Below, piece after piece: positions 1-36,959 of a DNA stretch of 36,959 bases (position 1 is the first letter of the stretch; every line of letters begins with the position of its first letter). The notes under the pieces are model-generated. The model was not told the origin of the DNA. It saw only the letters and a program-made list of their open reading frames with translations, and did not search any database. The DNA comes from Sphaerotilus sp. (GTDB lineage Bacteria; Pseudomonadota; Gammaproteobacteria; Burkholderiales; Burkholderiaceae_C), in contig NZ_JAAFKF010000032.1 of assembly GCF_013299175.1 (NCBI RefSeq), forward strand, positions 1 to 36,959. The letters are read 5' to 3'. Position numbers and translations under genes: made by a program.

Positions 1-1903
1 GTCCTACCTCGTCGCCGACAAGATCATCGCCGCGTGCAAGGCCACGGGGGCGCAGGCCGTCCATCCCGGCTACGGCTTCCTGTCCGAGAACGCGGCGTTC
101 GCCCAGCGGCTCGAAGAAGAGGGCATTGCCTTCATCGGCCCGAAGCACTACTCGATCGCCGCGATGGGCGACAAGATCGCCTCGAAGAAGCTCGCGCTGG
201 AAGCCCAGGTCAACACCATCCCCGGCTACAACAACGCCATCGACACGCCCGAGCAGGCGGTCGAGATCGCCAAGGGCATCGGCTACCCGGTGATGATCAA
301 GGCGTCGGCGGGCGGCGGCGGCAAGGGCCTGCGCGTCGCGTTCAACGACAAGGAAGCATTCGAGGGCTTCGCGTCGTGCCGCAACGAAGCGCGCAACAGC
401 TTCGGCGACGACCGCGTCTTCATCGAGAAGTACGTGCTGGAGCCGCGCCACATCGAGATCCAGGTGCTCGGCGACAGCCACGGCAACGTGCTGTACCTCA
501 ACGAGCGCGAGTGCTCGATCCAGCGCCGTCACCAGAAGGTCATCGAGGAAGCGCCGTCGCCGTTCATCAGCGACGCCACCCGCAAGGCGATGGGCGAGCA
601 AGCGGTGGCACTGGCCAAGGCGGTGAACTACCAGTCGGCGGGTACGGTCGAGTTCGTCGTCGGCAAGGACCAGGACTTCTATTTCCTGGAGATGAACACC
701 CGCCTGCAGGTCGAGCACCCCGTCACCGAGTGCATCACCGGGCTGGACCTGGTCGAGCAGATGATCCGCGTCGCCGCGGGCGAGCAGCTCGCGTTCACGC
801 AGGCCGACGTCAAGCGCGAAGGCTGGGCGATCGAGTGCCGGATCAATGCGGAAGATCCGTTCCGCAACTTCCTGCCCTCGACGGGCCGGCTGGTGCGTTA
901 CGCGCCGCCGGCTGCGGAGCTGGTGCAAGGGACCGAGACGCTGCAAGGCGCGGCCTACGAGAAGGGCCACTTCGGCGGCGTGCGCGTGGACACCGGTGTC
1001 TACGAGGGCGGCGAGATCCCGATGTTCTACGACTCGATGATCGCCAAGCTGATCGTTCACGGCCGTGACCGCAACGAGGCGATCGCCAAGATGCGCGAGG
1101 CCCTCAACGGCTTCGTGATCCGCGGCATCAGCTCGAACATCCCGTTCCAGGCCGCGCTGCTGGCGCACCCGAAGTTCGTCACGGGCGACTTCAACACCGG
1201 CTTCATCGCCGAGCACTACAGCCACGGCTTCAAGGCCGAGGACGTGCCGCACGACGACCCGCTGTTCCTGGTGGCGCTCGCCGCCTTCGTGCGCCGCAAG
1301 GCCCGCGAGCGTGCCGCCGGCATCAGTGGCCAGTTGCCCGGCCACGGCGCCAAGACCGCGCCGGATCTGGTCGTGGCCGTGCTCGGTGCGCTGGGCCAGC
1401 ACGTTTACCACGAGGTCCAGGTCAGCGGCTACGACGCCCCGGCCGCCACCGCCAACGTGCTGATCGGCGACCGCACCTACGCGATCCGCAGCCACACCAA
1501 GCTCGGCGACCTGCTGATGACCGGCGTGTGCAACGGCGTGCCGTTCACCGCGCAGGTCGAGCGCGGCTCGAACAAGAACCCGCTCGCCATCCGCGTCGCC
1601 CACAACGGCACGCAGATCGACGCCCTGGTGCTCAACCCGCGTGCGGCGCAGATGATGAAGCTGATGCCCTACAAGGCGCCGCCCGACACCAGCAAGTCGC
1701 TGCTGTCGCCGATGCCAGGGCTGCTGGCGGACGTGCCGGTGGTGGTCGGCCAGAAGGTGCAGGCCGGGGAGAAGCTGGCGGTGATCGAGGCGATGAAGAT
1801 GGAGAACATCCTCGTCGCCGCGCAGGACTGCGTGGTCGCCGAGATCCTCGCGAAGAAGGGCGAGAGCCTGAGCGTGGACCAGCCGATCTTGCGGTTCGAG
1901 TAA
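1..1903 (+). CDS. pccA: Propionyl/acetyl-CoA carboxylase, biotin-carboxylase (alpha) subunit, 5'-truncated by the window
   Basis: The reading frame is open from base 2, so the start lies outside the window; 633 residues are visible, and relatives of about 670 suggest only a few dozen N-terminal residues are missing. The visible order is the end of the biotin carboxylase N-domain (HPGYGFLSEN), the ATP-grasp domain with its glycine-rich GGGGKG loop near base 310, the biotin carboxylase C-domain, a linker, and a C-terminal biotinyl domain. EAMKMEN carries the biotinyl lysine at bases 1796-1798. The enzyme carboxylates biotin with ATP and bicarbonate for transfer to an acyl-CoA by the beta subunit. 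PrpE and an epimerase-like VOC protein downstream favour propionyl-CoA as substrate. Acetyl- or methylcrotonyl-CoA carboxylase subunits share this architecture, so substrate is inferred from context. The stop is followed after 36 bp by the SIR2-like gene, with no terminator seen. Confidence 0.93.
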   Translation, partial: SYLVADKIIAACKATGAQAVHPGYGFLSENAAFAQRLEEEGIAFIGPKHYSIAAMGDKIASKKLALEAQVNTIPGYNNAIDTPEQAVEIAKGIGYPVMIKASAGGGGKGLRVAFNDKEAFEGFASCRNEARNSFGDDRVFIEKYVLEPRHIEIQVLGDSHGNVLYLNERECSIQRRHQKVIEEAPSPFISDATRKAMGEQAVALAKAVNYQSAGTVEFVVGKDQDFYFLEMNTRLQVEHPVTECITGLDLVEQMIRVAAGEQLAFTQADVKREGWAIECRINAEDPFRNFLPSTGRLVRYAPPAAELVQGTETLQGAAYEKGHFGGVRVDTGVYEGGEIPMFYDSMIAKLIVHGRDRNEAIAKMREALNGFVIRGISSNIPFQAALLAHPKFVTGDFNTGFIAEHYSHGFKAEDVPHDDPLFLVALAAFVRRKARERAAGISGQLPGHGAKTAPDLVVAVLGALGQHVYHEVQVSGYDAPAATANVLIGDRTYAIRSHTKLGDLLMTGVCNGVPFTAQVERGSNKNPLAIRVAHNGTQIDALVLNPRAAQMMKLMPYKAPPDTSKSLLSPMPGLLADVPVVVGQKVQAGEKLAVIEAMKMENILVAAQDCVVAEILAKKGESLSVDQPILRFE

Positions 1904-1939
1904 GATTTTGAATCGCCATTCTTGTCGGAAAGATGCCGT

Positions 1940-4048
1940 ATGAATCGTGTAGAGACCAGAACGCTGCGTGATGTTGCAGCATCTTTACGGCAGGCGGATG
2001 GCGAATGTGTGGTTCTGATGGGTGCCGGCTGTTCAAAGAGCGCCGGCATACCATTGGCTGGGGAGTTGATTCAGGAAGTTCGCAAAAGTTACCCCGAGGC
2101 ATTCAGGCGCGCATCTGAAGGTGGAAAAACGCCGGACTACAACGGACTGATGGATCAGTTATCCCCCAGAGAGCGTGAAAAATTGCTGCTGAAGCATATT
2201 AAATCTGCGCAACTCAACTGGGCCCATCTTGCTCTGGCGCAATTGTTTGCTCACGATAAAATTGATCGAGTTTTGACGGTCAATTTTGATCCATTGCTAG
2301 TAAAAGCTTGTGCAATGGTGAATTTCTTTCCAGCGATCTATGATTTGGCAGGGAGTGATCAGTTTAAGCCTCGTCGTATCGCGCCATACTCTATATTTTT
2401 TTTGAATGGGCAGCATACTGGATTTTCAATGCTCAATGGCGCAGATGAGCTGGATGCCCATAGGGGGAAGCTGTCTCGTATTGTTGAAAATACTGGAGTA
2501 AGCCGTGTATGGCTGGTAGTTGGCTACAGCGGGGAAGCGGATCCACTGTTGGATGTGTTGGCAAGTCAATCATGTTTTGATGGTGATCTTTATTGGCTTG
2601 GGCTTACTGAGCAGCCATCCGAGCGTCAAGCTCAGAGTGGAATATTTCAACGTGGCAGGCACGCTTTTTATGTTGGTGGTCAAGATGCTGATGTTTGCTT
2701 AACTGATTTGGCAAGCAATTTGGAGTGTTTTCCTCCTGATTTTCTAGTTCGGCCATTTGAATATCTTAAGAATCTGGTAGATCCTGTGCGATTTGAGACG
2801 GGTGGGCCAGTAGCTGTTGGTTTGCGTGATCGTCTCTTTGCACAGTTGAATACTGCCGCAAAGGCTGAAGAGTCTGGAGATCAGCAAGATATATCAAAGG
2901 TAGAGGGGTGGTTGCTTTCTGGGCAGCCAGACAGAGTTATCAAATGGTTCAAGCAGCTACCCGAACCAAATTCGGATGCGATCGATTTGGCTGCTTGGGC
3001 TTACATAGATGACGGAAACTTATTTGCTGATCGCGCCAGCAAATCATGTGCAAAAGATCTCGATCATGCGAGAGCACTGTGGGGAAAGGCGGGAGAGAGG
3101 TACTCGCTGGCGCTGAGTCTGAATGCGGATAAGCACGCAGCGGCCTACAACTGGGGCAACGTCTTGGATAATGAAGCCGAGGCGATCAAGGACGCAGACT
3201 TGCCAGCGGCGAGAGGGCTGTGGACGAAGGCGGGGGAGAAGTACGCGCTGGCGCTGAGCTTGAAGGCGGACAGGCACAAAGCGGCCAACAACTGGGGCTT
3301 CTCCTTGAGTAAGGAAGCCGATGCCATCAAGGACTCAGACTTGCCAGCGGCGAGAGCACTGTGGGCGAAGGCGGGAGAGAAGTACGCCCTGGCGCTAAGC
3401 CTGAAAGTGGATGCTCACGAAGCGGCCAACAACTGGGGCGTTGCCTTGAGTAAGGAAGCCGAGGCGATCAAGGACGCAGACTTGCCAGCGGCGAGAGGAC
3501 TGTGGGCGAAGGCGGGGGAGAAGTACGCGCTGGCGCTGAGCCTGAAAGTGGATGACCACAAAGCGGCCAACAACTGGGGCACCGCCTTGACTAAGGAAGC
3601 CGAGGCGATCAAGGATGCAGATTTGCCAGCGGCGAGGGCGCTGTGGGCGAAGGTGGGAGAAAAGTACGCGCTGGCGCTGAGCCTGAAATCGGATGACCAC
3701 GACGCGGCCAACAACTTGGGTTCTGCATTAGTTAAAGAATATCATGCACTTGTCGGAGCTGATCTGTCCGAAGCTCTTGCTGTGTTGTCGCGTGCTGCTT
3801 CTATTCTTGAAGAACAGAAGGCGATAAATATTCAGGCTCATGCGATCGTTGCGTATAACTTGGCGTGCGTTTACAGTCTACAGGGGAAGTCAGAGCTGGC
3901 TATTTCTGAGCTAGATGCGTGCATCAATGCTGGTACTCTGGCAGATCACTGGGTCAGCGACCCGGATTTGAATTCAATTCGTGGATCGGAACGGTTTCAG
4001 GTTTGGATGGAAAAGAATTTCCCTGGCATCGCCACGTCGCTGACTTGA
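1940..4048 (+). CDS. SIR2-like domain protein with C-terminal TPR-like tandem repeats (putative NAD-cleaving defence protein)
   Basis: The protein has 702 residues. Residues about 22-270 look like a SIR2-type NAD-binding domain: GAGCSKSAGIP (28-38) matches the glycine-rich loop, TVNFD (113-117) the Asn-containing motif, and GYSGEADP (195-202) the later NAD-pocket motif. The usual catalytic L-H-G appears as LNGQH (155-159), so the histidine may be replaced or shifted. Residues 372-607 are five TPR-like units of 45-47 residues, followed by more diverged TPR-like sequence ending in a WVSDPDLNSIRG tail. The start at 1940 is chosen because GGAAAG lies 7 bases upstream; a TTG at 1922 is possible. 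Outside the repeats the gene is much richer in A/T than its neighbours, suggesting transfer. SIR2 proteins fused to sensor modules are known antiphage NADases (for example ThsA and DSR families). No transmembrane segment or signal peptide is evident. The defence role is inference. Confidence 0.8.
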   Translation: MNRVETRTLRDVAASLRQADGECVVLMGAGCSKSAGIPLAGELIQEVRKSYPEAFRRASEGGKTPDYNGLMDQLSPREREKLLLKHIKSAQLNWAHLALAQLFAHDKIDRVLTVNFDPLLVKACAMVNFFPAIYDLAGSDQFKPRRIAPYSIFFLNGQHTGFSMLNGADELDAHRGKLSRIVENTGVSRVWLVVGYSGEADPLLDVLASQSCFDGDLYWLGLTEQPSERQAQSGIFQRGRHAFYVGGQDADVCLTDLASNLECFPPDFLVRPFEYLKNLVDPVRFETGGPVAVGLRDRLFAQLNTAAKAEESGDQQDISKVEGWLLSGQPDRVIKWFKQLPEPNSDAIDLAAWAYIDDGNLFADRASKSCAKDLDHARALWGKAGERYSLALSLNADKHAAAYNWGNVLDNEAEAIKDADLPAARGLWTKAGEKYALALSLKADRHKAANNWGFSLSKEADAIKDSDLPAARALWAKAGEKYALALSLKVDAHEAANNWGVALSKEAEAIKDADLPAARGLWAKAGEKYALALSLKVDDHKAANNWGTALTKEAEAIKDADLPAARALWAKVGEKYALALSLKSDDHDAANNLGSALVKEYHALVGADLSEALAVLSRAASILEEQKAINIQAHAIVAYNLACVYSLQGKSELAISELDACINAGTLADHWVSDPDLNSIRGSERFQVWMEKNFPGIATSLT
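3053..3751 (+). repeat. Five tandem in-frame repeats, 141-bp period, inside the SIR2-like gene
   Basis: The units begin at 3053 (135 bp, most diverged), 3188, 3329, 3470 and 3611 (141 bp each). The last four keep an exact 141-bp spacing, seen from the recurring ATCAAGGA at 3185, 3326, 3467 and 3608. Copies 3 and 4 differ at about a dozen of 141 bases by my count. Each unit encodes 47 residues built around DLPAAR, LWAKAGEKYALALSLK and AANNWG, a pattern like a TPR helix pair. The block is visibly more G/C-rich than the gene on either side of it, consistent with recent amplification or gene conversion. Confidence 0.92.
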
Positions 4049-4069
4049 TTATTTGGAGAGTTATTTATT

Positions 4070-4279
4070 ATGGCAAGTGTCACCATCTCTTCCCGGTTCC
4101 AGATCGTCATCCCCAGGGAAATTCGGCGCGCACTGGGTTTGGTACCTGGTCAGCGCGTAGATGTCCGATTGGTTGGCGATCACATCGAAATAGTGCCGCT
4201 GCCACTTGTGAACGCCTCGCCCAATGATCCGCAAGCGTCTCCGGATGGCCGGCCCGGTTCTGGCGCTACGGAAGCTTGA
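4070..4279 (+). CDS. AbrB/MazE/SpoVT-type DNA-binding protein (orphan antitoxin-like)
   Basis: This 69-residue protein starts with a swapped-hairpin AbrB domain at residues 2-43 ([16 protein letters not shown], then [12 protein letters not shown] and HIEIVP), typical of antitoxins paired with PIN-domain VapC toxins. GGAGAG at 4055-4060 supports the start. It begins 21 bp after the SIR2-like gene stop and may share its transcript. Residues 44-69 are Pro/Gly/Ser-rich and lack the conserved C-terminal toxin-binding segment usually seen in the family, and no toxin ORF follows before the REP-like region. It may be an eroded antitoxin, an autoregulator of the SIR2-like gene, or a remnant of a toxin-antitoxin pair. 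The domain call is solid; the role is not. Confidence 0.8.
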
Positions 4280-4330
4280 GATTTTCTGGCTGGTGTTGCG
4301 TCAAGCATTGATGGAAAGTTGGCGCGAACC

Positions 4331-4468
4331 CAGCCCCCACCCCAACCCTCCCCCGCTGGTGGAGGGAGCAAGACCCGGCAGTCGGCTACCAAAGCCCAGC
4401 CATCGAGCGCCTGGAAACGCTACGCCTGAACTCCTCCCCCCAGCGGGGGGAGGTCGGGAGTGGGCCTC
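4331..4468. repeat. Inverted pair of REP-like GC-rich hairpins
   Basis: Two elements of about 37 bases lie head to head: 4331-4368 (core CCTCCCCCGCTGGTGGAGGG) and 4430-4468 (core CTCCCCCCAGCGGGGGGAG). The reverse complement of the right element matches the left one over most of its length, including the flanking CCCACnCCnACC segment. Each core also folds on itself. This resembles repetitive extragenic palindromes arranged as an inverted pair. It fills most of the gene-free interval 4280-4511, in which I see nothing else. It could also act as a transcription attenuator downstream of the SIR2/AbrB genes. Confidence 0.7.
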
Positions 4469-4511
4469 CGGAGTCAGTCAACCTGCCAGTCCACGCACGG
4501 AACGCCACCAC

Positions 4512-4979
<468 letters not shown>

Positions 4980-5006
4980 CGGTCGAAACGCGTGTTGGGC
5001 AGGGGG

Positions 5007-5022
5007 TGACAGTCCCCTGTCA
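5007..5022. repeat. Small inverted repeat in the prpE leader
   Basis: TGACAG and CTGTCA are separated by TCCC, and an overlapping alternative pairing is GGGGTGACAGTCCCC. The element sits between the VOC gene and prpE, with no T-run after it, so it is not a classical terminator. It may be an operator or an mRNA hairpin; the function is unknown. Confidence 0.4.
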
Positions 5023-5080
5023 GCCGCGTGATTTTGAATTAAGAATTCACCCGACCCCGAGAAGTCCCCGGAGACAGCCC

Positions 5081-6985
5081 ATGACCGCCCATACCGATTA
5101 CGCCGAATTCCACCGCCGCTCCATCGAAGACCGCGAGGGTTTCTGGGGCGAACAGGCCGCCCTGATCGACTGGCACCAGCCGTTCACGCAGGTCTGCGAC
5201 TACAGCAACCCGCCGTTCGCCAACTGGTTCGCTGGCGGCCAGACCAACCTGTGCCACAACGCGGTCGATCGCCACCTGAAAGACCGCGCCGACCAGAACG
5301 CGCTGATCTTCGTCTCGACCGAGACCAACACCGAGAAGACCTACAGCTTCCGCGAACTGCACGCCGAAGTGCAGCGCATGGCCGCGATCCTGCAGAGCCA
5401 GGGTGTCGTCAAGGGCGACCGCGTGCTGATCTACATGCCGATGATCCCGGAGGCGGCGTTCGCGATGCTGGCCTGCGTGCGCATCGGGGCGATCCACTCG
5501 GTGGTGTTCGGCGGTTTCGCCAGCCACAGCCTCGCCAGCCGCATCGACGACGCACAGCCGAAGGTGATCGTCAGCGCCGACGCCGGCATGCGCGGCGGCA
5601 AGAGCGTGCCGTACAAGCACCTGCTCGACGAAGCCATCAGCCTCGCCACCAGCAAGCCGGCCGCTGTCGTGATGGTCGATCGGGGTCTGGCGCCTTACGC
5701 CAAGGTCGAAGGCCGCGACGTGGACTACGCGACGTTGCGCACGCAGTGCATGGACGCCGACGTGCCCTGCGAGTGGGTCGCCTCCGATCACCCGTCCTAC
5801 ATCCTGTACACGTCCGGCACCACCGGCAAGCCCAAGGGCGTGCAGCGCGACACCGCCGGCTACACGGTGGCACTCGCCGCGTCGATGAAGCACATCTACA
5901 TGGGCGAGCCGGGCGAGACCTACTTCTCCACCAGCGACATCGGCTGGGTCGTCGGCCACAGCTACATCATCTACGGCCCGCTGATCGGCGGCATGGCGAC
6001 GATCATGTACGAGGGCTTGCCGATCCGCCCCGACGCTGGCATCTGGTGGAGCCTGGTCGAGAAGTACAAGGTCACGGTGATGTTCTCGGCGCCGACCGCC
6101 GTGCGCGTGCTGAAGAAGCAAGACCCGGCCTTCCTGACCAAGTACGACCTCTCCAGCCTGAAGGCGCTGTTCCTGGCCGGCGAGCCGCTCGACGAACCCA
6201 CCGCCAAGTGGATCGCCGAAGCCCTGGGCAAGCCGATCGTGGACAACTACTGGCAGACCGAAACCGGCTGGCCGATCATGGCGGTCTGCAACGGCGTCGA
6301 AGCGGCACCGAGTCGCTTCGGTTCGCCGGGCAAGGCAGTCTACGGCTACGACGTGAAGCTGATCGACGAGGCGACCGGCGAGACCATCACCGAGGCGAAC
6401 AAGAAGGGCGTCGTGGCCGTCGAAGGCCCGCTGCCGCCGGGTTGCCTGCAGACCGTGTGGGGTGACGACAAGCGGTTCGTCAGCACCTACTGGACCAGCA
6501 TCCCCGGCCGGCAGATGTACAGCACCTTCGACTGGGGCGTGCGCGACGCGGACGGCTACTACTTCATCCTCGGCCGCACCGACGACGTGATCAACGTCGC
6601 CGGCCACCGCCTGGGCACCCGCGAGATCGAGGAGAGCATCTCCAGCCACCCGAACGTCGCCGAAGTCGCGGTGGTGGGCGTGGCCGACCAGCTCAAGGGC
6701 CAGGTGGCGATGGCCTTCGTGGTGGTCAAGGACGCCAGCCGCGTCACGACCGCCGAAGAGGAGCGCAAGCTGGAAGCCGAGATCTTCAAGGTCGTCGATG
6801 CCCAGCTCGGTGCCGTGGCCCGCCCGGCCCGCGTGCGCTTCGTGACCGTGCTGCCCAAGACGCGCTCGGGCAAGGTGCTGCGCCGCGCGATCCAGGCCGT
6901 CTGCGAAGGACGTGATGCCGGCGATCTGACGACGATGGAAGACCCGGCTGCGCTGATGCAGATCAAGGATCTGGTCACGGGTTGA
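5081..6985 (+). CDS. prpE: Propionyl-CoA synthetase
   Basis: This 634-residue acyl-CoA synthetase of the ANL superfamily closely follows enterobacterial PrpE from memory along its whole length. The N-terminal SNPPFANWF and TNLCHNAVDRHL segments are characteristic. The ATP-binding signature YTSGTTGKPKG is at residues 243-253, and WQTETGWPIMA and DGYYFILGRTDDVINVAGHR lie in the adenylate and hinge regions. The catalytic lysine of TRSGKVLRR is at about residue 598. It activates propionate with ATP and CoA, via propionyl-AMP, in the cytoplasm. Here it sits with a carboxylase and epimerase-like gene rather than with prpBCD, suggesting flow into methylmalonyl-CoA instead of the methylcitrate cycle. 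The ATG at 5081 gives the usual PrpE N-terminus; upstream codons in frame overlap the VOC gene and are not homologous. An intrinsic terminator follows at 7037. Confidence 0.95.
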   Translation: MTAHTDYAEFHRRSIEDREGFWGEQAALIDWHQPFTQVCDYSNPPFANWFAGGQTNLCHNAVDRHLKDRADQNALIFVSTETNTEKTYSFRELHAEVQRMAAILQSQGVVKGDRVLIYMPMIPEAAFAMLACVRIGAIHSVVFGGFASHSLASRIDDAQPKVIVSADAGMRGGKSVPYKHLLDEAISLATSKPAAVVMVDRGLAPYAKVEGRDVDYATLRTQCMDADVPCEWVASDHPSYILYTSGTTGKPKGVQRDTAGYTVALAASMKHIYMGEPGETYFSTSDIGWVVGHSYIIYGPLIGGMATIMYEGLPIRPDAGIWWSLVEKYKVTVMFSAPTAVRVLKKQDPAFLTKYDLSSLKALFLAGEPLDEPTAKWIAEALGKPIVDNYWQTETGWPIMAVCNGVEAAPSRFGSPGKAVYGYDVKLIDEATGETITEANKKGVVAVEGPLPPGCLQTVWGDDKRFVSTYWTSIPGRQMYSTFDWGVRDADGYYFILGRTDDVINVAGHRLGTREIEESISSHPNVAEVAVVGVADQLKGQVAMAFVVVKDASRVTTAEEERKLEAEIFKVVDAQLGAVARPARVRFVTVLPKTRSGKVLRRAIQAVCEGRDAGDLTTMEDPAALMQIKDLVTG

Positions 6986-7036
6986 CCGTCCGAATATTCG
7001 GGATCTGCTGCCTTCGGGTGGCGATTCCGGACCACC

Positions 7037-7065
7037 GCCCCGCCCATTCGAGCGGGGCTTTTTTT
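7037..7065 (+). terminator. Intrinsic terminator after prpE
   Basis: GCCCCGC and GCGGGGC form a 7-bp perfect GC stem around an 8-base loop, followed at once by a run of seven T. It lies 51 bases after the prpE stop, in the plus orientation, and separates the propionate genes from the kinase pair. Confidence 0.88.
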
Positions 7066-7160
7066 CGCCCTGATTTCAGTTCTTCTTCAGAATAGCAAGG
7101 GGTAAAAGTCACGAAAAGTTACATAATCGTTGCAAATCACTGACCGGAAGCGAACCGGAC

Positions 7161-7673
7161 ATGCCCCGCATCCACATCATTGCCGGCCCCCCAGGCGCAG
7201 GAAAAACCACGTTTGCCAAGGAATACCTGCCCCAGGAAGCGGCCTGCAAGAACTTCATCGACGCCGATCTGATCGCCCATGGTCTGTCGCCTTTCGCGCC
7301 CGAGCGGATGGCGATGCGGGCGAGCAAGCTGATGCAGATGACCATCCAGGACATGCTGCGGCTGCGCGAAACCTTCGGCTTCGAGACCTCGCTGCGCAGC
7401 CGCGACTACGCCAGCCTGATCCCCGACTGGCGCGCCAAGGGCTATGTGGTGCAGATGGTGTTCCTGTCGCTGCCGTCCTGCGAGATGTCGCAGCACCGGA
7501 TCAACGAGCGGGCGCGCCAGGGCGGGTTGCGCATGACCAGCGATGTCGTGCGGCGCCGCTACGAGGCCGGGCTGCACAACTTCCACGCGGTCTACAAGGA
7601 CCTGGTGGACCTCTGGGTGCATTTCGACAATGCGGGTCCGGTCCCGAAACTGGTGGACTGGAGCGGCGCATGA
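7161..7673 (+). CDS. Zeta-toxin-like P-loop kinase (COG4185-type predicted ATPase)
   Basis: This 170-residue protein has a Walker A loop GPPGAGKTT at residues 9-17, FIDADLIAHGLSPF at 33-46, FETSL at 74-78, an Arg-rich INERARQGG segment at 114-122, and RRRYEAGLHNF at 131-141. This order is that of the zeta-toxin-like small-kinase family; zeta toxins phosphorylate UDP-N-acetylglucosamine, but for this branch the substrate is not known to me. The next gene begins inside its stop codon (ATGA, 7670-7673), which implies translational coupling and suggests a toxin-antitoxin or kinase-regulator pair. The upstream interval 7086-7135 is A/T-rich and probably holds the promoter, but no confident -35/-10 pair is visible. 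The start at 7161 is dictated by the P-loop sitting close to the N-terminus. Confidence 0.85.
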   Translation: MPRIHIIAGPPGAGKTTFAKEYLPQEAACKNFIDADLIAHGLSPFAPERMAMRASKLMQMTIQDMLRLRETFGFETSLRSRDYASLIPDWRAKGYVVQMVFLSLPSCEMSQHRINERARQGGLRMTSDVVRRRYEAGLHNFHAVYKDLVDLWVHFDNAGPVPKLVDWSGA

Positions 7674-7906
7674 GCATGAAGAACGGCACCTTGAACCAGA
7701 ACTACATCGCACCCGAGGTGCTGGGCGCCTACGCGGCGCTCAAGCGGGCTGCGGAAGTGGCGCGCCAGATCGCGTTCCTGACCGGCACCGATGTGGTGGT
7801 CGCGCAGGAGGGCCGCATCGTGCGCGAATCGGGCACCGAGAGCTACGACCTGCGCACCGAGCGCCCGGCGGGCAACGTCCACCCGCTGACCCGGCCGCTG
7901 CGCTGA
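7670..7906 (+). CDS. Small protein coupled to the zeta-like kinase (putative antitoxin/partner)
   Basis: This 78-residue protein is not recognised as a named family. It is mostly helical in its first half (EVLGAYAALKRAAEVARQIAFLTGTDVVV) and polar at the C-terminus (VRESGTESYDLR). There is no signal peptide or membrane segment. Its ATG overlaps the kinase stop by 4 bp, and a second ATG two codons later is possible. Small partner proteins beside zeta-like kinases are often antitoxins; the order here, kinase first, is opposite to classic epsilon-zeta. The antitoxin role is inferred from context only. Confidence 0.72.
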   Translation: MSMKNGTLNQNYIAPEVLGAYAALKRAAEVARQIAFLTGTDVVVAQEGRIVRESGTESYDLRTERPAGNVHPLTRPLR

Positions 7907-7937
7907 CCGGACACCCGCTGCTGCTTTGGCTGCTGCT

Positions 7938-8870
7938 TCAACGCGGCAGCGCGTCCCGCAGGCACTGCACCTGCCGCGCAATGGGCGCAGGCAGCGCGAT
8001 CCGGCCGTCCAGCACGGCACGGATGTGCGCGGCGGTGGTCTCGGCATCGATCGCGGCGGGCAGCACGGGCAATGCCACCAGCACACCCTCTTGTGGTGCC
8101 ACCGAGTGCTCGGTGTCCAGCACGCCGGCGCGGTAGACATCGAGCCGCGGCTGCCGGCGCGCATCGGCCACCGGCTCGCCTTCCGTGCCGCGCATCAGCA
8201 CCGCGTCGGCGCCACTGTCGCGCAGGTACTGCGACAGGCTCACCGCGTACTCCGGGTGCGTGTGGTTGACGACCCGCAGCGCGCCGGGCAAGGCCGGCAG
8301 CAGCTTGGCGATGGTGTGTCCGCTGTTGCGCAGGCCGAGCACGCGGCGCAGCGCCAGCAACTGCGCGAGCGGGCGGTTCAGCGTGTCGAGCGACAGGAAC
8401 ACCGGCGCGCCGCCCGCCCACTGCGCCGCGGCTTGGGCGGCATCGGCGGCGGGGGGCAGGCCGAGCGCGGTGAAGATGGCTGCGCTGGTGACGCGGCCAG
8501 GGTCGTCGGTCGGGCCGTGTACCAGCACCGGCACGCCCTCACGCGCCAGCAGCAGCGCCAGCAGCGGCGTGAAGTTCGGCAGCTTGCGCGCGCCGTTGTA
8601 CGAGGGCAGCAGCACGGCGGGCATCGGCCCTGGTGCCACCAGCGGCAGCGTGTGCGCCATCGCCGCTTCGACGAAGGCCGAGAGTTCGTCTGCCGACTCC
8701 CCCTTGATCCGCATCGCCAGCGCGAAGCCGCCGAGTTCGAGGTCGCTGACACGGCCGCCGAGGATGCGGGTCATCAGGTCGAGCGCCTGGGCGCGGTCCA
8801 GCGCACGGGCGCCGTCCTTGCCGCGGCCGATGGTCTTGAGGTAGGGGGCGATGGTCGTGGTGGGCGTCAT
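7938..8870 (-). CDS. ybiB: TrpD2/YbiB-like DNA-binding protein (anthranilate phosphoribosyltransferase fold)
   Basis: This 310-residue protein has the nucleoside phosphorylase/TrpD fold: an N-terminal helical domain (LGGRVSDLELGGFALAMRIKGES) followed by an alpha/beta domain with PSYNGARKLPNFTPLLALLL in place of the phosphoribosyl-pyrophosphate loop of true TrpD. Genes of this type in Burkholderiales are annotated YbiB; E. coli YbiB binds nucleic acids and is not a tryptophan enzyme. No trp genes are nearby. The start at 8870 matches the family; the upstream extension to 8927 is low-complexity. The gene lies 38 bp downstream of the GH3 gene on the same strand, so it may receive transcripts from the glycan operon, with which it has no evident functional link. 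Confidence 0.82.
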   Translation of the reverse strand: MTPTTTIAPYLKTIGRGKDGARALDRAQALDLMTRILGGRVSDLELGGFALAMRIKGESADELSAFVEAAMAHTLPLVAPGPMPAVLLPSYNGARKLPNFTPLLALLLAREGVPVLVHGPTDDPGRVTSAAIFTALGLPPAADAAQAAAQWAGGAPVFLSLDTLNRPLAQLLALRRVLGLRNSGHTIAKLLPALPGALRVVNHTHPEYAVSLSQYLRDSGADAVLMRGTEGEPVADARRQPRLDVYRAGVLDTEHSVAPQEGVLVALPVLPAAIDAETTAAHIRAVLDGRIALPAPIARQVQCLRDALPR

Positions 8871-8908
8871 GGGGGGATTGTCACGGGCCTGGACCCGCGC
8901 GGCCACCC

Positions 8909-11374
8909 TCAGGCCGCCACGAACCACTCGCCCGCCAGCGTCACCCCGACCTCACCCCGGATGTCCCGCGACGACGCACCGACCCGCAGCCCGAACGCCC
9001 CCGCCTCGGCCACCCAGCCGCCACGCGCCGTGTCGAACCACGCGAACGCCCGCATCCCGAGCGTGATCGTCGCGGTCCCGGTTTCACCCGGCTGCAGCGC
9101 GAGCTTGGCAAATCCCTTGAGTTCCTGTGCCGGCCGGTCCACACCGCTGACCGGATCGCTGACATAGAGCTGCACGACCTCGGCGCCTGCCCGCGTGCCC
9201 GTGTTGGTGACGTCCACCGAGACCGTGACGTGGCCACCCGACGCCATCTCCGTGCGATCGACGCGCACCTCGCCCCAGGCAAACGACGTGTACGACAGCC
9301 CATGCCCGAACGGGAACATCGGCGCGACGCCGTGCGTGTCGTGGTGCCGGTAGCCAATGAACACGCCCTCGTCATAGACCACGCGCCCATCCACGCCGGG
9401 GTAGCGCAGCGGATCGCCGTTCGAGGTGATGACATCGGCGAGCCGCTTCGGCCACGTCTGCGGCAGCCGCCCGCCCGGCGCGGCGCGGCCCGTCAGCACG
9501 TCGGCGATCGCGTGGCCGCACTCCTGGCCCGGATACCACGCCTGCAGCACCGCCGGCACCTTGTCGAGCCACGGCAGCTCGACCGGCGCCCCGGTCTGCA
9601 GCACGACGATGGTGTTCGGGTTCGCGGCGACGACGCGCTCGACCAGCGCGTTCTGCTGGTGCGGCAGCGCCATGTCGGGGCGGTCCAGGCCCTCGCAGTC
9701 CCACTCGGCGTTCAGGCCGATGAAGACCACCGCCACGTCCGCCTGACGCGCCGCGGCTTCGGCTGCCGCCAGATCGGCCTCGCCCCGCGGCAGGTGTACG
9801 CCCAGCCGCAGCGCCTTGAACGACACCGGCACACTCGTCGGCGACGAATACTCGACCGTGATCGCCACCGGCACGCCCGCCCGCAGACGGTGGCTGACCA
9901 CGCGCTCGGTGCAGCCGAAGGTGAAGTAGGTGTCGCCTGGCGCCCAGCTTTCCCACGCCTCGACGACCTGCACGCCATCGAACAGCACGCGGCTCAGGCC
10001 CGCGCTGGTGATCGAGACCTGGTAATCGCCATCGGCCGGCGGCACGAAGGTCAGCGTGGCCCGCGCCGAGAAGTGCAGCGGGTCGATGCCGTCCTCCACC
10101 GCGCCGCCCCAGAGCTTTTCGCTGCTCGGGTAGACGGCCTGCACCGCCGGCTCGCCGCTCAGGTCGGTCGAGGTGTAGAACGCCACCGCCATCGGCTGGT
10201 TCAGCACCGGCACCCAGCGGTAGTTGTCCGCGCCGGGCGTGCAGACCAGCGCGGCGTCGGTCTGCGCGGCCAGCCCTTGGTGCGGCGTGATGCGGTGCAG
10301 CGCGTTCACGTTGGCACTGCCGCCGCCCATGATCTGCGCGGTGTCCACGTTCGGGCCGATCAGCGCGATCGTGCGGGCCGATCCGGCGTTTTCTCCCAGT
10401 GGCAGCAGCGCGCCGTCGTTCTTCAGCAGCACCGACCCTTCCGCGCCGAGGCGGCGGATCAGGGCGCGGCGCTCGGGCGAATCCTCGGAACGCTCGTCCG
10501 GGATGCCCGGCGACGCGAAGCCGCCGACCCGCTCGACCAGTTGCAGCACCCGCCCCGCGCAGGCCCGCACGTCATCGGCCGACACGCGACCGTCGCGCAC
10601 CGCCTGCACCAGCGCCTCGCCCCGGTGGCGGGTCGTGCCGGGCATCTCCAGGTCCATGCCGGCGGTGGCGGATTTGTGCGTGTCGTGCTCGGCGAACCAG
10701 TCCGACATCACCAGCCCGTCGAAGCCCCACTGGCCACGCAGGATGTCGCGCACCAGCGGTGCGTTGTCGCCCGCGAAGTCGCCGTTGATGCGGTTGTACG
10801 AGGTCATCACGGCCAGCACGTTCGCTTCCTTGACGGCTTTCTCGAACGGCACCAGGTACAGCTCGCGCATCGTCCGCTCATCGACCACGGAGTCGATCGA
10901 CATGCGCTCCACCTCGCTGTCGTTGCAGACGAAGTGCTTGATCGTCGCGGCCACGCCGTTGTCCTGCAGACCGCGGATGTAGCCGCAGGCGATCTCGCCG
11001 GTCAGGTACGGGTCTTCCGAGTAGCACTCGAAGTTGCGGCCGTTGAGCGTCGAGCGGTGCAGGTTGACGGTCGGCGCGAGCAGCACGGTGGCGCCCTTGA
11101 GCTTGGCCTCGTCCGCCAGCGCGTGGCCGGCTTCGGCGATCAGCGCGGGGTTCCAGGTGGCGCCGAGCGCGATGGCGGCGGGGAAACACGCGGTCTGCGG
11201 GCCGCCGTTGAAGATGCCGCCGCGGGCGCCGTTCGGGCCGTCAGTGACCTTGATGGCGGGGATGCCCAGCCGCTGGATGGCGACCGTACACCAGAAGTCG
11301 GCGCCGGTGAGCAGGCTGACTTGCTCTTCCAGCGTCAGGGCGTCGAGCAGGGCGGGGATGTTGGGGGTGGTCAT
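8909..11374 (-). CDS. GH3 beta-glucosidase with PA14 insert and C-terminal Fn3-like domain
   Basis: This 821-residue glycoside hydrolase family 3 enzyme shows KVTDGPNGARGG near residue 42, the KH pair at 146-147, and the nucleophile D225 in LVMSDW. A PA14-like domain (FSARATLTFVPPADGDYQVSI) interrupts the second GH3 domain, which continues with NTIVVLQTGAPVELPW. A fibronectin-III-like domain (VTVSVDVTNTGTRAGAEVVQLY) closes the protein. The architecture is that of BglB/DesR-like exo-beta-glucosidases; xylosidase activity is possible. No signal peptide is present, so it should act in the cytoplasm on imported oligosaccharides. It lies 24 bp after the preceding oxidoreductase gene and appears to be the last catabolic gene of the operon. 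Confidence 0.92.
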   Translation of the reverse strand: MTTPNIPALLDALTLEEQVSLLTGADFWCTVAIQRLGIPAIKVTDGPNGARGGIFNGGPQTACFPAAIALGATWNPALIAEAGHALADEAKLKGATVLLAPTVNLHRSTLNGRNFECYSEDPYLTGEIACGYIRGLQDNGVAATIKHFVCNDSEVERMSIDSVVDERTMRELYLVPFEKAVKEANVLAVMTSYNRINGDFAGDNAPLVRDILRGQWGFDGLVMSDWFAEHDTHKSATAGMDLEMPGTTRHRGEALVQAVRDGRVSADDVRACAGRVLQLVERVGGFASPGIPDERSEDSPERRALIRRLGAEGSVLLKNDGALLPLGENAGSARTIALIGPNVDTAQIMGGGSANVNALHRITPHQGLAAQTDAALVCTPGADNYRWVPVLNQPMAVAFYTSTDLSGEPAVQAVYPSSEKLWGGAVEDGIDPLHFSARATLTFVPPADGDYQVSITSAGLSRVLFDGVQVVEAWESWAPGDTYFTFGCTERVVSHRLRAGVPVAITVEYSSPTSVPVSFKALRLGVHLPRGEADLAAAEAAARQADVAVVFIGLNAEWDCEGLDRPDMALPHQQNALVERVVAANPNTIVVLQTGAPVELPWLDKVPAVLQAWYPGQECGHAIADVLTGRAAPGGRLPQTWPKRLADVITSNGDPLRYPGVDGRVVYDEGVFIGYRHHDTHGVAPMFPFGHGLSYTSFAWGEVRVDRTEMASGGHVTVSVDVTNTGTRAGAEVVQLYVSDPVSGVDRPAQELKGFAKLALQPGETGTATITLGMRAFAWFDTARGGWVAEAGAFGLRVGASSRDIRGEVGVTLAGEWFVAA

Positions 11375-11398
11375 GGAAAGGGTGTCCGGATCAGGAAG

Positions 11399-12565
11399 TC
11401 AGGAAGGGTCGAATGGCAGGTCGGTCCACGCGCCGTCACGCGAGGCGCTGGCGAGGACCGTTTCCACAAACGCGAGGCTGCGCACGCCGTCGTCCACGCC
11501 GGGCACGCTGGCCGGGCGGGCGAGGTCGCGCAGGTCGCTGGCGAAGTCGCGGTAAAGCTGGGCGAAGGCTTCGAGATAACCCTCGGGGTGGCCGCCCGGC
11601 GTGCGGGTCGCGGCGGCGGCGACGGCGGGCAGCGACGCCATGCCGCGGGTCAGGCGCTGCGCGGGCTGGCCGGCCGGATGCCACGTCAGCTCGTTGGGCG
11701 ATTCCTGGTCCCAGTGCAGCGCGGCCTTCGTGCCGTAGACGCGCAGGCGCAGGTGGTTTTCCTCGCCAGTCGCCACCTGGCTGGCCCAGAGCATCCCGCG
11801 GGCGCCGCTGGCGTAGCGCAGTTGCACCTGCACATGGTCATCGACACGCCGGCCGGGCACGAAGGTGGTCAGCTCGGCGCTGAGCTGCTGCGGCGACTGG
11901 CCGGTGACGAATTCGGCGAGCTGCGCGGCGTGCGTGCCCACGTCGCCGAGGCAGCCGGCCGGTCCCGCCAGCGCGGGGTCGGTGCGCCACGCAGCTTGCT
12001 TCTGGCCCGAATCTTCGAGCGGCTGCGCAAGCCAGTCTTGCGCATACTCGACCTGCACGATGCGCACGTCGCCCAGTTCGCCCGCCGCCACCAGCGCACG
12101 GGCGGCGCGGATCAGCGGATAGCCGGTGTAGTTGTGCGTCAACGCGAGCCGCACGCCGTGTTGCCGCACGAGGGCTTGCAGGTGCTGCGCGTCGGCGAGG
12201 TTCGTGGTCAGCGGCTTGTCGCAGATGACGTGAATACCCGCCTCGATGAAGGCGCAGGCGACCGGGAAATGCAGGTGGTTCGGCGTGACGATCGCCACCG
12301 CGTCGATGCCGCTGCCGTCAGCCCGGCGGGCGGCTTCGGCGCGTGCCATCTCGCGGAAATCGCTGTAGCAGCGCGCCGGGTCGATCCGCAGCTCCGCTCC
12401 GCTGGCGCGGGCGCGTTCCGGGTCGGACGACAGCGCACCCGCGACCAGTTCCCAGTCGTCGTCGAGCCGCGCCGCGATGCGATGGACGGCGCCGATGAAC
12501 GCGCCTTGCCCGCCGCCGACCATGCCCAGCCGCAGGCGGCGCGGCGCGGAGATCGGCGCGTTCAT
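11399..12565 (-). CDS. Gfo/Idh/MocA-family NAD(P)-dependent sugar oxidoreductase (A)
   Basis: This 388-residue protein has the nucleotide-binding loop GGGQGAFIG at residues 17-25, CDKPLTTN (DKP at 116-118, a variant of the family EKP), and THNYTGYP, ending in the C-terminal substrate domain (GDVGTHAAQL, then LRLRVYGTKAALHW). Such enzymes oxidise or reduce sugars, inositols or glycosides with NAD(P). The ATG at 12563-12565 overlaps the stop of the isomerase-like gene by 4 bp, indicating coupling. A longer upstream open frame is the shadow of that gene. The substrate is unknown; the operon points to a beta-glucoside or mannoside derivative, possibly oxidised at C3. Confidence 0.9.
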   Translation of the reverse strand: MNAPISAPRRLRLGMVGGGQGAFIGAVHRIAARLDDDWELVAGALSSDPERARASGAELRIDPARCYSDFREMARAEAARRADGSGIDAVAIVTPNHLHFPVACAFIEAGIHVICDKPLTTNLADAQHLQALVRQHGVRLALTHNYTGYPLIRAARALVAAGELGDVRIVQVEYAQDWLAQPLEDSGQKQAAWRTDPALAGPAGCLGDVGTHAAQLAEFVTGQSPQQLSAELTTFVPGRRVDDHVQVQLRYASGARGMLWASQVATGEENHLRLRVYGTKAALHWDQESPNELTWHPAGQPAQRLTRGMASLPAVAAAATRTPGGHPEGYLEAFAQLYRDFASDLRDLARPASVPGVDDGVRSLAFVETVLASASRDGAWTDLPFDPS

Positions 12566-13638
12566 GCCCGTGGCTCCAGACCGAGCATCCTGCGGTTGGT
12601 GGCGTCGTCGGTGGTGCTCGCCGCGAAGTCGTCGAAGGCCCGTTCGGCCACGCGGATCAGGTGATCGCGGATGAACGGCGCCCCCTCGGCGGCCCCTTGC
12701 TCGGGATGCTTGATGCAGCATTCCCACTCCAGCACCGCCCAGCCGGTGTAACCGTACTGCGTCAGCTTGCTGAAGATGGCGCGGAAATCCACCTGCCCGT
12801 CGCCGAGCGAGCGGAAGCGGCCGGCGCGGTCCTTCCATGCCTGGAAGCCGCCGTAGACCCCGAGTCGGCCGGTCGGGCGGAACTCGGCGTCCTTGACGTG
12901 GAACGCCTTGATGCGCTCGTGGTAGCAGTCGATGTAGGCGAGGTAGTCGAGCTGCTGCAGCACGAAGTGGCTCGGGTCGTACAACAGGTTCGCCCGCGGG
13001 TGGTTCCCCACGCGCTCCAGGAACATCTCGTAGCTCGCCCCGTCGCAGAGGTCTTCGCCGGGATGGACCTCGTAGCAGACATCGACGCCGGCTTCGTCGA
13101 ACGCATCGAGGATCGGCCGCCAGCGCGCCGCGAGTTCGTCGAACGCCGCCTCGATCAGCCCGGCCGGCCGCTGCGGCCACGGGTAGAGGTAGGGCCACGC
13201 GAGCGCGCCGCTGAACGTGGCGTGCGCAGTCAGGCCAAGGCGCTGCGATGCCTTGGCGGCGAAGTGCAGTTGCTGCTTCGCCCATTCGGTGCGTTCGGCG
13301 TACTTGCCGCGCACCGCTTCGGGTGCGAAGGCGTCCATCGGCGCGTCGTAGGCGGGGTGTACGGCGACGAGCTGGCCTTGCAGGTGCGTCGAAAGCTCGG
13401 TGATCTGCACGCCATGCGCCGCCAGCCGGCCGCGCAGGTCATCGCAGTAGGTCTGGCTCTCGGCGGCCAGTGCGAGGTCCATCAGCCGCGTGTCCCAGCT
13501 CGGGATCTGCACGCCCGCGTAGCCGTGGCCTGCCGCCCAGCCGGCGAGGCCGTCGAGTGAGTTGTACGGCGCCGCGTCGCCCGCGAACTGCGCCAGGAAG
13601 ACGCCGGGGCCGCGGATCGGGGAGGTGGTGGTGGTCAT
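12562..13638 (-). CDS. TIM-barrel sugar phosphate isomerase/epimerase-like protein (A)
   Basis: This 358-residue protein belongs to the xylose isomerase-like TIM-barrel superfamily. Likely metal or acid-base residues are E190 and H192 (CYEVHPGEDL), D221 and H224 (LLYDPSHF), H247 and D250 (FHVKDAE), and E304 (WAVLEWE). It is longer than the common 250-290-residue members because of extra segments around residues 85-155. Proteins of this fold isomerise, epimerise or cleave sugars and keto-sugars. It sits between two oxidoreductases and next to a second isomerase-like gene, 13 bp downstream of that gene, so they probably work on the same intermediates. No signal peptide. Confidence 0.88.
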   Translation of the reverse strand: MTTTTSPIRGPGVFLAQFAGDAAPYNSLDGLAGWAAGHGYAGVQIPSWDTRLMDLALAAESQTYCDDLRGRLAAHGVQITELSTHLQGQLVAVHPAYDAPMDAFAPEAVRGKYAERTEWAKQQLHFAAKASQRLGLTAHATFSGALAWPYLYPWPQRPAGLIEAAFDELAARWRPILDAFDEAGVDVCYEVHPGEDLCDGASYEMFLERVGNHPRANLLYDPSHFVLQQLDYLAYIDCYHERIKAFHVKDAEFRPTGRLGVYGGFQAWKDRAGRFRSLGDGQVDFRAIFSKLTQYGYTGWAVLEWECCIKHPEQGAAEGAPFIRDHLIRVAERAFDDFAASTTDDATNRRMLGLEPRA

Positions 13639-13651
13639 GGCGTGCCCCGGC

Positions 13652-14407
13652 TCAGTTGGCGATCAGGTGCTGGTGCATGAAGTCGAAGCTGGTCTTCAGC
13701 ATCGCGGCGTGGTCCTTCGGCTTGTCGTGTTCGAGCACGAACAGGCTGACCCGCTGCTGCAGGTCGGCGAGCAGTGCTGCCCACGGCACGATGCCCTGGC
13801 CCAGCGCGCACCAGCCGTCCTCGTCAGCGGCGGTGCCGGGTGGAGCGATGTCCTTGGTGTGGATGGAGACGAGGCGATGGGCGTGGGGCATCACCGTGGC
13901 CATCGGGTCCAGCCCGGCGCGGGCCACCCAGCCCAGGTCCGCTTCCCAGCCGAGCTGCTTGGCGTTGGCGGTGCTGAAGATCCATTCCAGCGCGGTGCGG
14001 CCGCTGTAGTGCAGGAACTCGAACTCGTGGTTGTGGTACGCCAGCCGCAGCCCTTCGGCATTGAGCTTGTCGCCCACCTTGGCGAGCCGGGCGCCTAGCG
14101 CCTGCCAGCCGATGGCGGTGGCGGGCCGCTCGCCCATGGGCAGCCACGGCATGATCGCCAGCCGGCAGTCGGTGGCGTGGCAGGTGTCGATGACGGTCTG
14201 CAAATCGTGTTCGACCATCGCGAGGCTGACGTGCATCGACGACACGCGCAGGCCGTGCGCGGCGACCTTGGCGGCGAACTCGTCCGCGGGCAGGCCGTGG
14301 CTGGCGACGGATTCGACCCACTTGAAGCCAGCGGCGCGGGCCATCGCGAGCTGGGTGTCGAGGTCACCGGCTTCGCGCAGGGAGTAGAGCTGGACGGAGA
14401 GTTTCAT
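13652..14407 (-). CDS. TIM-barrel sugar phosphate isomerase/epimerase-like protein (B)
   Basis: This 251-residue xylose isomerase-like TIM-barrel protein shows conserved polar clusters at H125-N-H127-E128 (YHNHEFEF), E155 and D157 (WEADLGW), H183-x-K185-D186 (SIHTKD), and E226-H227 (VLEHD), which are the usual metal-site and catalytic positions. It starts directly with MKLSVQLYSLRE, typical of the short family members. It lies 33 bp after oxidoreductase B and 13 bp before isomerase A. It shares only limited similarity with isomerase A by eye, so the two are probably distinct enzymes rather than a recent duplication. Confidence 0.88.
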   Translation of the reverse strand: MKLSVQLYSLREAGDLDTQLAMARAAGFKWVESVASHGLPADEFAAKVAAHGLRVSSMHVSLAMVEHDLQTVIDTCHATDCRLAIMPWLPMGERPATAIGWQALGARLAKVGDKLNAEGLRLAYHNHEFEFLHYSGRTALEWIFSTANAKQLGWEADLGWVARAGLDPMATVMPHAHRLVSIHTKDIAPPGTAADEDGWCALGQGIVPWAALLADLQQRVSLFVLEHDKPKDHAAMLKTSFDFMHQHLIAN

Positions 14408-14440
14408 GGGGGACTCCTGAATGCGGAAGGTTCAGAACAA

Positions 14441-15535
14441 TCAGAACAGTTTGCTGGTCAGCGGTGCCGGCCGCTCGCAGCGGGTCTTGAGCGTGACGCT
14501 GCGCCCGGTGCGGCCAGCGTCGAGCGCCCGGTCCATCACCTCCAGCACATGCAGCGCCATCTCCGCGCTGCAGCGGTGCGGGCGGTCTTCCTGGATGGCG
14601 AGCGCCATGTCGATCAGGCCGATGCCCCGGCTGTTGGTGGCGTAGGGCCGGCCACCCGCCGCCCGTTCGAACGCGCCGGTCTGGCGGTTGTGCTTCACCG
14701 TGCCGCCGAACTGGTTCGGGTCGGCGCCGAGCAGCGTGCCGTCGTCGCCGTAGAGTTCCATCGGCGTGTGCGTGTGTGCCCAGACATCGAAGCTGGAGGT
14801 CAGCACGATCTGCGGGCCGCTGGCGAAATCGAGCTGCGTGACCACATGCGTCGGCACGCCCACCGGCAGCACTTCGCCCTCGCGTGGCCCGAACGGCACG
14901 CGGCGCTCGGTGTGCGTGACGTGCGAGGTGGAGCGCAGCTTGGCGACCGGGCCGAAGTGGTTCACGAGGTGCGTCAGGTAATAGACGCCGACATCGTGCA
15001 GCGGCCCACCGCCGGGCTGGTAGAAGAACGCCGGGTTGGGGTGCCAGTGGTCGGGGCCGTGGTTCATGAACTGCGCGGTGCCGTGGCGGATCTGGCCGAC
15101 CGTGCCGCCATCGACCAGCGCCCGCAGCGTCTGGCCCGCCGCGCCGAGGAAGGTGTCCGGTGCGCAACCGACGCGCAGGCCCTTGGCGCGCGCCAGTTTC
15201 ACCAGTTCCTGTCCCTGCTCGAACGTGGCGGCCAGCGGTTTCTCGGTGAAGAAGTGCTTGCCGGCGTTCAGTACCTGCATCCCGACGGCGTGGTGCGCCT
15301 GCGGAGGCGTGAGGTTGAGGATGATCTGCGCCTCGCTGGCGAGCAGGTCGGCGATGGACAGCGTGGTCAAGCCGTGTTCGGCGGCGCGGCTGGCGGCGAG
15401 TTCGGCGTTGGCGTCCGCGATGGCGACGATGCGGATGCGGCGGCAACGGGCCAGCGTCTTCAGGTAGGCCGGGAAGATGTTTCCGCAGCCGATGATGCCG
15501 ATGGGGGTCGGCAGGGCAGGGGTGGCAGTGGTCAT
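14441..15535 (-). CDS. Gfo/Idh/MocA-family NAD(P)-dependent sugar oxidoreductase (B)
   Basis: This 364-residue protein has the Rossmann loop IIGCGNI at residues 14-20, the family EKP motif at 98-100 (FFTEKPLA), and the C-terminal alpha/beta domain with HDVGVYYLTHLVNHFGP, where H and Y are candidate catalytic residues. It diverges clearly from oxidoreductase A (GGGQGAFIG loop), so they probably have different substrates or opposite directions. Its ATG overlaps the lacI-family stop by 4 bp. The role is inferred as oxidation or reduction of a sugar or glycoside released or imported by this operon. Confidence 0.9.
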   Translation of the reverse strand: MTTATPALPTPIGIIGCGNIFPAYLKTLARCRRIRIVAIADANAELAASRAAEHGLTTLSIADLLASEAQIILNLTPPQAHHAVGMQVLNAGKHFFTEKPLAATFEQGQELVKLARAKGLRVGCAPDTFLGAAGQTLRALVDGGTVGQIRHGTAQFMNHGPDHWHPNPAFFYQPGGGPLHDVGVYYLTHLVNHFGPVAKLRSTSHVTHTERRVPFGPREGEVLPVGVPTHVVTQLDFASGPQIVLTSSFDVWAHTHTPMELYGDDGTLLGADPNQFGGTVKHNRQTGAFERAAGGRPYATNSRGIGLIDMALAIQEDRPHRCSAEMALHVLEVMDRALDAGRTGRSVTLKTRCERPAPLTSKLF

Positions 15536-16575
15536 GGGAGGTCCGACAGGGCTGGATGGGGGCCGGGACCGACCGACTGGCGCCAGACGATTTCCGGGGG
15601 GAAATCGTGCGCCACCGGCCAGTCCAGGCCATAGCAGAGGTTGAGGGCTTGCCGGCTGGCGCTGATGGTCACGTCGGCGGTGGGGATGCGGATGGTGGTC
15701 AGGGGCGGCGAGGTGAAGGGCGCGAACTCGGCGTCGTCGTAGCCGAGCACGGACACGTCTTCCGGCACCCGCAACCCCGCCTGCGTGAGGCGGCTGATGA
15801 CGGACAGGGCCATGAGGTCGTTGGCGACGAACACGGCGGTGAAGGCCGGGCGCCCACCCGTGGCGCCGGCCAGCAGTTGTCGGGCGGCGGCGGCTCCGCT
15901 GGCGAGGTCGAAGTCGCCATCGACGCTGTGCTCGGGCCGCACCGACACGCCGTGGCGGGCCAGCTCGTCGCTGAAGCCGTTCAGGCGCGCCTCGTTGTCT
16001 GGGGTGTCGCGCGGGCCGCGGACGGTGGCGATGCAGCGGTGGCCGCGGGCGAGCAGGGCGCGGGCGGCCAGCCGCCCCCCGGCCTGGTGGTCGGCGCAGA
16101 AAGCGTTGTCGTGGTGTTCGGCCAGACGGCGGTTGACGACCACCAGCGTCGGCATGCGCTCGATCAGCCGCTCCAGGTCGTCGTCGTGCAGGCGGTTGGA
16201 GGCGACGATCAGGCCGTCGCAGTCGCGCCCGATGAGGAACTCGATGCCGTCGAGGTCGAGCTGGCGGGTCGAGCCGATGCCGCAGCCATTGGCGGCGATC
16301 ATGTGCCGGCCGTTGGCGCGCAGCACGCTGTCGATGGTGGAGACGATGCCGGAGTAGAAATGGCCGTCGAAGCCGGGGACATAGACGCCGATCGCCCCGG
16401 ATTGCTGCAGCGACAGCGCCCGCGCCGTGCTGGAGGGACGGTAGTCGAGCGTGGCAACGGCTTCTCGCACGCGCCGGACCGTGTCTTCCGACACCGAGCC
16501 GTTGCCTGACAGCGCCCGCGACGCGGTGGCCACGCCGACGCCGGCCAGCCGGGCGACATCCTTGATGGTGCTCAC
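15532..16575 (-). CDS. LacI-family transcriptional regulator of the glycan operon
   Basis: This 347-residue regulator starts with a LacI-type helix-turn-helix (TIKDVARLAGVGVATASRALSG, the first ~25 residues), a hinge helix (YRPSSTARAL) and a periplasmic-binding-protein-like effector domain (GAIGVYVPGFDGHFYSGI to the C-terminus). The start is a GTG at 16573-16575 overlapping the beta-mannosidase stop (GTGA). An upstream in-frame ATG would add 49 non-homologous residues. Being encoded inside the operon it probably controls, it should be autoregulated. The likely target is the palindrome at 24873-24902. The inducer is probably an imported beta-glucoside/mannoside or its product. Confidence 0.9.
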   Translation of the reverse strand: MSTIKDVARLAGVGVATASRALSGNGSVSEDTVRRVREAVATLDYRPSSTARALSLQQSGAIGVYVPGFDGHFYSGIVSTIDSVLRANGRHMIAANGCGIGSTRQLDLDGIEFLIGRDCDGLIVASNRLHDDDLERLIERMPTLVVVNRRLAEHHDNAFCADHQAGGRLAARALLARGHRCIATVRGPRDTPDNEARLNGFSDELARHGVSVRPEHSVDGDFDLASGAAAARQLLAGATGGRPAFTAVFVANDLMALSVISRLTQAGLRVPEDVSVLGYDDAEFAPFTSPPLTTIRIPTADVTISASRQALNLCYGLDWPVAHDFPPEIVWRQSVGPGPHPALSDLP

Positions 16576-19118
16576 GGCGCGTCCTGCCAAGTGTTGAGAC
16601 AACCGGCGATGGTGCCATGCACCGACCCGCTTGCTGCTCCATGTACCCGCAGCCGCCGCACCTCGCCCGGCAGCAGGTCGAGGAAGTTGTCCTCGAAGCG
16701 TGCCCCCGGTGCGTCGAGCCACACGCCCTTGGCCGGGCGGATGGCGCTCACCAGAACGCAGCCGCTGTCCGGTTCAGCCATGACACGCACCTGGGGATCG
16801 GGGAAGCGGTGCCAGCGGAAGGGTTCGGGCCAGGCGTGGGCGTGGGCGGTCTGCGTGCTGTCGGTCAGCGTGAGGCGGCCGATCAGCGGTCGTGTCCGAT
16901 CGGCGAACCATGCCGGCGGCGGCGTCAGCGGGGTCACGGCATTGGCCGCGAGCACCACGTCCGCGGTGGCCGTGTCGTCGATCGGCTCGCCGTCGATCGC
17001 CAGCAACTGCCAGCGTGCCTGCGCGGTCAGCACGGTGTCCGTCCCGTTCACCGCCCAGGCCGACACACCGGCATCGTCGCGCCGCACCGCGCAGGCCAAC
17101 GGCGCCATCGCCCGGCGGATCGTGTACCACGCCGGTTTGGGATGGCCATTGCTGTCGATGATGGCCCAGCTCGTCACCGGCCAGCAGTCGTTCAACTGCC
17201 AGACCAGCGCGCCGCCGCAGGCCCGTGCCCCCGGCGTCTGCCAGCGGCGACGGAAGGCTTCGTAGGCGTGGCGCATGGCCTCGGCCTGCACGAACTGCGT
17301 CGCGTAGACCTCGGCGGCCAGCGTGTCCGGGTGGCGCAGCGTGTCGGCGCGGTAGACGGCCAGCCGGCGGTGGCCGTCCATGCCGACGGGGGACGACGCC
17401 TTGTTGTGCCACTGCACGGTGCGGCTGCCGGGGAAACGCTCCTCGGCGGGAATGGCCTGTTCGAGCACCGCCAGCGACGGGTGCGACTGCATCCCGAATT
17501 CGCTGACGAAACGCGCACCGACCTCGGCATACCGCTGGTACGGGAGCATGAGCTGGTGCCAGACCTCCCAACTGTGGCGGTCGCCGGTCGTCATGTCCTG
17601 CGACAGGCGGGGCTGGCCGGTGCCGGCGGCCGGCGGGGTGTAGGGACTGCCGGGCCAGTACGGACGACCCGGATCGAGCGCGTGGCACAGCGTCGGCAGC
17701 ACCTGCTCGTAGAGCACGCGGGCCTCGAAGCGCGTCGGGTCGCTGCTCGGTGTGGCGCCGAGCGCACCGACCGTTTCCGCCAGCGTGTAGTCCTCGTTGT
17801 TGCCACACCAGATCGCCAGACTCGCCCGGTGCCGCAGCCGGGTGATCGCGGCGCGGGCCTCGGCCTCGACGCTGGCGACGAAGGCGGGATACGCCGGGTA
17901 CAGCCCGCAGGCGAACAAAAAATCCTGCCACACCAGCACGCCCAGCGCGTCGCAGGCGTCGTAAAACGCCTCGTCCTCGTAGATCCCGCCGCCCCAGACG
18001 CGCAGCATCACGAGGTTGGCGTCCACCGCCTGCTGCACGCGCTCGCGGTAGCGGGCCGGGGTGATGCGGTGGAGCAGGTTGTCGTCGGGAATCCAGTTGG
18101 CGCCGCCGCAGAAGAGTGCGCGGCCATTGACTTCGAACACGAAGCTGCGGCCCGCTTCGCCCGCCACGGCGTCCTGCACCAGCCGCAGCCGGCGCAGGCC
18201 GAGGCGGCGCTGCTGCGTGTCGAGCACCGTGCCATCGGCGGCGACGACGCGGCTGTCGAGCGTGTAGAGCGGCTGCGCACCGTGTCCGGCGGGCCACCAG
18301 AGCTGTGGCGTCGGGACTGACAGCGTGGCTTCGTGCGCTGCGGTGGCGCGGCTGCGGTGCGTGGCGACGAGTGTGCCGGCCGCGTCGCGCAGCGTGTGGC
18401 AGACCTCGGTGCCGGTGCCGCCGTCGATGGCGCCCTCCAGCGTGGTGAACACGTCCACGCGGGCGTGGCCCAGATCGGCGCTCAGTGTCACCGGGCTGGC
18501 GAGTTCGGCGATGCGCAGGTCCGACGCTTCGAGCCGCACCGCCTTCCACGGCCCGCAGGTCAGCAGCGTCGGCCCCCAGTCCCAGCCGTAGTGGTACGGC
18601 GCCTTGCGCACATGCAGCCGGCTCGAATCGCCGTTCCACAGTGGGTGCGTGCCGTGGTGCGCCTCGATCGCCCGACCACGGTGAAGCGCGCTGTCGAAGC
18701 GCATCCACAGCGTGTGCCGCCCCGGCCCGAGCCGCCCGGTCACGTCCATGCGCAGCGGCACGAACATGTTGTCGCTCTCCGCCAGCGGCTCGCCGTCCAG
18801 CCAGAGCTTGGCGAAGGTGTCGAGTCCGTCGAAGCACAGCACCACGCGCTCGCGCCGCTCGTCGGCTGCCACGTCGAAGTCCAGCCGGTAGCACCAGTCG
18901 CGCTCGCCGACCCACTGCACCTCGGCTTCCTGCCGACCGAGGAACGGGTCGGGGATGGCGCCCTGGGCGAGCAGATCTCCATGGACCGAGCCGGGCACCG
19001 TCGCCACACGCCAGCCGTCGGGGGCCGAGAACGTGGTGGCATCGCCTTGGCGCGGATCGGCTTCTCGAAACTGCCAGCCGTCCTGCAGAAGCCGGGTGTG
19101 TGCGGGACGGCGGGTCAT
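16572..19118 (-). CDS. GH2 beta-mannosidase
   Basis: The protein has about 848 residues and follows the GH2 beta-mannosidase layout: a sugar-binding jelly roll (WRVATVPGSVHGDLL, then WVGERDWCYRLDF), the signature RKAPYHYGWDWGP near residue 175, immunoglobulin-like domains, a TIM barrel with acid/base Glu in AIWCGNNEDY (about residue 442) and nucleophile Glu in FVSEFGMQSHPS (about 540). It removes terminal beta-mannose from manno- or glucomanno-oligosaccharides. No signal peptide is present, so it is probably cytoplasmic. The ATG at 19118 is preferred; a GTG two codons upstream (19124) is also possible. It follows the ATPase gene by about 10 bp and overlaps the regulator start by 4 bp. Confidence 0.9.
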   Translation of the reverse strand: MTRRPAHTRLLQDGWQFREADPRQGDATTFSAPDGWRVATVPGSVHGDLLAQGAIPDPFLGRQEAEVQWVGERDWCYRLDFDVAADERRERVVLCFDGLDTFAKLWLDGEPLAESDNMFVPLRMDVTGRLGPGRHTLWMRFDSALHRGRAIEAHHGTHPLWNGDSSRLHVRKAPYHYGWDWGPTLLTCGPWKAVRLEASDLRIAELASPVTLSADLGHARVDVFTTLEGAIDGGTGTEVCHTLRDAAGTLVATHRSRATAAHEATLSVPTPQLWWPAGHGAQPLYTLDSRVVAADGTVLDTQQRRLGLRRLRLVQDAVAGEAGRSFVFEVNGRALFCGGANWIPDDNLLHRITPARYRERVQQAVDANLVMLRVWGGGIYEDEAFYDACDALGVLVWQDFLFACGLYPAYPAFVASVEAEARAAITRLRHRASLAIWCGNNEDYTLAETVGALGATPSSDPTRFEARVLYEQVLPTLCHALDPGRPYWPGSPYTPPAAGTGQPRLSQDMTTGDRHSWEVWHQLMLPYQRYAEVGARFVSEFGMQSHPSLAVLEQAIPAEERFPGSRTVQWHNKASSPVGMDGHRRLAVYRADTLRHPDTLAAEVYATQFVQAEAMRHAYEAFRRRWQTPGARACGGALVWQLNDCWPVTSWAIIDSNGHPKPAWYTIRRAMAPLACAVRRDDAGVSAWAVNGTDTVLTAQARWQLLAIDGEPIDDTATADVVLAANAVTPLTPPPAWFADRTRPLIGRLTLTDSTQTAHAHAWPEPFRWHRFPDPQVRVMAEPDSGCVLVSAIRPAKGVWLDAPGARFEDNFLDLLPGEVRRLRVHGAASGSVHGTIAGCLNTWQDAP

Positions 19119-19128
19119 GGTCACACGC

Positions 19129-20214
<1,086 letters not shown>

Positions 20215-20249
20215 GGTGGGGTCTCGTCAGAGTCTTCAAATGAAAGGAA

Positions 20250-21155
20250 TCAGCCCTTGACGGCGCCGGCAGCGATGCCACGCACGAACCAGCGGCCCGA
20301 GAAGAAGTACACCGCCAGCGGCACCAGCGACGTGAGGATCGTGGCGGCCATGTCGATGTGGTAGCGGCGCTCGCCGAAGGTGGTGTTGACCAGGTTGTTG
20401 AGCTGGACCGTCATCGGGTAGTTGTCCTTGCCGGCGAAGATCAGGCCGAACAGGTAGTCGTTCCAGATGCCGGTGACCTGCAGGATGGTCGCCACGATCA
20501 GCATGGGCGTGCCCATCGGCAGCATGAGCTGGAAGAAGATGCGCCAGAAACCGCCGCCGTCGATGCGCGCGGCCTTGAACAGCTCGCCCGGCACGGCGAT
20601 GTAGTAGTTGCGGAACAGCAGCGTCAGCACCGGCATCCCGAAGATGCAATGCACCAGCAGGATCGCCCAGTAGGTGTTGTAGAAGCCGCCCAGCCGGAAC
20701 CACGCCACGAGCGGGTAGATCATCACCTGGAACGGCACGAAGGCGCCCAGCAGCATGATGCCGAACAGGATGTCGCCCCAGCGCGAGCGCCAGAAGCTCA
20801 GCGCGTAGCCGTTGAGTGCGGCGAGGAACACCGACAGGATGGTGGCCGGCACGACCAGTCGGATCGAGTTCCAGAAGCCGCCCTGGATGCCCTCGCAGGC
20901 CAGCGCGATGCAGGCGCTCGACCATGCCTCCTTCCAGTTGCCGAACTGCGGTGAGGCGGGCCACGCGAACAGCAGCGCCTGGCGGATCTCCTCGGGCGTC
21001 TTCAGCGAAGTCACCACCATCACGTACAGCGGCAGCAGGAAGAAGGCGGAAGTGACCAGCAGGAAGGCGTAGATGCCGATGCGGGCGGGGGTGACCAGCG
21101 GACGGCGGGGGCGCTGGCCGCGTGGTGTGACCGAGGAGGAAGCAGTGGTGCTCAT
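20250..21155 (-). CDS. Carbohydrate ABC transporter permease (MalG family)
   Basis: This 301-residue inner-membrane protein has about six membrane segments, a positively charged N-terminus, and the cytoplasmic EAA loop near FKAARIDGGGFWRIFFQLMLP that docks to the ATPase. A first helix (IGIYAFLLVTSAFFLLPLYV) and late segments match the MalG/CUT1 permease family. It pairs with the MalF-type permease 12 bp upstream. The substrate is inferred from the operon as beta-linked gluco- or manno-oligosaccharides. Confidence 0.93.
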   Translation of the reverse strand: MSTTASSSVTPRGQRPRRPLVTPARIGIYAFLLVTSAFFLLPLYVMVVTSLKTPEEIRQALLFAWPASPQFGNWKEAWSSACIALACEGIQGGFWNSIRLVVPATILSVFLAALNGYALSFWRSRWGDILFGIMLLGAFVPFQVMIYPLVAWFRLGGFYNTYWAILLVHCIFGMPVLTLLFRNYYIAVPGELFKAARIDGGGFWRIFFQLMLPMGTPMLIVATILQVTGIWNDYLFGLIFAGKDNYPMTVQLNNLVNTTFGERRYHIDMAATILTSLVPLAVYFFSGRWFVRGIAAGAVKG

Positions 21156-21167
21156 GTCAGTAAATCC

Positions 21168-22067
21168 TCAGTGGCCGGCGTTCTGACGCGCCTGGACCTT
21201 GGAGCGCCAGTACAGCAGCGGCGCGAGCACGGTGAACACGGTGACCAGCATCACCACCGAGGCGGCCGAGGCCAGTCCGATGTTGTTGCGGCCGAACAGG
21301 TGGTCGATGATGAATTTGGCGGGCACTTCGCTGGCGTCACCGGGACCGCCGCTGGTCATCACCGCGACCACGTCGAAGGTCCGCACCAGCGCCACGGCCA
21401 GCAGCACGAACGCCGTGGCATACGCCGGGCCGAGCTGCGGCAGCACGACGCTGAGGTAGTAGCGCGGCTTGGAGACGCCCTCCAGGCGGGCGGCCTTCCA
21501 CTGCTCTTCATCGACGCCCCGCAGCGCGGCCAGCAGGATGGCCATCGTCGTGCCACTGCCCTGCCAGACCATCGCCAGGCCGATGGCGTAGAGCACCATG
21601 TCGGAGCGCACCGTCCAGTCGAGCGTGAAGCTCTCCCAGCCCATGAGGCGAAAGGCGTTCTGCAGGCCCAGCGTGGGGTTGAACAGCCACTGCCAGATCA
21701 GGCCCGTGACGACAAAGCTCATCGCATAGGGATACAGGAAGATCGTGCGGAACCAGCTCTCGGCCTTGACCTGCTGGTCGATGAAGATCGCCATCAGCGT
21801 CCCCAGGATCAGCACGCCCAGCACGTAGACCACCGCCAGCACGCCCAGGTGCTGCAGCGACACCGTCCAGCGGTCAGTCTCGAACAGGCGCTCGAACTGC
21901 ATCAGCCCGACCCAGTCGTCCCGCGGGAACAGCTTGGACGAGGACAGGGAAATCCGGATGCTCCAGATCACCGAGCCGACGTAGGCCAGCAAGGCGGTGA
22001 TGGCCAGTGGCAGCAGGGCGGCGTGCAGGGCCAGGTTCAGGCGTTTCGGTCGTGCGGCGCGCGCCAT
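21168..22067 (-). CDS. Carbohydrate ABC transporter permease (MalF family)
   Basis: This 299-residue inner-membrane protein has about six membrane segments beginning with LHAALLPLAITALLAYVGSV, and the EAA docking loop (EEQWKAARLEGVSKPRYY, then LPQLGP). It lacks the large periplasmic loop of enterobacterial MalF, as is usual for short CUT1 permeases. It is separated from the binding-protein gene by 122 bp containing a strong hairpin and from the second permease gene by 12 bp. It forms the heterodimeric channel with the MalG-type protein. Confidence 0.93.
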   Translation of the reverse strand: MARAARPKRLNLALHAALLPLAITALLAYVGSVIWSIRISLSSSKLFPRDDWVGLMQFERLFETDRWTVSLQHLGVLAVVYVLGVLILGTLMAIFIDQQVKAESWFRTIFLYPYAMSFVVTGLIWQWLFNPTLGLQNAFRLMGWESFTLDWTVRSDMVLYAIGLAMVWQGSGTTMAILLAALRGVDEEQWKAARLEGVSKPRYYLSVVLPQLGPAYATAFVLLAVALVRTFDVVAVMTSGGPGDASEVPAKFIIDHLFGRNNIGLASAASVVMLVTVFTVLAPLLYWRSKVQARQNAGH

Positions 22068-22139
22068 GGCGGACCTCGCTGGTCATGCGGCAGCGCGACC
22101 CGGACGGCTGGCGTCGGCGGTATCGGTTGCGCGCGGAAG

Positions 22140-22180
22140 GGGAGAAAAGGGAGCGCGGAGTCGGGCAGCCGACCCCGCGC
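22140..22180 (-). terminator. Intercistronic hairpin after the sugar-binding protein gene
   Basis: On the minus strand, GCGCGGGGTCGG and CCGACTCCGCGC pair around a short loop (22153-22180), followed by a pyrimidine stretch with four T (CTCCCTTTTCTCC). It lies just after the binding-protein stop and before the permeases. Such elements in sugar ABC operons terminate part of the transcripts or protect the 3' end of the binding-protein mRNA, raising its level relative to the permeases. Partial rather than full termination is inferred because the following genes clearly belong to the same system. Confidence 0.65.
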
Positions 22181-22189
22181 GGGGAAGCC

Positions 22190-23425
22190 TTAACGCTTCA
22201 GGGCCGTGGCCATCGCCTTGATGGCGTCATCGGTGGACTGGTTGGAGTTCCAGAACTTGCTGATCGCGTCTTCGAAGGCGCCGACGGCGTCCGGGCTCAG
22301 CAGCTCGTTGGTGCCTTGCAGCAGACGGCCTTCCTTGACAGCCTGCACACCCATCTGGGCGCACATGTCCATCTTGCTGGTGTCCACGTCGGTGCGGATC
22401 GGGATCGAGCCCTTCTTGTTGTTGAAGGCGACCTGACCTTCCGGCGAGATCATCATCTCGGCCAGCTTCTTCTGCGCCGCGGCCGAGTCAGCCGACTTCT
22501 GCTTCGGGAACACGAACACGTCGCCGCCGATGGCGTAAGGCATCTTCGGGCCGCCGGCCATGAAGCAGCCGTATTCCTTGCCCGCCGTCTTGCCGGCGTT
22601 GACGAACTCGCCCTTGGCCCAGTCGCCCATCATCTGGAAAGCAGCCTTGCCTTCGATGACCATGCCGGTGGCCAGGTTCCAGTCACGGCCCGGCGAGCCG
22701 GCGTCCACGTAGCCCTTGAGCTTCTTGAAGGTATCGACGGCCTTGCGGAAGCCGGGGGTGGAGGCGTCCTTGTCCTTGAAGGTCTTCAGGTACAGGTCTT
22801 GACCACCGGTGGCCAGCAGCACGCCGCGGAAGGTGATGCCTTCCTGCCAGCCTTGACCACCCAGCGCCAGCGGGACCACGCCGCCCGCCGCCTTGATCTT
22901 GTCCATGGCCGCGAACATCTCGTCCATGTTGGTCGGCTCCTTGGCGCCGGCCTTGGCCAGCACGGCCTTGTTGTACCAGACCCAGTTTTCGTTGTGCAGG
23001 TTGACCGGCACGGCGAAGTACTTGCCGTTGACCTTCACGGCGTTGCGGATCTTCTCGGGCAGCAGCTTGTCCCAGTTGCCCTTCTTGGCCACGTCATCGA
23101 GGTCGTTCAGCAGACCTTCCTTGATGATCTCCTCGTACTGCTTGCCGTAGTTGTACTGGGCCGCGGTCGGGGCGTCGCCACCCATCGTGCGGTTGGCCAT
23201 CACGGTGCGGGCTTGCGCGCCGCCGCCACCGGCGATCGGGGTATCCACCCAGGTGCCGCCCGCCTTGGTGTACATCGTGGCGAATTCCTTGATGGCGGCG
23301 GCTTCGCCACCCGAGGTCCACCAGTGGATGACTTCGGCCTTCTGGGCGTGGGCGGCGCCGACGGCACCGACGCTGACCAGCGCGGCGGCGGCCAGTTGCT
23401 TCATGCGGATGTTCAGGATCGTCAT
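22190..23425 (-). CDS. Extracellular sugar-binding protein of ABC transporter (SBP family 1)
   Basis: This 411-residue protein has a signal peptide (MKQLAAAALVSVGAVGAAHA, cleavage before QKAEV at about residue 28), and the mature part is a family 1 carbohydrate-binding protein (VIHWWTSGGEAAAIKEFA at the start, then WQEGITFRGVLLA and YAIGGDVFVFPKQ). It binds oligosaccharide in the periplasm and delivers it to the permeases. GAGGAG 7-8 bases upstream supports the start at 23425, which overlaps the GH1 stop by 4 bp; an internal ATG at 23404 would give a shorter signal peptide. No lipobox cysteine is present. Confidence 0.94.
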   Translation of the reverse strand: MTILNIRMKQLAAAALVSVGAVGAAHAQKAEVIHWWTSGGEAAAIKEFATMYTKAGGTWVDTPIAGGGGAQARTVMANRTMGGDAPTAAQYNYGKQYEEIIKEGLLNDLDDVAKKGNWDKLLPEKIRNAVKVNGKYFAVPVNLHNENWVWYNKAVLAKAGAKEPTNMDEMFAAMDKIKAAGGVVPLALGGQGWQEGITFRGVLLATGGQDLYLKTFKDKDASTPGFRKAVDTFKKLKGYVDAGSPGRDWNLATGMVIEGKAAFQMMGDWAKGEFVNAGKTAGKEYGCFMAGGPKMPYAIGGDVFVFPKQKSADSAAAQKKLAEMMISPEGQVAFNNKKGSIPIRTDVDTSKMDMCAQMGVQAVKEGRLLQGTNELLSPDAVGAFEDAISKFWNSNQSTDDAIKAMATALKR

Positions 23426-24816
23426 GGCTTGTCTCCTCGGGTTGTAAGGGCGGCTGGGGTAGCGGCTGCCCGACGCTGTTGCAAAAAGGATTGGAAGGCG
23501 AGTGCGCTGTCTTTCAGCGTGCGCACCTGGGTGCCGTAATCGACGTGGACCAGTCCGAAGCGGCGCTCGTAACCGAAGGCCCATTCGAAGTTGTCCATCA
23601 GCGACCACACGAAGTACCCACGCACCTCAACGCCCGCGTCCATCGCCCGGCTGACCGCGGCGAAATGGCGCTTCAGGTAGGACTGGCGCTGGGTGTCGTC
23701 CACGCGGCCATCGACCACCGTGTCGTCGCTGGCCATGCCGTTTTCGGTGATGTAGATGGGCGGCAGATTGGGGTAGACCGCCTTGAAGCGGCGCAGCAGA
23801 TCTTCCAGCCCCTGCGGACAGACTTCCCAGCCCATCTGCGTGCGCTCGACGCCTTCCAGCGGCACGTCGCGGAAGCCCGTCGCACCGTCGCTGTGCAGGT
23901 TGCTGTGGAAGTAGTAGTTGATGCCCAGGAAATCCAGCGGCCGGCGGATCACGTCCATGTCACCGGGCAGCACCAGCGGCGCACTGCCGGGCCACAGCTT
24001 GTCCCACAGGTCGGTGGGATAGCTGCCGGCGAGCAGCGGCTGCAGCACCCAGTCGTTGTGCTGGAGTTCGTAGAGGCGCGCAGCTTCCTGGTCGGCGGGG
24101 TCGGCGCTGTCGGAGGTGCCGCGGCCGACGTTGGCGACGATGCCGCAGGGCGTGCCGGGATCGTTCGCCCGGATTGCCTCCAGCGCCAGGCCGTGGCCCA
24201 GCAGCAGGTGGTGCATGGCCTGCGTGGCGAAGCGCGGATCGGCCAGCCCCGGTGCGTGGTGGCCGTTGCCGTAGCCGAGGAAGGCCGAGCACCACGGCTC
24301 GTTCAGCGTCATCCAGCCCTCGACCAGCCCGCTCAGCTCGCGGGCGACCAGCGCGGCGTAGTCGGCGAAGCGGTAGGCGGTGTCGCGGTTGAGCCAGCCG
24401 CCGCGGTCTTCGAGGTGCTGCGGCAAGTCCCAGTGGTACAGGGTGACGTAACGCTGCACGCCATGGGCACCCAGGCGGGCCAGCAGGCGGCGGTAGAAGT
24501 CGAAGCCTTGCGGGTTGGGGGTGCCATCGGCGTGCATGACACGCGGCCACGCGATCGACAGCCGGTAGGCATCGACACCGAGGCCGGCGATCAGATCGAC
24601 ATCGTCGGCCCAGCGCGTGTAGTGCTCGCAGGCGTGTTCGCCCGTGTCGCCGCCCAGTGTCTTGCCGGGCGTGGCCGAGAAGGTGTCCCAGATGCTCGGC
24701 AGCCGACCGTCCACGTCAATGGCGCCTTCGATCTGGTAGGACGCCGTGGCCACGCCCCAGAGAAAACCGGGTTCTGCCATCGCCGAGCCTGCTGGCGGGG
24801 CGATGTGGTCGGCCAT
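23422..24816 (-). CDS. GH1 beta-glucosidase
   Basis: This 464-residue GH1 enzyme has FLWGVATASYQIEGA at the N-terminus, the acid/base E173 in MTLNEPW, the nucleophile E358 in YITENGM, and the C-terminal WSLMDNFEWAFGYERRFGL. The length matches the usual ~450. No signal peptide is present. It hydrolyses beta-glucosides such as cellobiose; GH1 enzymes may also act on beta-mannosides. The start is uncertain: 24816 is chosen, but 24780 would also give a complete family N-terminus, and the open frame further upstream runs through the operator and is not coding. It is the first gene of the glycan operon, 56 bp downstream of the palindromic operator. Confidence 0.92.
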   Translation of the reverse strand: MADHIAPPAGSAMAEPGFLWGVATASYQIEGAIDVDGRLPSIWDTFSATPGKTLGGDTGEHACEHYTRWADDVDLIAGLGVDAYRLSIAWPRVMHADGTPNPQGFDFYRRLLARLGAHGVQRYVTLYHWDLPQHLEDRGGWLNRDTAYRFADYAALVARELSGLVEGWMTLNEPWCSAFLGYGNGHHAPGLADPRFATQAMHHLLLGHGLALEAIRANDPGTPCGIVANVGRGTSDSADPADQEAARLYELQHNDWVLQPLLAGSYPTDLWDKLWPGSAPLVLPGDMDVIRRPLDFLGINYYFHSNLHSDGATGFRDVPLEGVERTQMGWEVCPQGLEDLLRRFKAVYPNLPPIYITENGMASDDTVVDGRVDDTQRQSYLKRHFAAVSRAMDAGVEVRGYFVWSLMDNFEWAFGYERRFGLVHVDYGTQVRTLKDSALAFQSFLQQRRAAATPAALTTRGDKP

Positions 24817-24872
24817 CGAGGGCGGGACGTGATCGGTCAAGAAGAACTCCGGACAGGCGGCAAAATGGAAAA

Positions 24873-24902
24873 TGGTGCATTGGAACCGGTTCCAATGCAC
24901 CA
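24873..24902. promoter_or_regulatory. Perfect 30-bp palindrome, probable LacI-family operator
   Basis: The two 15-base arms are exact reverse complements; the core is TTGGAACCGGTTCCAA (24880-24895), centred on CG as LacI-family operators are. It lies 56 bp upstream of the first gene of the glycan operon. The operon's own LacI-type regulator (15532-16575) is the natural ligand. I found no second copy of the core elsewhere in the window. A minus-strand promoter probably overlaps it; CTGACA at the complement of 24915-24935 could serve as a weak -35, but no clear -10 is visible. Confidence 0.85.
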
Positions 24903-24938
24903 CCAGTTTCGCTGTGTCAGCCGCCTGTCAGGAGAGGG

Positions 24939-24976
24939 AAAACCCGGTTCATCGGGAATCCCCGGGGGTTTTTTTA
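24939..24976. terminator. Terminator-like hairpin between aqpZ and the glycan operon
   Basis: AAAACCCGG and CCGGGGGTTTT pair around about 14 bases, with an A-run before and seven T after on the plus strand. On the minus strand it lies 44 bp after the aqpZ stop and could end that transcript (with four T); the stronger T-run faces the plus direction, where no gene needs it. It insulates the glycan-operon promoter region from aqpZ. Confidence 0.6.
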
Positions 24977-25019
24977 GACAGCGTTCAGAAAATGTTCAAT
25001 CAACATTCAATGCGCAGGC

Positions 25020-25709
25020 TCAGCGATCATCCTCGCCGATCACGCGGTACAGGCCCGCACCGAGCAGTGCGCCGGCGATCGGCGCGACCCAGAACACCCA
25101 CAGTTGCTCGACAGCCCAGCCGCCAGCGAACAGCGCCACGCCCGTCGAGCGCGCCGGGTTCACCGAGGTGTTGGTCACGGGGATGCTGATGAGGTGGATC
25201 AGGGTCAGCGCCAGACCGATGGCGATGGGGGCGAAGCCGGCCGGGGCGCGGCGGTCGGTGGCGCCCAGGATGACGATGAGGAAGAACGCGGTCATCACGA
25301 CTTCCGTGACCACGGCGGCCAGCATCGAGTAGCCGCCGGGCGAATGCGCGCCGAAGCCGTTGGACGCGAAGCCCTTCGTCACGTCGAAGCCGGGGGCGCC
25401 GCTGGCGATGGTGTAGAGCACCGCGCCGGCCGCCAGCGCCCCGACCACCTGCGCGGCGATGTAGGGCACGAGCTTGCCCGCCGGAAAGCGCCCGCCCGCC
25501 CACAGCCCGATCGACACGGCCGGGTTGAGGTGGCAGCCGCTGATGTGGCCGATGGCGAACGCCATGGTCAGCACCGTCAGACCGAAGGCGAGCGACACGC
25601 CGTGCAGGCCGATGCCGACTCCGGGAAACGCGGCGGCCAGCACCGCGCTGCCGCAGCCGCCGAGCACGAGCCAGAACGTGCCGAGAAACTCTGCGCCATA
25701 GGCTTTCAT
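25020..25709 (-). CDS. aqpZ: Aquaporin Z, water channel
   Basis: This 229-residue channel has six membrane segments and two half-helices bearing the NPA motifs (LNPAVS at about 61-66 and TSVNPARS near 185). It matches E. coli AqpZ closely from memory, including [32 protein letters not shown] and [21 protein letters not shown]. The His and Arg of the narrow water-selective filter are present in these segments, favouring water over glycerol. It is flanked by an independent regulator gene and the glycan-operon promoter and appears to be monocistronic. Confidence 0.96.
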
Positions 25710-25810
25710 GGGGACACTCCTCAGGGTTGGAAGGAAAGACAGACGTCCAGCTTAGGCAGCCGCTGCGTCCGGCAAACCAACCAAAAGGCGGGCATATGTC
25801 ACGGTGAATA

Positions 25811-25835
25811 CCCCTGAATGCCGGGGTCAGGCCCC
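25811..25835 (-). repeat. Overlapping small GC hairpins after the HTH regulator gene
   Basis: GGGGTCAGGCCCC (25823-25835) and CCCC-TGAATGC-CGGGG (25811-25826) are alternative small stems immediately after the regulator stop on the minus strand. They lack a T-run, so termination is only possible, not shown. The interval 25710-25837 shows nothing else I recognise beyond the aqpZ leader. Confidence 0.35.
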
Positions 25836-25837
25836 TT

Positions 25838-26578
25838 TCAGACCCCCTTGCGGCGCAGATCCCGAAACGGCCCGAACAGCCAGGACCGCATCCCGATCAC
25901 CAGCGTGAACGGCCGTTTCTGGTCGTCGGGCAGGCGCTGGTCGGCCAGGTGCTGCTGCGCGAAATCGCTGGCGATGCGGCCCAGCCGTTCGTTGAAGACC
26001 TGGGCGACGCGGGGGTTGATCTCGCCGTGGACCAGCATGAGCTGCTCGCCCTCCGCGTCAAAACCACCGCGGAAGTAGTCCGGCACCACCTCGGCGCGGA
26101 AGAACTGCATCACCGGCCCGTGTGGGCGCCAGCGGAAGGTCTTGGCCACCTTCATGCGGTAGCGGTTCTGCGGCTTGAGTTCGATGATGCCCAGCCGGTC
26201 GAGCTGCACGAAATGGCCCACCAGCTCCGCCTCGGTGTAGCCATAACCGGTGAGCACCTGCTCGAAGGTCCACTGGCTCAGGCAGCAGATCGCCGCCAGC
26301 AGCAGCTTGCGGTCGGCGACCACCGCGCGCTCCTGCTCCGGGGTCAGCTCGATCCGGGGTGGCGTGTCGTCGGCGACGCGGCGGGCCAGCTCCGCGAAGT
26401 CGGTGCGCAGCACGCGGCAGATGGCGTCGATGCGCGACAGCGGCATGTCCCCTTGCGCGAACATGCGCTTGACGCTCGACTCGGCCATGTCGAGCTGCGG
26501 GGCCAGGGCGGCGTAGGTGATGCCGGCGGTTTTCAGTTCGGCCTTGAGGACGCGGATCAGATCGGCGGTGGTGCTCAT
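25838..26578 (-). CDS. HTH (Cro/C1-type) transcriptional regulator
   Basis: This 246-residue protein has an N-terminal helix-turn-helix (ITYAALAPQLDMAESSVKRMFAQGDMPLSRIDAI split over residues ~20-52), then a helical region (LTPEQERAVVADRKLLLAAICCLSQ) and a C-terminal domain of unknown ligand (VAKTFRWRPHGPVMQFF). Regulators of this layout are common in Burkholderiales, but their effectors are not known to me. The start at 26578 is chosen because the open frame upstream carries unrelated sequence across the divergent promoter region. An inverted repeat at 26610-26630 could be its own operator. Confidence 0.85.
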   Translation of the reverse strand: MSTTADLIRVLKAELKTAGITYAALAPQLDMAESSVKRMFAQGDMPLSRIDAICRVLRTDFAELARRVADDTPPRIELTPEQERAVVADRKLLLAAICCLSQWTFEQVLTGYGYTEAELVGHFVQLDRLGIIELKPQNRYRMKVAKTFRWRPHGPVMQFFRAEVVPDYFRGGFDAEGEQLMLVHGEINPRVAQVFNERLGRIASDFAQQHLADQRLPDDQKRPFTLVIGMRSWLFGPFRDLRRKGV

Positions 26579-26609
26579 GGTGTGCAGCGTCGTGTAGCTC
26601 GTGCAGCGA

Positions 26610-26630
26610 TTTGGTATCGCCAAATGATAC
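26610..26630. promoter_or_regulatory. Inverted repeats in the divergent regulator/YiaA-B intergenic region
   Basis: TTTGG-TATCG-CCAAA (26610-26624) overlaps GTATC-GCCAAAT-GATAC (26614-26630). The site is 32 bp upstream of the HTH regulator start and about 110 bp upstream of the membrane protein gene. It is the only A/T-rich dyad in this 160-bp interval, which should hold both promoters. An operator for the adjacent regulator is plausible. Confidence 0.4.
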
Positions 26631-26738
26631 TCATCGACGCATCGGCCGATATTCCGTTGCTTATGGTTGCACCCTGCGGGCCGCTGCCCGACGATCCATT
26701 CCGTGTTCAACGCATCACCTGCCGACAGGCCACACACC

Positions 26739-27212
26739 ATGCCCTCCGATGCCCATACCCCGTCTTCGTCCTCCGTCGTGCGCCGCGACACCCGCGCCTG
26801 GCGCGCCCAGGTCTGGATCTCGTTCGGCCTGGCGGTGACGCTGTGCGCGACCGGGCTGGCGTGGTTGCCCGGGCAGGATCTGGACCGTGCGTTCATGGTC
26901 ATGGGCTACCTGTTCTGCCTGACCTCGGCGTTCGGCCTGTCCAAGTTCATCCGCGACAACGACCGCCGCAGCAGCGACACCCCCGGCTGGCGCTTCGTGG
27001 TGTGGGGCGGTTTCTTCCTGGCGATGGCGCTGACGGGCTGGGGCCTGTGGCGCATGGACGTGCAGCCGGTGTGGAAAGCCTACCTGGCGGTGAGCTGGCT
27101 GTTCCTGATCTCGTCGGTGTTCACGCTGGCCAAGACGCTGCGGGATGCCCACGAGGCGGATGTGATGGAGGCGCGTCTGCAAGGCCGCCGCGAAGCCCGT
27201 GACGAAGCGTGA
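26739..27212 (+). CDS. YiaA/YiaB-family inner-membrane protein
   Basis: This 157-residue protein has four membrane segments: two near residues 25-60 (VWISFGLAVTLCATGLAWL and MVMGYLFCLTSAFGL) and two near 85-130 (FVVWGGFFLAMALTGWGLW and AYLAVSWLFLISSVFTLAK). The repeated pair of hairpins and KFIRDN/KTLRDA turns match the YiaA/B two-helix domain. The function of the family is unknown. The ATG at 26739 is preferred over an in-frame ATG 72 bp upstream, since the extra residues are not membrane-protein-like. It is divergent from the HTH regulator. Confidence 0.85.
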   Translation: MPSDAHTPSSSSVVRRDTRAWRAQVWISFGLAVTLCATGLAWLPGQDLDRAFMVMGYLFCLTSAFGLSKFIRDNDRRSSDTPGWRFVVWGGFFLAMALTGWGLWRMDVQPVWKAYLAVSWLFLISSVFTLAKTLRDAHEADVMEARLQGRREARDEA

Positions 27213-27256
27213 AGCCCGCAACCCTGCAACTGTGCAACTCTGACGAGGTGAAGACC

Positions 27257-27688
27257 ATGAAGACCCCGAACAAGCTCTTCGGCCTCCTGCTGGCCGCCAC
27301 GGTCGCGATGGCGCCGATGGCTGCGCAGGCGCACCGCGATGGCTCGGAGGCGAGTGTGTTGTCCGCGCTGTCGCTGGGCGTGCCGCTGGCGATCTCGGCG
27401 GCGCCGGCCGCGGCGGTGCTGTCCGCTGGTGCGGTGCTGACGGTGGCGAGCGTGCAGGTGGTGGCCGCCGGCACGGTCTGGGTGCTGACCCAGGCATCCA
27501 CTGGCGCCAGTGTCGTGCTGAACCTGAGCGCAGCGGGTGCCGAGGCGGTGTCCACCACGGTCGGGACTGCCGTGGTGGTGACGGCGCTGAGCACCGGCTG
27601 GATTCTGTCGGCGGCGGGCAAGGCGCTGTGCTTCGTGCCCAACGAGATTGGCGCCTCGCTGATCTACAACGAACGGATGACGCGGTGA
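27257..27688 (+). CDS. Small exported Ala/Val-rich hypothetical protein
   Basis: This 143-residue protein starts with a signal peptide (MKTPNKLFGLLLAATVAMAP, cleavage after AAQA at about residue 25). The rest is dominated by small and hydrophobic residues (Ala, Val, Ser, Gly) with several possible membrane-associated segments, ending in a charged tail (LIYNERMTR). I do not recognise the family with certainty. It overlaps the next gene by GTGA, so the two are co-translated. It could be a periplasmic or inner-membrane partner of the DUF2145 protein. Confidence 0.78.
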   Translation: MKTPNKLFGLLLAATVAMAPMAAQAHRDGSEASVLSALSLGVPLAISAAPAAAVLSAGAVLTVASVQVVAAGTVWVLTQASTGASVVLNLSAAGAEAVSTTVGTAVVVTALSTGWILSAAGKALCFVPNEIGASLIYNERMTR

Positions 27689-28473
27689 GCGCCGCCCATG
27701 CCGCGGCGGGTCTGGCGCTGGCGGTGGCGCTGGTGACGCCACACGCCCATGCCGGCCAGAACTGCGTTGAAAAACCGCCGTCCACCGAGCAGATCCGCCG
27801 CTCGCTCGACCTCGCCGTGAAGACCGTGCGCTGGCTCGACGCCAGCGGCGCCAAGCTGGTGGTCATCGCCCGGCGCGGCCAGAACCTCGACCGCTACGGC
27901 GTGCGCTACTCGCACCTCGGCTACGTCTACCGCGACGAGGCGGCCAAGGCGTGGCGCGTGGTCCACAAGCTCAACCAGTGCGGCACGGCCGAGTCGGCGC
28001 TCTACCGGCAGGGGCTGGCCGAGTTCTTCAGCGACGATCTGTTCGACTTCGAGGCCGCGTTGGTGGTCCCGACACCGGCCGTGCAGGACGCGCTGAGGCC
28101 GCTGCTGCAGGACAACGACCGCGCCGCCGTGCTGCACCACAAGCCGTACAGCATGGTCGCCTACCCGTGGTCGCAGCGTTACCAGCAGAGCAACCAGTGG
28201 GCGCTCGAAACGCTGGCCTGCGCGGTGGAGCCTGGCGCCTGCGACCGCACCCGCGCCCAGGCGTGGCTGCAGTTCAAGGGGTATCAGCCGACCACGCTCA
28301 ACCTCAGCGCCGGCCAGCGCCTGGGCGCCCGCGTCGGCACGGCGAACGTGGCCTTCGATGACCACCCCAGCGCCCGCCGCTTCTCCGACCGCATCGACAC
28401 CGTGACCGTCGATTCGGTGTTCACCTTCCTGCAGCACACGGGGCTGGCCGGCACGCCGCAGACCGTGCGCTGA
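27685..28473 (+). CDS. DUF2145 family exported protein
   Basis: This 262-residue protein starts at GTG 27685 inside the preceding stop codon. The N-terminus is a signal peptide (AGLALAVALVTPHAHA, cleavage before GQNC). The mature part carries DUF2145 features: VIARRGQNLDRYGVRYSHLGYVYRD, VHKLNQCG, LYRQGLAEFFSDDLFDFEAALVVP and YSMVAYPWSQRYQQSNQW. The RYSHLGY and Y-Q-Q-S-N-Q-W segments contain the conserved polar residues. The conserved His and Cys suggest an NlpC/P60-like or lipid/peptide-processing fold, but no activity is established to my knowledge. Confidence 0.85.
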   Translation: MSAAHAAAGLALAVALVTPHAHAGQNCVEKPPSTEQIRRSLDLAVKTVRWLDASGAKLVVIARRGQNLDRYGVRYSHLGYVYRDEAAKAWRVVHKLNQCGTAESALYRQGLAEFFSDDLFDFEAALVVPTPAVQDALRPLLQDNDRAAVLHHKPYSMVAYPWSQRYQQSNQWALETLACAVEPGACDRTRAQAWLQFKGYQPTTLNLSAGQRLGARVGTANVAFDDHPSARRFSDRIDTVTVDSVFTFLQHTGLAGTPQTVR

Positions 28474-28544
28474 CTGCACTACAGTCTCCCGGCGGCGCCG
28501 ATCCCCGCGCGCCGCCCCTGACGACGACACGAGGACCGCTCCCG

Positions 28545-30503
28545 ATGAGTCACCCCGACCAGACCAGCCAGTTCGCGCTGCTCGGCCAGCGACGGTTCGC
28601 ACCGTTCTTCTGGACCCAGTTCCTCGGCGCCGGCAACGACAACCTGTTCAAGTTCGCCTTCACGGTGCTCGTGACCTACCAGTTGCAGGTCGAATGGCTG
28701 CCGCCGTCGCTGGCCGGGCTGGCGATCGGGGCGCTGTTCATCCTGCCCTTCCTGCTGTTCTCGGCCACCAGCGGCCAGCTCGCCGACAAGCTCGACAAGG
28801 CGCTGCTGATGCGCTTCGTCAAGTCGCTGGAGATCGGGATCATGGGGCTGGCGGCGTGGGCCTTCGTGCAGGATGCGGTGAACGTGCGGGTCGTGACGCT
28901 GCTGGGCTGCGTGTTCCTGATGGGGCTGCACTCGACGCTGTTCGGCCCGGTCAAGTTCGCCTACCTGCCGCAGCACCTGAGCGAGCGCGAGATCACTGGC
29001 GGCAACGGCATGGTCGAGATGGGCACCTTCGTGGCTATCCTGCTCGGCAACGTCGCGGGCGGGCTGCTGATCGGCATGGCCGAAGGCGGGGCGCGGGCGG
29101 TGGCGATCGGCTGCGTGGCGACGGCGGTGCTCGGGCGGATCGTCGTGCAGTTCGTGCCGCCGACGCCCGCCACCGACCCGGCGCTGAAGATCAACCCCAA
29201 CCCCTTCACCGAGACCTGGCGCAACCTGAAGCTCGCGCACGGCAACATCGTCGTCTTCCGCTCGCTGCTGGGCATCTCGTGGATGTGGTTCTTCGGGGCG
29301 GTGTTCCTGAGCCAGTTCCCGGCGTTTGCCAAGGAGGTGCTGCACGGCAACGAGCAGGTGGCCTCGCTGCTGCTGGTGGTGTTCTCGGTGGGCATTGGCG
29401 TCGGCTCGCTGCTGTGCGAGGTGCTGTCGAAGCGCCACGTCGAGATCGGGCTTGTCCCGCTGGGCGCCATCGGAATGACGGTGTTCTCGGTGGACCTGTA
29501 CTTCGCCGCGACCGGTCTCGCACTGCCGCAGGGCGCCGCGTCGTACACCCTTGGCGCTTTCCTCGCGCAGCCGGCGCACTGGCGCGTGATGCTGGACCTG
29601 GCACTGCTGGCGGGGTCGGCGGGACTCTACAGCGTGCCGATGTACGCGCTGATCCAGTTGCGCGCCCCCAAGAGCCACCGCGCCCGCATCATCGCCGCCA
29701 ACAACATCCTCAACGCGCTGTTCATGATCGCCAGCTCGGTGATCGCCGGCGCGATGCTGGGCGCCGGCGCCACGATCCCGCAGGTGTTTCTGGCGACCGG
29801 GCTGGCCAACGCGCTGGTGGCGGGCTACATCTTCCTGCTGGTGCCGGAGTACCTGCTGCGCTTCCTGGCCTTCGTGCTGACGCGCTTCGTCTACCGCCTG
29901 AAGCTCACCGGCGACCAGCACATCCCGACCGAAGGCGCCGCCATCGTCGCGGCCAACCACGTCAGCTACGTGGACGCCATCGTGCTGGCCGCGGCCAGTC
30001 CGCGGCCGATCCGCTTCATGATGGACCACCGCATCTTCGCCACCCCGGTGCTGGGCGCGCTGTTCCGGCTGGTCAAGGCGATCCCAGTGGCGCCGCAGAA
30101 GGAAGACCCGGTGGTCTACGAACGCGCCTTTGCCGAAGCCGCCAAGGTGCTGGCCGAGGGCGATCTGCTGGGCATCTTCCCGGAGGGCGGCATCACCCGC
30201 GACGGCACGCTGCAGCCGTTCAAGGGCGGGATCATGAAGATCCTGGAGCGCCAGCCCGCGACCGGCGTGGCTGTCGTGCCGGTGGCGCTGGTCAACCTGT
30301 GGGGTTCGACGTTCTCGCGCATCGAGGGCGGCAAGGCGTTTGCACGGCCGCTGCGGCGCGGGCTGTTCAGCCGCGTCGAGGTGGTGGCCGGCCCCGCGAT
30401 ACCGGCCGCGCTGGTCACGCCCGAGCGGCTTCAGTTGGCCGTAGGCACCTTGTTGCACACTGGAGTACCAGTACCAGTACCCTTGCCCGAGCCAGCTCCC
30501 TGA
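28545..30503 (+). CDS. MFS transporter fused to PlsC-type acyltransferase (LplT-Aas-like)
   Basis: This 652-residue protein has two parts. Residues about 15-430 are a major facilitator transporter of the lysophospholipid-flipping LplT type (FFWTQFLGAGNDNLFKFAF at the start). Residues about 445-640 are a glycerolipid acyltransferase with NHVSYVD (H472 and D477 of the HX4D motif) and FPEGG (545-549). It should flip lysophospholipid inward and re-acylate it. Unlike E. coli Aas, no acyl-ACP synthetase domain is present, so the acyl donor must come from elsewhere. The C-terminus ends in a Pro-Val run (GVPVPVPLPEPAP) encoded partly by a GTACCA repeat. It lies 71 bp after the DUF2145 gene. Confidence 0.92.
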   Translation: MSHPDQTSQFALLGQRRFAPFFWTQFLGAGNDNLFKFAFTVLVTYQLQVEWLPPSLAGLAIGALFILPFLLFSATSGQLADKLDKALLMRFVKSLEIGIMGLAAWAFVQDAVNVRVVTLLGCVFLMGLHSTLFGPVKFAYLPQHLSEREITGGNGMVEMGTFVAILLGNVAGGLLIGMAEGGARAVAIGCVATAVLGRIVVQFVPPTPATDPALKINPNPFTETWRNLKLAHGNIVVFRSLLGISWMWFFGAVFLSQFPAFAKEVLHGNEQVASLLLVVFSVGIGVGSLLCEVLSKRHVEIGLVPLGAIGMTVFSVDLYFAATGLALPQGAASYTLGAFLAQPAHWRVMLDLALLAGSAGLYSVPMYALIQLRAPKSHRARIIAANNILNALFMIASSVIAGAMLGAGATIPQVFLATGLANALVAGYIFLLVPEYLLRFLAFVLTRFVYRLKLTGDQHIPTEGAAIVAANHVSYVDAIVLAAASPRPIRFMMDHRIFATPVLGALFRLVKAIPVAPQKEDPVVYERAFAEAAKVLAEGDLLGIFPEGGITRDGTLQPFKGGIMKILERQPATGVAVVPVALVNLWGSTFSRIEGGKAFARPLRRGLFSRVEVVAGPAIPAALVTPERLQLAVGTLLHTGVPVPVPLPEPAP

Positions 30504-30520
30504 TTCCATCCCCACGCACC

Positions 30521-31666
30521 ATGACCCTGCCGCCCGAGTCCTGCCTCCCCGTGCTCACCGTCACCGTGGTGCGTGACGAGTCCACGCTGATCACGCTGCG
30601 GGCGGCGTGGGAGTCGCTGGAAGGGCAGGCCGAGGTGTCCGGCCTGTACGTGACCTGGAGCTATGTCCGGTTGGCCTGGCAGCATTTGGCGGCACCGGGC
30701 AACGAACTCTGGATCCTGGTGGTGCGCGACGAGCAGGGCAGGCTGCATGGGGTGCTGCCGCTGGTGCGCGTGGCCGAACGGCATTACGGCATGGCGGTGC
30801 AGGTGCTGCGCCACATCGGCATCTGGGAGGGGGACCGGCCGGGGCTGCTGGCGCTGGAGGATGCCGACCGTGTCTGGGGTGTGCTGTGGCAGTCGCTGGT
30901 CGCGCAGCGGTCGGCGTGGCAGGTGCTGGATCTGCGCGAGCAGGTACCCCAGAACTGGCCGCTGCGGGCGCTGCAGCGTCCTGGCCGGGGGTTTTCCACC
31001 GACACCCTGCCTGATATCGACGCGCCGTTGCAGCCCTTGGGCGCGGACTGGGGCCTGCACGAAGCCAGCCTGCGTGCGCCGGTGCGCGCCCATCGCCTGC
31101 GGATGCAGCAGCGGCTGCACGCCGAGTTCCCCCACGCCCGCACCACCGTGGCCCGCACGCCCGAGGACATTCCTGCGGCGCTGGGGCGCTACCTCTTGCT
31201 GGAGCAGGCCTTGGTGCAGGCTGGCGGCGGTGTGACCATTGGCAGCAACCTGCGCCGGGCGGCGTTCTACCGCGACTGGCTGCCGCTGCTGGCCGCCCGT
31301 GGCGATGCGGCGGTGTGGTTGCTGGGGGACGAGGGGACGGACCTGGCGGGTCTGATCCGGCTGCGCTGCGGGGACACCTGGATCGAGCGCCACGCTTGCT
31401 ACGCCCCCGCCCAGGCCGACCTCAGCCCCAGCCTGCTGCTGACCGTCGAGGCACTGGAGCGCAGCTTCGGCACCACGGCGGTGGAGTCCACGCTGGTCAG
31501 CGTGCGGGAGCCGGAGGGTGCGGCCGGATCGGTGCTGGACTGGTACGCGGGGCGTTGTCCGACGCAGCGCCTGTCGGTGTGGAACCTGCGTTCGCGGCTC
31601 GGGCCGATCGGATACCTGAAAGGGCTGGGGCGCCGGTTGCGTCCCCGCCCGCGCCTCAAGCGGTAG
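30521..31666 (+). CDS. GNAT/BioF2-like acetyltransferase (CelD-type)
   Basis: This 381-residue protein resembles the GNAT_6/BioF2-like family: an N-terminal segment (LRAAWESLEGQAEVSGLYVTWSYVRLAW), an exchange segment with WILVVRDEQGRLHGVLPL, and a C-terminal acyltransferase-like half (YRDWLPLLAARGDAAVWLL, then LAGLIRLRCGDTWIERHACY). Such proteins are often found with polysaccharide synthesis genes, but here it follows the MFS-acyltransferase fusion by 17 bp, suggesting a role in envelope lipid or glycan acylation. The substrate is unknown. Its last 11 bases overlap the 3' end of nasA on the other strand. Confidence 0.82.
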   Translation: MTLPPESCLPVLTVTVVRDESTLITLRAAWESLEGQAEVSGLYVTWSYVRLAWQHLAAPGNELWILVVRDEQGRLHGVLPLVRVAERHYGMAVQVLRHIGIWEGDRPGLLALEDADRVWGVLWQSLVAQRSAWQVLDLREQVPQNWPLRALQRPGRGFSTDTLPDIDAPLQPLGADWGLHEASLRAPVRAHRLRMQQRLHAEFPHARTTVARTPEDIPAALGRYLLLEQALVQAGGGVTIGSNLRRAAFYRDWLPLLAARGDAAVWLLGDEGTDLAGLIRLRCGDTWIERHACYAPAQADLSPSLLLTVEALERSFGTTAVESTLVSVREPEGAAGSVLDWYAGRCPTQRLSVWNLRSRLGPIGYLKGLGRRLRPRPRLKR

Positions 31667-34526
31667 CCGGGTTGGCCGTTGCCAGTGCCGCCGACGCCTT
31701 CACCAGTCCGCGCACGGCCGGCAGGCACGACCCGCAGTTCGTTCCGCACTTCAGCGCGCCTTGCAGCGCCGCCATGCGCTCCTCGGCACTGCCGCTGCAA
31801 CGCCCGAGCATCTGCACGATCTGCGGCTCGGTGACGTTGAAGCAGGTGCAGACCTGCCTGCCGCGGTCCTGCACCGGCACTGGCGCGGTCGGGCTGCCGG
31901 CGAGCAGGGCGCGGCCATGCGCCTGCGCGGGCAGTTCGTCCTGCAGCAGCGTCTTGATCCACGACTCCGCCCGCGTGTCACCCGCCAGCAGGACGCCGCG
32001 CAGCAGCCGGTCGGCGCCCACGGTCTGCATCTGCACGGCGCGGTACTGGCCACGCTGGCGGTCGTGGTAGACCAGCGTGTCGCTGCCTGACAGGCCGAGC
32101 AGCGCCTCGATCCGCTTGACCCGCTCTTCCGGCATCGGCGCCGCCGCGGCGGCACGCCAGATCAGCCCGGCCAGCCCGTCCGCATGCGGCTCGCGCCCGA
32201 ACGGCAGCACCATCGCGTAGCCGAACTGCGGCATCAGCGCCTTCAACGCCTCGCGGGCCTTCAGCGCGTCCTCTTGCGGCAGCCATGCCAGCCCCAGCAT
32301 CCGCCACGGCAGCTTGACCGGCTCGATCCGCACGGCGGTGTGTTTCAGCTCAGGCTGCTTCGAGGTCGGGCAGAAGGTGGGCAGCGTCAGGCCGTTGACA
32401 CCCAGACGTGCCACGCCCTTGTCATCGGTGCCACCGAGCACTTCCTCGCCCCAGTGCATCGGGATGGACGCCTGCGTCGGTGCCACGGACTTGCTCACCT
32501 GGATCGGCAGCACCACGCTGCCCCGGCGCGAGCGCACCTCGACCAGCTCGCCATCCTTCAGACCGCGCCGCGCCACGTCGGTCGGGTGCATCTCGACCAC
32601 CGGCTCGGCGACGTGGCCGAACAGGCGGCCGAGGGTACCGGTGCGGCTCATGCCGTGCCACTGGTCACGCAGGCGGCCGGTGGTCAGCGAGAAGGGATAG
32701 CGGGCGTCGCGCGGCTCGGCCACCGGGCGGTAGTCGGCGGCGCTGAAGCGGGCGCGGCCATTGGCGGTGGCGAATCGGCCGTCCTCGTAGAGGCGCGCCT
32801 GTCCGGCCACTGCGCCCTCGGGCATCGGCCATTGCTGCGGGCCGTCCTGCTCGATGCGGTCGTAGCTCAGGCCGGTGATGTCGAGGTCACGGCCGCGGGT
32901 GCTCTCGCGGTGTTCGTTCCACACCGATTCGGCGGTGTCGTAGGGAAAGAGGGTGGCCTGTCCGTTCAGCCGCTCGGGCAGGCGCGTCTCCAGCCGGCGG
33001 GCGATGTCCACGGCGATCTGCCAGTCGTGGCGCGCACTGCCGGGTGCCGGCACGGCAGGGCGCACGCGGCTGATGCGGCGCTCCGAGTTGGTGACAGTGC
33101 CCACCTTCTCGCCCCAGGTGGTCGCTGGCAGCAGCAGGTCGGCATACGCGGTGGTCGCGGTGGTCGAGAACGCTTCCTGGACGATGACGAACTCGGCCCG
33201 CTCCAGCGCCCGGCGCACCATCGCCTGGTCGGGGATGGACTGCGCCGGGTTGGTGCAGGCGATCCACAGCGCCTTGATCTGGCCGTCGGCGGCGGCCTGG
33301 AACATCTCGATGGCGCTCTTGCCCGGCTTCGACGGCACCTCGGCCACGCCCCACAGACCCGCGACTTCCGCCCGGTGCTGCGCGTTGCCCAGATCGCGGT
33401 GGCCGCTGAGCAGGTTGGACAGTCCCCCCACTTCGCGCCCGCCCATCGCGTTGGGCTGGCCAGTGAGCGAGAACGGGCCGGCGCCGGACTTGCCGATCTG
33501 ACCGGTCGCCAGGTGGAGGTTGATGAGCGCGGCGTTCTTGTCGGTGCCGGCCGCGCTCTGGTTCAGACCCATGCAATACAGCGACAGCGTGCGCCCACGG
33601 TCGGCCAGCGTGCGACCGGCGCCCTGTGCGAACCAGCGTGCTGCCTGGACGAGGTCTTCTTCCCGGATGCCGCAGACGCGGGCGGCGTCCTTCGGCGTCC
33701 ACGCCCGCACGGTGTCGCGCAGGGCGTCGAAGCCGCCGGTGTGCGCTGCGATGTAGACCGGATCGATCAGCCCTTCCCACAGCATGACGTGCAGCATGCC
33801 GTGGAACAGCGCCACGTCCGTGCCCGGCTGGATCTGCAGGAACAGGTCCGCCATCTCCGCCGTCTCGGTGCGGCGCACGTCCACGGCGATCCAGCGTTGG
33901 TCCGGCCGGGCGCGGCGGGCGTCTTCCATGCGGCGGAACAGGATGGGGTGTGCCCAGGCCGTGTTGCTGCCGGCGATGAACACCGTGTCGGCCAGTGCCA
34001 CGTCCTCGTAGCTGCACGGCGGGGAGTCGGCGCCGAGCGTGGCCTTGTAGCCGGCGACGGCGCTGGACATGCACAGCCGCGAGTTGGTATCGACGTTGTT
34101 GGTGCCGAGCAGGCCCTTGGCCAACTTGTTGAAGACGTAGTAGTCCTCCGTCAGCAACTGGCCGGACAGGTACAAGCCCACGGCGTCCGGCCCGTCGCGG
34201 CGCACGATCTCGGCCAGGCGGTCGGCGGCGAGGTCCAGCGCGCTGGTCCAGTCGATCACCTCGGTCGTGCCGCCCCGCCCGCCGCGCTGCAGGCGGTCAC
34301 GGCGCAGGCGCGGTTGCAGCAGCCGCGTGGCCATCGTCACCGGGGCGCTGGCGGTCAGGTGCAGCGTGCTGCCCTTGGTGCAGAGCCGCCCGAAGTTGGC
34401 CGGGTGGTCCGGGTCGCCGCGCACGCCGGTGATCTGCGCGCCATCGGACTCGATGATCACGCCGCAGCCGACGCCGCAGTAGGGGCAGGTGGACTTGGTG
34501 TCGAACGTGGTCATGGTCGTGGTCAT
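31656..34526 (-). CDS. nasA: Assimilatory nitrate reductase, molybdopterin catalytic subunit with C-terminal BFD domain
   Basis: This 956-residue cytoplasmic enzyme has an N-terminal [4Fe-4S] motif (C14, C17, C21, C49 in CPYCGVGCG and RLCTKG), a bis-MGD molybdenum domain with SRLCMSSAVAGY supplying the probable Mo-ligand cysteine, QSAAGTDKNAALINLHLATG and GQPNAMGGREVGG, and the C-terminal MGD dinucleotide domain. A BFD-like [2Fe-2S] domain closes it (CTCFNV and CGTNCGSC, Cys at 893, 895, 927, 931, 934). It reduces nitrate to nitrite. No twin-arginine signal is present, which supports an assimilatory rather than periplasmic Nap role. It lies 18 bp after nirD, in one operon. ATG 34526 is used; another ATG four codons on is possible. 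Confidence 0.94.
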   Translation of the reverse strand: MTTTMTTFDTKSTCPYCGVGCGVIIESDGAQITGVRGDPDHPANFGRLCTKGSTLHLTASAPVTMATRLLQPRLRRDRLQRGGRGGTTEVIDWTSALDLAADRLAEIVRRDGPDAVGLYLSGQLLTEDYYVFNKLAKGLLGTNNVDTNSRLCMSSAVAGYKATLGADSPPCSYEDVALADTVFIAGSNTAWAHPILFRRMEDARRARPDQRWIAVDVRRTETAEMADLFLQIQPGTDVALFHGMLHVMLWEGLIDPVYIAAHTGGFDALRDTVRAWTPKDAARVCGIREEDLVQAARWFAQGAGRTLADRGRTLSLYCMGLNQSAAGTDKNAALINLHLATGQIGKSGAGPFSLTGQPNAMGGREVGGLSNLLSGHRDLGNAQHRAEVAGLWGVAEVPSKPGKSAIEMFQAAADGQIKALWIACTNPAQSIPDQAMVRRALERAEFVIVQEAFSTTATTAYADLLLPATTWGEKVGTVTNSERRISRVRPAVPAPGSARHDWQIAVDIARRLETRLPERLNGQATLFPYDTAESVWNEHRESTRGRDLDITGLSYDRIEQDGPQQWPMPEGAVAGQARLYEDGRFATANGRARFSAADYRPVAEPRDARYPFSLTTGRLRDQWHGMSRTGTLGRLFGHVAEPVVEMHPTDVARRGLKDGELVEVRSRRGSVVLPIQVSKSVAPTQASIPMHWGEEVLGGTDDKGVARLGVNGLTLPTFCPTSKQPELKHTAVRIEPVKLPWRMLGLAWLPQEDALKAREALKALMPQFGYAMVLPFGREPHADGLAGLIWRAAAAAPMPEERVKRIEALLGLSGSDTLVYHDRQRGQYRAVQMQTVGADRLLRGVLLAGDTRAESWIKTLLQDELPAQAHGRALLAGSPTAPVPVQDRGRQVCTCFNVTEPQIVQMLGRCSGSAEERMAALQGALKCGTNCGSCLPAVRGLVKASAALATANPATA

Positions 34527-34544
34527 CGGGTCGCCCTGTCCGCG

Positions 34545-34892
34545 TCAGGCCAGTTCGCCGACCGCCAGCGTGTTCAGCTCTTCGGCGTCGAGGAACACCT
34601 GGTTGCCGACCACCTGGACCGCGAAGCGCGGCGTGCAGCCTTCGTCCGGTGCCTTGGCGCAGCCGCTGTCCAGCCCGATGGTCCAGTTGTGCAGCGGGCA
34701 GGCGACGCTCTCGCCGAACACGATGCCCTGGCTCAGTGGCCCGCCCTTGTGCGGGCAGCGGTCAAGCAGCGCGAACACCTTGTCCGCACTGTTGCGGAAC
34801 ACGGCGACATCACACGACCCCGGCCGGGCCACGCGGCGGGCGCCGAGCACGGGGATGTCGTCAACGGTGCAGATGGATTTCCAGTCACTCAT
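34545..34892 (-). CDS. nirD: Assimilatory nitrite reductase small subunit (Rieske-type)
   Basis: This 115-residue protein is of normal NirD length. It carries a Rieske-type [2Fe-2S] motif, with C46-x-H48 (RCPHKGGPL) and C65-x-x-H68 (CPLHNW). It is the small subunit of the NAD(P)H-dependent nitrite reductase that makes ammonium. The start is the ATG at 34892; the open frame further upstream overlaps nirB. It sits between nirB (55 bp gap containing TTGAGGTG repeated with 10-base spacing) and nasA. Confidence 0.95.
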   Translation of the reverse strand: MSDWKSICTVDDIPVLGARRVARPGSCDVAVFRNSADKVFALLDRCPHKGGPLSQGIVFGESVACPLHNWTIGLDSGCAKAPDEGCTPRFAVQVVGNQVFLDAEELNTLAVGELA

Positions 34893-34947
34893 GGGGATGT
34901 CCAGTGGTTCTTGTCTTGAGGTGTTTTGAGGTGTCTTGTCCGGGAGG

Positions 34948-36959
34948 TCAGGCGACGCTGACCGGCTTGAACTGCCGCGTGTCCACATGCGCCTTGGCCG
35001 ACTCCAGCCACGGGTCCGCCGCACCGTCGAGCGCGAACTGCAGCCGCTCCCACAGCGCCTTGCGCAGCTCGGCGTTGTCGATCACCTTGGCCTTGACGTA
35101 GTCCAGCCCCACGCGGTCGATGTAATGCACGGTGCGTTCCAGGTACCAGCCTTCCTCGCGGTAGAGCTGCAGGAAGGCGCCCGCGTGCTCCAGCACCTCG
35201 GCCGGCGTCTTCACCTTGACGAAGAACTGCGCCACCTCGGTCTTGATGCCACCGTTGCCGCCGACGTACAGCTCCCAGCCGGAGTCCACGCCGATGATCC
35301 CCACGTCCTTGGTGCCCGCTTCCGCACAGTTGCGCGGGCAGCCCGAGACGGCGAGCTTGACCTTGTGCGGCGAGTACATCGCCCACAGCGCCCGCTCCAG
35401 GTCCTTGCCCATCTGGGTCGAGTCCTGCGTCCCGAAGCGGCACCACTCGCTGCCCACGCAGGTCTTCACCGTGCGCAGCGACTTGGCATACGCGAACCCA
35501 GACGGCATGCCCAGATCGGCCCACACGCCCTGCAGGTCTTCCTTCTTCACGCCCAGCAGGTCGATGCGCTGACCGCCCGTGACCTTGACGGTCGGGATGG
35601 CGTACTTGTCGGCCACGTCGGCGATGCGGCGCAGGTCGGCCGCCGTCGTCTCGCCGCCCCACATGCGCGGGATGACCGAGTAGGTGCCGTTCTTCTGGAT
35701 GTTGGCGTGGCTGCGCTCGTTGATGAAGCGGCTCTGCGGGTCGTCCTGCGCCTCCTTGGGCCAGGTGCTGAGCAGGTAGTAGTTGATCGCGGGGCGGCAG
35801 GAGGTGCAGCCGTTCGGCGTCTTCCACCCGAGGCGCTGGTAGACGCCGTTCGGGCCGGCGTGGCTGACGAGGTGCTCCTTGCGGATCGCGTCGCGCACTT
35901 CCTGGTGGCTGAAGTCGGTGCAGCCGCACATCGCCTTCTTCTTCGGCGTGGCGCTGTAGTCGCCGCCGGCCGTGAACATGATGAGCTGCTCGACCAGCCC
36001 GGTGCAGGAGCCGCAGGACGCGCTCGCCTTCGTGTGCTTGCGCACCTCGTCCAGCGTGAACAGGCCCTTGTCCTTGATCGCCTTGCAGATGGTGCCTTTG
36101 GTGACGCCGTTGCAGCCGCAGACCTCGTCCTTGTCGGCCATCGCGGCGGCCTTGCTGTGTCCCTCATGGCCCACGTCACCGATGTTGGACTCGCCGAACA
36201 TCAGCCGGTCGCGGATGTCGTGGACCTTGCGGCCCTCGCGCAGCAGCTTGAAGTACCAGCTTCCGTCCACCGTGTCGCCGTACAGGCAGGCGCCCACCAG
36301 CTTGTCGTCCTTGATGACCAGCTTCTTGTAGACGCCGCCCACCGGGTCCGACAACAGGATTTCCTCGAAGCCCTCGCCGCCGGTGAAGTCGCCCGCCGAG
36401 AACAGGTCGATGCCGGTGACCTTGAGCTTGGTGCTGGTCTGGCTGCCGGTGTAGCGGCCGATGCCGAACTCGGCGAGGTGCGTGGCGCAGACCTTGCCCT
36501 GCTCGAACAGCGGCGCCACCAGCCCGTAGGCGATGCCCCGGTGGCTGGCGCATTCGCCGATCGAGTAGATGCGGGCATCGGTGACGGTCTGCAGCGTGTC
36601 GGTGACGACGATGCCGCCACGCCCGCCGTGGTCGCACAGCAGGCCCATCTTCTTGGCCAGGTCGGTGTTGGGGCGGATGCCGGCGGCCATCACCACCAGG
36701 TCGGCCGGGATCTCGCGGCCGTCCTTGAACTGCACCGCCAGCACGCGCCCGCCCTTGCCCTCGTCCTGGTCGCCGATCAGCGCCGCGGTCTGGGCGCCCA
36801 TCTCGAACTTCAGGCCGCGGTCCTGCAGCGATTTCTGCAGCAGCTTGCCGGCCACGTCGTCGAGCTGGCGCTCCATCAGCCAGCCGGAAATGTGGACCAC
36901 CGTGACCTGCATCCCGCGCAGCATCAGCCCGTTGGCCGCTTCCAGCCCCAGCAGGCCGC
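34948..36959 (-). CDS. nirB: Assimilatory nitrite reductase large subunit, N-terminus outside the window
   Basis: About 670 C-terminal residues are visible; the frame continues past the right edge (GLLGLEAANGL is encoded at the edge), so the N-terminal FAD part is missing. The visible order is the NAD-binding part of the flavoprotein domain, two BFD-like [2Fe-2S] regions (CGCNGVTKGTICKA with CGSCTGL, and CGCTDFSHQEV with CTSCRPA), the ferredoxin-like half domain, and the sulfite/nitrite reductase siroheme domain with CVGSEWCRFG and SGCPRNCAEAG, whose four cysteines hold the [4Fe-4S]-siroheme site. It reduces nitrite to ammonium with NAD(P)H and NirD. It is the first visible gene of the nirB-nirD-nasA operon. 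Confidence 0.95.
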   Translation of the reverse strand, partial: GLLGLEAANGLMLRGMQVTVVHISGWLMERQLDDVAGKLLQKSLQDRGLKFEMGAQTAALIGDQDEGKGGRVLAVQFKDGREIPADLVVMAAGIRPNTDLAKKMGLLCDHGGRGGIVVTDTLQTVTDARIYSIGECASHRGIAYGLVAPLFEQGKVCATHLAEFGIGRYTGSQTSTKLKVTGIDLFSAGDFTGGEGFEEILLSDPVGGVYKKLVIKDDKLVGACLYGDTVDGSWYFKLLREGRKVHDIRDRLMFGESNIGDVGHEGHSKAAAMADKDEVCGCNGVTKGTICKAIKDKGLFTLDEVRKHTKASASCGSCTGLVEQLIMFTAGGDYSATPKKKAMCGCTDFSHQEVRDAIRKEHLVSHAGPNGVYQRLGWKTPNGCTSCRPAINYYLLSTWPKEAQDDPQSRFINERSHANIQKNGTYSVIPRMWGGETTAADLRRIADVADKYAIPTVKVTGGQRIDLLGVKKEDLQGVWADLGMPSGFAYAKSLRTVKTCVGSEWCRFGTQDSTQMGKDLERALWAMYSPHKVKLAVSGCPRNCAEAGTKDVGIIGVDSGWELYVGGNGGIKTEVAQFFVKVKTPAEVLEHAGAFLQLYREEGWYLERTVHYIDRVGLDYVKAKVIDNAELRKALWERLQFALDGAADPWLESAKAHVDTRQFKPVSVA

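Follow-up and report, generated by a model that had tools for sequence, protein, structure and literature searches.

A SIR2-like domain joined to a TPR array in a Sphaerotilus genome: a candidate stand-alone, ligand-triggered NADase

What is the role of a protein that joins a SIR2-like domain to near-identical repeats and is encoded by a single gene lodged among metabolic genes? The question is raised by a reading frame in a stretch of 36,959 nucleotides from Sphaerotilus sp. (NCBI RefSeq assembly GCF_013299175.1, contig NZ_JAAFKF010000032.1), called here the window. The initial annotation, made from the letters, proposed a SIR2-like module fused to TPR-like repeats and acting as a stand-alone anti-phage NADase. 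The frame is open throughout from 1940 to 4048 (702 aa), with an in-frame TTG at 1922 as a possible alternative start, and all three motifs named in that proposal, GAGCSKSAGIP, TVNFD and GYSGEADP, are present in the translation (Table 1). Pfam at E 0.01 found neither a SIR2 nor a TPR family in the protein, and its hits over the repeats (CvfB_1st at 4.2e-9, Alg17C_C and GP67) were rejected as chance matches, since no single stretch passes alone. Domain searches recognized no NTPase family between the SIR2 domain and the repeats. The AlphaFold2 model of the whole protein, built on an alignment of 28 sequences, shows the TPR superhelix with high confidence. Features added by the present analysis are the NG that replaces HG at the active site, the AbrB-like gene, the palindrome and the TPR end domain.

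Table 1. Coordinates of the features of the locus, with the evidence for each
Feature	Position	Strand	Evidence
SIR2-TPR gene, 702 aa	1940..4048	+	ORF reading; AlphaFold2 whole-protein model pLDDT 91.6, pTM 0.84
SIR2-like domain, aa 1-275	1940..2764	+	PADLOC Aga_SIR2 and PDC-S65, family profile, model, Foldseek
GAGCSKSAGIP, NAD-binding motif, aa 28-38	2021..2053	+	Translation, family alignment
TVNFD (N115, D117), aa 113-117	2276..2290	+	Translation, family alignment
NG (N156-G157) where the catalytic HG motif is expected	2405..2410	+	Translation, family alignment
GYSGEADP motif, aa 195-202	2522..2545	+	Translation, family alignment
Helical linker, about 100 aa	2765..3067	+	Domain searches and model; no NTPase domain recognized
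Five 47-aa TPR units, period 141 nt, last unit diverged	3068..3772	+	Tandem-repeat search, unit comparison
TPR end-of-group domain, aa 638-690	3851..4009	+	NCBIfam NF047558, E 1.4e-13, 50.5 bits (cut-off 32)
AbrB/MazE-like DNA-binding protein, 69 aa	4070..4279	+	Pfam PF04014, E 1.3e-10; same insert as the SIR2-TPR gene, but not a conserved partner
Palindromic repeat	4332..4467		Repeat search; within the stretch 4285-4511
Sequence missing at the empty congener sites, approximate to a few bases	1904..4511		Congener comparison

The gene is indeed located inside a metabolic operon, preceded by a propionyl-CoA carboxylase alpha gene and followed by genes for a VOC epimerase and an acyl-CoA synthetase-like protein; the genes of the window to which Pfam gives a name encode a carboxylase, a glycoside hydrolase, ABC transport, a molybdopterin oxidoreductase, a nitrite reductase and the like. 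The epimerase is present in all 12 congeners (13 loci), and in 12 of the 13 loci only 2-129 bp separate it from the carboxylase, which constitutes the empty site. The insert of the window spans roughly positions 1904-4511, and its end is formed by a stretch repeated in the genome (4285-4511, holding the palindrome), for which 29 genome matches were counted, itself included, mostly short pieces. At the thirteenth congener locus (G004:C34, L025) the gap measures 768 bp and houses, at about 210-883, an AbrB/MazE-like gene and a PIN-domain gene. Foreign genes have thus entered the gap on at least two occasions, once in the window with the SIR2-TPR gene and once in the congener with the AbrB-PIN pair. 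The AbrB/MazE-like protein of the window shares 56% identity over 34 aa with the AbrB of that pair, and no toxin gene was recognized adjoining its gene.

The distribution of the gene is patchy. At E 1e-10 it was not found in 99 other genomes, including 12 of 12 congeners. Strong matches (1e-30) occur in 2 of 399 genomes of the taxonomic family, one being its own and the other cut by a contig end, and matches at 1e-20 in 2 of 369 genomes of the class, again including its own. In the order, the SIR2 part is matched at 1e-6 in 8 of 399 genomes, strongly only in its own genome and in G263, one of the two genomes sampled of its genus. The G263 relative is full-length, with 819 aa and seven regular units; that of G530 has 667 aa. 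A vertically inherited housekeeping gene is ruled out by the absence from congeners, the empty sites and the 2 of 399 genomes in the taxonomic family, and from these comparisons we conclude that the gene is accessory and horizontally spread.

Scanning a collection of species genomes returned at least 39 family loci, a lower bound because the patterns used are biased towards members close to the three query rows; a related-locus search with the window protein as single query found none. Members belong to Pseudomonadota, Planctomycetota, Chloroflexota, Acidobacteriota, Armatimonadota, Nitrospinota and other phyla, and to Archaea. The family was aligned in 40 rows, which comprise 38 loci, the window and G263 (L065, with stops in the span, was dropped). 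At least two TPR units of 44-47 aa follow the SIR2 domain in 30 of the 40 rows, a count made partly circular by a unit profile itself built from family units, and the number of units varies from 2 to 11. The window protein shares this plan, as do two archaeal members, from Methanosarcinaceae (L049, 5 units) and Pacearchaeota (L061, 3 units); the other 10 rows are short, cut or have different C-termini. The TPR end domain is found in 18 of 28 members. When the TPR array alone was searched against 398 genomes of the phylum, one match at 1e-25 was obtained besides its own, again a SIR2-TPR protein, with HG. Among the 10 rows lacking two such units, L073 is a distant relative, L070 (466-2916) fuses a related SIR2 domain to a radical SAM domain with no TPR unit found, and in L068 of Psychrobacter pygoscelis (9884-12928) a related SIR2 domain precedes a long series of near-identical TPR repeats of another type.

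The SIR2 domain itself is matched by the PADLOC models Aga_SIR2 (9e-18) and PDC-S65 (2.4e-17), the latter also matched by 28 of 28 members. Both the GAGxS and the TxNxD motifs of SIR2_2-like NADase domains are present, and N115/D117 correspond by motif to N112/D114 of ThsA, N133/D135 of DSR2 and N110/D112 of PaAvs5-1. Modelled alone on an alignment of 30 sequences, the SIR2 part reached a pLDDT of 94.2 and a pTM of 0.92, and Foldseek placed SPARSA first (E 4.7e-13, TMq 0.75), then ThsA (5.2e-11) and DSR2 (4.7e-9); the 50 matches listed also include structures of KomBC, HAM-SIR2 and EfAvs5, and a canonical sirtuin first appears at rank 27. By its predicted structure, the window SIR2 fold is nearest to SPARSA, ThsA and DSR2, all anti-phage NADases. 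A comparison with ThsA and DSR2 was what the initial annotation had called for, a fold lacking the NAD pocket being an outcome that would speak against it; the predicted fold and its matches give a SIR2 fold with the pocket. The whole-protein model matched DSR2, its best Foldseek match, and TPR superhelices, and because the TM-scores of the listed DSR2 matches are low (0.25-0.29 by query length, at 10-15% identity), the repeat parts of the two proteins do not superpose.

SIR2 folds are also known to carry ADP-ribosyltransferase and deacylase activities, and the protein could be an NAD-dependent enzyme of either type whose TPRs select a protein substrate. The CobB deacylase model, matched by 13 of 28 members at E <=1e-5 (best 2.5e-9), agrees with such a function. 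We consider it decidedly improbable, however, given the first ranks of anti-phage NADases in the fold search and the profile of 30 family SIR2 domains, which matched the SPARSA SIR2 at E 3e-19, the family HG aligning with its HG, and canonical sirtuins at about 1e-5 and over positions 17-120 of 281 only.

The HG motif expected of a SIR2 NADase is altered in the window protein, where Asn156 takes the place of the catalytic His. Readable in 39 of the 40 aligned rows, the motif is HG in 36 and NG in three: the window, Zoogloea (L035) and Undibacterium (L036). These three proteins, from three genera, form one clade with support 100/100, in a tree of which 16 of 32 inner branches are open. The Asn of TxNFD is retained in 39 of 40 rows. 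The exception is the G530 protein (L062, 9992-11995; also L034), which reads TTSFD for TTNFD and retains HG, and whose gene is flanked, by eye, by a leuA-like gene and a fatty-acid synthesis cluster.

Our first idea on N156, decay of the active site, was dropped: because the two nearest relatives share the Asn and NG is functional in PaAvs5-1, the NG of the window protein is probably a working variant. In the accessible text on PaAvs5-1 (PMC12931631), NG is located at 153-154, protection is lost with Ala or Gln in this place, Asn153 outperforms His, which retains part of the protection, and NG is roughly as frequent as HG in Avs5 homologues. A pseudoenzyme that binds NAD+ or ADP-ribose without cutting it would also account for the Asn156 that the window protein shares with its two nearest relatives. 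In the part of PMC11263360 that describes the pockets of DSR2 (N133/Y134/D135/H171) and ThsA (N112/Y113/D114/H152), the His-to-Ala change at the DSR2 position equivalent to N156 reduces activity, which points the same way. The Avs5 precedent, the intact other motifs and the spread of the NG clade over three genera nevertheless make a pseudoenzyme improbable. In the literature searched, as far as its accessible text goes, NG was met only for Avs5. Because the NG clade sits among HG members, NG probably arose here independently of Avs5, as judged from a tree of family members alone. The natural HG and NG members of the family make its chemistry directly testable.

The near-identical repeats that had been described are real: a tandem repeat starting at 3068 has a period of 141 nt (47 aa), 4.6 copies and 86% matches (score 935), and the five units of the window share 67-91% of their DNA pairwise. 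The claim that the gene is A/T-rich stood for the SIR2 domain, the linker and the end (GC 0.47-0.48, GC3 0.40-0.42), beside flanking genes with a GC3 of 0.95 (carboxylase) and 0.92 (epimerase), but not for the repeat array (3068-3720), with a GC of 0.62 and a GC3 of 0.78. This mosaic is not a rule of the family, array GC3 exceeding SIR2 GC3 by >0.25 in 3 of 20 proteins; a contrast like that of the window was seen in L041 and L044 and is absent in 17 of 20. An origin of the array by copying from another gene of the same genome was also rejected, as the protein matched no other place in the genome at E 0.001.

Comparison of 74 units in 18 proteins, 16 of which have unit pairs at least 65% identical, showed where the units differ. 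Among the 37 columns, variability in these 16 proteins is highest in six, which correspond to TPR positions 9, 34, 13, 12, 5 and 2. In the available portion of PMC1261162, positions 2, 5, 9, 12, 13, 33 and 34 are given as the most variable, concave-face contact positions of TPRs; six of these seven are our top six columns, and the seventh, position 33, ranks 16th. Contact columns at ranks 1-6 of 37 were reached in 0 of 20,000 permutations, the six columns having been named after the units of the window had been inspected and the same top six being obtained with the window omitted. Contact positions are more variable than others in 15 of 16 proteins, and the dN/dS-like ratio between units is 0.91 at contact positions and 0.21 elsewhere. 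The result depends in part on the unit-identity limit: at 0.75, column 24 (position 2) drops to seventh, and at 0.80 it is outside the top eight and the contact ratio falls from 0.91 to 0.55.

A diversifying immune array as a special trait of the family was rejected, since ordinary TPR proteins vary at contact positions too. In a control of 12 such proteins from 37 plasmid records (Leptospira, Legionella and others left out), four had units at the 65% limit, with a ratio of 1.10 at contact positions and 0.31 elsewhere, and seven at the 50% limit, with 0.71 and 0.28. Contact-position variation being a general TPR trait in this control, it supports a binding function only. The predicted superhelix and this variation agree with the earlier view of the repeats as ligand-binding, and the array resembles an ordinary TPR superhelix of the protein-binding type. 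These data also bear on whether the gene is recently acquired functionless cargo heading for decay, as its foreign composition and its absence from 12 of 12 congeners could suggest. The intact frame of 702 aa and the conservation of the repeat core, visible in the low ratio at non-contact columns of the 16 proteins, render this highly improbable.

The proposed anti-phage role fared less well than the proposed architecture. That the gene is stand-alone was confirmed: among 234 ORFs around 33 family loci, called by length alone and excluding L057, L065-L067, L070, L072 and L073, only three locus pairs share a similar protein (1e-6). Defence genes were sought with PADLOC at 1e-10 in ORFs lying no more than three genes from a family gene (150 of 152, one of the two left out exceeding 1200 aa), and 16 models matched, none of them more than two proteins. 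The sole comparison set, 62 picked ORFs of the window with overlapping frames included and shorter ones omitted, gave mad3, a CARF fusion and mad8, one protein each. No Argonaute model matched at 1e-10 in either set. The neighbours are mostly housekeeping genes, and the neighbourhoods scanned, around the window gene and its relatives, gave no signal of a defence island. A scan of viral contigs found no relative, and only three phage records match the window protein, in its SIR2 part alone, at 24-26% identity; the weak plasmid and phage matches stay below 32% identity and cover <=44% of the query. SIR2-like proteins at 23-26% identity are found in two Vibrio phage records and in Haloferax virus Halfgib1, where the protein is annotated as a tetratricopeptide repeat protein, and therefore this virus may carry a SIR2-TPR fusion. 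With its metabolic neighbourhood and its replaced His, the window leaves the anti-phage role unsupported, and the missing defence-island signal is the main weakness of that reading. The initial annotation had named vertical housekeeping conservation with no defence association as a finding against it; the gene proved accessory, and a defence association was not found.

The trigger may then be other than a phage: a SIR2 NADase could serve as a stress, plasmid or toxin-antitoxin-like switch whose TPRs bind a host protein. Besides the lack of a defence-island context, this possibility draws on members that adjoin ordinary chromosomal genes, such as the chemoreceptor genes in G263, and on the antitoxin-like AbrB gene in the same insert, with an AbrB-PIN module in the same slot of G004:C34. 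AbrB, however, is not a conserved partner, having been found at E <1e-3 in 1 of the 40 family loci, and a patchy spread over phyla and Archaea would be unusual for a host-protein switch. We regard a non-phage trigger as unlikely, though a serious contender.

Among known systems, SPARSA has the SIR2 protein closest to the window domain by profile and by fold. The SIR2 of SPARSA is fused to APAZ and belongs to a short-Argonaute complex, whereas the window protein has a TPR C-terminus and no conserved partner was found. Thoeris ThsA has the same SIR2 NADase fold and, in the accessible descriptions, acts with the TIR protein ThsB, whose signal it senses via SLOG; neither ThsB nor SLOG was found beside or in the window gene, which is accompanied by the carboxylase, AbrB-like, epimerase and acyl-CoA synthetase-like genes. 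DSR2 is likewise a single protein with a SIR2 domain and then a helical repeat sensor, but is described, in the text available, as having HEAT repeats, about 1000 aa and the catalytic H171, whereas the window protein has a TPR array and a TPR end domain in the place of the HEAT repeats. DSR2 is activated by a phage tail tube protein. Avs5, in the available text on PaAvs5-1, resembles the window protein in plan, with an N-terminal SIR2 NADase, C-terminal TPR/Sel1-like repeats and the NG variant, and the window protein has the NG or HG typical of the Avs5 SIR2. It differs from Avs5 by its helical linker of about 100 aa in the place of a STAND NTPase, its regular 47-aa array, its TPR end domain and a SIR2 domain nearest to SPARSA. 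The match to the PADLOC candidate PDC-S65 covers positions 18-291 of the 592 of the model, its SIR2 part only. Neither the name PDC-S65 nor the term 'SIR2-TPR' was found in the literature searched. Candidate likenesses to the family come from the accessible parts of two papers, in which the legend of a sirtuin tree gives TPR as an extra domain of SIR2_2 proteins (PMC12700824) and a half-sentence mentions sirtuins in TPR-GreA/B-PIN systems (PMC9503650). In the accessible part of PMC9122126, SIR2 is joined to STAND and C-terminal repeats. The architecture had been reported as unmatched to any named system, and no characterized STAND-less SIR2-TPR protein was found in the literature searched, which covered few subscription papers.

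On balance, our best reading, to which we give somewhat better than an even chance, is a stand-alone, ligand-triggered, horizontally spread SIR2 NADase akin to the DSR2/Avs5 kind, from which it would differ as a STAND-less variant with a TPR sensor. The gene, its predicted fold and motifs, its family and accessory status and the absence of a conserved partner in our survey come from the present analysis, and the NADase activity of the SIR2 fold and of its NG variant from publications on other proteins. In the mechanism we propose, the C-terminal TPR superhelix would bind a ligand that is most likely proteinaceous and could plausibly come from a phage, upon which the N-terminal SIR2 domains would change or assemble, possibly as an oligomer. 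They would then hydrolyse NAD+ via N115/D117, with Asn156 in the place of His, and the loss of NAD+ would halt the cell before the invader multiplies. A phage is a plausible trigger, and the protein may have a role in phage defence.

A wider proposal is possible but doubtful: the family may be a STAND-less, one-gene counterpart of NOD-like receptors in Bacteria and Archaea. Its SIR2 NADase would be driven by a TPR array that gains and loses entire near-identical units and whose ligand-contact positions are retuned, and one proteobacterial clade would have turned to NG independently of Avs5. If the protein is a ligand-triggered NADase, a SIR2 immune receptor can operate in the absence of a STAND motor, its sensor being a simple array of modular repeats, and NG would be a second, probably independent, case at an active site thought to be invariant.
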